Positions 1-47,477 of a DNA stretch of 47,477 bases are shown here, in pieces; the first letter of the stretch is position 1, and every line of letters begins with the position of its first letter. This stretch comes from Seleniivibrio woodruffii (GTDB taxonomy: Bacteria > Chrysiogenota > Deferribacteres > Deferribacterales > Geovibrionaceae). The notes below the pieces were generated by a model. That model had not been told where the DNA came from. It saw nothing but the letters and a program-made list of their open reading frames with translations, and ran no database searches. The stretch covers positions 1 to 47,477 of the forward strand of contig NZ_JAJUIS010000012.1 in assembly GCF_029267515.1 (NCBI RefSeq), in the 5' to 3' direction. The translations under genes and the position numbers were made by a program.

Positions 1-43
1 CGGAGTGTGAGCGAGATACGGCTTTATGCCGGGCGAGCGTTGG

Positions 44-71
44 AAAAAAATGACACGGACGTCATTTTTTT
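44..71. terminator. Bidirectional terminator-like inverted repeat
   Basis: An A-run plus ATGAC (44-54) pairs with GTCAT plus a T-run (61-71) around the loop ACGGAC. The A/T runs on both sides would let it work in either direction. It would end transcription entering from the left of the window and isolate the ECF promoter just downstream. Confidence 0.6.
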
Positions 72-82
72 CGTAACTTATC

Positions 83-110
83 TGTAACCTTTATTCATGC
101 CATTCGTTAT
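83..110 (+). promoter_or_regulatory. ECF-type promoter for the Gly/Ser/His-rich gene
   Basis: TGTAACC (83-89), a 15-bp spacer and CGTTAT (105-110) form a pattern typical of ECF sigma promoters, which combine an AAC-containing -35 with a CGT-type -10. No good sigma-70 -35/-10 pair is visible in the same place. An ECF sigma gene lies directly downstream at 601, so self-module control is a natural inference. A related GTAACTT occurs ten bases upstream. No expression data support it. Confidence 0.5.
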
Positions 111-148
111 GTAAGTACAAACACCCTATAGTAACAAGGAGACACAAA

Positions 149-556
149 ATGAGAAAAGTTATTTCAGTTTTAACAGTGGCTATAATGGTTATGGCAGCAG
201 GACAGGCTTTTGCAGGCAAAGGCAGCATGGGAGGACACGGAGGCGGTCACGGTCACGGCAGTTCGTCTTCTTCAGGCGGATCATCTTCAAGTGGTTCTTC
301 TTCAGGTGGTTCTTCTTCAGGCGGTTCTTCCTCCGGCGGAACAGGTTCCTCATCCGGAGCAGGAGCATCCGGCGGTCACGGTTCACAGGCTGGCGGGCAC
401 GGCGACGGCACAGGTTCACACCCCGCAGACGGAACAGGAATGGGCAACAAATACAACTATGACGTGAACCACCCCGCAACTGACACTACGACTGACACTA
501 CGACTGACACTACTACAGATACAACAACTGAAACAGATCCCTCATTCTCAATGTAA
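149..556 (+). CDS. Secreted Gly/Ser/His-rich low-complexity protein
   Basis: This is a 135-residue protein of unknown function. Residues 1-22 form a signal peptide ending in GQAFA. The mature part starts with a Gly/His stretch (GGHGGGHGHG), continues with repeated SSSGG units and a second Gly/His patch, and ends in TDTT repeats encoded by 12-bp tandem DNA repeats. The many histidines could bind metal, and the Ser/Gly part is probably disordered; both are inferences. AAGGAG lies before the ATG. Its composition echoes the C-terminal tail of the secreted protein at 1949-2758, which ends the neighbouring sigma-factor operon. The ECF-like promoter upstream suggests that it is a target of that sigma factor. 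Confidence 0.8.
   Translation: MRKVISVLTVAIMVMAAGQAFAGKGSMGGHGGGHGHGSSSSSGGSSSSGSSSGGSSSGGSSSGGTGSSSGAGASGGHGSQAGGHGDGTGSHPADGTGMGNKYNYDVNHPATDTTTDTTTDTTTDTTTETDPSFSM
479..514 (+). repeat. Three tandem 12-bp repeats encoding TDTT units
   Basis: ACTGACACTACG occurs at 479-490 and 491-502, followed by a copy with one change at 503-514. The repeats are in frame and encode Thr/Asp units at the C-terminus of the secreted protein. Copy number could change by slippage without a frameshift. Confidence 0.85.
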
Positions 557-563
557 GAAACAT

Positions 564-592
564 TTGGCGGGGGCTTAAGCCCCCGCTATAAT
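564..592 (+). promoter_or_regulatory. Sigma-70-type promoter for the ECF sigma gene
   Basis: TTGGCG (564-569), a 17-bp spacer and a perfect TATAAT (587-592) stand directly before the ATG at 601. The expected transcription start at about 599 would leave almost no leader, and no strong Shine-Dalgarno precedes the ATG, so a leaderless mRNA is possible. The spacer is almost entirely the hairpin at 567-586. Confidence 0.5.
567..586. terminator. Perfect GC-rich palindrome, terminator or operator
   Basis: GCGGGGGC (567-574) and GCCCCCGC (579-586) pair perfectly around TTAA. It follows the stop of the Gly/Ser/His-rich gene, so it may end that transcript. It lacks a T-run and lies exactly between the -35 and -10 of the next promoter, so a DNA-binding or regulatory role is equally possible. 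Confidence 0.55.
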
Positions 593-600
593 AGAGACAT

Positions 601-1083
601 ATGAAACACAACACAGCACTGACGGCTTTTTTTGAGCAGAACAGGCAGAAACTTTTTGCCTATCTGATAAGACTTTCGGGAAACACTCACGAAGCTGAGG
701 ACGTTTTTCAGGATACCTTTATCAGATATGCGCAAACCTATCCTGATCAGCAAAATCCGGCATTGTTATACACTGTGGCAAAGAACATCTTTCTGGACGG
801 ACGGCGGAAAAACAGATTTTCCGATATGCCGGAAGGATATGAACCCGCAGACGAAAAAAGCCCTGAAAGCATACTTATATGCAGACAGGCGCAGGACAGA
901 CTTAAAACAGCCATGGACAAGCTGCCGCAGGACGAACGAAGCCTGCTCGCCATGGCAGGTGCGGAAGGGCTTAAATACGAAGAGATAGCACAGGCGGCGG
1001 GACTTTCCGTTGCCAATGTGAAAGTAAAGATACACAGAGCCAGACAAAGACTGAGGGCTTTACTGGAGGTTTCAGATGGATAA
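601..1083 (+). CDS. ECF-family RNA polymerase sigma factor
   Basis: This 160-residue protein has the size of an ECF sigma factor. Region 2 spans about residues 5-75 (TALTAFFEQNRQKLFAYLIR, then EAEDVFQDTFIR and a YTVAKNIFLDGRR segment). Region 4 spans about 98-155 (MDKLPQDERSLLAMAGAEG, then the helix-turn-helix with YEEIAQAAGLSVANVKVKI). It directs RNA polymerase core to alternative promoters. Its stop overlaps the start of the next gene (1076), a membrane anti-sigma-like protein, which is the usual arrangement for a sigma held inactive at the membrane. It seems to be transcribed from a housekeeping-type promoter, while the ECF-like promoter lies before the gene at 149. The ECF subgroup was not determined. 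Confidence 0.93.
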   Translation: MKHNTALTAFFEQNRQKLFAYLIRLSGNTHEAEDVFQDTFIRYAQTYPDQQNPALLYTVAKNIFLDGRRKNRFSDMPEGYEPADEKSPESILICRQAQDRLKTAMDKLPQDERSLLAMAGAEGLKYEEIAQAAGLSVANVKVKIHRARQRLRALLEVSDG

Positions 1084-1639
1084 CAGAGATATTCTTATCA
1101 GCCAGTACATTGACGACGAACTGAGTCTTGAGGAAAAAGCGGAGTTCGTCAAAGAGATAAACAGGGACGACTTTTTCTGCACAGAAACACTCTCAATGCT
1201 GGACACGGAGATGCTTATGGCGGGAATGACGCCTCAGGCACCGCCTGTTCCTGAGATAAAGGCGGAGCGCAGACAGATTTTCACCCCCGCTTCCGTGATG
1301 TCTTTTGCGGCACTGGCGGCATCTCTGATTGTCGCTTTAAAAGTGTTTATGTTTGCCCCTATGCCGGAACAGCATAAGGGAGAATACAGATTCGTCGTGC
1401 ACATGCCTGATGCCGGACACGTCGCACTGGCGGGCAGTTTCTCCGACTGGCAGAGCATAGACATGAAACCTGTGGGCAACGGATACTGGCAGGTGAGCGT
1501 ACCACTTGAAAAAGGTGAATATACATACACCTATATACTTGACGGAAAGATAAAAATAGCCGATCCTGCATCACCTGCAAAACAGGTGGACGACTTCGGC
1601 GGGGAAAACTCCGTAATAACCATCGGGAGCGATATCTGA
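1076..1639 (+). CDS. Anti-sigma-like membrane protein with CBM48/E-set domain
   Basis: The protein has 187 residues. The N-terminus (about 1-50, with SQYIDDELSLEEKAEF) resembles the start of anti-sigma factors, but no HxxxCxxC zinc motif is seen. A single membrane segment lies at about 73-93. The remainder (about 104-184) resembles a glycogen-binding or isoamylase-type early-set domain, with a GSFSDWQ motif around W125, W138 in GYWQV, and YTYILDG. With the N-terminus inside the cell, this domain would sit in the periplasm. It overlaps the sigma gene by 8 bp, which fits a sigma/anti-sigma pair. The likely role is to bind the sigma factor inside and sense a ligand outside; the ligand is unknown and carbohydrate binding is not shown. 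The DDFGG motif near the end recurs in the next protein. Confidence 0.75.
   Translation: MDNRDILISQYIDDELSLEEKAEFVKEINRDDFFCTETLSMLDTEMLMAGMTPQAPPVPEIKAERRQIFTPASVMSFAALAASLIVALKVFMFAPMPEQHKGEYRFVVHMPDAGHVALAGSFSDWQSIDMKPVGNGYWQVSVPLEKGEYTYTYILDGKIKIADPASPAKQVDDFGGENSVITIGSDI
1625..1638 (+). promoter_or_regulatory. Shine-Dalgarno GGGAG and CTG start of the lipoprotein
   Basis: GGGAG (1625-1629) stands six bases before CTG at 1636, within the end of the previous gene. Translation from this CTG gives a complete lipoprotein signal. The later GTG at 1687 would remove the signal and the lipobox. No ATG, GTG or TTG lies at the right place in this frame. Confidence 0.5.
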
Positions 1640-1947
1640 GGATATTAACGGCACTGCTTCTGACTTTTCTTGCAGGCTGCGCGGCAGTGGAATTTAAAAC
1701 GGAAAATTCTGTAATGAAAGGATATTTCCGTGTTAAAGACGCGAATAGCGTAGCTTTCTATTCGTCCTCGGACGGATTTACGAAAAACGAAGCGGTGAAA
1801 CAGGGAAAAATATGGACGGTAACTATACCTGAAAGCAGGGAGTTTACCTATTACCTCGAAAAAGACGGCGAAATATACCTGCCCGAATGCGAGATGAAAC
1901 AGCAGGACGATTTCGGCGGCACCGTCTGCGTGTACCAGGAGGACTGA
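1636..1947 (+). CDS. Small lipoprotein with CBM48/E-set-like domain, probable CTG start
   Basis: Starting at CTG 1636 gives 103 residues: RILTALLLTFLAGC forms a hydrophobic signal ending in a good lipobox (LAGC), followed by an about 85-residue mature domain. The mature part parallels the E-set domain of the preceding protein: a short beta-rich stretch, KIWTVTIPE aligned to YWQVSVPLE, FTYYLEKDG aligned to YTYILDGK, and a shared DDFGG near the end. The two genes therefore look like a domain duplication, one copy tethered to the inner membrane and the other to a lipid anchor. They might compete for a ligand or bind each other (inference). A conventional caller would start at GTG 1687 and lose the signal. 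The gene overlaps the previous stop and lies 1 bp before the next ATG. Confidence 0.7.
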   Translation: MRILTALLLTFLAGCAAVEFKTENSVMKGYFRVKDANSVAFYSSSDGFTKNEAVKQGKIWTVTIPESREFTYYLEKDGEIYLPECEMKQQDDFGGTVCVYQED

Positions 1948-1948
1948 G

Positions 1949-2758
1949 ATGAGGTTTTTTGCATTGCTGATTTTGCTGCTGACAGCCGTTCCGGCTTTGG
2001 CTGATATATACGATAATCTTGGACGGACGGCTGAAAAGAACGGCGTGGAAAAGTCACTCGCTGCGAAACTCACAGAGCGTACCAGAACTGCGGGATACGT
2101 CAGCGAAGCCGTGAGCGCCATTGAAAACGCGCTGAACGCACAGATAGGCATGTCCGCAACACGGGTCAGCGAAAAGGTTCTGGAGGGAATTGCCAAAAGG
2201 GTTCAGCAGCAGGCGGTGGCAAACGCAGCCCTGAAAGTTAAGGCCAGATACGAAACGGCATACGCTGTTGCTAAACAGGCGGGGCTGAAAGGAAAACAGG
2301 CTGAAAACACTGCGGATATCGCAGCGGATGCGCTGGCTGCGGGGGCAAACGAAGCCTCCATGGCAAAAACGGCAAAAAGGCTTGCCTCCATGCAGCAGGA
2401 CAGAGAAAAATACGCCGTGGCAGTGATGGCTTTCTACAGAGACATGCTGAGATACGGCGTCAAGGAAACAAGCGCGGCGGGCATTGCCGACGAATCGCTG
2501 AATAAACTATCCGCGGAAGAGATAACAGAATACAGACATCACTTTATGAAGAACGCAGGCACAAACGCTCAGAGCATGGCGGAAACCATGCACAGCCACA
2601 TTGAACACGGTAACTCCGCATCGTCCATGGGGTCGTCGGGCGGACATGGCGGAAGTGAAGGTCACGGATCCGGCGGAAGCTCCGGAGGGGGTTCCGGAGG
2701 CGGGCACGGCGGCGGCGGGCATGGCGGCAGCGGCGGGCATGGCGGCAAATCCAAATAA
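1949..2758 (+). CDS. Secreted helical protein with Gly/His-rich tail
   Basis: This 269-residue protein is not a family I recognise. Residues 1-19 are a signal peptide ending in VPALA. Residues about 20-215 are strongly alpha-helical and Ala-rich, with few aromatic residues. The last 50 or so residues are low-complexity Gly/Ser/His (SSMGSSGGHGG, then GGGHGGGGHGGSGGHGG). That tail is like the body of the protein at 149-556, so the two secreted proteins at either end of the sigma module share a module and perhaps a partner, surface or metal. AGGAGG lies just before the ATG. It is the last gene of the operon and is followed by a terminator. Confidence 0.75.
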   Translation: MRFFALLILLLTAVPALADIYDNLGRTAEKNGVEKSLAAKLTERTRTAGYVSEAVSAIENALNAQIGMSATRVSEKVLEGIAKRVQQQAVANAALKVKARYETAYAVAKQAGLKGKQAENTADIAADALAAGANEASMAKTAKRLASMQQDREKYAVAVMAFYRDMLRYGVKETSAAGIADESLNKLSAEEITEYRHHFMKNAGTNAQSMAETMHSHIEHGNSASSMGSSGGHGGSEGHGSGGSSGGGSGGGHGGGGHGGSGGHGGKSK

Positions 2759-2762
2759 TACA

Positions 2763-2795
2763 TAAGGGGTACGCAGAAGCGTGCCCTTTTTTGTT
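2763..2795 (+). terminator. Rho-independent terminator of the sigma operon
   Basis: A hairpin formed by AAGGGGTACGC and GCGTGCCC around AGAA is followed by TTTTTTG. It lies five bases after the stop of the Gly/His-tailed protein. Confidence 0.75.
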
Positions 2796-2812
2796 TCCAT
2801 TCAAAATATCTA

Positions 2813-2840
2813 TTGCGCTAATTCTATTATAGAATATACT
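2813..2840 (+). promoter_or_regulatory. Promoter of the tetR-efflux operon
   Basis: TTGCGC (2813-2818), a 16-bp spacer and TATACT (2835-2840) make a fair sigma-70 promoter. The predicted start falls inside the palindrome at 2842-2859, as expected for autorepression. Confidence 0.55.
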
Positions 2841-2841
2841 G

Positions 2842-2859
2842 ACTGACTACTCAGTCAGT
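2842..2859. promoter_or_regulatory. Palindromic TetR-type operator
   Basis: ACTGACT and AGTCAGT form perfect 7-bp arms around ACTC, with an additional upstream ACTG repeat. Its position between the -10 and the start codon, in front of a TetR gene, points to the operator of that repressor. It also abuts the GTGGGG ribosome-binding region. Confidence 0.7.
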
Positions 2860-2869
2860 GGGGTGCATT

Positions 2870-3454
2870 TTGACCAAAAGACAAAAGATTCTGCGCGAAG
2901 CGGCAAGACTCTTTGCGGAAAAGGGGTTCATCGAAACCAGTACGCAGGAGATAGCCGAGGCGGCTGAAACCGCAACAGGAACAATCTTTTACCATTTCGC
3001 CACCAAAGAGGGGATACTCAAGGAGATATACGTCAGCCTTATCAACGAGTACCTCGAAGCCATGGCGCAGACCGCAGGATCTGCCGGAACGGGACTTGGC
3101 GCAGTTGAAAAGATTCTGCGGATGCATTTTGCCTTCGCAAGGGACTATCGCTCGGAATTTACCGTGTGTCACAGGGACATGCCGGCTCAGATAGTATTCG
3201 ACGACACCCGCCGCGACACAATGCGCAGAAACACCGACAGAAGCATAGCCATCATCAGGGATGCAATAGAAAGGGGCATAGCCGACGGCTCCGTCCGCCC
3301 CGACGCGGATCCTGTGAACGATGCGAAGCTGATTAAGGCGATGCTCCTTGGAACAGCCAGAATGACCCACCTTTCAGTGACAGAGTTTGACGACGCAGAG
3401 AAAACAACATGCGATTTCTGCATGTCTGCGCTCAAAAACAGAGGTATAGAATGA
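2870..3454 (+). CDS. TetR/AcrR-family transcriptional regulator
   Basis: This is a 194-residue regulator when started at TTG 2870, giving the standard opening MTKRQKILREAARLFAEKGF. GGGG lies six bases upstream. The alternative GTG at 2858 would start inside the operator and has no Shine-Dalgarno. The N-terminal helix-turn-helix covers residues about 5-50 (TSTQEIAEAAETATGTIFYH, the classic TetR recognition helix). The rest is the helical ligand-binding and dimer domain. It is the first gene of an efflux operon and overlaps the next gene by ATGA, so it most likely represses the operon until a toxic ligand binds. The ligand is unknown. Confidence 0.9.
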   Translation: MTKRQKILREAARLFAEKGFIETSTQEIAEAAETATGTIFYHFATKEGILKEIYVSLINEYLEAMAQTAGSAGTGLGAVEKILRMHFAFARDYRSEFTVCHRDMPAQIVFDDTRRDTMRRNTDRSIAIIRDAIERGIADGSVRPDADPVNDAKLIKAMLLGTARMTHLSVTEFDDAEKTTCDFCMSALKNRGIE

Positions 3455-4917
3455 TACGTTTTATTTTATTCATGCTATTTGCATTTCCGGCACTGTGCTT
3501 CGCCGGAACCCTCACCCTGCGGGATGCCATCGCCACAGGGCTTCAAAACAGCTACTCCGTCATGATCCAGAAGAGCGCCGCAGACGCGGTGCATGGCAAC
3601 GTGACCGCTGAGGATGCGAAGTTCGATCCCGTTGCTGGCGCTTCCGTGTCAGCGGGCGGTTCTAATACGCCCACATCATACGCCCCCTATAACATGGACT
3701 ATCTTAAACAGAGGAACCTCACTGCCGCCGCCGAGCTGGAAAAACTCCACAGAAGCGGTATGACCGGAAAATTCTCCCTTGAAACATCGAAACTCGGCAC
3801 TAACGATCCTTACGAGGAGCTTGACCCTCAGTACAGAACAGTTTTTTTAATGAACATAACCCAGCCGCTCCTAAAAAACTACGGCAGGGATATCAACGCC
3901 ACAGGGCTGAAAAACGCCGAGCTTTCATTCAAACAGGCACAGTTTGACCTCTACGCCAGAATGACAGAAACCGCCGCGCAGATTGAAACAGCTTACTACG
4001 CCCTCGTGCGTGCACAGGACGTTCTTACGCTGTCGAAAAAATCGGAAGAACTGGCGAAAAACCTTCTGGATTCAGACAGAAAACGCTTCAACGCAGGGAT
4101 AATTCCCATAACCGAGGTGCAGGAGGCGGAAACGGCACTTGCAGGAAGACGCGAACAGACGGTCAACGCTCAGTCTGCTGTGAAAACGGCTGAGATAGCC
4201 CTCGAAAACCTCATCAACGCTCCTCTTAACGGTCAGACAGAGGATATCCGACCGACATTTATAAACCCCGACGAGGATGGATTCTATAAAACCGCCCTCA
4301 CTGTCAGCCCCGAAATAGAGAAGCAGCGCACAGAGCTTGAAAAAAGGGACATCACCATAAAATATCTCAAAAATCAGGAACTTCCCGAACTGGATGCAAC
4401 GGCTGCCCTTGGAGTCATAGGGCTTTCCGGCAACCCGACGGCTTCGAACCATTTTGACGGCACCTATCATGATTCGCTGTCCGATATGACAGAAGGGGAC
4501 GGTTTCGAATGGCAGCTCGGACTGAGTGTGTCATACCCGCTGGGAGCAAGGGGTGCAAAAGCCCGCACAGCGTCAGCAGCCGCAGAGAAGATGCGCGCGG
4601 TATACACGCTGAAAAAGCTGGAGCAGGACACCAGAGCACAGATACGCACCGCCTCGACAGCTATGAAGAGCGGGCACGACAGATACGACATTGCACAGGA
4701 TTTCGTACGGCTTGCCGACGTGACCCTTACGCAGGAGATGAAAAAACTCGGCGAAGGGCTTTCGGACACCTTCCGCGTCCTGAAATTTCAGGAAGACCTC
4801 ACCGATGCCAGAATACGCGCCGTAAACGCCCTTTATGACTACAGAAAGGGCGAAGCCGAACTTTACAGATCAGCCGGAACGAGCCTTGACCGTTTCGGTT
4901 TCAAAACGGGGGAATAG
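3451..4917 (+). CDS. TolC-like outer-membrane efflux protein
   Basis: This 488-residue protein has a signal peptide (FILFMLFAFPALCFA) followed by TLTLRDAIATGLQNSYSVM, a typical start of the outer membrane efflux protein family, and two long coiled-coil helical repeats. It forms the outer-membrane channel of a tripartite pump. I start it at ATG 3451, which overlaps the TetR stop as ATGA; an upstream in-frame ATG at 3409 would put a non-signal extension inside tetR. Its stop is directly followed by the ATG of the membrane-fusion gene. Confidence 0.9.
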   Translation: MIRFILFMLFAFPALCFAGTLTLRDAIATGLQNSYSVMIQKSAADAVHGNVTAEDAKFDPVAGASVSAGGSNTPTSYAPYNMDYLKQRNLTAAAELEKLHRSGMTGKFSLETSKLGTNDPYEELDPQYRTVFLMNITQPLLKNYGRDINATGLKNAELSFKQAQFDLYARMTETAAQIETAYYALVRAQDVLTLSKKSEELAKNLLDSDRKRFNAGIIPITEVQEAETALAGRREQTVNAQSAVKTAEIALENLINAPLNGQTEDIRPTFINPDEDGFYKTALTVSPEIEKQRTELEKRDITIKYLKNQELPELDATAALGVIGLSGNPTASNHFDGTYHDSLSDMTEGDGFEWQLGLSVSYPLGARGAKARTASAAAEKMRAVYTLKKLEQDTRAQIRTASTAMKSGHDRYDIAQDFVRLADVTLTQEMKKLGEGLSDTFRVLKFQEDLTDARIRAVNALYDYRKGEAELYRSAGTSLDRFGFKTGE

Positions 4918-5985
4918 ATGAACGCCGAAGAATACTCTAAAAAACTCGAACAGCAGGCACAGAAACCTGCAAAAAAGAAAAAGACCATTCTCTATGCCGC
5001 GTTAACCGTAATCGCGGTACTGCTTCTGATACATTACACACCTAAACTCGTGTACGCGATGCACCACGAGACCACCGACAACGCCTTCGTAAAGGGCGAT
5101 ATGGTGCCCGTCTCACCTCAGATAAAAGGAAAAATATCAAAAGTTTACATCGAAGACAACATGCAGGTGAAAAAGGGGGACATCCTCTTTGAGATAGAGA
5201 GTGACGACTACTCCATAGCCCTTGCCAAAAGCCGCGAAGAACTTGCAGCGGCTCAGGCGCAGATAGCCGCCATAGACGCATCCGCGGCACAGGCGCAGGA
5301 GAACATCAATCAGGCTCAGGCACTCCGCAACAAGGCGCAGTCCGAAAGAAACTTCGCCGACAAGGAACAGCAGCGCTATGCCCGCCTGGTATCAGAAAAC
5401 CTCGTGTCAAAGAACTCATACGACAGCGTTAATGCGAAAGCAGACGAAACTGCGGCTCAGTCTGCCGCGGCAGACGCATCCGTTAAGATAGCGCTGGCAA
5501 ACCTCGCCACCATACAGGCGAACAGGAAAGCTGCGGAATTTAAAGCCGCATCCGCAATGCAGGCTGTGAAGGCGGCGGAGCTTGACCTTGAGCGCACCGT
5601 AATCCGCGCACCCCGCAGCGGACACATAGGACAGAACAACGTTAAGGTCGGCAGATTCGTCCAGCCCGGTCAGACAGTCATTTCACTTGTGGGTTCTGAA
5701 AAGCTCTGGATTGAGGCGAACTTCAAAGAAACACAGCTAAACCATATCCGCGTGGGTCAGAAGGTTGAGATAAAGGCTGACGCATATCCGGACATGAAGA
5801 TCGAGGGGCATGTGGACAGCATCCAGCCCGGCACAGGTTCGGCATTCAGCCTGCTTCCGGCGGAGAACGCAACGGGCAACTTCGTTAAAGTCGTTCAGCG
5901 CGTTCCCGTCAAAATACTCATAGACGGTGACGCGGGACTCCTTGTCCCCGGTCTGTCCGTGGAACCCAGCGTAAAAATAAAATAA
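4918..5985 (+). CDS. EmrA-like membrane fusion protein of efflux pump
   Basis: This 355-residue HlyD/EmrA-family periplasmic adaptor has one N-terminal membrane segment (about 23-41) and then TTDNAFVKGDMVPVSPQIKG, the EmrA-type start of the lipoyl-like domain. A long Ala/Gln-rich coiled coil (about 95-215) reaches toward TolC. The returning lipoyl half contains RTVIRAPRSGHIG, followed by a beta-barrel domain (VSLVGSEKLWIEANFKETQL). It couples the inner-membrane transporter at 5987 with the outer-membrane channel at 3451. It begins immediately after the tolC-like stop and ends one base before the transporter, so the genes are translationally coupled. Confidence 0.92.
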   Translation: MNAEEYSKKLEQQAQKPAKKKKTILYAALTVIAVLLLIHYTPKLVYAMHHETTDNAFVKGDMVPVSPQIKGKISKVYIEDNMQVKKGDILFEIESDDYSIALAKSREELAAAQAQIAAIDASAAQAQENINQAQALRNKAQSERNFADKEQQRYARLVSENLVSKNSYDSVNAKADETAAQSAAADASVKIALANLATIQANRKAAEFKAASAMQAVKAAELDLERTVIRAPRSGHIGQNNVKVGRFVQPGQTVISLVGSEKLWIEANFKETQLNHIRVGQKVEIKADAYPDMKIEGHVDSIQPGTGSAFSLLPAENATGNFVKVVQRVPVKILIDGDAGLLVPGLSVEPSVKIK

Positions 5986-5986
5986 T

Positions 5987-7537
5987 ATGGCACAGTCAAA
6001 CAACAGGCTAATGATAACCATAACGGTTATGACCGGAGCTATCATCAGCGCACTGGATACAAGCATAGTTAACGTCGCCCTGCCCTATATGCGCGGCAAT
6101 CTGGGCGCATCCGTTGAGGAGATAGCGTGGGTTTCAACCTCCTATATCCTTGCCAACGTTATAATCATGCCCATAATAGGGCTTCTGAGCGCCAGATACG
6201 GGCGGAAAAATTTCTATCTGGTCAGCGTGGTGGTGTTCACCATTACGTCCATGCTGTGCGGTATCGCGTGGGATCTTAACTCCATGATATTTTTCAGGGT
6301 TTTACAGGGTCTCGGCGGCGGTGCACTTATCCCCGTTTCACAGGCGATACTGCGTGAGAACTATCCTCCGGAGAAACAGGGGCTTGCCATGGGCATATTC
6401 GGTCTCGGCGTGGTCATGGGTCCGGCTTTCGGTCCCACACTGGGCGGGTGGCTCACAGACCATTTCGCATGGCCGTGGATATTCTTCATAAACCTCCCTG
6501 TCGGTATAATAAACATAATGCTGACAATGAAATATGTCGAAGACCCTCCCTATCTCCAGCGTAAGAAAGAGAGATGGGACATGGCGGGACTTCTCTTCAT
6601 GGTTGTCGGTCTCGGTTCGCTCCAGCTTATGCTTGAGGAGGGACAGACAAAGGACTGGTTCGCATCCGATTATATCAGGATTCTGTCTGTGACCGCCGTC
6701 GTCGGGATGGCGCTGTTCATATGGCGTGAGCTCACGGCGGAAAAACCCGCGGTGGATCTGCGGCTTCTGAAAGACAGAACCTTCTGTACGGGAACCTTCC
6801 TCGGCGGGGTGCTCGGCATAAGCCTTTTCGCGTCGCTGTTCCTTTTGCCGCTGTTTTTGCAGCAGCTTCTCGGATATCCCGCGTTCGACTCAGGGCTTGC
6901 CATGATGCCGCGAAGTGTTGCCATGGCGTTCTTTATGCCAATAGTAGGAAGGCTTTATACCATACTTGGTGCGCGGGTTCTTATAGCAGCGGGGCTTGCC
7001 ATAAATGCGTTCAGTTTTTGGGAGCTTTCCACCCTTTCGCTGGACGTTGGCTACTGGGACATATTCTTTCCTCAGGTGTGGCAGGGGTTCGGGTTCGGCG
7101 CGATATTCGTTGCGCTGTCAACGGTGACCCTCTCCACAATAGATAAATCGAAAATGACCGATGCTTCGGGACTCTACAACGTCGTACGTCAGGTCTTCGG
7201 TTCGGTGGGCATCGCGCTCTCCGCAACTTTTCTCACCCGCTACGAGACAGTTTACCACAGCTTTCTTGTGGAAAAGATAACCGCAGTGAACGACGCGGCT
7301 CAGAACCTTCTTTCCGGGCTTGGCGGCATGTATTTCTCCGCGGGATATGATGCGGACAGGGCTTCAATGATGAGTATGCAGGCGGTTAACGGGCTTGTGA
7401 CGAAACAGGGTGCCATGATGGCGTTCAACCACGTTTTTCTGCTGGTTGCGCTGCTGTTTCTCGTCAGCCTGCCGCTGGTGCTTCTGCTTAAAGACGAGAA
7501 GAAACCTTCCGCGTCCGGTCAGGTGCACGCGGATTAA
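5987..7537 (+). CDS. EmrB/QacA-type MFS drug transporter (DHA2)
   Basis: This 516-residue multi-pass membrane protein has the size and 14-helix look of the DHA2 drug:proton antiporters. Motif D1 (ALDTSIVNVALP) is in the first helix, motif A (SARYGRKNFY) follows helix 2, and motif C (GVVMGPAFGPTLGGWL) lies in helix 5. With the adaptor and TolC-like channel it should export hydrophobic compounds across both membranes; the substrate is unknown. It is the last gene of the operon and converges with the minus-strand DUF155 gene, overlapping it by 4 bp. Confidence 0.93.
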   Translation: MAQSNNRLMITITVMTGAIISALDTSIVNVALPYMRGNLGASVEEIAWVSTSYILANVIIMPIIGLLSARYGRKNFYLVSVVVFTITSMLCGIAWDLNSMIFFRVLQGLGGGALIPVSQAILRENYPPEKQGLAMGIFGLGVVMGPAFGPTLGGWLTDHFAWPWIFFINLPVGIINIMLTMKYVEDPPYLQRKKERWDMAGLLFMVVGLGSLQLMLEEGQTKDWFASDYIRILSVTAVVGMALFIWRELTAEKPAVDLRLLKDRTFCTGTFLGGVLGISLFASLFLLPLFLQQLLGYPAFDSGLAMMPRSVAMAFFMPIVGRLYTILGARVLIAAGLAINAFSFWELSTLSLDVGYWDIFFPQVWQGFGFGAIFVALSTVTLSTIDKSKMTDASGLYNVVRQVFGSVGIALSATFLTRYETVYHSFLVEKITAVNDAAQNLLSGLGGMYFSAGYDADRASMMSMQAVNGLVTKQGAMMAFNHVFLLVALLFLVSLPLVLLLKDEKKPSASGQVHAD

Positions 7538-8307
7538 TGCTGCTTTAAAAACATCTCGTAAAGGGTGAGCAGTATTTCGAAAACTATCAATATGACTATA
7601 TACCACTCAACACGCAGCGAATGGCTGTTATGCAGCAGCCCAAGCTGCGTTTCGGCGGTGGTGTTTATCAGCCTCAGCTTCTTTTCCAGCGCGTCGTTAC
7701 GCTCTTTAATCTCGTATTCATCCTCAAGACGGGCATAGAATTTTTCAAGCTCGGGATGTTCCCAGAGCACTTCCGGTTTCTCGTGCACCTCAACCCGCCC
7801 TATCATGTTCTGCTGCGCCATAAGGGTTGCACCGATAGTCTTTTTCAGTGCTGCAGAATTTACCTTGCCATGTGAACCGGTCATAAGTTTCTCAGCAACA
7901 GGCTCGGTTTCGCTGAAAACCTCGGACATTACAGATTCGTATCTTTCCAGCATTACGCTCTTTGCCAGTATATCCGCCATCACCAGAACGTGCTCGCGGG
8001 TGAGCGACTGTATGCGCGCCTGCTCGATGCCGACCTCGTCGGTTCCTCCGCCTACCTCAATTGAGATATCTTCACTCTTCTGCACGGCATGTGGGTTATC
8101 CATAAACGGTTTAAGTTCGCTGAAAACATCCTGCCGTTCTCGGTCGTTCAGCCCGACGGTTGCCACGACCCCGAAACGGAACACCACAACCCACTGGTTT
8201 TCGCCCAGCCGGAACGAAAGCGGCAGGTGACTGGTGCGCTCGCCCAGCTCTATTCCTTTGGTCTTTATCTTTTCGCACAGGGAGGTTGCTATCATTGTAA
8301 GGCTCAT
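7534..8307 (-). CDS. RMD1/DUF155-family membrane protein
   Basis: This 257-residue protein resembles the RMD1/YagE/DUF155 family. It has a soluble beta-alpha part (NQWVVVFRFGVVATVGLND), a central helical region with LAKSVMLERYE, and near the C-terminus HSLRVEWYIVILIVFEILL, the family's characteristic RxEWxI segment leading into one membrane helix. In eukaryotes family members act in mitochondria; the bacterial role is unknown. It is 71 bp downstream of the HTH-REC gene on the same strand, so it may be the output or a passenger of the phosphorelay operon. Confidence 0.8.
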   Translation of the reverse strand: MSLTMIATSLCEKIKTKGIELGERTSHLPLSFRLGENQWVVVFRFGVVATVGLNDRERQDVFSELKPFMDNPHAVQKSEDISIEVGGGTDEVGIEQARIQSLTREHVLVMADILAKSVMLERYESVMSEVFSETEPVAEKLMTGSHGKVNSAALKKTIGATLMAQQNMIGRVEVHEKPEVLWEHPELEKFYARLEDEYEIKERNDALEKKLRLINTTAETQLGLLHNSHSLRVEWYIVILIVFEILLTLYEMFLKQH

Positions 8308-8378
8308 ACGCGCTTCCTTGTATATCGTATCTCTGATACAATATACTGCTTTTACAGGAAAAAATTATTAAATTTTTG

Positions 8379-8945
8379 TCAGGCTGTTTCCCGTGTTTTA
8401 TTCAGCATCTTTTCAACGGTTATAAGCAGTTCCTTGAAATCCGCACTCTTCGCCAGCACCTGAACGTTGCTGAACTGTGCTACGACAGGTTCCAGTTCTT
8501 CGGGCAGACGCGCCGTATAAACGATGACGCGCACCTTTTCCAGATACCCTTCGCCGTTGAGACTCTGTAATATTTCAAGCCCGTTCATACCCGGCATACT
8601 GTAATCAAGGATTATTATATCAGGAACAAGTATTTTCAGACTGTGCCCCATTTCAAAGGCGTTCGCCGCCGTGTTCACCGTTATCTGGGGAAAACGCTGG
8701 AAGAGCCTTTTAAGGGAGTTGAGCATATTCGGTTCGTCGTCAACAATCAGAACCTTTATGCCGCTTGTTTTAAAAACGTCGGGCACAAACCTTCCTTCCG
8801 ACATGAGATAGCTCTCTATACCTGCGGCGGATATATATGTAACCCCGTCCCTGTCCTCTGCGGTCAGAATACCAAGAGAGATAAGCTCTCTCAGCTTTGC
8901 CGCCTTGATTCCTGTAACAAGTTCAACATAAGACAGCTTAAACAT
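8379..8945 (-). CDS. Response regulator with N-terminal excisionase-like HTH and C-terminal REC
   Basis: The protein has 188 residues in reversed order, output first. Residues 1-52 look like a MerR/excisionase-type winged helix (YVELVTGIKAAKLRELISLG, then GVTYISAAGIESYL). Residues 63-185 form a receiver domain with the acidic pair DD (69-70), phosphoacceptor D114 (IIILDYSMPG), T144 and K166. GGGAGG precedes the ATG. It lies 10 bp after the REC-HDOD gene and may be phosphorylated by the kinase at 10163-11197. It may bind DNA or a protein; no target site was identified. Confidence 0.85.
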   Translation of the reverse strand: MFKLSYVELVTGIKAAKLRELISLGILTAEDRDGVTYISAAGIESYLMSEGRFVPDVFKTSGIKVLIVDDEPNMLNSLKRLFQRFPQITVNTAANAFEMGHSLKILVPDIIILDYSMPGMNGLEILQSLNGEGYLEKVRVIVYTARLPEELEPVVAQFSNVQVLAKSADFKELLITVEKMLNKTRETA

Positions 8946-8955
8946 TGCGCCTCCC

Positions 8956-10161
8956 TCATTTCCCTATGTTCCAGACATCGGTGATGATGTGCACAGTATT
9001 CCTGAGTTTTACTGCATTTAAAATGCCATAGCAGCACTGCTCAATAATTATATCGTCCACATCACCTCCGTTCTCAATAGCGCCAAGTATCCGCACCATT
9101 GCCGAATATACGGCTGATATAACCCGATTTTCATCCGAAACCATTTCCGGTCTGCCAACATAAAGCAGAATTTCCAGTATCTCGAACGGAATGTTGTAAA
9201 GATCAAGAAAACTGCATGTTATGGCGGAACTGTTGTTATTAACGTATCCCATCTCTTTTTCCGACTCTTCAAAACTGCATCCGCATCCTTCGGAAAACGC
9301 CGTGGTTCCGTAATATCTGTCCGGATGATAGCTTAACAGTATCACCTTGCCCACACAGGAGAGCACCCCCAGCGTATTGGAAATGTTTTTGTTGTATTTC
9401 TGCCCGCTGTGCACAAGGCAGTGCTCCACAGCCTTGTTCAGTATAAGCCCGTGGGAAAATATCCGCTCAAGCTCCTTCTCAATGCGCGGTCCTGCACCCA
9501 GCCCCTCGGTAAGTTTATACATCAGGACTATCTCTTTCACGGTGGTCAGACCTATCATGAGTATCGCCTGCTCAAGTGTGGCGCTGCCCTTTCCGCTGTA
9601 AAATACAGAGTTGCCTATCTGAAGTATCTTCGCCGTAAGGGATGCGTCTTTTTTAAAAATGGAAGCTATACGCTCTATGGACTCACCGCTGTTAACAGCG
9701 TCGTCCAGTTCATAATATATTTTCGGGATGCTGGGCAGCTTGTCTATGCTGCTGAAGATGTAGTTAAGTTCCTTATCTTTGACCTGTTTCATAGTCGATA
9801 TTATGTGCAGAACCTTTCCGGCTATGTCATAGTCCGTCCACGGTTTCTTAAAATATGCCATAGACGTTCCCTTGCCGATGGCATAGGTCATGGCATCCGG
9901 TTCCGCATAACCGCTTATGACTGCGCGGAACATATCGGGGTACCTGTCCTTGACAGCTTCAAGCAGTTGAATTCCGTTCACATCCGGCATTCTGTAATCG
10001 CAGAGAAAAAAATCAACGCTGTTCTCCGCCAGAAGAGCCATTGCCTCATGCGCGCTGCCCGCTGTCAGCACGTTGACATCGTGACTGACAAAAAGCCTTC
10101 TGAGAGAAGAAAGAACGTTAGGTTCATCGTCAACGATAAGTATAGTCCCCTGCGTCTGCAT
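8956..10161 (-). CDS. Response regulator with HDOD domain
   Basis: Starting at ATG 10161 the protein has 401 residues. An open extension to 10368 only runs back through the kinase gene and contains no domain; AGAGAGGTG precedes 10161. The REC domain covers about 5-120, with DD (11-12), D55 (FFLCDYRMPD) and K105/K106. The HDOD domain spans about 134-350 (SSIDKLPSIPKIYYEL, LTAKILQIGNSVFY, LEQAILMIGLTTVKEIVL). HDOD proteins are non-catalytic relatives of HD hydrolases used in signalling and motility control. The start lies 1 bp after the kinase stop, so the two are coupled. Confidence 0.9.
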   Translation of the reverse strand: MQTQGTILIVDDEPNVLSSLRRLFVSHDVNVLTAGSAHEAMALLAENSVDFFLCDYRMPDVNGIQLLEAVKDRYPDMFRAVISGYAEPDAMTYAIGKGTSMAYFKKPWTDYDIAGKVLHIISTMKQVKDKELNYIFSSIDKLPSIPKIYYELDDAVNSGESIERIASIFKKDASLTAKILQIGNSVFYSGKGSATLEQAILMIGLTTVKEIVLMYKLTEGLGAGPRIEKELERIFSHGLILNKAVEHCLVHSGQKYNKNISNTLGVLSCVGKVILLSYHPDRYYGTTAFSEGCGCSFEESEKEMGYVNNNSSAITCSFLDLYNIPFEILEILLYVGRPEMVSDENRVISAVYSAMVRILGAIENGGDVDDIIIEQCCYGILNAVKLRNTVHIITDVWNIGK

Positions 10162-10162
10162 A

Positions 10163-11197
10163 TCACACCTCTCTGAAAAGCGGGAGCCTGAAGGTGAAAA
10201 CAGTTTTACCCGGCTCGCTCTCCACATCAAAAGAACCTCTGTGCCTGTGTACGACAACGTCGTAGGAAATATTAAGCCCCAGTCCAGTGCCCTCACCAAC
10301 AGGCTTTGTGGTGAAGAAGGGATCAAACACCCTCTGCATGTTTTCCTGCGGAATACCGGGACCGTCATCTGTAACGGAACAGACTGCCATCCCTTCCTCA
10401 GTCCACGTTTTAACGGTAATATGCCCTTCCGAGTCCCTCTTCTGACCTTTGATCGCCTGCACGGAATTAAGAAACAGGTTAAGAAGCACCTGATTCATCT
10501 CTCCGGGGTTAAACTCGAAATCCGGAAGATCACCTAGATTAAGCTCTATGGCGGCAACAAATTTCGCCTGTGACGAAACTATGGCTGCCGTTGTCTGTAC
10601 ACTTGAGTTGAGACTGGTCAGTTTAAAATTTCCGCCGTCCACCCGCGCAAAGGCAAGCAGATTGTTAACTATTTCCGAGACACGTTTGAAACCGTCGGCG
10701 GATTCCACGAATATATCTTTTGTATCATTAATGATATAATTGATTTTATATTTTGATTTCAGCTCTGCTATCTTCTGTTTCATCATTTCGTCGGCAGCGT
10801 TTTCCAACGCTTCAATATAGTTCCAGACAGAGATGCTGTATGTTCTGAGCGCTTCGAAGTTCCCTGCAACAAAGCCTATCGGGTTGTTAAGCTCATGGGC
10901 TATGCCGGAAGCAAGCTGACCAAGAGCTGCCAGCTTTTCCTGACGTATCATGACGGAACGGGAGGCATAGACGTTTTCGCAGCTTCTGCTCTCCGCATCA
11001 CGAAGAAGCTCCTCCATGATACATATGCTCCGCCGTCCCTTTCTCAGCTCAGCATATGCAGCGGCGACAGATTGTGCGGCGTGCATATTTTCAGGATTGA
11101 CGTACTGATTAATAAGCGATTCTGCATAGGACGTGAAATCTGCAGGAGATTCCGGTCCGGATTCAAGCATACTTATAAACTTAGCCATGTCAGACAT
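10163..11197 (-). CDS. Soluble sensor histidine kinase
   Basis: This 344-residue kinase starts at ATG 11197, which follows AGGAG; the TTG at 11218 would place that Shine-Dalgarno inside the gene. No membrane helix is seen. An N-terminal helical region of about 80 residues has no recognised sensor fold. HisKA carries H101 (GQLASGIAHELNNPIGF), then comes a longer than usual helical insert, and HATPase_c follows with the N box (NQVLLNLFLNSVQAI), G1 (DDGPGIP), F box (FDPFFTTKP) and G2 (GEGTGLGL). The overall style is that of NtrB-like kinases. It is the first gene of a four-gene minus-strand operon with two receiver proteins and a DUF155 protein. The signal is unknown. Confidence 0.92.
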   Translation of the reverse strand: MSDMAKFISMLESGPESPADFTSYAESLINQYVNPENMHAAQSVAAAYAELRKGRRSICIMEELLRDAESRSCENVYASRSVMIRQEKLAALGQLASGIAHELNNPIGFVAGNFEALRTYSISVWNYIEALENAADEMMKQKIAELKSKYKINYIINDTKDIFVESADGFKRVSEIVNNLLAFARVDGGNFKLTSLNSSVQTTAAIVSSQAKFVAAIELNLGDLPDFEFNPGEMNQVLLNLFLNSVQAIKGQKRDSEGHITVKTWTEEGMAVCSVTDDGPGIPQENMQRVFDPFFTTKPVGEGTGLGLNISYDVVVHRHRGSFDVESEPGKTVFTFRLPLFREV

Positions 11198-11247
11198 TGC
11201 TTCGCTCCTGTCTGACAATTATAGCATATCCAGCGAATTAAGCCATA

Positions 11248-11436
11248 TCAGTAAAAGGTTTTCTGAGATTCGGAATGTTCGTGGCATTTTCCGCAGCAGA
11301 TATGTTCGATGCTCTGTTTGTCCTTGGGCTCGTCGTTATCTCCGCCACAGGAGCATTGCCTTACAAAAAGGTAGTACGTAATATAAATGACCGCTGATAA
11401 AACCAATGATATCAGTATAAGAGCATCAGCATCCAT
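11248..11436 (-). CDS. Small Cys-rich membrane protein under Fur-box control
   Basis: The protein has 62 residues when started at ATG 11436, which follows AGGGAGG. One membrane helix (about 4-25) precedes a short tail with Cys28, Cys30, Cys47, Cys48 and Cys51 and several His, enough for metal or cluster binding. The layout resembles the short FeoB-associated Cys-rich membrane proteins, but no feoAB genes are nearby, so the family is uncertain. A near-perfect Fur box lies over its promoter, so expression should rise under iron limitation. The farther in-frame ATG at 11481 would start inside the Fur box and is unlikely. Confidence 0.65.
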   Translation of the reverse strand: MDADALILISLVLSAVIYITYYLFVRQCSCGGDNDEPKDKQSIEHICCGKCHEHSESQKTFY

Positions 11437-11460
11437 TTCTGCCTCCCTTTTCTCAAGATA

Positions 11461-11479
11461 GATAATGATTATCATTATC
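11461..11479. promoter_or_regulatory. Fur box
   Basis: GATAATGATTATCATTATC matches the 19-bp Fur consensus palindrome at every position except possibly the central, symmetric one. It lies 24 bp before the ATG at 11436 (minus strand) and over the expected -10, as expected for an iron-repressed gene. Confidence 0.9.
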
Positions 11480-11500
11480 AACTATGTGTTTTAATGTCAA
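11478..11500 (-). promoter_or_regulatory. Promoter of the Cys-rich gene
   Basis: On the minus strand a perfect TTGACA (plus coordinates 11495-11500) is followed after 15-17 bp by GATAAT/TAATGA, which lies inside the Fur box. Fur binding would block the -10. Confidence 0.6.
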
Positions 11501-11658
11501 GTTTATTTTTTTAAGATATCTCCCGAAAGCGTCCTCTTGCTATACGGACAAAACAGGAATATGATTATTCCTCCGGAAGATGCGCCAGAACAATTTGTTC
11601 TTGTTTAAGGCGGATATATCAGGTAATTTGATGATAACAAAACCGTGCGGAAGAGCTG

Positions 11659-12984
11659 ATGAGCTATACTGAGTTTTTCGAGTTCAAAGAACATCCATTC
11701 AGAATAACACCCGATGTTGAATACTTCTTCGCCAGTCCGAACCATATGGAAGCGCTTCAGTCGCTGAAATATTTTGTGGACTCAGACGAAGGGTTTCTGG
11801 TTATGACCGGAGAACCGGGCACTGGCAAAACCATTACTATGCGCAAGTTCATGAACGAACTGCCGGACACGGTTGAATACGCTTATGTGATGTTCCCCTC
11901 CCTCGAACCGGAGGAGATGTTCCGAGCCGTACTTGAGGATTTCGGCTTCCCCATAGGTGAAAACCAGACAAAGAACGCCCTCTTCGCCGGATTCCGCGAC
12001 TTTCTTACGGAAAAGAAAAGACAGGGCAAAAAGCCGCTTCTCATAATCGACGAAGCACAGAACCTCCCCGCGCGAACACTTGAGGAACTGCGCATACTGT
12101 CAAATCTGGAAACGGAGAAAGAGAAGCTGATACGCTTTGTAATTGCCGGACAGCCGGAGCTTGACTCAAAGCTGAACTCACCTTCGCTGCGGCAGTTGCG
12201 CCAGAGAATAACCCTGCATGTAAGCCTCGACTATATGAATTTCGACGATATGTCCAAATATGTGGCGTTCAGACTTTCAAAGGGCGGATTCCACGGACAG
12301 TACCCCGAAAAGAAATTCTATAAGAAACTGTATTCATATACAGGCGGCAACCCGAGACTTGTAAACCTCGCCATGGAGCGATCACTCATGGCGGCTTACG
12401 TTGACCAGAATAAAGTGCTTTCTTGCAAACACCTTGATTCCGCCGCCGCAAGTCTTAAACTGGAAAGGAAAAAAGATAATATGAACTCAAAATTCTTCCT
12501 CTACACAGGTCTCGCGCTGATAGCCGCAATTTTTATTGCGGGCGCGCTCTTCTATTACGGCACTCTCTACGGAAAACGTCAGGCGGAGATGATGCACCCG
12601 TTGAAAGCTCCCGCGGCTGTTCCTGCCGCACCGGCTACTCCAGCGGATAAACCCGTACAGACTCCCCCAGCGGAACCGGAAAAACCTGCAGAGAAGGTTC
12701 CTCCCGTTCAAATACAGACACCGCCGGCGCCGGTCCAGCAACCGCTTGTACGCGAGATGCCGGAAACCGTTCCGACAGCCTCAAAAACGGGAATAGTCAA
12801 GGCGAATATACTCAATATGCGCGAAAAACCGGACATAACATCCGCCGTTCTTGCAAAACTGCCGCTCAACACAGAGGTGCAGATTCTGCTTGAACGCGAC
12901 GGCTGGCTTAATATAAGCGTCACTGTGAGCGGAACTGAGATAACAGGATGGATATACGGACGCAACGTTGAGATCGGAAGCTGA
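11659..12984 (+). CDS. ExeA/GspA-like AAA ATPase with C-terminal SH3 domain
   Basis: This 441-residue protein starts with YTEFFEFKEHPFRITPD, a common opening of ExeA-type ATPases. Walker A is GEPGTGKT (51-58) and Walker B is LLIIDEAQN (D131, E132). A membrane helix lies at about 278-300, followed by a Pro/Ala-rich linker and then a bacterial SH3 domain (about 375-440, with ANILNMREKPD and GWLNISV), probably periplasmic. ExeA relatives help insert secretins through peptidoglycan, and SH3 domains can bind the wall. No type II secretion or pilus genes are in this window, so the partner is unknown. GGAAGAG precedes the ATG. Confidence 0.85.
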   Translation: MSYTEFFEFKEHPFRITPDVEYFFASPNHMEALQSLKYFVDSDEGFLVMTGEPGTGKTITMRKFMNELPDTVEYAYVMFPSLEPEEMFRAVLEDFGFPIGENQTKNALFAGFRDFLTEKKRQGKKPLLIIDEAQNLPARTLEELRILSNLETEKEKLIRFVIAGQPELDSKLNSPSLRQLRQRITLHVSLDYMNFDDMSKYVAFRLSKGGFHGQYPEKKFYKKLYSYTGGNPRLVNLAMERSLMAAYVDQNKVLSCKHLDSAAASLKLERKKDNMNSKFFLYTGLALIAAIFIAGALFYYGTLYGKRQAEMMHPLKAPAAVPAAPATPADKPVQTPPAEPEKPAEKVPPVQIQTPPAPVQQPLVREMPETVPTASKTGIVKANILNMREKPDITSAVLAKLPLNTEVQILLERDGWLNISVTVSGTEITGWIYGRNVEIGS

Positions 12985-13050
12985 TTTTTTTATTGAAAAA
13001 TTCACTAAGAATTATATTATTTCAAAAAAATAAACTCTTGAAGGTGCAAT

Positions 13051-13296
13051 ATGCCTATATACGAATATTCATGTGCAAAATGCGGTAAAGTCACAGAGAA
13101 GCTGGTGAGCTTCAGCAATGCGGACGATGCTGTTGAGTGTCCTGAATGTCACGGAGAAGCGAGAAGAATAATATCCTCCTCAGCTTTCCACCTGAAAGGC
13201 GGCGGCTGGGCTTCCCAAGGATACGGCAAACAGGCTTCTGCTCCGTCCTGCCCTGCTGCGGGCGGCGGATGCTGCGGATGCCCTTCTGCGAAATAA
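13051..13296 (+). CDS. FmdB-family zinc-ribbon protein
   Basis: This 81-residue protein starts with MPIYEYSCAKCGK, the standard FmdB/CxxC_CxxC_SSSS start, with zinc ligands C8, C11, C30 and C33 and the ISSSAFHLKGGGW segment. The tail is Gly/Cys-rich (GGGCCGCP). The family is widespread and its function is not settled; it is proposed to be regulatory. It stands alone between the ExeA-like gene and a terminator. Confidence 0.9.
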   Translation: MPIYEYSCAKCGKVTEKLVSFSNADDAVECPECHGEARRIISSSAFHLKGGGWASQGYGKQASAPSCPAAGGGCCGCPSAK

Positions 13297-13324
13297 TTAA
13301 CTGTACTTAAAGATGAAAATAAGG

Positions 13325-13359
13325 AAAAAGCCGGATCTTTTCAGGGTCTGGCTTTTTTT
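13325..13359. terminator. Terminator shared by FmdB and hemerythrin genes
   Basis: AAAAAGCCGGATC pairs with GGGTCTGGCTTTTT (two G-T pairs) around TTTTC, followed by a T-run on the plus strand and an A-run on its other side. It can serve both convergent genes. The stop and last codons of the hemerythrin gene lie inside its right arm. Confidence 0.8.
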
Positions 13360-13757
13360 GCGGCAGAGGTCAGAAAATCTCCGAGAACCTTATCGGCGCG
13401 CGAAATATGGCGGCTGAGCCAGCTTCCCATGAATCTCTGCACAAGAAGCGGAAAGGAATGATCCGCACCCTTAGCGGCGTATTCATCGGTTATCTTTGAA
13501 AGCTCCATGCGGAACTCGTCATGCTGAACCGCATGACCTTCGATATCGTGAAAGCGGTATTTTATCATGACCTTTTCTTCGGAAATAAGATGCTTTTCCG
13601 CATATTCGCCAAGAAAATCAAGGGCGAAAATAACATACTGTCTGCCTTCGCCGTTTTTCATCGCATCGGAAAGTTTATTCAGTTCAAAGATGAATTTCTT
13701 TGTACCGCTATCCATGAATGTAATGTTCGTACTGAACTCTTCTCCAAATACCGCCAA
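13341..13757 (-). CDS. Bacteriohemerythrin-like protein lacking the first His ligand
   Basis: This 138-residue protein is the size of a single-domain bacteriohemerythrin, a four-helix di-iron oxygen carrier or sensor. Six of seven iron ligands are present: H56 and E60 (EKHLISEEKVM), H75 and H79 (GHAVQHDEF), and H117 and D122 (WLSRHISRAD). The first ligand, normally His in the DxxH motif of helix 1, is Thr19 (MDSGTKKF). The usual N-terminal Trp is Phe4. The metal site must therefore differ, so oxygen binding is doubtful; sensing or iron handling are alternatives. The gene is monocistronic, divergent from smpB. Confidence 0.85.
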   Translation of the reverse strand: MAVFGEEFSTNITFMDSGTKKFIFELNKLSDAMKNGEGRQYVIFALDFLGEYAEKHLISEEKVMIKYRFHDIEGHAVQHDEFRMELSKITDEYAAKGADHSFPLLVQRFMGSWLSRHISRADKVLGDFLTSAAKKARP

Positions 13758-13855
13758 TTTGAGCCTCGTGAAAATAATGATTATTCTACATCAAACGGGT
13801 TGCATTTCAATACAAAAAATGTAATTTCTTATATAAAGTACATTAAGGAAAAATG

Positions 13856-14299
13856 ATGTCCACATTTGCAAAAAACAAGAAAGCATTCTTTGATTACGAA
13901 ATACTTGAAACCTTCGAAACGGGTGTCGTTCTTGCAGGCACAGAAGTCAAATCTGTCAAAGCAGGAAAGATAAGTATTAAAGAGGCTTTCGTTAAAATAC
14001 TTTCAAACGAGATATGGCTTGTGAACTCTCACGTTGCCGAATATGAACAGGCAAACAGATTCAACCATAACCCCACAAGAAGCCGCAAACTGCTCATGAA
14101 GCGCAGAGATATCGACAGGCTCATCGGCAGGATAAAAGAAGCGGGGCTTACACTCGTCCCCATATCGGTCTATCAGAAAAAGCGCCTGGTAAAAGTGGAA
14201 ATAGCTCTTGCCAAAGGTAAAAAAACACACGACAAACGAAACACCATCCGCGAACGCGACCTTCAGAGAGAACTCGGCAGGGATATGAAACTGAAATAA
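13856..14299 (+). CDS. smpB: SsrA-binding protein SmpB
   Basis: This 147-residue protein is full length for SmpB. It starts STFAKNKKAFFDYEILETFE and contains GVVLAGTEVKSVKAGK, the HNPTRSRKLLMKR loop and KKTHDKRNTIRERD, all typical of the family. It binds the tRNA-like part of tmRNA and brings it to stalled ribosomes. AAGGA is six bases before ATG 13856 and only three before ATG 13853, so the second ATG is preferred. The tmRNA gene is at the far end of this window (47304). Confidence 0.97.
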   Translation: MSTFAKNKKAFFDYEILETFETGVVLAGTEVKSVKAGKISIKEAFVKILSNEIWLVNSHVAEYEQANRFNHNPTRSRKLLMKRRDIDRLIGRIKEAGLTLVPISVYQKKRLVKVEIALAKGKKTHDKRNTIRERDLQRELGRDMKLK

Positions 14300-14313
14300 T
14301 TACAGTTACTATG

Positions 14314-14664
14314 TTAATTTTTAAAAACGGAAGCCGTTAAGCGGCTCTTTTTTAAGAGAAACACTGCGGAATGACCCAGAGCTATGCCTGCGATATCCGC
14401 AACAACGTCCTCCGCCGATGCAAAACGAAAAGGCAGAAAGCTCTGAACAGCCTCAATAAACACTCCATATGCTATGAGACCCGCCCAAAGAGTGAACACC
14501 CTGCGGTACGCCTTATACCCGGCAACAAACAATACGGCGAACGCAGCCGCATGGTTAATTTTATCACCCCAGTCCGTGTTCATCTGCGGCACGTCAAGGG
14601 GCGTGACTGCAAGCCACGATACCACCGCCAGAAGGCTGTAAAATAATATTCCGTATCTGTTCAT
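14314..14664 (-). CDS. VanZ-like membrane protein
   Basis: The protein has 116 residues from ATG 14664; an in-frame ATG six codons upstream (14682) is an alternative, and neither has a clear Shine-Dalgarno. Four membrane segments are visible, with VTPLDVPQMNTDWGDKINHA after the first and FIEAVQSFLPFR and SAEDVVADIAG later, a pattern of the VanZ-like family. Functions in this family are mostly unknown; VanZ itself affects teicoplanin resistance. It converges with smpB. Confidence 0.8.
   Translation of the reverse strand: MNRYGILFYSLLAVVSWLAVTPLDVPQMNTDWGDKINHAAAFAVLFVAGYKAYRRVFTLWAGLIAYGVFIEAVQSFLPFRFASAEDVVADIAGIALGHSAVFLLKKSRLTASVFKN
14332..14353 (+). terminator. Terminator of smpB
   Basis: AGCCG and CGGCT form a stem around TTAAG followed by CTTTTTT. 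It lies inside the 3' end of the convergent VanZ-like gene. Confidence 0.7.
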
Positions 14665-14746
14665 TTTTACAGCATACAGCATAAACGACTATACAAAAAG
14701 CGCATTATCAAATAATATCAGTTTATGAATATAGAGAGGGTTTGAA

Positions 14747-15799
14747 ATGAAGATTCTGCTCACCGGAACTGCCGGATTTATCGGTTTTTATACAGTTAAA
14801 CAGCTCATCGCCGCCGGACATGAGGTCGTCGGACTGGACAGTATAAACGATTATTATCAGGTCAGTCTTAAATATGACAGGCTGGCGCAGGACGGTATAC
14901 GCAGAGAGAACGTTCAGTACGGCAGACTCATACCTTCCGAAACGCTGCAAGGTTACAGCTTTGTTCAGATGAATCTTGAAGACAGGGAAAACCTGCACAG
15001 ACTCATGGCAGAGCATAAATTCGACAAGGTATGCAATCTCGCCGCACAGGCGGGCGTGCGCTACAGCATCGAAAACCCCTACGCCTACATAGACTCAAAC
15101 ATTGTGGGTTTCATCAACATTCTGGAAGGATGCCGCAACTTCGGCGTTCAACATCTCATATACGCATCAAGCTCCTCGGTCTACGGAAAGAACACGGCGC
15201 AGCCCTTCTCCACGCACCACGGAGCTGACCATCCAGTAAGTCTCTATGCTGCAACCAAAAAAGCGAACGAGCTTATGGCACACACCTACAGCCACCTTTA
15301 TAACCTGCCCACAACGGGACTGCGGTTCTTTACAGTCTACGGTCCGTGGGGCAGACCCGACATGGCGATGTATAAATTCGCGGAATTAATGCGATCCGGA
15401 AAACCGATCGATATCTATAACTTCGGAGATATGGAAAGGGACTTCACCTATATTGACGATATAGTTGAAGGCGTGTGCAAGGTTATCTATGCAGACCAAA
15501 AGCCGAATCCGTCATGGGACAGCGGCAATCCGTCGCCGGATTCGTCCGACGTGCCGTACAAAGTATACAACATCGGCAACAACAACCCCGCAAAACTTAT
15601 GGATATGATTGAAATGCTTGAAAAAGCTCTGGGAATGACTGCGCATAAGAATATGATGCCCATGCAGCCCGGCGACGTTCACAAGACCTATGCTGACGTT
15701 GACGACCTCGTCCGCGACCACGGATACAGCCCGAAAACACCATTGAGCGAAGGCGTTGAACGCTTTGCTAAATGGTACAGGGAATACTACGGGCTTTAA
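14747..15799 (+). CDS. UDP-glucuronate 4-epimerase-like NAD-dependent epimerase
   Basis: This 350-residue extended SDR enzyme has an NAD-binding GTAGFIG (residues 7-13), LDSINDYYQVSLK, AAQAGVRYSIENP, catalytic SSSSVYG, and Y167/K171 (YAATK). The AAQAGVRYS and GPWGRPDMA segments are typical of UDP-glucuronate 4-epimerases, which make UDP-galacturonate for surface polysaccharide. GAGAGGG precedes the ATG. It converges with manC, with stops overlapping by 3 bp. Other UDP-uronate epimerases cannot be excluded. Confidence 0.88.
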   Translation: MKILLTGTAGFIGFYTVKQLIAAGHEVVGLDSINDYYQVSLKYDRLAQDGIRRENVQYGRLIPSETLQGYSFVQMNLEDRENLHRLMAEHKFDKVCNLAAQAGVRYSIENPYAYIDSNIVGFINILEGCRNFGVQHLIYASSSSVYGKNTAQPFSTHHGADHPVSLYAATKKANELMAHTYSHLYNLPTTGLRFFTVYGPWGRPDMAMYKFAELMRSGKPIDIYNFGDMERDFTYIDDIVEGVCKVIYADQKPNPSWDSGNPSPDSSDVPYKVYNIGNNNPAKLMDMIEMLEKALGMTAHKNMMPMQPGDVHKTYADVDDLVRDHGYSPKTPLSEGVERFAKWYREYYGL

Positions 15800-17136
15800 C
15801 CCCTGTCGTAATCATCCTCTGAGCGGATGATATCATCCTCTCCGGTGTACTCGCCAACCTGCGCTTCGATAACGATGAGCGGAATTTTCCCTTCGTTTGC
15901 AAGTCTGTGCAGTTCGCCCATCTTTATATATGTAGATTCATTCGGACGCACCATAGTGGTCTTGTCACCGACGGTAACGGTAGCCGTTCCGCTTACAACA
16001 ATCCAGTGTTCGCTGCGGTGCATATGCCTTTGCAGGCTGAGTTTTTTGCCGGGTTTGACCTCAATACGTTTTATCTTATAGCCGAATGTGTTTTCAAGGA
16101 CGGTATAGGTTCCCCAAGGGCGGTATGCCGTCATATGGATGTTTGCAAGCTCCGGCTTATCCCGTTTTATCTTCTGAACAACGTCCTTAACCTTCTGGCT
16201 GGATCCCTTTTTACAGATAAGAAGTGCGTCGTCCGTATCGACGACGATGGTGTCCTTCACGTCAATTGTGGCAACGTATTTATTTGATATGATGAGATTA
16301 TTATTATCGTCATTTATCAGCTCCGCCGAGAGTGAGTCGAAGCTGCCAACGTCGCTCCATCCGAGATCGCTTATAACCACTTTGAGACAGTCGCATTTCT
16401 CTATCACGGAATAGTCTATGCTGTCCTCAGGGATCTTCAGCATATCCTCCAGACCGATGCGGATATACTGTGAGTTTGAGGCGTTTTCAAGAGCTGCCTT
16501 GCATCCGTCGTATATCTCCGGTGAATATTTCTGAAGCTCCTCCAGAAATCTGCCCGCCTTGAAACAGAACATTCCGCTGTTCCAGTAGTAATTTCCGTCT
16601 TCAAGATAGTCCTCCGCCGTTTTTGCGTCGGGCTTCTCCTTAAAACTTATGACATTCTCGCTGTGAGCTTCAATATAGCCATATCCAGTCTCAACATGTG
16701 TGGGTTTCACACCGAAAACAACAATATTCCCCTCTTCCGCGAGTACCGCAGCACGGGCGACAGCTTTCTCATACTCTTCGTGATTTCTGATAAGATGGTC
16801 GCTGGGGGATACCAAAACCATGTCGTCCTCTTTGAGGGTCAGACAGGCGAGAGCTATAGCGGGCGCAGTGTTTCTGCCCACAGGTTCAAGCATGTATCTG
16901 GCGTCCTTTATGGTTCTCTTGTTCAGTTCGGACGCATCCATCTGATCGTGCGCAAGGAAGAAGTGGTCAACGTTCGATATGATATAAAAATCATTGCAGA
17001 ACGCACTGTTACGCTCAAGGACAAGCTGGAAAAGCGATTTATTATTAATAAGTTTAGCAAACTGTTTAGGCATGAGATTGCGGCTTAAAGGCCAGAGCCT
17101 CGTGCCGGAACCACCGCATATAACAAGATTTATCAT
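15796..17136 (-). CDS. manC: Mannose-1-phosphate guanylyltransferase / mannose-6-phosphate isomerase
   Basis: This 446-residue bifunctional type II enzyme (ManC/CpsB/AlgA) has an N-terminal nucleotidyltransferase with CGGSGTRLWPLSR and FKEKPDAKTAEDYL. The C-terminal cupin isomerase begins around YRPWGTYTVLE and contains LSLQRHMHRSEHWIVVSG with its metal-binding His/Glu. It makes GDP-mannose and fructose-6-P/mannose-6-P. It lies 21 bp downstream of gmd, which uses its product. Confidence 0.95.
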   Translation of the reverse strand: MINLVICGGSGTRLWPLSRNLMPKQFAKLINNKSLFQLVLERNSAFCNDFYIISNVDHFFLAHDQMDASELNKRTIKDARYMLEPVGRNTAPAIALACLTLKEDDMVLVSPSDHLIRNHEEYEKAVARAAVLAEEGNIVVFGVKPTHVETGYGYIEAHSENVISFKEKPDAKTAEDYLEDGNYYWNSGMFCFKAGRFLEELQKYSPEIYDGCKAALENASNSQYIRIGLEDMLKIPEDSIDYSVIEKCDCLKVVISDLGWSDVGSFDSLSAELINDDNNNLIISNKYVATIDVKDTIVVDTDDALLICKKGSSQKVKDVVQKIKRDKPELANIHMTAYRPWGTYTVLENTFGYKIKRIEVKPGKKLSLQRHMHRSEHWIVVSGTATVTVGDKTTMVRPNESTYIKMGELHRLANEGKIPLIVIEAQVGEYTGEDDIIRSEDDYDRG

Positions 17137-17157
17137 TAACTTACCTCTGTCTTGTTA

Positions 17158-18192
17158 TTAGAAACAGAACCCTGATTCGTTTCTTTTTATATCAGCATGA
17201 ACCATCATGGTACAGAGAGCTTCAAGCGTTGTCGAAGACTGCCAGCCCAGTAGTTTTTTTGCTTTCTCAGGATTACCGATAAGCAGTTCAACCTCTGCGG
17301 GTCTGTAATATTTCGGGTCAACACGCACAACGGTTTTTCCGGTCGCTGTGTCTATCCCGACCTCATCGGCTCCGGTACCTTTGAACTCTATATCGCGCTC
17401 CACAACTGCAAACGCCATCTTTACGAAATCCCTGACAGTCACGGTACGGTTGGTGGCAAGAACGAAAGTTTCCGGTTTGTCCGCCTGAAGCATCCGCCAC
17501 ATACCGTCGACGTAGTCCTTTGCATAGCCCCAGTCCCGCTTCGCATCAAGATTTCCGAGGCTGACACATTCAGTCTTTCCGCTGATGATCTTTGCAACGG
17601 CGTCGGTTATTTTCCTTGTGACGAACTCAAGACCGCGCAGCGGGGATTCGTGATTGAACAGGATTCCACTGCTGCCGAAAATTCCGTACGCTTCGCGGTA
17701 GTTCACAGTCATCCAGTGTGCGTACAGCTTTGCGACCGCATAAGGGCTTCTGGGATAAAAAGGTGTGCTTTCTGACTGGGGTATCTCCTGAACCAGTCCG
17801 AACATCTCTGAAGAGGATGCCTGATAAAATTTTATTTCCGGATTAACGATGCGTACCGCCTCAAGGAGGTGTAAAACTCCGATACCGGTTATCTGCGAGG
17901 TTGTTACGGGCTGTTCGAAAGAAACGCCCACAAAACTCTGCGCGGCAAGATTATATATTTCGTCCGGCTTTTCCGCAGCAACCATACGGATGTTGTTCGG
18001 CTGGTCGGTCAGGTCGTATTCCACAAGTTTCAGCGACGGATGCCTGAGTATGCCAAGCTCCTCCAGCCGCCAGAAATTCACTGAAGATGTCCTTCTGTAT
18101 GTGCCGCACACCTCGTAACCCTTGTTTATCAGAAGCTCCGCGAGATATGCCCCGTCCTGCCCGGTTATGCCGGTTATAACAGCCTTTTTCAT
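17158..18192 (-). CDS. gmd: GDP-mannose 4,6-dehydratase
   Basis: This 344-residue enzyme starts at ATG 18192 with GTGGGG just upstream. NADP-binding is GITGQDG; the catalytic region has SSSEMFG followed by [15 protein letters not shown]. The product is GDP-4-keto-6-deoxymannose, precursor of fucose, rhamnose or perosamine. The dedicated next enzyme (Fcl, Rmd or Per) is not in the window. It is followed closely by manC. Confidence 0.95.
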
Positions 18193-18376
18193 ATGTCCCC
18201 ACAAATAATATAAAAACTACAGGTCTTTGATTGTACGTTAAATTCTGCGCCTTTTCAACAGCTCTTTAACACATCGCCTCCACAGAACAAAAGGGATTTT
18301 CTGTTGTCTTTTCATACAGAAGTATTAGTATATCTGTTGATGAAAGTACGCTTTCAAACCAATCGAAGGTGAAAAA

Positions 18377-19462
18377 ATGAAAATGAATTTTATCGACCTG
18401 CAGGCTCAGTACAAGAAATACAAGGATGAGATCGATACCCAGATACATCAGGTTCTGGACACATCCGCTTACATTCTCGGCCCCAAAGTGGCGGAACTGG
18501 AAAAAAACCTCGCCGAATTCACAGGCGTTAAGCACGCCATCGCGTGTAGCAGCGGAACGGATGCACTCCTCCTTGCGCTCATGGCATACGATATCAAGGC
18601 GGGCGACGAGGTTATCACGTCTCCGTTCACGTTCATAGCCACAGCGGAAATGATCGCTTTCGTCGGCGCGACACCCGTTTTTGTGGATATCGATGAAAGA
18701 ACCTACAACATTGACCCCGCTAAAATTGAAGCTGCCATCACCCCCAAAACAAAAGCCATCATGCCCGTGTCCATCTTCGGACAGACACCCGACATGGACG
18801 CCATAAACGCCATCGCAAAGAAACACAACATACCCGTTATCGAAGACGGCGCACAGAGCTTCGGTGCACTTTATAAAGGCAAACGCTCTTCCGGAATGTC
18901 CGAAATAGGCTGTACGTCTTTCTTCCCCGCAAAACCTCTCGGCTGCTACGGCGACGGCGGCGCAGTCTTCACCGATTGCGACAAACTGAACGAAAAAATG
19001 CGCATACTCCTCAACCACGGACAGACTGAACGCTATGTACACAGCCACGTCGGCATCAACGGCAGGCTGGATGCAATTCAGGCGGGCGTGCTGAACGTTA
19101 AGCTGAAATATTACAAAGAAGAGATAGAGGTCAGACAGGCTGTTGCAAAACGCTACGCAGACGGACTTAAAGACGTTGTCGTGCCCTTTGTGGACAAAGA
19201 CTGCGTTTCCGTGTGGGCGCAATATTGCATCAGAGTCAAAGACCGCGACGCGATGATAAAAAAATGCGGCGACGCAGGCGTTCCCACTGCGGTTTACTAC
19301 CCCATCCCGCTGCACCTGCAGAACGTATTCAAATACCTCGGATATAAAGAGGGAGACTTCCCAGTTACGGAAACCGTGTCCAAAGACATCATGGCACTGC
19401 CCATGTCTGCCTTCCTGAAAGAGGAAGAACAGAAATTCGTCATAGACACTGTAAATTCATAA
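18377..19462 (+). CDS. DegT/DnrJ/EryC1 sugar aminotransferase, WbpE-like
   Basis: This 361-residue PLP enzyme has FIDLQAQYKKYKDEID at the start, ACSSGTDALLLAL for phosphate binding, D157 (IEDGAQSFGA) and the PLP lysine K186 (FFPAKPLGCYGDGG). The FFPAKPLGCYGDGGA wording is typical of the WbpE/WlbC group that aminates UDP-3-keto-GlcNAcA, so a UDP-2,3-diamino sugar is likely. The partner dehydrogenase could be the Gfo/Idh protein next door, but the two genes are convergent, and no partner acetyltransferase is nearby. AAGGTG is the Shine-Dalgarno. Confidence 0.88.
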   Translation: MKMNFIDLQAQYKKYKDEIDTQIHQVLDTSAYILGPKVAELEKNLAEFTGVKHAIACSSGTDALLLALMAYDIKAGDEVITSPFTFIATAEMIAFVGATPVFVDIDERTYNIDPAKIEAAITPKTKAIMPVSIFGQTPDMDAINAIAKKHNIPVIEDGAQSFGALYKGKRSSGMSEIGCTSFFPAKPLGCYGDGGAVFTDCDKLNEKMRILLNHGQTERYVHSHVGINGRLDAIQAGVLNVKLKYYKEEIEVRQAVAKRYADGLKDVVVPFVDKDCVSVWAQYCIRVKDRDAMIKKCGDAGVPTAVYYPIPLHLQNVFKYLGYKEGDFPVTETVSKDIMALPMSAFLKEEEQKFVIDTVNS

Positions 19463-19467
19463 AACAA

Positions 19468-19496
19468 AGGCGGGGTCTCAAGCCCCGCCTCTTTTA
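19468..19496. terminator. Bidirectional terminator between convergent genes
   Basis: AGGCGGGG (19468-19475) pairs with CCCCGCCT (19483-19490), with CTTTTATTT on the plus side and TTTGTTTT on the minus side. It serves the aminotransferase and the Gfo/Idh gene. Confidence 0.9.
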
Positions 19497-19498
19497 TT

Positions 19499-20446
19499 TC
19501 AGCCTTTTATCTGTTTTCTTATCTCTTCTGCTATCTCAAGTGAAGCAAGTCCGGCATACACATCCGATGCCTGCGTCTTTTCGCCCCTGCAAAGCTTAAC
19601 AAAGTCCGAAAGCTCAGCCTGCAAAGCGTCATAGAGCTTAACCTCAACCGCTTCGTCCTTCGCAGTCAGCACCGCGCCCGGCATATCCTGCCCGGCAGGT
19701 CTATGCACCTTCACCTCTTTATTCAGCAGGTTACAGTCGATGAACATGTCTTCACATGCCACGTTTATCTGACGGATACGTTTCTCCGTGATACGGCTGG
19801 AAGTGATATCTGACACTCTGCCGTTTTCATGGGTTGCAAGCGCTCTGGCATACTCGATTATACCGTTCTTTCTGTGCCCGTGGGCTGTAACCCTCGCTGC
19901 GTTGCCGTTCAGTCCCAGCGCAAGGTCAATGTCGTGTATCATAAGGTCGATGACAACGTCCACGTCTGTTATACGTCCGCTGGCAACCTTATTGGAGCGG
20001 TTGAACTCTGCGCATATCACGCTTTCGCTGTTCTGCATGACAGCTTTCAGCGTTGCCACGGCAGGATTGTATCTTTCGATGAAGCCAACCTGAATGTTAA
20101 GCCCCTTCTCCTCTGCCAGCCTGACAACCTCTTTTGCAGTTTCTGCGCTGTCTGTCAGTGGTTTTTCGACGAATATGTTTTTAACGCACGCGGCAGCACG
20201 TTTTATGTAGTCGAAATGGGTGAACGTCGGAGTGACTATTACCACACCGTCAACTGTTTTCATATCAGCATCAAGATCTTCTGAAACTTTTACGCCGTAC
20301 TGCGCCGAGAGTTTCGCGCATGCATCTTTATCAACGTCGTATATGAATACCAGCTCGGCATCCTTTAAAAGCATAATGTTGCGCAGGTGGTTCTGCCCCA
20401 TTCTGCCTATTCCCAGAAGCCCTATTTTGATTTTATTTGCGGACAT
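19499..20446 (-). CDS. Gfo/Idh/MocA-family oxidoreductase
   Basis: This 315-residue NAD(P)-dependent oxidoreductase has the Rossmann motif GLLGIGRMGQNHLRN, the family lysine motif VEKPLTD, and the catalytic MIHDIDLAL (Asp/His). It oxidises or reduces a sugar derivative; the substrate is unknown. Its place in a surface-sugar region beside a WbpE-like aminotransferase makes a UDP-sugar dehydrogenase of WbpB/WlbA type possible, though it lacks clear family-specific wording. GGGGGA precedes the ATG. It is transcribed divergently from the sugar transferase at 20689 across a repeat-rich control region. Confidence 0.85.
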   Translation of the reverse strand: MSANKIKIGLLGIGRMGQNHLRNIMLLKDAELVFIYDVDKDACAKLSAQYGVKVSEDLDADMKTVDGVVIVTPTFTHFDYIKRAAACVKNIFVEKPLTDSAETAKEVVRLAEEKGLNIQVGFIERYNPAVATLKAVMQNSESVICAEFNRSNKVASGRITDVDVVIDLMIHDIDLALGLNGNAARVTAHGHRKNGIIEYARALATHENGRVSDITSSRITEKRIRQINVACEDMFIDCNLLNKEVKVHRPAGQDMPGAVLTAKDEAVEVKLYDALQAELSDFVKLCRGEKTQASDVYAGLASLEIAEEIRKQIKG

Positions 20447-20480
20447 TGTTTCCCCCGTATCAGTTTACATAATTGCTTAT

Positions 20481-20607
20481 ACTACCATTTTAGCCTCAAA
20501 TCACCTCTTTTGTTCCTTTATGGACATTCGTAAACTAAAATAATACCATGTTCAACAAAACTTTATATGGTATTTATACCATATAGGAATTTTGTTACTA
20601 CCATTTT
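20481..20607. repeat. Repeated ACTACCATTTT boxes in the intergenic region
   Basis: ACTACCATTTT occurs at 20481-20491 and exactly again at 20597-20607. A further TACCAT lies at 20543-20548, and one arm of the palindrome at 20564-20585 holds another. The repeated half-sites suggest one DNA-binding protein. Its identity is unknown. Confidence 0.6.
20564..20585. promoter_or_regulatory. Perfect palindrome TATATGGTAT-TT-ATACCATATA
   Basis: A 22-bp inverted repeat with 10-bp perfect arms and a 2-bp centre sits midway between the divergent Gfo/Idh gene and the initiating sugar transferase. It has no T-run and low GC, so it fits an operator better than a terminator. Confidence 0.65.
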
Positions 20608-20688
20608 TGAGAGCCAAGTGATATTATTAAATAAGTTACATGTGTGTATGACTTAGTAAAAAAATAAACAATCAGGGCAATTTAAATT

Positions 20689-21984
20689 ATGTTATCAGAC
20701 AGACAAAAAATTTCTTTTTTCCTCCCGTTACTTGATATTATTTTTTTCATATTAATAGCAATTTTCAATAGTTTTTTTACTTATAATACTTTTCATTTTA
20801 TAATCGGATTATTTACTTTTATTTTTTTACTGAATATTCTGAATTTTTATAGTGACAACACCCGCGGAAGAACAAAATTTTTTCTATCATGCATGACATT
20901 TATACTGTTGTATGACACAATTATAATTCTGCTTCAATATTCTTTCTTTGACCAGTCCAACATCCAAAAATTCAGACTGCTACGGGTTGATGCCGCATTT
21001 ATGGTCTACTTTTTCTTTAGATTACTTATTGTTAAAAGAATGCTCAAAAACACTGTACGATATATTTATGTCATTAAAAACGAACACAGCGCAGAGCTTG
21101 AAAACCTAATTATTGAAAAAACAAACCAACTCAAAAACTGGATTTATCAGGGAGCATCAGGTGCAAAACAAATTTGCGATACTCTGAAATCTCAAAATAG
21201 CGACAATAATATTGTGCTTATCAGCAAATTGTCTCACTATAACGAAGACGACCAGAAAATTATTCTTGAGCTAAAGATATATGGTTATTTGATTCACACA
21301 TATGCCAATTTTAGCGAAATTTATCTGAATAGAATACCAGTGGAAAACATAAATGATGAATGGCTAATTCTTTCCAAAGGATTTGACAATATTTTTCAGA
21401 GTAATTACACAAGGATTAAACGTGTTTCCGACATAGTCCTTGCGGTTATCGGACTTGTGCTTTCATCCCCTTTGACTATTATGGCTGCTCTTGCCATTAA
21501 GCTGGACTCAAAAGGACCTATCATCTTTTCCCAGATACGTTCAGGTAAGAATGGAAAACCGTTTACCATCTATAAACTTCGCACCATGCGTCAGGATGCT
21601 GAAAAAGACGGTGCAAAATGGGCGGCAAAAGATGATAACAGGATTACTCCTGTGGGAGACTTTTTAAGAAAAACCAGAGTGGATGAAATCCCTCAGATGT
21701 ACAATGTATTGCGCGGTGACATGAGTTTTATCGGTCCTAGACCGGAAAGACCTGAATTTGATGAAGAACTGGCAAAAGAGATACCGTATTATATGCTACG
21801 CTACCTGATAAAACCAGGTCTGACAGGCTGGGCGCAGGTGAACTATGGCTACGGTGCCAGCGTTGAAGATGCGAAGATGAAGTTAAAATACGACCTTTAC
21901 TATATTAAAAATTACTCGTTTTATCTTGATATGGTTATTGTACTCAGAACGATATTAATAGTGCTTTTCAGAAAAGGGAGATAA
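20689..21984 (+). CDS. Polyprenyl glycosylphosphotransferase (initiating sugar transferase)
   Basis: This 431-residue protein is the size of the WbaP/exopolysaccharide transferase group. Several N-terminal membrane helices are followed by a soluble central part. The C-terminal catalytic domain starts near RVSDIVLAVIGLVLSSPLT and contains YKLRTMRQDAE, DFLRKTRVDEIPQMYNVLRG, MSFIGPRPERPEF and LIKPGLTGWAQVNYGYG, all hallmarks of the bacterial sugar transferase domain. It transfers a sugar-1-phosphate to undecaprenyl phosphate, the first step of polysaccharide assembly. It is the only plus-strand gene among the assembly genes and starts an AT-rich stretch. The Shine-Dalgarno (CAGGG) is weak. Confidence 0.93.
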   Translation: MLSDRQKISFFLPLLDIIFFILIAIFNSFFTYNTFHFIIGLFTFIFLLNILNFYSDNTRGRTKFFLSCMTFILLYDTIIILLQYSFFDQSNIQKFRLLRVDAAFMVYFFFRLLIVKRMLKNTVRYIYVIKNEHSAELENLIIEKTNQLKNWIYQGASGAKQICDTLKSQNSDNNIVLISKLSHYNEDDQKIILELKIYGYLIHTYANFSEIYLNRIPVENINDEWLILSKGFDNIFQSNYTRIKRVSDIVLAVIGLVLSSPLTIMAALAIKLDSKGPIIFSQIRSGKNGKPFTIYKLRTMRQDAEKDGAKWAAKDDNRITPVGDFLRKTRVDEIPQMYNVLRGDMSFIGPRPERPEFDEELAKEIPYYMLRYLIKPGLTGWAQVNYGYGASVEDAKMKLKYDLYYIKNYSFYLDMVIVLRTILIVLFRKGR

Positions 21985-21987
21985 GGG

Positions 21988-23100
21988 CTATTTAATTTGC
22001 TGTCTTAGTAGATTGATGACCTTTTCAGTATTGTACCCATCTGAAAAATAATGAGAAATATTTTTATCATATAGCTCAGAGGCAGGTTCTTCCAGCGCAC
22101 TTGCAAAAGAACCGTAGTCGTCTGCTACTGTGGCAATTTTTTTAAAATACACAGGGATATCATGACCGGGAAGTTCATAGAGAACCAATTTACGTTTGAG
22201 ATGCCCGACAAGAGCTATCATGGAAGAATAGTGACCAACAAAGATACCTGCGTTTGGTATATCATGTTTTGATAAAATAAAATTGTGATACTTATATAAG
22301 GTGTTGTCTGATCTCGGATGTAACTTAACATTGACAATTCTGTCACCAGCTGTTGCTGAAAGATTGCTGAGGAAAGATTCCATGACTCTCCTGTCGATCC
22401 GTCCATCCTCTACAAGTGTCTGTGCTATGTAGCAAACTGCATCTTTTTGAAACGGCTGAGCAAGGATAACAGGAACTCTGTTCAGCTCATGATATCCTAT
22501 CGTGTGCTGTGATGCCAGAGGATACCCGAATATCTCATTATGATAATGTTTCCAGTATTCACCATATACCAGAACAAAATCAGTGTTGATTTGTTCATAA
22601 AAATCCACTGAACTTTTGTATATTTCACCCTTAACAAAGGTTGCAAAAAACTTACTAAATACATCAAAACCATTTTTATGGATAGCTGTTGCTATAACCT
22701 GCGAATAAAGAAAGTATTTAATAGTTTTAAATATCTTTTTAATAAGAAAGAAGCGCTCACGTTTTAAGAACGGTATATACATTCCATGCTGTATCATACC
22801 GGTTTTGATACCCAGTGTCTTCGCCACAGCCACGAAGGCAGTGTCGCTAAGCCTTTGGGCATTTACCATAAACAAATCAGGATTAATGGATTCCAGAAAT
22901 TTTCTAACCGATGAATATGCTACAGCACTGTTTTTGATTATTTTACAATTCTTTTCTTTATAAAAATCGTACCCTTCCTGACTAAATTCATCATACAAGA
23001 GAATAACTCTGACAGTTTTGTCCTCTATCAGTCCGCATACTATATCGCCAATATATTTTTTTAAATTGAGCAGATTAATGTCGTAAAAAACTATAGTCAT
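21988..23100 (-). CDS. Putative GT-B glycosyltransferase, sialyltransferase-like motifs
   Basis: This 370-residue protein is not recognised with confidence. The N-terminal half looks like a Rossmann-type domain (FMVNAQRLSDTAFVAVAKTL, then GMIQHGMYIP). The C-terminal half has VNVKLHPRSDN and later IFVGHYSSMIALVG. Paired HP and SS motifs of this kind are used by GT-B sialyl- and polysialyltransferases to bind CMP sugars, so a CMP-sugar or other capsule transferase is possible (inference). It is the last gene of the AT-rich minus-strand assembly operon, overlapping the GT2 gene by 4 bp. No CMP-sugar synthase is nearby. Confidence 0.55.
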   Translation of the reverse strand: MTIVFYDINLLNLKKYIGDIVCGLIEDKTVRVILLYDEFSQEGYDFYKEKNCKIIKNSAVAYSSVRKFLESINPDLFMVNAQRLSDTAFVAVAKTLGIKTGMIQHGMYIPFLKRERFFLIKKIFKTIKYFLYSQVIATAIHKNGFDVFSKFFATFVKGEIYKSSVDFYEQINTDFVLVYGEYWKHYHNEIFGYPLASQHTIGYHELNRVPVILAQPFQKDAVCYIAQTLVEDGRIDRRVMESFLSNLSATAGDRIVNVKLHPRSDNTLYKYHNFILSKHDIPNAGIFVGHYSSMIALVGHLKRKLVLYELPGHDIPVYFKKIATVADDYGSFASALEEPASELYDKNISHYFSDGYNTEKVINLLRQQIK

Positions 23101-24083
23101 TTTCGCCTCGTTAATGACAATGCAATGAAACGAAATAAACGCTTACTAATTTTTAAGGCAATCAAAGCCATTGCTTTATTTTTAGCATTTTTTAATAATT
23201 TGATAATATTCACAATTGAAAAAATATTTTTGTCAATGTTTGAAATTAACTTCTCAATATCGTTATTATACTCATCTGAAAACCGAGCTATTTGCAAGGC
23301 TCCGGATAAAGCTACGTTCTGAAGATAATATATGTTATAAAGGTACATATATTCACTCAAGTTATTATTAAGCATATACGTCTTTATCATATCAGCGACT
23401 TTGAACCGATCCGAAAGTTTTGAGAAATTAAAACTGTTCATAGAAGAACCAGTATGCTGAACATAGTAGAATAAAGGCATGTTTACGAAACTGACTATAT
23501 CTGCATTAAGTATTAATCTGTAAACGGTTGCAGAATCTTCATTAACTTTAATATCAACAGGAAATTCGACATTATGAAAAAGATCTTTTCTGAACAACTT
23601 ATTCTGCGTCATAGATGATATATTTATACTCTGCATGATATCAGCAAATGCCTCCATCTTCCCAATGGGTCTATCATAAGCAATCGGATAATGCCTTATT
23701 ACCTTGCCGTTATCATCTACTTTCTGTATCTCGCAAATTACTATATCTGCATTATCATGCAAGATTTTTTCTACCATCAGTTTTATAAAATCACTATGAA
23801 AATAGTCGTCACTATCTATAAATCCAATGTAATGCCCTTTGGCAACTTTGATACCAGCATTTCTGGCTGCCCCAGGACCGGCATTTTTTTGATTAATGAT
23901 TGAAAATCTTGAATCATTTCCAACAAGTTCTTTTGCAATCTCGCAAGAATTATCAATTGAACCATCGTTTACCATAATAACTTCAAAATCTTTGTATGTT
24001 TGATTTTTTAAGCTATTAATTGATAAGTGGAGCAAATTGGCGGCATTATAAAAAGGAATAATTATAGATACTGACATCTGCAT
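23097..24083 (-). CDS. Family 2 glycosyltransferase
   Basis: This 328-residue GT-A enzyme opens with SVSIIIPFYNAANLL, followed by VIMVNDGSIDNS, NAGPGAARNAGI and the DXD-type metal site FIDSDDYFH, all typical of GT2. It adds one sugar to the lipid-linked unit on the cytosolic side; donor and acceptor are unknown. The C-terminal region is rich in Lys, Ile and Asn, reflecting AT-rich DNA. It sits between the polymerase gene and the unassigned transferase. Confidence 0.9.
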   Translation of the reverse strand: MQMSVSIIIPFYNAANLLHLSINSLKNQTYKDFEVIMVNDGSIDNSCEIAKELVGNDSRFSIINQKNAGPGAARNAGIKVAKGHYIGFIDSDDYFHSDFIKLMVEKILHDNADIVICEIQKVDDNGKVIRHYPIAYDRPIGKMEAFADIMQSINISSMTQNKLFRKDLFHNVEFPVDIKVNEDSATVYRLILNADIVSFVNMPLFYYVQHTGSSMNSFNFSKLSDRFKVADMIKTYMLNNNLSEYMYLYNIYYLQNVALSGALQIARFSDEYNNDIEKLISNIDKNIFSIVNIIKLLKNAKNKAMALIALKISKRLFRFIALSLTRRK

Positions 24084-24085
24084 AA

Positions 24086-25345
24086 TTAATTTATCCTTTT
24101 TTCATCGTAAGACAAAGACAATACATATAAAACAATAATAGTAAACATATATTTGTTATATCCAAGCGTCATTGCTTTAAATTCAAGGAATAATGTAAAT
24201 ATAAACAGTGTAAATAGAAAATATCTTGTGTGTTTTTCAAAACTATACGAATTTAAACCTTGTAATAAAAATTGATAGCCTATCATGCAAGCAGTCCAAA
24301 AAAATCCGCCAAATAAGATATTTCGTAGATAACCAACATCGGTATTTTTGTAATATAAACCAGTGTATTTATCGGTAAAAAAACCATCACCAAAAATATA
24401 TGTCAGATCTGGAATATTTATCTGCCACATATTGATCAAAACATCTGTAGAGTTTGTTGATAACTCACCATGATTTTGATAATTAAAATAAAATTCAAAT
24501 ACAAATGGAAACACTTTTAAAACAAGTTGCTCTATAAAAGTGGGAAATAACACCCAAGCCATGGTCGTAATCAAAGTAGCTAAAATAATTGCTTTAAACA
24601 AATTACCTATCTTCTTTAGGAAGGTGTCTTTTGAAAATATGTAAAAAGCAATTGCAAGCAACAATCCAACAAAGGCTGAACGACCACTAAAAAATGCACC
24701 AAGTATTAATAAAAAAAGTTTTATGCAAAAACTAACCCCTATTACTTTTCCAATTAATTCATGTTTGAAAAAAAATAAAAATGCAAGACCATAGCCAACC
24801 GCTAGTCCCCAACCAGGAGAACCTGTTAAGGCCAAGCCTCGAACACCTCCACCATATCTTTCATACATATATTCAACAACTTCTGGCTTATAAAATATGT
24901 GGACAAAATCAGCAAAATCTGAAAATACAAACGCAAATATCTGGATAAAAGACTGCAATAAAAATATTTTGATTATTAGAATCTCGACATATTCGCTGGG
25001 CTTCACGCCAATTATTGATGCATGATAAAGCATTAAACATGCAAACGAAGATATACAAACAAGCTGAATACTCTGGGAAATAAAATCAACTGCATATGAA
25101 AAATCATAGGTTTGGTGCAAAATAGGAATCAGTAAGGAGGTTGAAAATAAAAAAATAATTGCGCTAACTATTCTCGTTAAATATCTATTTTTAATTATGC
25201 TAGAAAACTCATTTAATAAGACCCCTCTACTAAAAAATGCAAGAAAAACAACAAGAAAAGGAACAATTAATGAACTATTGAGGGGGGGATATATATAAAA
25301 CCCATTTACAAGAAAAAATAACAGTAGGACATCAATTACTAGCAT
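24086..25345 (-). CDS. O-antigen/polysaccharide polymerase Wzy-like
   Basis: This 419-residue hydrophobic protein has about ten to twelve membrane helices and a longer periplasmic loop near residues 275-345. GSPGWGLAVGYGLAFLFFF and FFSGRSAFVGLLLAIAFYIF resemble the O-antigen ligase/polymerase family, where the conserved Arg in the SGR segment matters. Sequence conservation in Wzy is low, so the call rests on topology and on its place among GTs and a Wzx flippase. It overlaps the GT25 gene by 1 bp. Confidence 0.75.
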   Translation of the reverse strand: MLVIDVLLLFFLVNGFYIYPPLNSSLIVPFLVVFLAFFSRGVLLNEFSSIIKNRYLTRIVSAIIFLFSTSLLIPILHQTYDFSYAVDFISQSIQLVCISSFACLMLYHASIIGVKPSEYVEILIIKIFLLQSFIQIFAFVFSDFADFVHIFYKPEVVEYMYERYGGGVRGLALTGSPGWGLAVGYGLAFLFFFKHELIGKVIGVSFCIKLFLLILGAFFSGRSAFVGLLLAIAFYIFSKDTFLKKIGNLFKAIILATLITTMAWVLFPTFIEQLVLKVFPFVFEFYFNYQNHGELSTNSTDVLINMWQINIPDLTYIFGDGFFTDKYTGLYYKNTDVGYLRNILFGGFFWTACMIGYQFLLQGLNSYSFEKHTRYFLFTLFIFTLFLEFKAMTLGYNKYMFTIIVLYVLSLSYDEKRIN

Positions 25346-26148
25346 TATACCTCTTTTATACCCTTAACAACTTCCTCATAACCAGATAATTTACAATATG
25401 TACTAACAAATACCTTTCTAAATAATCTATAAATTCTAAAAACAACACCGAAACTAAAAATTTTCTTAAATAATGTAATTTTTTGTTGGTTTTTTCTATC
25501 TTGTTCTATATGGCTATTAGATAGATCCCTCGGATGCGAAAAGCATTCTATGTAGCATAAAAATATATCATTATCTCTGAAAAATTCGCTCCATTTATCT
25601 GCAAGAGTAAGTTTACTCTCATGATATTTAACTATTTCATAAGCACTCTTGCGTGTTACTGCGTAACAACATGTTCTAAATACATATTTATACGATAGAG
25701 GATGAATCTTATATACATGTTCATGAAACGCCTTCTTACCATATATATATTTATTAGTTTTTATGCCATCTTGCCCCCCACAAATCAAAACAGTATTTTC
25801 TGGAATAGATGGTAAAATATTGAGGACTGCATTTATATCGCAATCCCTACCAAGAACATCATCTTCAAATATTAATGCGTATTGTTGTTCTGTTTTCAAA
25901 AATGTTTCTAGTGTTTTAATATGACTAAGTGTACAACCGAATTCAGCAGGAGACATTATAGTTCGGTTACGTAAAAAATAGCCAAACGTATTAGTGTAAT
26001 AGTCTTTTGCAGAAACCTTTCTGCCATCAACAGCATTAATCAGATTAAAAAGGTTATAGAAAGAAGGAAACATTGATTTCAATTTTTCTCTTCTATCACT
26101 ATCCTGTTCTAAAGAAACTAAATAAATACCTATATCATTCTTTTCCAT
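25345..26148 (-). CDS. Glycosyltransferase family 25 (LPS biosynthesis)
   Basis: This 267-residue protein starts with IGIYLVSLEQDSDRREKLKS, then has FNLINAVDGRKVSAKDYY, MSPAEFGCTLSHIKTLE and YALIFEDDVLGRD. These are the GT25 landmarks, including the acidic EDD metal site. Such enzymes commonly transfer galactose or glucose in outer-core or O-unit synthesis. The specific linkage is unknown. It lies between the wzx and wzy-like genes. Confidence 0.9.
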   Translation of the reverse strand: MEKNDIGIYLVSLEQDSDRREKLKSMFPSFYNLFNLINAVDGRKVSAKDYYTNTFGYFLRNRTIMSPAEFGCTLSHIKTLETFLKTEQQYALIFEDDVLGRDCDINAVLNILPSIPENTVLICGGQDGIKTNKYIYGKKAFHEHVYKIHPLSYKYVFRTCCYAVTRKSAYEIVKYHESKLTLADKWSEFFRDNDIFLCYIECFSHPRDLSNSHIEQDRKNQQKITLFKKIFSFGVVFRIYRLFRKVFVSTYCKLSGYEEVVKGIKEV

Positions 26149-26200
26149 TTAGCTCTTCCTTTATTGTGTTTTATACTCTCAATATATGAATATAAAGAGA

Positions 26201-27700
26201 TTAAAGTTTTATAATAGCCTTTAGTCTTCTCAGCATACACCTTGTGTCATAAGAATACAAATTAGTAATGACTAACAAGAAAAGTGATGAAAGAAAAATT
26301 ATAGAAGATTTAGTAAAAAACGAAAACCAGCTTCCTCCACCATAATAGGCGCGACCCTCTCTCACTATAAAGAAAACTGCAATTATTGATAAAACATATT
26401 TCAAAACCATAATCCAATATGCTGAAAACCTAATCTCAAGAATTTTTGAAGCTAAATAAGGAATGAACCACGCATTGGAAGATAAGTGCCCTATTGTTGT
26501 TCCAAGAACAGCGCCAAAAACTCCATATTTTTTCATCAGAATCACAGAAAAAATCAGATTCAAAGACATTTCCATAAAAGACCCGGGAACGCGTTCTTTA
26601 AACATATTTCTGGCGCTGACAACCATTGTTGAAGGGTGCACAGTTATCAAGTATACAAGATTGATTAAAAACAAAATCACTATTGGTTTGTCAAGCACAT
26701 ATTCCTTGCCAACCCAAAGAGAAACGAAATAATCTATCTGAAAATAAACTGTGATACAAACTGCTCCAACCAAAATGAATCCTGCACTTATGACATCACG
26801 CCAGATTCTGCGGATACTCTCTAAATCAGATTTATAGAACATTTCTCCAAGACCATATTGTAAATGATTTATCGGTATCCAGAGGAAAGTACGCAAAACA
26901 ATAAAAAAAGTGTTGTAAATTGCGTATGTTGACACAGCCGCAACTGAGATGAAATAAGAGATTAGAATATAATCTGTCTGAAAAACCGCGACAACCAGCA
27001 GTTTATCAATAAATACATATTTGACAGATTTAAGCTGTTTATAATTTGGATGTTCGCTTTTCAGCTTTAGCCAAGGGTAAAGTTTTTTAACTCTGCGATT
27101 GCTCAAGTAGTACGCAAAGAAATTAGCAACGAAGACTGAAAATGCTACACTTATAAGCGAAAAACCTAATTTGAGAAATATAATAGAAATAATAACACCA
27201 AAAGGGTTCAGAACAAGAAAAAACGCGGCAATATTATAATATTTCTGGTCAGCCCGTATCAGCATAGTAGGAGCCATCATACAAAGCGATATACCGATGC
27301 TACAAGAGTAAAATATAAAAGCAACCTGAACCTGAAACCTGTGTTCAACTGCAATATCAAAAAGATTACCAATAAAAAACGAAAAAATTGTAGCTGAAAT
27401 ACATACAAATATACCTATGTAATTATATATGCGGTGCGCCGCTGCGATTAAGTTTACAGAACCTTCAGTGTCGTTATTAGCAAGTGTACCGTACAGCGCC
27501 ACAAGTAAGGATGCGCCTAAACCTGCTTCGGCAAGGTTGATATAGGTCATCAACTGACTAAGAAGCTGATTAGCTCCAAATAGTTCATCGCCAAGACAGT
27601 TCAAATATATTGGAATAGAAAAAAATGCTACCAGAATGGTCACAAGTTTGATAAATAGGTCAAAAATTATGTTTCGCTTGGCATTGGCAGTCTTTGTCAT
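26201..27700 (-). CDS. wzx: Polysaccharide flippase Wzx-like
   Basis: This 499-residue protein has about 12-14 membrane helices without charge-rich soluble domains. The start, RNIIFDLFIKLVTILVAFFS followed by IPIYLNCLGDELFGANQL, and the later LVYLITVHPSTMVVSARNMF are like polysaccharide biosynthesis (MATE-like) transporters. It should flip the lipid-linked repeat unit to the periplasm for the Wzy-like polymerase at 24086. It starts 1 bp after the GT2 gene at 27702. Confidence 0.85.
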   Translation of the reverse strand: MTKTANAKRNIIFDLFIKLVTILVAFFSIPIYLNCLGDELFGANQLLSQLMTYINLAEAGLGASLLVALYGTLANNDTEGSVNLIAAAHRIYNYIGIFVCISATIFSFFIGNLFDIAVEHRFQVQVAFIFYSCSIGISLCMMAPTMLIRADQKYYNIAAFFLVLNPFGVIISIIFLKLGFSLISVAFSVFVANFFAYYLSNRRVKKLYPWLKLKSEHPNYKQLKSVKYVFIDKLLVVAVFQTDYILISYFISVAAVSTYAIYNTFFIVLRTFLWIPINHLQYGLGEMFYKSDLESIRRIWRDVISAGFILVGAVCITVYFQIDYFVSLWVGKEYVLDKPIVILFLINLVYLITVHPSTMVVSARNMFKERVPGSFMEMSLNLIFSVILMKKYGVFGAVLGTTIGHLSSNAWFIPYLASKILEIRFSAYWIMVLKYVLSIIAVFFIVREGRAYYGGGSWFSFFTKSSIIFLSSLFLLVITNLYSYDTRCMLRRLKAIIKL

Positions 27701-27701
27701 G

Positions 27702-28652
27702 TTACTTTAACATCTTGATTAGAGCATACGCGAGTTTTGAACTACACATAATTGCTTTTGAATACGCCATAAAACGCAAATACCTATGTTGAGGAAAAAT
27801 GACATTGCGATAATAGTCTGCATAGTAATTCTGCTGCATCAAATATTCTCTAAAACGAAAATTACCTTTTATGATATTAATCAAAAGCCTCTTTATGGCA
27901 TTCCTTTTTGCAGATTGAGCAGCAACATTATCGTCCTTTTCATAATATTTATAAAGCTGCCAATATATAACAGGCAGAGTTGCCCCGGTTGTAATTGCAT
28001 TGATAGAACTATCGTTTAACAAATGTCTTCTGTAAGTCATCAGAACTTTATCATTTCCATACACTTTGAGATCATCATCCAAAGTGTATATATGCAGCCA
28101 ATCATTACTCCCATGCGGATTTTCCATAAAAGGGTGGGTGACCATAATCTTACGTCTGGTACATTGAGAAATCGTTGGAAAAGACAAGCCTTCAAAACAA
28201 GCTTTTTTCTTGATTTTTCCGATGTCAGAAGACCCAAAAATTAATTTATACGGATGACGAACTTGTGTTTTTTCATAGAGAAATACAAAATCAGAAAAAT
28301 AGATATCAATATCATATTGACTGACAGCTTTTTCAAATTCTTCTACAAAACCCTGATTCAGAATGTCATCATCACCCAAAATCATCACATATTCAGTTTC
28401 ACTGTATAGGTAACATTTATTCCAGTTACCGAACATTCCAATATTCTTTTCGTTTCTATAATATTTTATGCGGTTATCGTTCAATCTTTCAATATAATCT
28501 CTAAATTTATTATGTGACGAGCCATTGTCAACAACAATGACAGAACAACGAACTGTCTGGTTTATTGCACTATTAACAGCTTCTTCAAAATAATCGTACC
28601 TTTCATAACATGGGATAGCTATGGTTAACTTATCAGAAAATCTTGTTTCCAA
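27702..28652 (-). CDS. Family 2 glycosyltransferase
   Basis: This 316-residue GT-A enzyme has LTIAIPCYERYDYFEEAVNS, VIVVDNGSS, NIGMFGNWNKC and the metal-binding MILGDDDIL. It adds one sugar to the repeat unit; the substrate is unknown. Its start lies within the last 20 bp of the FAD-enzyme gene (28633), so it is translationally coupled. It is unlike the GT2 at 23097 outside the shared motifs. Confidence 0.9.
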   Translation of the reverse strand: METRFSDKLTIAIPCYERYDYFEEAVNSAINQTVRCSVIVVDNGSSHNKFRDYIERLNDNRIKYYRNEKNIGMFGNWNKCYLYSETEYVMILGDDDILNQGFVEEFEKAVSQYDIDIYFSDFVFLYEKTQVRHPYKLIFGSSDIGKIKKKACFEGLSFPTISQCTRRKIMVTHPFMENPHGSNDWLHIYTLDDDLKVYGNDKVLMTYRRHLLNDSSINAITTGATLPVIYWQLYKYYEKDDNVAAQSAKRNAIKRLLINIIKGNFRFREYLMQQNYYADYYRNVIFPQHRYLRFMAYSKAIMCSSKLAYALIKMLK

Positions 28653-29904
28653 GGCATTCTCCTCCGCTCAATAGACTCTGATCACTCCAAAGGTAATCCC
28701 ATTTACCGAACCTGCCAATCGTGCATATACCGACAGATTCAAGATAATCCAAAACTGTTTGCCTGTCCTTTTCCATACCGTGGTAAAAAACAACATTACC
28801 GTATTCGGCACACCTGAAGTCACTTACAACAATATCTTTTCTGTCGATAACACCCATTTTTTCAAGTTTGTTAACACAAATATTAATTAGTTCCGCACTG
28901 CTGAAGCTGAGCGGTCTGTTTTTTGAGTAATAAACCTCAAGCTGCAATGAACTGCACCCATACGGTACATTGTAAGGCGATTTCATACTCGGACTATAAC
29001 ATCTTGCAAAAGGAATATCTTCATCATAAACATAAAACCACAGGTGTTTCGGTATATCGGAACGTTTTAACCCTATAGAAACCAGTCCAACACTTGTCCA
29101 AACCAACCTGTTGCAGGCAGAAACCACCTGATCAGGCATATTTTTAATAAGTTTGGGATATTCAGGAAGCGGCAGGCTTGAGATAACATGCTCATACGTT
29201 AAATTTAAACCGTCTGAAAAAGATACAATTTTATTTGTAACGTCTATATTTACAACTTCTTTATTTAACTCAATTGAACAATCGTCAGCCATTTTTTTTA
29301 TGAAAGACTTATATCCCCCCTTCACTGGATAACGCATCTCTTTTGCATAATATGTGTTTGGGGTGTCCTCGTCAAATGCACCCTTCAGCACTTCCTTTAT
29401 ATCCGGTCGGTACATTCTGTTTCCAACCCATGAGGTACTGAGTTCCTTTGCTTCATAGGTCCAATATTTTCTGGTATATCTTATAGGAAAATTTTCTGCG
29501 AAGTATTCTCCATATTGTGCTTTCAGCCAATCTTCATAGTTCTTGATCTCAGAATCAAATTTATTGCTTATAAAATCACTTATAATGTTAACTTTTTCAT
29601 CTGAAGGCAGTGGTGCAAGGTTATTCTGAGCCGGATGTTTCAGCCAGACACCTTTATAGTAGTTGTATGCCAGAGGATTATGTGTAAAATATTCACAAGA
29701 CTCAGAAAATAGCTTGCGAACATATTCATTTTCTGTAAAGGAAAGATGTATTGCCTTATCAAAACGGAACCCTGCAACTTCAAAATCCCCGCAAAGTCCG
29801 CCCCAATCACCATCTTTTTCGAATACAACTGCTTTTTGCCCGTTCAATCCAAGGTGATATGCAGCAGAAATTCCGGCAATACCGGCACCAAGAACAGCTA
29901 TCAT
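28633..29904 (-). CDS. FAD-dependent NAD(P)-binding oxidoreductase of the amine-oxidase/UGM type
   Basis: This 423-residue protein starts with a Rossmann FAD motif, VLGAGIAGISAAYHLG, followed by VFEKDGDWGGLCG, and contains HVISSLPLPEYP and TIGRFGKWDYLWSDQSLLSG near the end. This layout is shared by protoporphyrinogen-oxidase-like and UDP-galactopyranose-mutase-like enzymes found in O-antigen clusters. It could rearrange a sugar ring or oxidise a nucleotide sugar; neither can be chosen. It overlaps rfbH by 4 bp and lies between it and the glycosyltransferases, so it likely belongs to the same sugar pathway. Confidence 0.75.
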   Translation of the reverse strand: MIAVLGAGIAGISAAYHLGLNGQKAVVFEKDGDWGGLCGDFEVAGFRFDKAIHLSFTENEYVRKLFSESCEYFTHNPLAYNYYKGVWLKHPAQNNLAPLPSDEKVNIISDFISNKFDSEIKNYEDWLKAQYGEYFAENFPIRYTRKYWTYEAKELSTSWVGNRMYRPDIKEVLKGAFDEDTPNTYYAKEMRYPVKGGYKSFIKKMADDCSIELNKEVVNIDVTNKIVSFSDGLNLTYEHVISSLPLPEYPKLIKNMPDQVVSACNRLVWTSVGLVSIGLKRSDIPKHLWFYVYDEDIPFARCYSPSMKSPYNVPYGCSSLQLEVYYSKNRPLSFSSAELINICVNKLEKMGVIDRKDIVVSDFRCAEYGNVVFYHGMEKDRQTVLDYLESVGICTIGRFGKWDYLWSDQSLLSGGECLGNKIF

Positions 29905-31232
29905 TTCGATAAAAATCCTTTTATCTTATCAACTATATAATAAACAGCTTCTTTTTTCATACCGGGGTAGACTCCCACCCAAAAACTGTCATTCATTATC
30001 TTGTCAGTATTTTTGAGTTCACCGACAACCCTGTAGTCAACGCCGTTTATAAGGCTGTCGAACATAGGATGCCTAAGCATATTCCCCGCAAAAAGATTAC
30101 GTGTCTGTATATTGTTATTTTCAAGATACTCAACAAGTTCATTGCGGGTAAAGCCTACTCCGTCTTTTAACGTCATCATGAAGCCAAACCAGCTCGGATC
30201 TGAATCTTTCGCCGCTTTCGGCAAGATGAGCTGGTCTTCAACACCATGGAGTGCTTCTTTAAGAAGTTTAAAATTTTCTTTGCGCTTCTCTATGAAATGC
30301 GGAAATTTTTCAAGCTGAGCGAGGCCCACAGCCGCCTGCATATCAGATATTTTCAGATTGAATCCGAAATGACTGTAAACGTATTTATGATCATAACCCT
30401 TCGGCAGAGTTCCGAACTGCTGGGTGAATCTTGCCTTGCATGTGTTGTCAACACCGCTGTCGCACCAGCAGTCACGACCCCAGTCTCTCATTGACAATAT
30501 GATCTTTTTAAGCAGAGGGTTATCTGTGTAGACAGCCCCGCCTTCGCCCATTGTCATATGGTGCGGAGGATAGAAACTGCTTGTACCGATATCACCCCAT
30601 GTTCCGGTAAATTTGCCGTCATATTTTGAGCCGAGAGCATCGCAGTTATCTTCTATCAGCCACAGGTTATGCTTATCGCAAAATTCTTTAACTTTTTTGA
30701 TATCGAACGGGTTACCGAGTGAATGAGCTATCATCACTGCTTTTGTTTTAGAGCTGACAGCCTTTTCAAGCATTGACGTATCTATGTTGTAAGTATCAAG
30801 TTCCATATCGACAAAAACAGGAACTGCACCGAACTGGACGATGGGAGCGGCAGTTGTGGGAAATCCCGCTGCAACAGTAATAACTTCGTCACCTCTTTTC
30901 ACAGCTCTGTCCTTTAGCAGAGGCGAGGTCAAAGCAAAAAATGCGAGCAGGTTTGCCGAACTGCCTGAATTCACAAGAAAAGCCCATTTAACGTCCAGAT
31001 ACTGAGCGAACTTCTGTTCAAATTCTTTGGAAAACCTGCCGTATGTGAGCCAGAATTCAAGAGAGCTGTCAACAAGATTGACCATCTCCTGTTCGTCAAA
31101 AACACGCCCCGCGTAGTTAACGCGGCTCTTGCCTGACACAAAAGATTTTTCCTGCTCCTCTTTATGGACTAATCTATAGTATTCAGCTGTTTTTTCCAAT
31201 ATCTCGGCTCTTAATTTATCCTTTTCATTCAT
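29901..31232 (-). CDS. rfbH: CDP-4-keto-6-deoxyglucose 3-dehydratase (E1)
   Basis: This 443-residue enzyme of the aminotransferase fold performs C-3 deoxygenation. The PLP lysine is replaced by His (YPPHHMTMGEGG, H224/H225). The [2Fe-2S] ligands C197, C255, C257 and C265 form the exact C-X57-C-X1-C-X7-C pattern of E1 enzymes. Together with an E3 reductase it makes the 3,6-dideoxy intermediate for abequose, paratose, tyvelose or ascarylose. Its E3 partner is not seen in this window. It overlaps the RfbJ-like epimerase by 4 bp. Confidence 0.95.
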   Translation of the reverse strand: MNEKDKLRAEILEKTAEYYRLVHKEEQEKSFVSGKSRVNYAGRVFDEQEMVNLVDSSLEFWLTYGRFSKEFEQKFAQYLDVKWAFLVNSGSSANLLAFFALTSPLLKDRAVKRGDEVITVAAGFPTTAAPIVQFGAVPVFVDMELDTYNIDTSMLEKAVSSKTKAVMIAHSLGNPFDIKKVKEFCDKHNLWLIEDNCDALGSKYDGKFTGTWGDIGTSSFYPPHHMTMGEGGAVYTDNPLLKKIILSMRDWGRDCWCDSGVDNTCKARFTQQFGTLPKGYDHKYVYSHFGFNLKISDMQAAVGLAQLEKFPHFIEKRKENFKLLKEALHGVEDQLILPKAAKDSDPSWFGFMMTLKDGVGFTRNELVEYLENNNIQTRNLFAGNMLRHPMFDSLINGVDYRVVGELKNTDKIMNDSFWVGVYPGMKKEAVYYIVDKIKGFLSK

Positions 31233-32101
31233 TTTAATTTCTCACTGACAAGTTTTTTTATTCCGTCTTCCAATGATGTCTTTGGTTTCCAGCCCAATTC
31301 AAGTAAAGGCTGGACATTTTCGTCAATATCCATAAACTCGCCCTCACGGTAAGGAACAACTCCAAAGTTCAAAACGGTGCGTATGTCTTTATGCTTCTTA
31401 ACTTCCTCGTAAATCATATCTATAAATTTTTTTAACTCAACCTGTGTTCCAGTTCCAACATCAAACTCGTTAAAACTACTCATTTGCGCATATTTCTCAA
31501 GAACAATAATATAAGCATCAACTACATCGTCTATATAAATAAAATCTCTTTTTTGTTTTCCTTCAGTCAAATTAATGCATGAAACATTACCAATCATTTG
31601 CTCAATAACCCAACTGATAAATTTTTTATTATCATCGTCTATTCCATACATATGCTCAAGTTTCAAATTTATCACACGTATTTTATCAGACATACTCTTC
31701 AGCCATTCTGTAAACTGCTTTTTAGATAAAGAATATGTATTAAGATATTTATACAGCAAAGTATCCGTATTGAAAAAAGTATCCGTATTGAAACGAACTG
31801 CTGTCTCCAATAATCTGATAGAAAACATGAGATTAGTTTCCAGAATCTGACTTAAACTCTCATTATTTCTTCCGTAGGTCGTAGCAGTATGTATAACTAT
31901 GTCTATTTTACATTCTTCAAATATCTTTTCTAACGGAACTATATCAACATCATACATTTTAATCTTATTTGCAATGCTCTCAAGCCTCCACAAATCTGAT
32001 TTGCTTCTTTTCAAAACAACCACGTCATGATTGAGACTTATGAGCCTTTTGAGAATATGGCTGCCCAAAAAACCTGTTGCACCAGTGAGCAGAATACTCA
32101 T
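31229..32101 (-). CDS. RfbJ-like NAD-dependent sugar epimerase/reductase
   Basis: This 290-residue extended SDR protein has ILLTGATGFLGSHILKRL and Y123/K127 (NTYSLSKKQF) as catalytic pair. The usual Ser/Thr-rich strand before it is altered to FNTDTFFNTDTL. YSLSKKQFTEWLKS and the downstream RDFIYIDDVVDAYIIV recall CDP-abequose and CDP-paratose synthases, and its place between rfbG and rfbH supports the last, stereo-determining step of CDP-3,6-dideoxyhexose synthesis. Which isomer is made cannot be told. A tandem 18-bp duplication lies inside it. Confidence 0.8.
   Translation of the reverse strand: MSILLTGATGFLGSHILKRLISLNHDVVVLKRSKSDLWRLESIANKIKMYDVDIVPLEKIFEECKIDIVIHTATTYGRNNESLSQILETNLMFSIRLLETAVRFNTDTFFNTDTLLYKYLNTYSLSKKQFTEWLKSMSDKIRVINLKLEHMYGIDDDNKKFISWVIEQMIGNVSCINLTEGKQKRDFIYIDDVVDAYIIVLEKYAQMSSFNEFDVGTGTQVELKKFIDMIYEEVKKHKDIRTVLNFGVVPYREGEFMDIDENVQPLLELGWKPKTSLEDGIKKLVSEKLK
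31757..31792 (-). repeat. Exact tandem 18-bp duplication within the RfbJ-like gene
   Basis: AAAGTATCCGTATTGAAA occurs at 31757-31774 and again at 31775-31792. It is in frame and doubles the six residues FNTDTF/FNTDTL (residues about 104-115), just before the active site. It may be a recent replication slip. Confidence 0.9.
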
Positions 32102-33213
32102 TTAATCGCCCAAAGCATATTTTTACAAGCAGCATCAACAATATATTTATTTAATTGTCTGTAAGTAAGAATATCATTGTTTGTATAAAACTCCTTATAC
32201 CATTCAACAGTTACTTTGAATGTATTGGTGAAATTCCACACATTTTTCCATTTCAGCATGTAAGCCGCTTTTGAACAGTCAAGTTTGAGGAATTTTGCTT
32301 CGTGAGGGTTATTGTCACTCTTCTCTATCTCGTAATCCAGTTTGTCCCATGATTCTTTAATTTTCTTTACAACTTCTCCCACTGTGATATTCCCTTCATC
32401 CGTGGGTCCGAAATTCCATCCCTCCGAAAACTCTTTTTTACCTTCAAGAAGCATTTGCCCTATATTAAGATAACCGCTTAACGGCTCAAGAACATGCTGC
32501 CAAGGTCTTGTAGCATAAGGGTTTCTTATTTTTACAGTTTCGCCGCGGCTGGCAGCTATCATGATATCTGTAATAAGTCTATCCTGTGCCCAGTCACCAC
32601 CCCCGATAACATTACCCGCACGGCAGCTGGCAAGGAGTGTGTTGTGCTTGTTTCCATATTCAGCCAAATTAAAATATGAATTTCTATAAGAAGATGTAAG
32701 CAGTTCTGAACAACCTTTGCTTGAGCTGTAAGGATCATAACCACCCATAGGGTCGTTCTCTCTATAGCCCCAAATCCATTCTTTGTTCTCATAGCATTTG
32801 TCGCTTGTGACATTTATAATGGCTCTGACCGAATCTGTCTGCCGACATGCCTCAAATACATTCAGGGTTCCGATTACATTTGTCTCATAAGTTTCCACAG
32901 GATTTTCGTAAGAATATCGCACAAGAGGTTGGGCCGCTAAATGGAATACAATTTCAGGTCTGAAGTCCTGCATAACTTTATTAAGCCCGTCTCTGTTCCT
33001 TATATCACCATAAACTGAAGCAATATCCGGCTTTATTAACTCAAAGTGGCTGGGATTTGTATTCGGAGCAAGCGCGTAACCGCATACCTCGGCCCCCATA
33101 GATCTAAGCCACAAAGCCAACCAAGAACCCTTAAAACCGGTGTGCCCTGTCAGAAAAACTCTTTTTCCTTTATAAACCCCTTGAAAGAGGTTTTTGCTTA
33201 CCAGGTTTTCCAC
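32098..33213 (-). CDS. rfbG: CDP-glucose 4,6-dehydratase
   Basis: This 371-residue SDR enzyme has VFLTGHTGFKGSWLALWL at its start, AAQPLVRYSYENPVETY, TSDKCYEN and Y/K in DPYSSSKGCSEL, then CRAGNVIGGGDWAQDR, all specific to RfbG/AscB. It makes CDP-4-keto-6-deoxyglucose from CDP-glucose, feeding RfbH. It overlaps rfbF by 16 bp and the next gene by 4 bp, so the pathway genes are tightly coupled. Confidence 0.96.
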   Translation of the reverse strand: MENLVSKNLFQGVYKGKRVFLTGHTGFKGSWLALWLRSMGAEVCGYALAPNTNPSHFELIKPDIASVYGDIRNRDGLNKVMQDFRPEIVFHLAAQPLVRYSYENPVETYETNVIGTLNVFEACRQTDSVRAIINVTSDKCYENKEWIWGYRENDPMGGYDPYSSSKGCSELLTSSYRNSYFNLAEYGNKHNTLLASCRAGNVIGGGDWAQDRLITDIMIAASRGETVKIRNPYATRPWQHVLEPLSGYLNIGQMLLEGKKEFSEGWNFGPTDEGNITVGEVVKKIKESWDKLDYEIEKSDNNPHEAKFLKLDCSKAAYMLKWKNVWNFTNTFKVTVEWYKEFYTNNDILTYRQLNKYIVDAACKNMLWAIK

Positions 33214-33974
33214 GGTGCCGTTCCATTATCCCAGTGCTTTTGGAGTTCTATTTTGTCTCTGAGGGTATCCATGGGTTTCCAGTATCCAGTATGCTTATAT
33301 GTAAACATTTCTCCCTCTTTTGCAAGATTTTGCAATGGAGTCTGTTCAAATATCGTAGAGTCTCCATCAGCTACATAATCGAAAACTCTTTGCTCACATA
33401 CAAAGAATCCGGCATTAATCCACGCGCCGTCTCCTTTCGGTTTCTCAAGGAAACTATCAACCCTGTTGCCTTCTGTAATGTTTAAAGCTCCGAAGCGACC
33501 TTCAGGTTGAGATGATGTCATTGTGATGGTTTTCCCATGTTTTTTGTGAAACGCAACAAGTTTAGAAATATCAATATTACCGACACCGTCGCCGTATGTC
33601 AGCATAAACGGCTGTCCGTCTGTATATTCCTGAATTCGTTTAATACGACCGCCTGTCATGGTGTTAAGACCTGTATCAACAAGCGTAACTTTCCATGGTT
33701 CCGCATTGTGGGTGTGAATGTGTCTCTCGTTATTATTACTGAAATCAAATGTGACATCAGAATTATGTAAAAAATAATGAGCAAAATACTCTTTTATAGT
33801 ATAGCCTTTATACCCAAGACATATTATGAATTCATTATAGCCGTACGCAGAATATATTTTCATTATATGCCAAAGTATCGGCTTACCACCTATTTCTACC
33901 ATGGGTTTAGGTTTGAGATCTGTCTCTTCGCTAAGCCTTGTTCCGTACCCGCCGGCAAGAATGACAACTTTCAT
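33198..33974 (-). CDS. rfbF: Glucose-1-phosphate cytidylyltransferase
   Basis: This 258-residue nucleotidyltransferase has MKVVILAGGYGTRLSEET, KPMVEIGGKPILWHIMK, and LTYGDGVGNID, then FLEKPKGDGAWINAGFFV, typical of RfbF. It forms CDP-glucose, the first step of the CDP-3,6-dideoxyhexose route. It overlaps wzz by 4 bp upstream and rfbG downstream. Confidence 0.96.
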   Translation of the reverse strand: MKVVILAGGYGTRLSEETDLKPKPMVEIGGKPILWHIMKIYSAYGYNEFIICLGYKGYTIKEYFAHYFLHNSDVTFDFSNNNERHIHTHNAEPWKVTLVDTGLNTMTGGRIKRIQEYTDGQPFMLTYGDGVGNIDISKLVAFHKKHGKTITMTSSQPEGRFGALNITEGNRVDSFLEKPKGDGAWINAGFFVCEQRVFDYVADGDSTIFEQTPLQNLAKEGEMFTYKHTGYWKPMDTLRDKIELQKHWDNGTAPWKTW

Positions 33975-34855
33975 TTAACACCTTTGCTTCTTATCTTAAA
34001 ACTATCAGATATTAATGCAACAATAACTGCCGTGAAAAAACTAAGGAACGCCACAACAATACAAATCAAAGCACGTTTAGGTTTAACTTTTCCCAATTCG
34101 TCTGCAACACCTGAATTAACAATGATATCAAACCCATAATACTCCTGAGCCTGCGAAAGTACCTTATTTTGTATCAGCCCGGCAACAACCTCTGCCAATT
34201 TGTTTCTAAGTGTGATATCCGAAATTTTCTCCATCTCACTCTTATATTTATCAATACGCTCCTGAACATTTTTCATTTCAACGGTCTTATATTGTGCACT
34301 AACCGCAATAAGCAAGGTATCTACAACTTTTTTAGCAAACAACCTGTCTTTATTTTGAAAAGAGAGCATGAATAATCCTGATTTTGCATCTTCCGTAAAA
34401 TTTAAACTGTCATCAAACGACTTAACAATAAAGAATTTAGGGTTTTCTTTATATTTATCAGTGACTGACAGTTCATCAAAATCATCGACAATTTTTGATT
34501 CAAATTTATTTTTAATTACAAACGAATATATAAAATCATCATCCTGTAGGATTGCATTCATTGTATTATATGGCGAAACGTTACCGCTGCTGCCAAGATT
34601 GATCCCGGCAAGACTGGCAAGACCTCCAAGGTTAGATACCATGGAAGACATTTGACCTGTATTATTCTGTGATGGGCGTAAAATTGCTTTTGACTCATAG
34701 ATATTGTCCATTCTGAGAACAACAAAAACAGTGATAGCGCACACGACAAAAACGAATCCGGCTATCCAGAATTTCCTTTTCCAGATTACCAGAAAAATTT
34801 CTCTGAGATCTATCTCATCGGAGTTATTCATAGTTTCTTTCATCTCTGCTGCCAT
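33971..34855 (-). CDS. wzz: Wzz-type chain-length determinant
   Basis: This 294-residue inner-membrane protein has EIDLREIFLVIWKRKFWIAG leading to membrane helix 1 (about 30-50), a periplasmic helical domain, and a second helix near the C-terminus after KPKRALIC. This is the Wzz/PCP-1 topology without a kinase domain. It sets the polymer length made by Wzy. The N-terminal ATGs at residues 5 and 9 are alternative starts, as the first one overlaps the previous gene by 16 bp. The central part has GNVSPYNTMNA, the usual region after the first Wzz domain. Confidence 0.88.
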   Translation of the reverse strand: MAAEMKETMNNSDEIDLREIFLVIWKRKFWIAGFVFVVCAITVFVVLRMDNIYESKAILRPSQNNTGQMSSMVSNLGGLASLAGINLGSSGNVSPYNTMNAILQDDDFIYSFVIKNKFESKIVDDFDELSVTDKYKENPKFFIVKSFDDSLNFTEDAKSGLFMLSFQNKDRLFAKKVVDTLLIAVSAQYKTVEMKNVQERIDKYKSEMEKISDITLRNKLAEVVAGLIQNKVLSQAQEYYGFDIIVNSGVADELGKVKPKRALICIVVAFLSFFTAVIVALISDSFKIRSKGVK

Positions 34856-35490
34856 ACGGACTCATTCCCTGTGGTATTTAGCGGTACGGTATTTTCAGTG
34901 CCTAGGTTGTAGCCGGGCACCATATTATTCGGGTCAGAACCGTTAAACTGTTTGACCTGCGGTTCTTTTTTTTCGCCTCCCGTGCCAAAATCGTTAACTT
35001 TTGTATAAATAATACCCTGCTGGCAATTCTCAAAGAGCTCATCGAGATTGCAATATGTAATTTCAAGTTGTTTGACGATAATATCACGTTCCCTGTTATC
35101 GCCTGTAATATTTGCATAGTATTTGATACAGCTGTTTATGCGGTTTCCGGCAAAAACATCCATAATATAATTAATATTATTAACTGTTTTATATACATTC
35201 AAAATCGGAGGGCAAGTGTTGCCGTTAAGTTTGACGTATATATTATCATAAATCCCATATTTACTCTCTTTGGCGCTGTCAGAAAAATATAAAAGAACAG
35301 AATTAATCCCTGCCTTTCTTTCCTGAAGCCCCAAATCAACGCAGCTGTCATATGTGTCACATGTCACCGGTAGGCTCTGGTTAACATTGTCACCGGAGCT
35401 TTGCTGCTGGTACGGAGTGTTGCCGTATTGCGGTGCCGCGTAGCAAACAACAGATACACCCACAAGCATCAAAAAAACAAATATTTTCAT
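34840..35490 (-). CDS. Secreted Cys-rich protein of unknown function
   Basis: This 216-residue protein has a signal peptide (about 1-18, ending CYA). After it comes a Gln-rich start, QYGNTPYQQQSSGDN. The mature part has six Cys (C44, C50, C93, C121, C147, C156), enough for three disulfides, and a Thr/Asn-rich tail. No family was recognised. It lies between wzz and the SLBB export protein and shares the short TPYQQQ-like stretch with the start of that protein (SPYQQQMQPQQ). A periplasmic accessory of export is a reasonable guess only. Confidence 0.6.
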   Translation of the reverse strand: MKIFVFLMLVGVSVVCYAAPQYGNTPYQQQSSGDNVNQSLPVTCDTYDSCVDLGLQERKAGINSVLLYFSDSAKESKYGIYDNIYVKLNGNTCPPILNVYKTVNNINYIMDVFAGNRINSCIKYYANITGDNRERDIIVKQLEITYCNLDELFENCQQGIIYTKVNDFGTGGEKKEPQVKQFNGSDPNNMVPGYNLGTENTVPLNTTGNESVWQQR

Positions 35491-35499
35491 ACTTCCACC

Positions 35500-38400
35500 C
35501 TATATATTCGTAAGAACGCCGGCAGTCACGGCTATCTGCATCATAATCTGAGTAACATCTTTTATGTTTCTCATCCATGGTATCCTGTTATAGTTATCAG
35601 GTACCATTATCGTATCTCCTGGATTCAGAGAGGATTCCTTTTTAAAGTATGAAAACTCCCATCTGTCGTTCTGAGGCGACCAGCTTATGGCATCACCGCC
35701 GACCTTCTGCGCTGTGCCGTTCACCTTCATTATAAAGATATTCTTTTTATCAGCCTGAGAAAGCAGACCGCCGGTGAGCTTTATGTAATCCTCCCAATCC
35801 ATTCTGGAGTTAAATACAAATGCTCCGGGGCTGAGCACCGAACCTGAAACGACCACTGTAGAAGGCGTATTCGGAATAATCAGCTCATCACCGTTTTCAA
35901 GCTCCATATCGTTTGCGCTGCCTTTAAGAAGTCTCGGATGGCTGAGTTTCAGAACAACACGTCCATCGGCCTTCAGCTTTCTCATGGAGCTTATAAACTG
36001 GTCTTTTGTCTTGAGCATGAGTTCTGAGGAGTCCACACTCGTAGTGGTGCTTGCAGTCATAGCTTCCACGTTTGCGTTTACGAGGATTTCACGTTCGAGG
36101 TTTGTGATCATCTTATCAAGCATTTTCTGCTTTTCAATCCTTACACGAACCCTGTTGAATACGGCTCCGTTCAGATATGCTTTATCCGTAAAACCGCCTG
36201 CGCGCTCAATGACGCTGGAGAGTTTTTCACCCTTCTTGATCGGGTACTTGCCGGGAAATTTAACTTCTCCGGTAAGGGTGACGTATTCCATTTTATTGTA
36301 TTCGCTTATATCCCTTACGACAACCCTGTCACCTGGGATCAGGCTGGTCACATTTATTTTATCTTTGTCTATTGAAAGATACTTCTGTTCAACGCCGCCG
36401 TTTTTAATCTCTTTCCTGACAATTTCTATTGTGTCCGGGTATGCGCTGTCTTTAAGACCGCCTGCCATGATGATAAGCTGGGCAACCGTGAGATTTTCCG
36501 CGTGCTGATATGTACCGGGTTCCACAACGGCGCCCTCTATGTTCACATATCTGACCGTATCCCTGAGAATAAGTTTGACAACGATCTTATCCCCCTGTTC
36601 AAGCTGGTACGCCGCCTTGCCGTCCGAGAGATTTTTCAGATTTAGACTGAACATCTCGCTTCCGCCGTCCGTCCTGTTTTTTCTGTATATAAGAACCGAG
36701 TATTTTTCGTTTCTTTTTTCCGTACTCACCGCTTTATCGAGAAGTTCTTTAAGGGACATTCCCTTATGAAAGATGAACTCCCCTTCGTTAAGGATGTCCC
36801 CGCTGACCTCTATATAGTTAAAAACAGCGGACTCATAAATACCGTGTACGACTATAAAACCCTGCAGAGGAGCCTTTACAGACATGGCTCTGTTGACGTC
36901 TATGTATTGTGAGGAGTAGCTCCCTTTTTCATAATTCACTATTTCAATCGAATTTTTATCGGAATTGCTGGTGAACCCGCCCGCTTCGACAATCATGTCG
37001 TATACAGTGGCATTCTTCTTTGCGGGGTAGTCTCCGGGATTGATCACCTCGCCGGAAACGTCAATCTGGATATTGTCCATCACCTGATATTTGCCGACGA
37101 CAACGATCTCGTCGTAAGGATGCAGGGTAAGATTTGCTTTTGAAGACTTATCTCTGAATATATCGTTCAGACTGAACGGGACGATGATCGTCTCGCTGGA
37201 AGCGGAATCGCGTCTGAGAACATATGAATAGTCCATTTCCGTATCCGGGAGCAGATAGCCTGAGTTTTTGATTATATCGGAAATTTTCATTCCCTGTTTA
37301 AATTCGTATTCACCGGGGTACATCGTATTGCCGCTGACTTTTATAGAGTTGATATTATCCTGATTGACGCTGTAAACGGTGATCTTATCCCCGTCTTCAA
37401 TGCGGACAGCGGCATCCTTTCCTTTGCTGAGGTCGATGCTTCTGACGCTGTACTTCATATCTTTCTTGTTAACTCTTGTCAGGACTATGTTGCTGCTGAG
37501 AGCGTCTGACGAAAGACCGCCAGCGAGCCTGATAACGTCATTAACGTTGTGTTCGCTGCGGATGTCGTAGTATGCCTCAGTTTTGACAGCACCTTCAACA
37601 AGAACCCTTTTCGAGGTTCTCGGTACAAAAATAACGTCATTCGGCATCAGCTTCTGAATTTTCGGTTTATATGTGCCTTTATTGACCATATCGTAATAAT
37701 CTATGGTGTCTATGGTTTTACCGTTTCTGATGAGCGAGACTTTCCTTATATCTGCAAAATCCTTGACTCCACCGGCGTTCACAATCGCCTGAGTAACGTT
37801 TCCGAACACGTTCATTATATAATATCCGGGTTTTGCAACGCTTCCGGATACAAGAACCTTAACGGTTTTGGTGTTGCTTATGACAAGACTTGCAGAAACG
37901 CCCTCCATACCCGCAGCCATCTTGCTGACGACGGCTTTTGCCTGCGCGTAGCTCTGTCCGCCGAGCGGTATGCGTCCCAGAGTCTCGGAATAAACTTCGC
38001 CAGACCTGTCGAGTATCAGATCCTCAGTTTTCGCTGTTCTTCCCCAAAACTGGAGACGCACGGAGTCGCCTGACCCCAGAACATAGTCGTCGGGGATATT
38101 TACATTCTGATCGGCAATGAACTGTCCCGCAGAAGATGATGATTGATCGACATCGGAGCTGTAAAACATATCATGACCGTAAATACTATATTCTTTCAGA
38201 GGCGCCTGCATTCCGATACGCATCTGTTCACTGTTCTGCTGAAAGGGCTGCTGAAACTGCTGCGGCTGCATCTGCTGCTGGTAAGGAGAAGTATTGGCAG
38301 GCATGTTCTGCTGCTGGGCAGGACGCTGCATCTGATTCTGCTGATTATAATTATTAAGATTCCTGTCCTGATTCTGGGTCTGTGTGTTATTAAGTCGGAA

Positions 38401-38517
38401 TTTATCTTTCTGGGAATTGATTATCTGGTTAAACAATGCCTCATCTGCACTGCCGGCTGCAAATACATATGTCGCTGCAAGAACCGACATAAGCAGAATT
38501 ATAATTTTCTTCATCAT
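35500..38517 (-). CDS. Wza-like polysaccharide export protein with about eight SLBB repeats
   Basis: This 1005-residue protein is much longer than Wza (about 380). It has a signal peptide (MMKKIIILLMSVLAATYVFA), a Gln/Asn-rich stretch (about 40-110), a Poly_export domain (about 145-215, VLGSGDSVRLQFWGRT), and then repeated SLBB units recognisable by V-x-G-x-V-x-x-P-G-x-Y. Units begin near SGSVAKPGYY, EGAVKTEAYY, SGNTMYPGEY, SGEVINPGDY, SGDILNEGEF, EGAVVEPGTY, TGEVKFPGKY and SGSVLSPGAF. It probably forms a large outer-membrane or periplasm-spanning conduit. No lipobox was found. Start: AAGG precedes ATG 38517; an in-frame GTG lies two codons upstream. Confidence 0.88.
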   Translation of the reverse strand: MMKKIIILLMSVLAATYVFAAGSADEALFNQIINSQKDKFRLNNTQTQNQDRNLNNYNQQNQMQRPAQQQNMPANTSPYQQQMQPQQFQQPFQQNSEQMRIGMQAPLKEYSIYGHDMFYSSDVDQSSSSAGQFIADQNVNIPDDYVLGSGDSVRLQFWGRTAKTEDLILDRSGEVYSETLGRIPLGGQSYAQAKAVVSKMAAGMEGVSASLVISNTKTVKVLVSGSVAKPGYYIMNVFGNVTQAIVNAGGVKDFADIRKVSLIRNGKTIDTIDYYDMVNKGTYKPKIQKLMPNDVIFVPRTSKRVLVEGAVKTEAYYDIRSEHNVNDVIRLAGGLSSDALSSNIVLTRVNKKDMKYSVRSIDLSKGKDAAVRIEDGDKITVYSVNQDNINSIKVSGNTMYPGEYEFKQGMKISDIIKNSGYLLPDTEMDYSYVLRRDSASSETIIVPFSLNDIFRDKSSKANLTLHPYDEIVVVGKYQVMDNIQIDVSGEVINPGDYPAKKNATVYDMIVEAGGFTSNSDKNSIEIVNYEKGSYSSQYIDVNRAMSVKAPLQGFIVVHGIYESAVFNYIEVSGDILNEGEFIFHKGMSLKELLDKAVSTEKRNEKYSVLIYRKNRTDGGSEMFSLNLKNLSDGKAAYQLEQGDKIVVKLILRDTVRYVNIEGAVVEPGTYQHAENLTVAQLIIMAGGLKDSAYPDTIEIVRKEIKNGGVEQKYLSIDKDKINVTSLIPGDRVVVRDISEYNKMEYVTLTGEVKFPGKYPIKKGEKLSSVIERAGGFTDKAYLNGAVFNRVRVRIEKQKMLDKMITNLEREILVNANVEAMTASTTTSVDSSELMLKTKDQFISSMRKLKADGRVVLKLSHPRLLKGSANDMELENGDELIIPNTPSTVVVSGSVLSPGAFVFNSRMDWEDYIKLTGGLLSQADKKNIFIMKVNGTAQKVGGDAISWSPQNDRWEFSYFKKESSLNPGDTIMVPDNYNRIPWMRNIKDVTQIMMQIAVTAGVLTNI

Positions 38518-38581
38518 CCTCACCTTGATAAAAATCGTTATGCGAGTTTATCACAACAAGCGTTACAAGTAAAATTCATAT

Positions 38582-39055
38582 TCACATAAAAAGTTTTCTG
38601 GTCCAGAATGTCTCTGTGAAACCAAACCGCCAGGCACCGTTTTCCCTGTACATCTTCAAAACAGCAGGATTTGATGAATTTTTATATTTGAGGATAATTT
38701 CGGCATAGTCTTTTTTCTGCTCACCGAGTGACCACTCAGAATCGTTCAGTGCAAAATCAGGGTCAAACCGTTCAAGGAATGAATCCCAATAGGTTCTGCA
38801 CAGATACGAACATGTTCCGAAATCGCTTTGAATGGCAGAAAGCTCGACCTTTTCTCCGGTTTTCTTCATTTCCGAATAAACGTCGTCCACTATTGTTTTT
38901 TTGGACTTGTCACTGAGAGCGTTCCATACCTTGCCGTAGTCCCTGCTTTTCAGACTGATAAAAAAAGACTCGCAGCTCTCCAACGCTTCATAGTCAGAGG
39001 CAAAAGCAAAACAGGGCACAAAAACAAGCAGAAAAATTATTATTGAATTTCGCAT
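38582..39055 (-). CDS. Secreted protein of unknown function
   Basis: This 157-residue protein has a signal peptide (residues about 1-19, IIIFLLVFVPCFAFA). The mature part begins DYEALESCESFF and has features of a small NTF2-like or DUF4878-like fold (ISLKSRDYGKVWNALSDKSK, then AVLKMYRENGAWRFGFTETF), but the family is not certain. Cys28 and two Cys in GTCSYLCRTYW may form disulfides. It is located between the SLBB gene and the GfcA-like gene on the same strand and has its own upstream region containing the MITE-like element. Confidence 0.55.
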   Translation of the reverse strand: MRNSIIIFLLVFVPCFAFASDYEALESCESFFISLKSRDYGKVWNALSDKSKKTIVDDVYSEMKKTGEKVELSAIQSDFGTCSYLCRTYWDSFLERFDPDFALNDSEWSLGEQKKDYAEIILKYKNSSNPAVLKMYRENGAWRFGFTETFWTRKLFM

Positions 39056-39057
39056 GA

Positions 39058-39085
39058 AAAAAAGCGGGAGCCCCGAAAGACTCCC
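39058..39085 (-). terminator. Left half of a split terminator (minus-strand T-run)
   Basis: GGGAGCCCCGAAAGACTCCC (39066-39085) forms a GGGAG/CTCCC stem. On the minus strand it is followed by GCTTTTTTT, so it acts as a minus-strand terminator. The same 20 bp recurs at 39226. Confidence 0.75.
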
Positions 39086-39228
39086 CAGACTGATGACAAA
39101 GACTTATAAACACGAGATTGCTTCGCTTTGCTCGCAAAGACGAAAGGAAAAAACCGTCTCTGCGAGGAGCTTAGCGACGAAGCAGTCTCATTGATTTAAT
39201 AAAATCCGAGTTTGTCAACAACCTGGGG
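39083..39228. mobile_element. MITE-like element, 146 bp, with terminal inverted repeats
   Basis: The left end CCCCAGACTGATGACAAA (39083-39100) matches the reverse complement of the right end (39211-39228) at 15 of 18 positions. Inside is a second inverted repeat, 39114-39142 against 39155-39189, built of GAGATTGCTTCG/GAAGCAGTCTC and CTCGCAAAGACG/CGTCTCTGCGAG. It carries no ORF. It is bounded by copies of the same 20-bp terminator stem. The GATTGCTTCGC...GCTCGCAA wording resembles widespread intergenic palindromic repeats, recalled from general knowledge. Confidence 0.6.
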
Positions 39229-39252
39229 AGCCCCGAAAGACTCCCTTTTTTA
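39226..39252 (+). terminator. Right half of a split terminator (plus-strand T-run)
   Basis: The same 20-bp hairpin as at 39066-39085 is followed by TTTTTTATT on the plus strand. Joining the left copy's A-run, one copy of the stem and this T-run would rebuild one bidirectional terminator. Confidence 0.75.
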
Positions 39253-39257
39253 TTATC

Positions 39258-39533
39258 TTAGTGGTGAGCTGTTGTTGAGCTGGAATCGTCAGAAGAAGCT
39301 GCTACAGCCGCTCCGACAGCTGCTGCTGCCGCAACACCTGCTGCAATTGTTCCTGCTGTGATACCGCCTACTGCCGCTCCTGCGCCTGCCGCTCCGGCGC
39401 CTGCTGCTGCACCGGCTCCTGCGCCAGCGCCGGCAGAACCTGAACCTGCTGCTCCTGCACCTGCTGCGGCTTCAGCAGCGAATACTGCTGCGGGAAGGGC
39501 AACGATCATAACCAACGTAAGTAACTTTTTCAT
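39258..39533 (-). CDS. GfcA/YjbE-like Ala/Gly-rich secreted peptide
   Basis: The protein has 91 residues from ATG 39533, preceded by AGAGG; an upstream in-frame start at 39575 adds a non-signal leader. Signal peptide 1-19 (LVMIVALPAAVFA) is followed by an Ala/Gly repeat block, then VGGITAGTIAAGVAAAAAVG and a polar end (SSDDSSSTTAHH). E. coli GfcA and YjbE have the same layout: signal, small-residue repeat, hydrophobic Gly/Ala/Val segment, Ser/Thr/Asp/His end. The gene lies next to a YjbH/GfcD homologue, as in gfcABCDE and yjbEFGH. Role in capsule or exopolysaccharide surface assembly is inferred from that. Confidence 0.6.
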   Translation of the reverse strand: MKKLLTLVMIVALPAAVFAAEAAAGAGAAGSGSAGAGAGAGAAAGAGAAGAGAAVGGITAGTIAAGVAAAAAVGAAVAASSDDSSSTTAHH

Positions 39534-39585
39534 CCTGCACCTCTCATTTATTATTTGCATACCATAAATTTCCATCTATCCTTTA

Positions 39586-39614
39586 AAATTACCTATGGCT
39601 ATAGCATTTGTCAA
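39586..39614 (-). promoter_or_regulatory. Possible promoter of the GfcA-like gene
   Basis: On the minus strand a perfect TTGACA (plus coordinates 39609-39614) is followed after 17 bp by TAATTT (39586-39591), a weak -10. It lies just after the YjbH-like stop and 53 bp before ATG 39533, so the small gene may be made separately. Confidence 0.4.
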
Positions 39615-39616
39615 TA

Positions 39617-41647
39617 CTATTTTTTGTAGTTTCTATCTACATAATCGAACAAAGGTGTAAATTCGCTGACCTGAGCACCCACATCTCTTGTCCACGGAAC
39701 GAACTTCTGAGAGTATACCGTACGGGAGTCCTTTCCTGAAAAGAGTCTCAAAGGTATTGTAAACATTATCCCTTTATCAGTATACCCCCTGTTGTATTTA
39801 CTGTCAAAGCCTGACGTATCTGTTTTCGTAACCCATGCGGATATTTCGACGTCGTTTATCTTTTTGGTAATTTTCACTTTTGCACCGACATCACCGGCAA
39901 GAAATCTTCCTGCATCCACATCTACATACGTTTTAATTCTGTCAAAGTGCACTCTGGTTTTTACGAACGCGGTATGATATGCGCCCCTGTCTGCCAATCC
40001 GACCATGTCTTCGCTGTCTCTTTTCTTCACATAGCTGCCGCTTACACCCAAAAGAAATCTGTTGTTGAAAAACGGAACAGCGGCTTCTGCGTTTACACCG
40101 GAATACTGCATCTCAAGTATCCCCGCCTCAATATTCGCAAAGATATCAGTATTTCTGATTCTGTCTTTATAATCAAAAAGTGCCATATCAAGGATCATGG
40201 CGTTATCGGTATAATCGGCGACATCCGACCTGACGGCATCCTGCATGTTTTCGTTTATAGTGGAAATATTGTTAACGGGATAATAAGCCAGACCGCCAAC
40301 CGCTGTTAAGTTGTCAGCAATGTCGTATCCTACCCAGCCTCTTACGCCCATAGCCCCTTTAAAGAATCCGGACGGGTCGTTGATATAGAAATTCAGGTTA
40401 GGCAGAATACCATATGTGCCGCGTGACGCTTCATACTTGGGAAGCCCTTTGAGCATGGGCATATCGCGGTAATCGGTTCTGACATACATATAGCTGTACA
40501 TTTCGTCAAAGGTTATTTTATTTTCGCCGTAAAGGGCGATAAGCTCCGAATCCGTTCTGAAATTATATATCTGCACACCGTTCGAGGAGACTGTCACCAC
40601 ATAATTTTTTACGTTCGGTTTCACGGCGTAAAGAGAATCTACAAATGCTTTCAGAGCATCGTATTCAAAGAAATATCTGCTGTTCTGGAAGTCGATATAT
40701 GCGGTATCGTTTTCTATGTATATATTGTAGTGGTCAAGCCCGCTGCCGTTGAGAGCCGCCCGTATCTTCACATAATCGTCGCCGCTCTCTTTTACGTCCG
40801 CTCCGTAATAGGGCTTAGCATTAAATATAGGTATAAGCGGATTTCCTATTCTGAACGGGGTCGTGACACCGAAACCGATCTGGTTCCCACGCTGATATGA
40901 TGCCGTCAGATATAAATTATCGGCAACATGGTATCTTATACCTATACTGTGTTTGGAATCTGAATGAACCAGCCCATACTGCAATGCAGGATCATTCTTT
41001 TGTTTTTCATAATCCACCGGACTATACTCATACACTATTGCATACTTATCAGATGGTCTGAAATTTATGCTAAAAAACGGATTACCGTTATTGTAATATT
41101 CCTTAAGATTTACGAAATTAACCAGCATATCTTTTTTACTATATTCACTGAAAGGTTTATCTCCAAACCTTCCAAGTCCAACTCCAAAACTGAAATCAAA
41201 CGGATATACCTGTTTCGACATTACCAAATATTGAGCACTAAAATGTTTAGTTCCATGCGGGTCATTAAGACCGACTGATATTTCAGGAAGGTATTTGCTT
41301 TCTTTTCTTATTCTTAGCTTTGCAGCAACGAACTTATCTTTAAAATCACCATAATTGCCCCAATAGTCTTCGTCAGTTTCCGACATATCCGCGCCTAATA
41401 TCTCCGTAAATCTGCCGCTGAGCTCCAGCCTGTCATAAAGTGAAACTCCCACGCCGTAGTTTCTGTATGGCTTGGATTGGTTAAAAAATACTCTGAACGT
41501 ATTTTCGTCCATAATGCGTGCCGTCGGGGTTTCGAAAATACCCGTCAGTCCGTTTTCAGATGACGAACTGAAATACCCTTCCGGCGATTCGGCAAATGCA
41601 GCCGATAGGGAACAGATCAGCAGCAGGCAAAATAATACTTTTTTCAC
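39617..41647 (-). CDS. YjbH/GfcD-family outer-membrane protein
   Basis: This 676-residue secreted protein starts with a GTG that overlaps the rfbB stop as TAGTG. It has a signal peptide (FCLLLICSLSAAFA), then ENGLTGIFETPTARIMDENT and RNYGVGVSLYDRLELSGRF, the characteristic opening of YjbH-domain lipoprotein-like beta-barrel proteins of exopolysaccharide systems. Later come ISVGLNDPHGTKHFSAQYLV and many alternating beta strands ending in an aromatic-rich C-terminus. It probably forms an outer-membrane barrel for polymer export or retention. It ends a minus-strand operon beginning upstream with galE/rfbACDB. Confidence 0.85.
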   Translation of the reverse strand: MKKVLFCLLLICSLSAAFAESPEGYFSSSSENGLTGIFETPTARIMDENTFRVFFNQSKPYRNYGVGVSLYDRLELSGRFTEILGADMSETDEDYWGNYGDFKDKFVAAKLRIRKESKYLPEISVGLNDPHGTKHFSAQYLVMSKQVYPFDFSFGVGLGRFGDKPFSEYSKKDMLVNFVNLKEYYNNGNPFFSINFRPSDKYAIVYEYSPVDYEKQKNDPALQYGLVHSDSKHSIGIRYHVADNLYLTASYQRGNQIGFGVTTPFRIGNPLIPIFNAKPYYGADVKESGDDYVKIRAALNGSGLDHYNIYIENDTAYIDFQNSRYFFEYDALKAFVDSLYAVKPNVKNYVVTVSSNGVQIYNFRTDSELIALYGENKITFDEMYSYMYVRTDYRDMPMLKGLPKYEASRGTYGILPNLNFYINDPSGFFKGAMGVRGWVGYDIADNLTAVGGLAYYPVNNISTINENMQDAVRSDVADYTDNAMILDMALFDYKDRIRNTDIFANIEAGILEMQYSGVNAEAAVPFFNNRFLLGVSGSYVKKRDSEDMVGLADRGAYHTAFVKTRVHFDRIKTYVDVDAGRFLAGDVGAKVKITKKINDVEISAWVTKTDTSGFDSKYNRGYTDKGIMFTIPLRLFSGKDSRTVYSQKFVPWTRDVGAQVSEFTPLFDYVDRNYKK

Positions 41648-42717
41648 TAAGCTCTTCCGCCGTAATTTTTATCCACCCAACGGAGGTATTCCCCGCTTTT
41701 AATGCTATCTGTCCATGCCTGATTGTTCAGGTACCAGTCGATTGTGAGGCTCAGCCCGGCATCAAACGTTACGGACTGTTTCCATCCGAGTTCATTTTTT
41801 ATCTTATCGCACTTGATGGCATAGCGTCTGTCATGCCCGGGGCGGTCTTTAACGTATGTTATCAGTTTCTTATAATGGTCTTTGTCTTTTCCTGTCTTTT
41901 CAGCCGTAAGTTCGCACATGCGGTTGACAAGATCGATATTCGTCCATTCGTTCTCGCCGCCTATGTTATAGGTTTCGCCGAGCCTGCCGCCGCATACTAT
42001 CGCCCATATGCCGCTGCAATGGTCAATAACATAAAGCCAGTCGCGTATGTTCATACCGTCGCCGTAAACAGGCAGCGGCTTGTCTTCCAGCATGTTAAGC
42101 AGCATTACCGGTATCAGCTTTTCGGGAAACTGATAAGGACCGTAATTATTTGTGCAGTTGGACATTGTGATGTCCATACCGTATGTGTGGAAATAGGCGT
42201 TCACAATGTGGTCGGAAGAAGCCTTTGAAGCGGAATAAGGGCTTCTGGGGTCATAGGGTGTGGTCTCGTAGAAATATCCTTCCGCACCGAGGGAACCGAA
42301 AACCTCATCGGTGCTGACATGATGGAAGAGCACGTCGTTTCTGCCGTTCCAGACCTGTCTGCACACCTCAAGAAGGTTGAAAGTACCCACGATATTGGTC
42401 TGTATGAACTCCGCAGGACCGTGTATCGACCTGTCGACGTGGGATTCGGCAGCGAAATGCACTATGCAGTCCACATCGTATTTTACAAGGCAGTTTTTCA
42501 CTGCATCGAAATCACAGATATCTATCCTTTCAAAAACGTATCTGTCGCCCTGCGCAGCCTGAACGTCAGCAAGGCTTTCAGCGTTTCCGGCATATGTCAG
42601 CTTGTCGATGTTAATGACACGCCCTTTAAATCCGCCGCTCTGAAATATAAAACGTATAAAGTTGGAGCCTATAAATCCGGCTCCGCCCGTCACTGCGATA
42701 TTCCTGAATTTTCTCAC
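41647..42717 (-). CDS. rfbB: dTDP-glucose 4,6-dehydratase
   Basis: This 356-residue SDR enzyme has AVTGGAGFIGSNFIRF, AAESHVDRSIHGP, STDEVFGSLG and the catalytic YSASKASSDH, then NCTNNYGPYQFPEKLIP. It converts dTDP-glucose to the 4-keto-6-deoxy sugar, step two of dTDP-rhamnose synthesis. It overlaps rfbD by 4 bp and the YjbH-like gene by 1 bp. Confidence 0.97.
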   Translation of the reverse strand: MRKFRNIAVTGGAGFIGSNFIRFIFQSGGFKGRVINIDKLTYAGNAESLADVQAAQGDRYVFERIDICDFDAVKNCLVKYDVDCIVHFAAESHVDRSIHGPAEFIQTNIVGTFNLLEVCRQVWNGRNDVLFHHVSTDEVFGSLGAEGYFYETTPYDPRSPYSASKASSDHIVNAYFHTYGMDITMSNCTNNYGPYQFPEKLIPVMLLNMLEDKPLPVYGDGMNIRDWLYVIDHCSGIWAIVCGGRLGETYNIGGENEWTNIDLVNRMCELTAEKTGKDKDHYKKLITYVKDRPGHDRRYAIKCDKIKNELGWKQSVTFDAGLSLTIDWYLNNQAWTDSIKSGEYLRWVDKNYGGRA

Positions 42718-43580
42718 TTCTCACCGTAATTTTCAAAATAGTCAGACAGGTTATCTTCCCATCTGTTAAGTTTAAAACCGTCCAGCCCCTTGATCTTGTC
42801 TTTGTTGAACGCAGACATGGCTGGTCTCTTCGCAGGAGTGGGATACTGGTCGGTAGTGATCCTTCTGAGTTCCACGTTTTTGCGGATTATCCCCTTCTCT
42901 TTACCCATCCTGTAAATAGCGGCTGCGAAATCATACCATGAAATGACGCCTTCGTCACTACAGTGATATATCCCGTATTTATTTGAACCGGAATTCATAA
43001 GCCTGATAATGTTTTCAGCGAGACACTTTGTATAAGTGGGTGATCCTTTCTGGTCGTCAACAACTCCCAGCGAATCGCGTTCATTCATCAGCCTTATCAT
43101 TGTGGAAACAAAATTTCCGCCGAATCTGCCGTAAAGCCAGCTTATTCTGAATATGAAATACCTATCGGCGATATCGATAAGAGCCTTCTCTCCGGCGAGC
43201 TTCGTTCTGCCATAAGCTGAAACCGGATTTGTGGCGTCAGTCTCTTTGTAGGGTTCCGACGCTTCTCCGTCGAACACATAATCAGTTGAAAAATGTATCA
43301 GAACGGCATCAGTCTGTTTAGCCGCCATTGCAAGATTGAAAACGCCGTCACAATTGATGAGCATTGCCCTGTTCTCTTCCGATTCGGCTTTATCAACGGC
43401 TGTATATGCGCTGCAATTGATTATATAAGTGAAGTTCTTTCCGGAAACAAATGATATAACAGCCTTTTTATCCGTCACATCTGTTTCGGAACCGGTACCG
43501 GTGTATGCAATGCCGGCTTTATCGAAAGCTGCGGCAAACTCTTTACCCAGCATACCGCGACAGCCGACAAGCCATATCAT
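42714..43580 (-). CDS. rfbD: dTDP-4-dehydrorhamnose reductase
   Basis: This 288-residue enzyme has LVGCRGMLGKEFAAAF for NADPH binding, NCSAYTAVDKAE, HFSTDYVFDGEASEP and YGRTKLAGEKA, the RfbD set. It is the final step of dTDP-L-rhamnose synthesis. Its start overlaps the rfbC stop by 4 bp. Confidence 0.97.
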   Translation of the reverse strand: MIWLVGCRGMLGKEFAAAFDKAGIAYTGTGSETDVTDKKAVISFVSGKNFTYIINCSAYTAVDKAESEENRAMLINCDGVFNLAMAAKQTDAVLIHFSTDYVFDGEASEPYKETDATNPVSAYGRTKLAGEKALIDIADRYFIFRISWLYGRFGGNFVSTMIRLMNERDSLGVVDDQKGSPTYTKCLAENIIRLMNSGSNKYGIYHCSDEGVISWYDFAAAIYRMGKEKGIIRKNVELRRITTDQYPTPAKRPAMSAFNKDKIKGLDGFKLNRWEDNLSDYFENYGEK

Positions 43581-44128
43581 CCAAATACCTCTGCATCTTT
43601 CAGAAGGGGCTGTTTCATATCCTTTTCAGATACGATAACATCCTTAACGCCCCAGTCTATCGCCAGTTCGGGGTCGTTCCACGCAATCCCTCTGTCACAC
43701 TGAGGTGCATACTCGCCTCCGTGAACCTTGTAAATTATCTCCGCAGTATCGCTCAGCACAAGGAAACCGTGTGCGAAACCGATCGGGATATAAAGCATTT
43801 TCCTGTTTTCGGCGGAAAGTCTCTCAGCCACCCATTTTCCGAATGTCGAGGAACTTTTTCTGATATCCACGGTTACGTCGAGTATCTCACCCTGGATACA
43901 GCGCACAAGTTTACCCTGCGCATGTGGATGTATCTGGTAATGCAGCCCGCGCAGAACGCCTTTTACAGACTTAGAATGGTTATCCTGTATAAATTCAGCA
44001 TCGATACCGTTCTGAACGAAATCCGATTTCTTATAAGTTTCAAGGAAAAATCCGCGTTCATCCGGAAACACTTTGGGCACAACCAGCACGGGTCCATCTA
44101 TCGGGTATCTCTTAAATTCGAAAGGCAT
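43577..44128 (-). CDS. rfbC: dTDP-4-dehydrorhamnose 3,5-epimerase
   Basis: This 183-residue cupin enzyme has FPDERGFFLETYKKSDF, the catalytic segment QDNHSKSVKGVLRGLHYQ (His in GLHYQ) and FAHGFLVLSD. It is the third step of dTDP-rhamnose synthesis. It directly abuts rfbA, sharing 1 bp. Confidence 0.97.
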   Translation of the reverse strand: MPFEFKRYPIDGPVLVVPKVFPDERGFFLETYKKSDFVQNGIDAEFIQDNHSKSVKGVLRGLHYQIHPHAQGKLVRCIQGEILDVTVDIRKSSSTFGKWVAERLSAENRKMLYIPIGFAHGFLVLSDTAEIIYKVHGGEYAPQCDRGIAWNDPELAIDWGVKDVIVSEKDMKQPLLKDAEVFG

Positions 44129-45015
44129 CAGTTGACCATCCCGGGGTCTGTCATTTTTATCAGGTATTTACCGTACTCATTCTTTATCATGGGCTCAGCA
44201 AGTCTGATAACCTGTTCTCTGTCTATCCAGCCGCTGCGAAAGGCTATCTCTTCGATGCAGGCAATCTTAATGCCCTGCCTTTTTTCTATGATATGAATGA
44301 ACTCAGAAGCCTCCAGAAGGCTCTCGTGTGTTCCCGTGTCAAGCCATGCAAAGCCTCTGCCCAAAAGCTCTATCCGCAGATTGCCCCTGTTAAGGTATTC
44401 ATTGTTAACGGCAGTTATCTCAAGCTCGCCACGTGCGGAAGGTTTTGTGTCTTTAGATATCTGAATGACATCATTGTCGTAAAAATAAAGTCCTGTGACC
44501 GCATAGTTGGATTTGGGTTCTTCCGGCTTCTCTTCAATGCTGGTGACATTGCCGTTTTCATCAAAGGTTGCAACACCGTATCTTTCCGGGTCGTTGACAT
44601 AGTACCCGAAAACAGATGCCCCGCCCTTAGTTTCGACATCATTAACGGCTTTTTTCAGCATCTGGGATAGTCCGCGCCCGTAAAAGAGGTTATCGCCCAG
44701 CACCATACAAACGTTGTCCTTCCCTATGAAGCTGTCGCCTATTATAAATGCCTCTGCCAGCCCGTTAGGTGCATCCTGAACCGCATAGCTTATGTTGAGT
44801 CCGAACTCTTTGCCATCGCCGAAAAGCGATTCGAAACGATGTATATCCAGAGGCGTACTTATTATCAATATGTCTCTTATCCCTGCCAGCATAAGTGTTG
44901 AAAGCGGATAATAGATCATAGGTTTATCGTAAATGGGTATAAGCTGTTTACAGATGGTTTTCGTTGCCGGAAACAGTCTTGTTCCGCTTCCGCCTGCGAG
45001 TATGATTCCCTTCAT
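44128..45015 (-). CDS. rfbA: Glucose-1-phosphate thymidylyltransferase
   Basis: The enzyme has 295 residues starting at ATG 45015 ([18 protein letters not shown]); this ATG overlaps the galE stop as ATGA and has GGGAG upstream, so a start five codons earlier is unlikely. [20 protein letters not shown] and [13 protein letters not shown] are family landmarks. It starts the dTDP-rhamnose pathway and is inhibited by dTDP-rhamnose in known homologues. Confidence 0.97.
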
Positions 45016-46016
45016 AGTTTTTTCTCCCATTCAAGAGCTGTTTTGCATATATATTCAAGGTCATCATGTTCCGGTTTCCAGTCCATCAGCTCCTTTATCT
45101 TCGAACTGTCGGATATCAGAAGGGCAGGATCCCCCTCTCTTCTGGGCGCCTCTTCAACAGTGAAATCCACACCGCTGACACGTTTCATTGTCTCTATCAC
45201 CTCGCGGACGGAATAACCATAGCCATAACCGCAGTTAAATATCCCTTCTTTATTGTTCCCGAGATAATCAAGAGCCTTGATGTGCGCCGATGCCAGATCG
45301 TCCACATGTATGTAGTCTCTTACACAAGTGCCGTCGGCAGTGGGATAATCCGTTCCGAAGATGCTCATTTTTTTTCTTTTTCCCAAAGCAGTTTCAGCAG
45401 AAACCTTTATAAGATGAGTGGCGTTAAGTGTTGATTGTCCGATAAGCCCGTCCTCGTTGGCTCCGGCAACGTTGAAATAGCGGAGGATAACAAAACGGAA
45501 CGCTTCATTTGCAAACGCTGCGTCCCTTATAACATATTCGCTGAAATTCTTACTTCTGCCATAGGGGTTTATAGGGCTTAAAGGCATATCTTCAGTCACT
45601 CCGGCATCACCCACAAGAATTGGTTCACCATAGACGGCGGCGGTGGAGCTGAAAATAAACTTATTTGTACCTGCGGCTATGCAGCACTGAACCAGATTTG
45701 CCGTGTTGGCTGTGTTATTGAGGTAATATTTGAGCGGTTCGTGCACCGATTCAGGAACAACCAATGAAGCTGCGAAGTGCACTACGGCATCAAATCTTCC
45801 ATGGTTCATAAAGTCAGCGACCTTATCCCAGTGACAAAGATCCATTTCTGCAATATCAATATTGTTGAATTTTGATTGAAGTATTTTAATAGTATCAAGA
45901 AAACCGGTGGAAAAATTGTCAAGAATAGTTATACAATTATCAGTATCCTGCGCCAGTTGTTTAACAACGTGGCTGCCGATATATCCGGCACCGCCTGTGA
46001 CAAGTATCTTGTTCAT
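45012..46016 (-). CDS. galE: UDP-glucose 4-epimerase
   Basis: This 334-residue enzyme has [49 protein letters not shown], the catalytic [11 protein letters not shown] and [11 protein letters not shown], typical of GalE. It supplies UDP-galactose (and possibly UDP-GalNAc). It is 4 bp downstream of the lytic transglycosylase gene and overlaps rfbA. Confidence 0.95.
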
Positions 46017-46020
46017 TTAA

Positions 46021-46563
46021 TCATCCTTTATTTAATATTTTAATCATTTTATCGAGTATTCTTGATGCATACGACTTTCCGCGCAGCTCATCAGGGGAAT
46101 GGTATTTACCGATAGCTTTAAGATTAAGCCCGTGGTTACCTATCTCATATGCAAGTATCCATGTGCCGAAATTTATATTAAAGCATTCGCTGAACCCGTA
46201 TGACTGGGGAACCCCCAGCTTTGCGAACCAGAAGCTGTTCACCTGCATAAGACCGACATCTGTGCTCTTCCCTTTATTCTTTCCGAGGAGCTGCTCCGCA
46301 TCGTAGTCAGATTTAGGGAAATACGGCTTCCCTTCAATATTTACGGCTAGCCTGTTCCCGCCGCTTTCCATATCTATGATAGCCTTGATGACTATCTCCG
46401 GCACACCGTATCTGGCAGACGCTCTGGCAAGACATTCCTCGTCGTATGCAAAAGCCCGACAAGACAGCAATAATGCAAAAAACAACCCTATTAACAAATG
46501 CCTACATGAACAGCTTATTATTCTTGCGAATGTCATATATAAATGCATAAGATTTTTATACAC
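46021..46563 (-). CDS. Lytic transglycosylase (SLT domain)
   Basis: The protein has 180 residues. A signal sequence lies at about 20-39 (RHLLIGLFFALLLSC, AFA); the ATG at residue 10 (46536) is an alternative start and no clear Shine-Dalgarno decides. The catalytic Glu is E66 (IKAIIDMESGGN), followed by STDVGLMQVNSFWF and FNINFGTWILAYEI, the order of soluble transglycosylases of secretion and pilus systems. It cuts peptidoglycan to make gaps for envelope complexes. It begins the minus-strand operon that continues with galE, rfbACDB and yjbH, so a role in opening the wall for the export machinery is plausible. Confidence 0.88.
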   Translation of the reverse strand: MYKNLMHLYMTFARIISCSCRHLLIGLFFALLLSCRAFAYDEECLARASARYGVPEIVIKAIIDMESGGNRLAVNIEGKPYFPKSDYDAEQLLGKNKGKSTDVGLMQVNSFWFAKLGVPQSYGFSECFNINFGTWILAYEIGNHGLNLKAIGKYHSPDELRGKSYASRILDKMIKILNKG

Positions 46564-46578
46564 AATAGAGGCTTATTT

Positions 46579-46616
46579 GTGAAGTTTGATTATGATAATT
46601 TTCTGTAAATCTTCAC
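46579..46616. repeat. GTGAAG/CTTCAC inverted repeat in the intergenic region
   Basis: GTGAAG (46579-46584) and CTTCAC (46611-46616) flank an AT-rich 26-bp interior in the 112-bp gap between the divergent transglycosylase and oxidoreductase genes. It could be an operator, but the arms are short and could be chance. Confidence 0.35.
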
Positions 46617-46675
46617 ATGGACATTCCGGCTCTTCTGCTGTCATTATAGCATAAGATGAACCTAAGGAGTTCTAC

Positions 46676-47221
46676 ATGAAAAAAACAGTTCTGACAATGG
46701 GGCATCCCCATCCTGAAAACTCTCTTTCGAATAAGCTCATAAGCGAGTTTATGAAAAGGGTGGATAACGTTTCCGTGCGCATACTTGCGGACAACCTTAA
46801 AAACGGCGAATTTGACGTTTCAGCAGAACAAAATGCGCTGACCGATGCGGATATCATTGTGTTGCAGTTCCCTTTCTATTGGTTCAGCACACCGTCAATA
46901 CTACAGAAATGGTTTGAAGACGTTCTGCTTTACGGTTTCGCATACGGAACCGGAGGTGATAAGCTGAAAGGTAAAAAGCTAGTAATATCAATGACTGTGG
47001 GCGGCTCAAAACATGAATACATAACACCGGAACACGACCATATGGAAGTTCTGCTCCAGCCTGTCAGAGCACTCTGTGAGTTCACACAGATGGAGGCGGC
47101 GGAGGATATAATTTCATACGGAATGACTTATATCCCTGGTGTTTCCGGCGATAAAAACGAAGTTGAGAAACAGGCGCTTGCTCATGCGCAGGAACTGAAG
47201 GAAAGACTTGAGCTGATGTAA
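46676..47221 (+). CDS. Flavodoxin-fold NAD(P)H dehydrogenase, KefF/MdaB-like
   Basis: This 181-residue protein starts with TVLTMGHPHPENSLSNKLIS, the phosphate-binding loop of the flavodoxin-like quinone reductases. IIVLQFPFYWFSTPSILQKW is their characteristic central motif, and YGFAYGTGGDKLKGKK follows it. These enzymes reduce quinones by two electrons and KefF also regulates a potassium channel; no kefC is near. TAAGGAG is a strong Shine-Dalgarno. It stands alone ahead of tmRNA. Confidence 0.9.
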   Translation: MKKTVLTMGHPHPENSLSNKLISEFMKRVDNVSVRILADNLKNGEFDVSAEQNALTDADIIVLQFPFYWFSTPSILQKWFEDVLLYGFAYGTGGDKLKGKKLVISMTVGGSKHEYITPEHDHMEVLLQPVRALCEFTQMEAAEDIISYGMTYIPGVSGDKNEVEKQALAHAQELKERLELM

Positions 47222-47227
47222 TATTTC

Positions 47228-47255
47228 TTGCAAAATCTCAGCGGTTTACTATAGT
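47228..47255 (+). promoter_or_regulatory. Sigma-70-type promoter upstream of tmRNA
   Basis: TTGCAA (47228-47233), a 16-bp spacer and TATAGT (47250-47255) lie just after the oxidoreductase stop. Transcripts would start near 47262 and include the hairpin at 47267-47286 before tmRNA. A closer -10-like TATCTT (47291-47296) lacks a good -35. Confidence 0.45.
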
Positions 47256-47266
47256 ATCTGATACAG

Positions 47267-47290
47267 AGCTCCCCTTTGCGGGAGCTTTCG
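47267..47290 (+). terminator. Hairpin between oxidoreductase gene and tmRNA
   Basis: AGCTCCC (47267-47273) pairs with GGGAGCT (47280-47286) followed by TTCG. The T-run is short. It may end the oxidoreductase transcript or mark a processing site for the tmRNA precursor. Confidence 0.5.
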
Positions 47291-47303
47291 TATCTTATCT
47301 CAC

Positions 47304-47477
47304 GGGGGCGCACGGTTTCGACGGGGAAACGTAGGTCACGGGAGCATGCCGGGGGGGTTACCCCGTTAGTAAAGCCAAAGCATATAATTGCTAACGACGA
47401 ATACGCACTCGCTGCCGCTTAAGGCACGATGTCCTCAGTTAAGACTCGCCCATGGTCTGACTGAGGGCACAAACAAC
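47304..47477 (+). ncRNA. ssrA: tmRNA (5' part, cut by the window end)
   Basis: The gene begins GGGGGCGCACGGTTTCGACG, the standard tmRNA 5' half of the tRNA-like domain. The tag reading frame runs from GCT at 47390 to TAA at 47420-47422 and encodes ANDEYALAAA, a typical degradation tag ending in Ala-Ala. GTCCTCAG...CTGAGGGC after it fits the second pseudoknot. The 3' half lies beyond the window. It works with SmpB (13856-14299). Confidence 0.95.

Follow-up and report, generated by a model that had tools for sequence, protein, structure and literature searches.

Promoters recognised by ECF sigma factors canonically carry AAC in the -35 element and CGT in the -10 element, and as a rule these factors activate their own expression (PMC8103513). 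In systems of the RpoE-RseA-RseB type, which follow this rule, the ECF gene is co-transcribed with the gene of a single-pass anti-sigma, and the operon codes for an extra envelope protein (PMC8103513). In the ECF52 protein SCO4117 of Streptomyces coelicolor, ECF signalling is tied to a periplasmic domain of the carbohydrate-binding type, fused to the sigma factor itself (PMC8999054). Anti-sigmas with an extracellular domain of the same general type are found in the SigI/RsgI biomass sensors of Clostridium thermocellum. The locus described here resembles each of these systems in part. No description of the module was found in the open-access literature that we searched, where nothing relevant turned up on an ECF factor or anti-sigma with an AMPK1_CBM, glycogen-binding, CBM48 or isoamylase domain; the sigma factor may already figure, with no function attached, in the ECF re-classification.

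The window (the whole stretch of 47,477 nucleotides of Seleniivibrio woodruffii that was analyzed) contains, at a contig start of this 2.8-Mb genome, five genes arranged head-to-tail on the + strand between positions 149 and 2758, and all features given below are on this strand. All five genes announced by the preliminary description are present. An ECF-type promoter, TGTAACC-N15-CGTTAT (83-110), and an AAGGAG ribosome binding site (136-141) precede the first gene (149-556), which codes for a small secreted Gly/Ser/His-rich protein with a signal peptide and a DGTG motif, a predicted target of the sigma factor. The sigma gene itself (601-1083) encodes a 160 aa protein matching Sigma70_r4 and Sigma70_r2 above Pfam cut-offs (PF08281, E 5e-15; PF04542, E 3e-10). 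Its regions 2 and 4, without sigma3, place it among ECF factors, and the genome contains one other, weak relative (26% identity). A terminator-like hairpin followed by a T-run (2764-2789), detected by scanning, closes the operon.

The third gene (1076-1639) codes for a putative anti-sigma with an N-terminal ISQYIDDEL stretch, one transmembrane helix, and a periplasmic E-set domain matching AMPK1_CBM (PF16561, E 2.7e-9) and CBM_48, both above Pfam cut-offs. The AMPK1_CBM match was present in 21/21 of its relatives (E<=0.01), and a profile of the family retrieved AMPK-beta CBM structures by sequence with an E value of 2e-12. The N-terminal match to zf-HC2 is below cut-off (E 0.009), and is shared by 2 of these 21 members. 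Because the anti-sigma domain is recognised so weakly, the predicted anti-sigma activity is based on position, topology and linkage.

The fourth gene encodes a lipoprotein, and extends from about 1636 to 1947. Its listed start, GTG at 1687, was rejected in favour of a probable CTG start at 1636, overlapping the anti-sigma stop; relatives of the family have a TTG at the same position. Searched alone against Pfam, the lipoprotein matched no CBM family. The proposal that it carries a second copy of the anti-sigma E-set was nevertheless borne out: BLAST against the anti-sigma DNA gave an E value of 8e-5, and hhalign of 21 anti-sigmas against 20 lipoproteins gave a probability of 98.8% and an E value of 6e-17 over the E-set region. 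The AlphaFold model of the lipoprotein (pLDDT 87) had AMPK-beta CBM as its top structural matches, with a Foldseek E value of 3e-4 and TM scores of 0.60-0.69, the range of a same fold. As first noticed, both copies share the DDFGG motif. In the lipoproteins, the motif is flanked by a nearly invariant Cys pair (93/96 and 95/96 sequences), which suggests a disulfide. The lipobox Cys is present in 96/96 relatives, and the +2 residue is never Asp. By the E. coli sorting rule, in which lipoproteins lacking Asp at +2 go to the outer membrane, an outer-membrane location is predicted.

We then quantified the conservation of the module. Among the 60 nearest genomes, 25 had an anti-sigma match, one of them weak. 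Whole families of the order are without the module, so that it is not essential. Sigma, anti-sigma and lipoprotein genes were adjacent in 22 of the 23 fully readable loci, the exception being cut by a contig end, and downstream in these 23 loci was the gene of the last protein of the operon, an all-helical secreted protein, or of a similar exported protein. Scanning 84,980 species genomes yielded 390 relatives. The best 80 belong to Deferribacterota or Desulfobacterota, or are labelled only Proteobacteria or bacteria. Among these best 80, the sigma gene lies beside the anti-sigma gene in 80/80 cases, as in class I-type arrangements, the lipoprotein gene is a neighbour in 76 and the helical protein gene in 74, all three being found in the same order in 71; the helical protein is missing near the module in a few. 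The neighbourhood, whose conservation in relatives had been set as the condition for the original reading, is thus conserved across phyla, and the cluster is therefore well beyond chance. Ten weaker matches from other lineages were also inspected: an ECF gene lies beside an E-set anti-sigma gene in 10/10, the helical protein is present in 8/10, and the lipoprotein in 2/10. Given these last two figures, the lipoprotein is likely an addition to an ancestral core made up of the other three proteins.

The exact promoter motif occurs once in this genome, and is aligned upstream of the small secreted gene and its orthologues across the order. In the 12 genomes of the family, exactly one exact copy was found in each (12/12), always at the module, as compared to 0 matches for the reversed-control motif; a looser pattern added one further site, in one genome. 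Matches with one mismatch elsewhere in the genome (3, against 1 for the control) gave no convincing target. In a set of 74 loci, mostly from Desulfobacterota, the form TGTAAC-N16-CGT was found at 120 sites, whereas 20 other spacings gave 2.45 sites on average. These sites precede the sigma gene (49), the helical protein gene (30), or the gene of a secreted protein with DGTG-like repeats (28), 107 in total. Several of the remaining 13 sites precede other secreted proteins. In two Desulfosarcina genomes the motif is present in three copies, of which two lie at the module. None of the ten distant loci yielded it, and the predicted targets include no protease or chaperone. The AAC/CGT promoter and the arrangement expected for autoregulation, the sigma gene having its own promoter copy in 49 of the 74 mostly Desulfobacterota loci, are read here from sequence only. 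The conservation of the promoter at the module together with the enrichment of the 120 sites strongly supports control of gene 149 by the sigma factor. The idea that the sigma switches on Gly-rich proteins of surface type is supported as well, since every genome of the family has the ECF promoter ahead of 149. Here, a single base separates the lipoprotein and helical protein genes, and the latter therefore probably relies on an upstream promoter.

Between the first gene and the sigma gene lies a perfect 20-nt palindrome (567-586). Of 20 Deferribacterota loci examined, 19 have a hairpin at this position, its sequence differing between loci; in the remaining one (L043), another promoter of the sigma type takes its place. 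In this genus, the hairpin is overlapped by a possible housekeeping promoter, TTGGCG-N17-TATAAT (564-592); the scan that detected it gave 3 sites for 2.5 expected, which is not significant alone. Likely, the hairpin would keep the 149 transcript in excess, and the housekeeping promoter would provide a basal level of sigma and anti-sigma.

The last gene (1949-2758) codes for the secreted all-helical protein, which ends in a Gly/His-rich tail. The helical domain is predicted to be well folded (pLDDT 93), and an alignment of 33 homologues from two phyla revealed invariant charged positions (K76, E79, K83, R100 and R168). It matched no Pfam family and no PDB sequence, and Foldseek gave no PDB match at E<=1e-3. 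With VIA-align, the top matches were designed helical repeats only, which does not by itself prove a new fold. The product of gene 149 has no recognisable domain and no Pfam family by sequence search. Its orthologues share the conserved C-terminal DGTG motif, and in most loci of Deferribacterota their genes precede that of sigma. The DGTG proteins matched no Pfam family above cut-off. The two secreted proteins had been described as alike: they do have low-complexity Gly/Ser/His sequence in common, but nothing further. Their richness in His holds locally, with 13.8% His in the tail of the 1949 protein, but does not extend to relatives: 1 of 60 Desulfobacterota homologues has at least 8% His, and in the homologues examined the tail is Gly-rich, being His-rich only near this genus. 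Metal binding by the tails was considered and dropped, because His is not conserved.

We propose, with good though not full confidence, that these genes make up a conserved ECF module of the envelope under its own control, in which the lipoprotein modulates the anti-sigma. From the inner membrane, the anti-sigma would hold the sigma factor by means of its N-terminal domain in the cytoplasm, and its E-set in the periplasm would be the receiving side. Most likely, the predicted outer-membrane lipoprotein would act on it by protein contact, as RseB and RcsF do as modulators in other systems. A signal from the envelope or surface would relieve the brake, and the sigma would then drive the promoter at 83-110, from which 149 would be read and, beyond the hairpin, the rest of the operon down to the gene of the helical protein with the Gly-rich tail. 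In Desulfobacterota, each of the genes for sigma, helical protein and DGTG protein often has a promoter copy to itself. The output would be two secreted Gly-rich proteins and more of the switch itself.

According to the preliminary description, lipoprotein and anti-sigma might compete for a glycan. We take Trp100, Lys126, Trp133 and Asn150 to be the four main glycan-contact residues of AMPK-beta. In an alignment of 101 anti-sigma relatives, the equivalents of Trp100 and Asn150 are present in 101/101 and those of Lys126 and Trp133 in 0/101, so that two of the four are kept, and half of the contacts are lost. Since one of the patterns used to search for relatives included the NS of the motif, the conservation of Asn150 is partly built in; that of the Trp is unaffected. 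In the lipoprotein nearly all contacts are lost: the Trp100 position holds Phe, Tyr or Val in 96/96 sequences, and the Ser beside Asn150 is replaced by Cys. These losses argue against competition for a glycan, and direct modulation by protein is predicted to be the more likely. The broader reading, in which the anti-sigma E-set binds an alpha-glucan-like or matrix polysaccharide that the lipoprotein competes for or delivers, draws on the clear membership of the domain in AMPK1_CBM/CBM48, on its two retained residues, on a Trp read by eye at the Trp133 position in 6 of the 10 distant anti-sigmas, and on a possible analogy to RsgI anti-sigmas with real CBMs. In view of the missing residues, and of predicted targets that include no carbohydrate enzyme, we hold it to be quite unlikely.

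The role of the lipoprotein can also be questioned. It might be a structural bystander, whose duplicated E-set was kept for a role in the envelope outside signalling. Its absence from 8 of the 10 distant modules implies that it is not essential to the basic mechanism and, with a surface unlike that of the anti-sigma domain and its invariant Cys pair, fits such a role. However, among the best 80 of the 390 relatives the lipoprotein gene is directly 3' of the anti-sigma gene in 76, and the codons of the two genes often overlap, as is typical of stoichiometric partners, which makes a bystander improbable. The same distant loci invite another model, product feedback, in which the anti-sigma E-set senses the secreted helical protein, so that the circuit would gauge the load of its own product in export or at the surface; the lipoprotein would be a later refinement. 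In 8 of these 10 loci the helical protein is encoded beside the anti-sigma, while the lipoprotein is mostly absent. The helical protein is moreover a dedicated predicted target, preceded in many loci by a sigma promoter of its own, and its invariant charged residues would suit such a model. Yet co-occurrence speaks for co-function rather than contact, and the helical protein is missing near the module in a few relatives and in two of the distant ones, and so we regard this model as unlikely. Its wider form, an ancient switch by which at least two phyla would control a surface layer or matrix through product feedback, with the lipoprotein as a later outer-membrane relay, seems to us equally doubtful. 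Direct contact of the anti-sigma with either the lipoprotein or the secreted protein is possible, both contacts being putative.

The envelope module with the lipoprotein as modulator is thus the reading that we retain. The switch is carried by hundreds of mostly anaerobic bacteria (390 relatives), many of them sulfate reducers, and its promoter and immediate targets are predicted well enough for direct testing in a culturable strain. One of the two paralogous E-sets belongs to the anti-sigma in the inner membrane and the other to a lipoprotein with a predicted place in the outer membrane, and this pairing suggests a simple readout of the state of the envelope. The secreted helical proteins form a family without a recognised solved relative.

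Compared to known systems, both E-set copies have the fold and family of the AMPK-beta glycogen-binding domain (CBM48), but its key glycan contacts are replaced, partly in the anti-sigma and almost wholly in the lipoprotein. The SigI/RsgI sensors share the principle of a carbohydrate-binding-type domain on the anti-sigma, whereas here the sigma is an ECF factor, and the E-set glycan site is half kept. An RsgI-type biomass sensor was rejected for this locus: the partner is ECF, not SigI, and no glycoside hydrolase or polysaccharide-degrading target was found among the 120 sites. In ECF52 the domain belongs to the sigma protein (PMC8999054), whereas in this locus the anti-sigma carries it and the lipoprotein has a second copy. 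The general plan remains that of the RpoE-RseA-RseB type, with an anti-sigma co-transcribed with the sigma, AAC and CGT promoter boxes, predicted positive autoregulation and one more envelope protein in the operon, but the periplasmic part is here an AMPK/CBM48 E-set, the additional protein is a lipoprotein carrying a paralogue of this E-set, and the outputs are secreted Gly-rich proteins.

The DNA preceding the sigma gene holds a perfect palindrome with a TATAAT box (564-595). Hairpins were found at the equivalent place in nearly all Deferribacterota loci, their sequences being unrelated to one another. At one module locus, L043, the sigma-type promoter is present in a second copy, which takes the place of the hairpin immediately 5' of the sigma gene. 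Within the module, the lipoprotein apparently starts at a CTG codon (1636-1638), which overlaps the anti-sigma stop codon; TTG is the start at the equivalent position in the family's other genera. With a CTG start, the signal peptide would be clipped by gene callers restricted to ATG, GTG and TTG.

On the 3' side of the module, the segment 2858-7537 includes genes for a TetR regulator and an outer-membrane efflux protein, along with what appear, from sequence, to be a membrane-fusion protein and an efflux transporter. This neighbourhood differs within the genus, another efflux cluster being present at L031. On the other side, the gene that diverges from the 149 gene is missing from the window, cut off by the contig end. 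Elsewhere in the genus, in the genomes carrying loci L030, L031 and L032, this divergent gene encodes an exported protein whose start resembles methionine sulfoxide reductase (GGCFWCMEPPF).

Some predicted sigma targets (L101, L120) or orthologues of the 149 protein (L033, L034) contain Gln/Tyr/His-rich stretches (HQYQYQ), which replace or accompany the Gly-rich ones. In Desulfosarcina widdelii, the third promoter match genome-wide (L163, G386:C1:4715242) is located 79 nt upstream of a gene for a small exported protein that is not Gly-rich, possibly an extra regulon member.

Two distant modules, L151 and L152, associate an ECF sigma factor with an E-set anti-sigma in the absence of the helical protein, and adjoin a gene whose product start resembles a PHP-type hydrolase (YIDIHSHILSDIDDG). 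This arrangement suggests reuse of the anti-sigma type.
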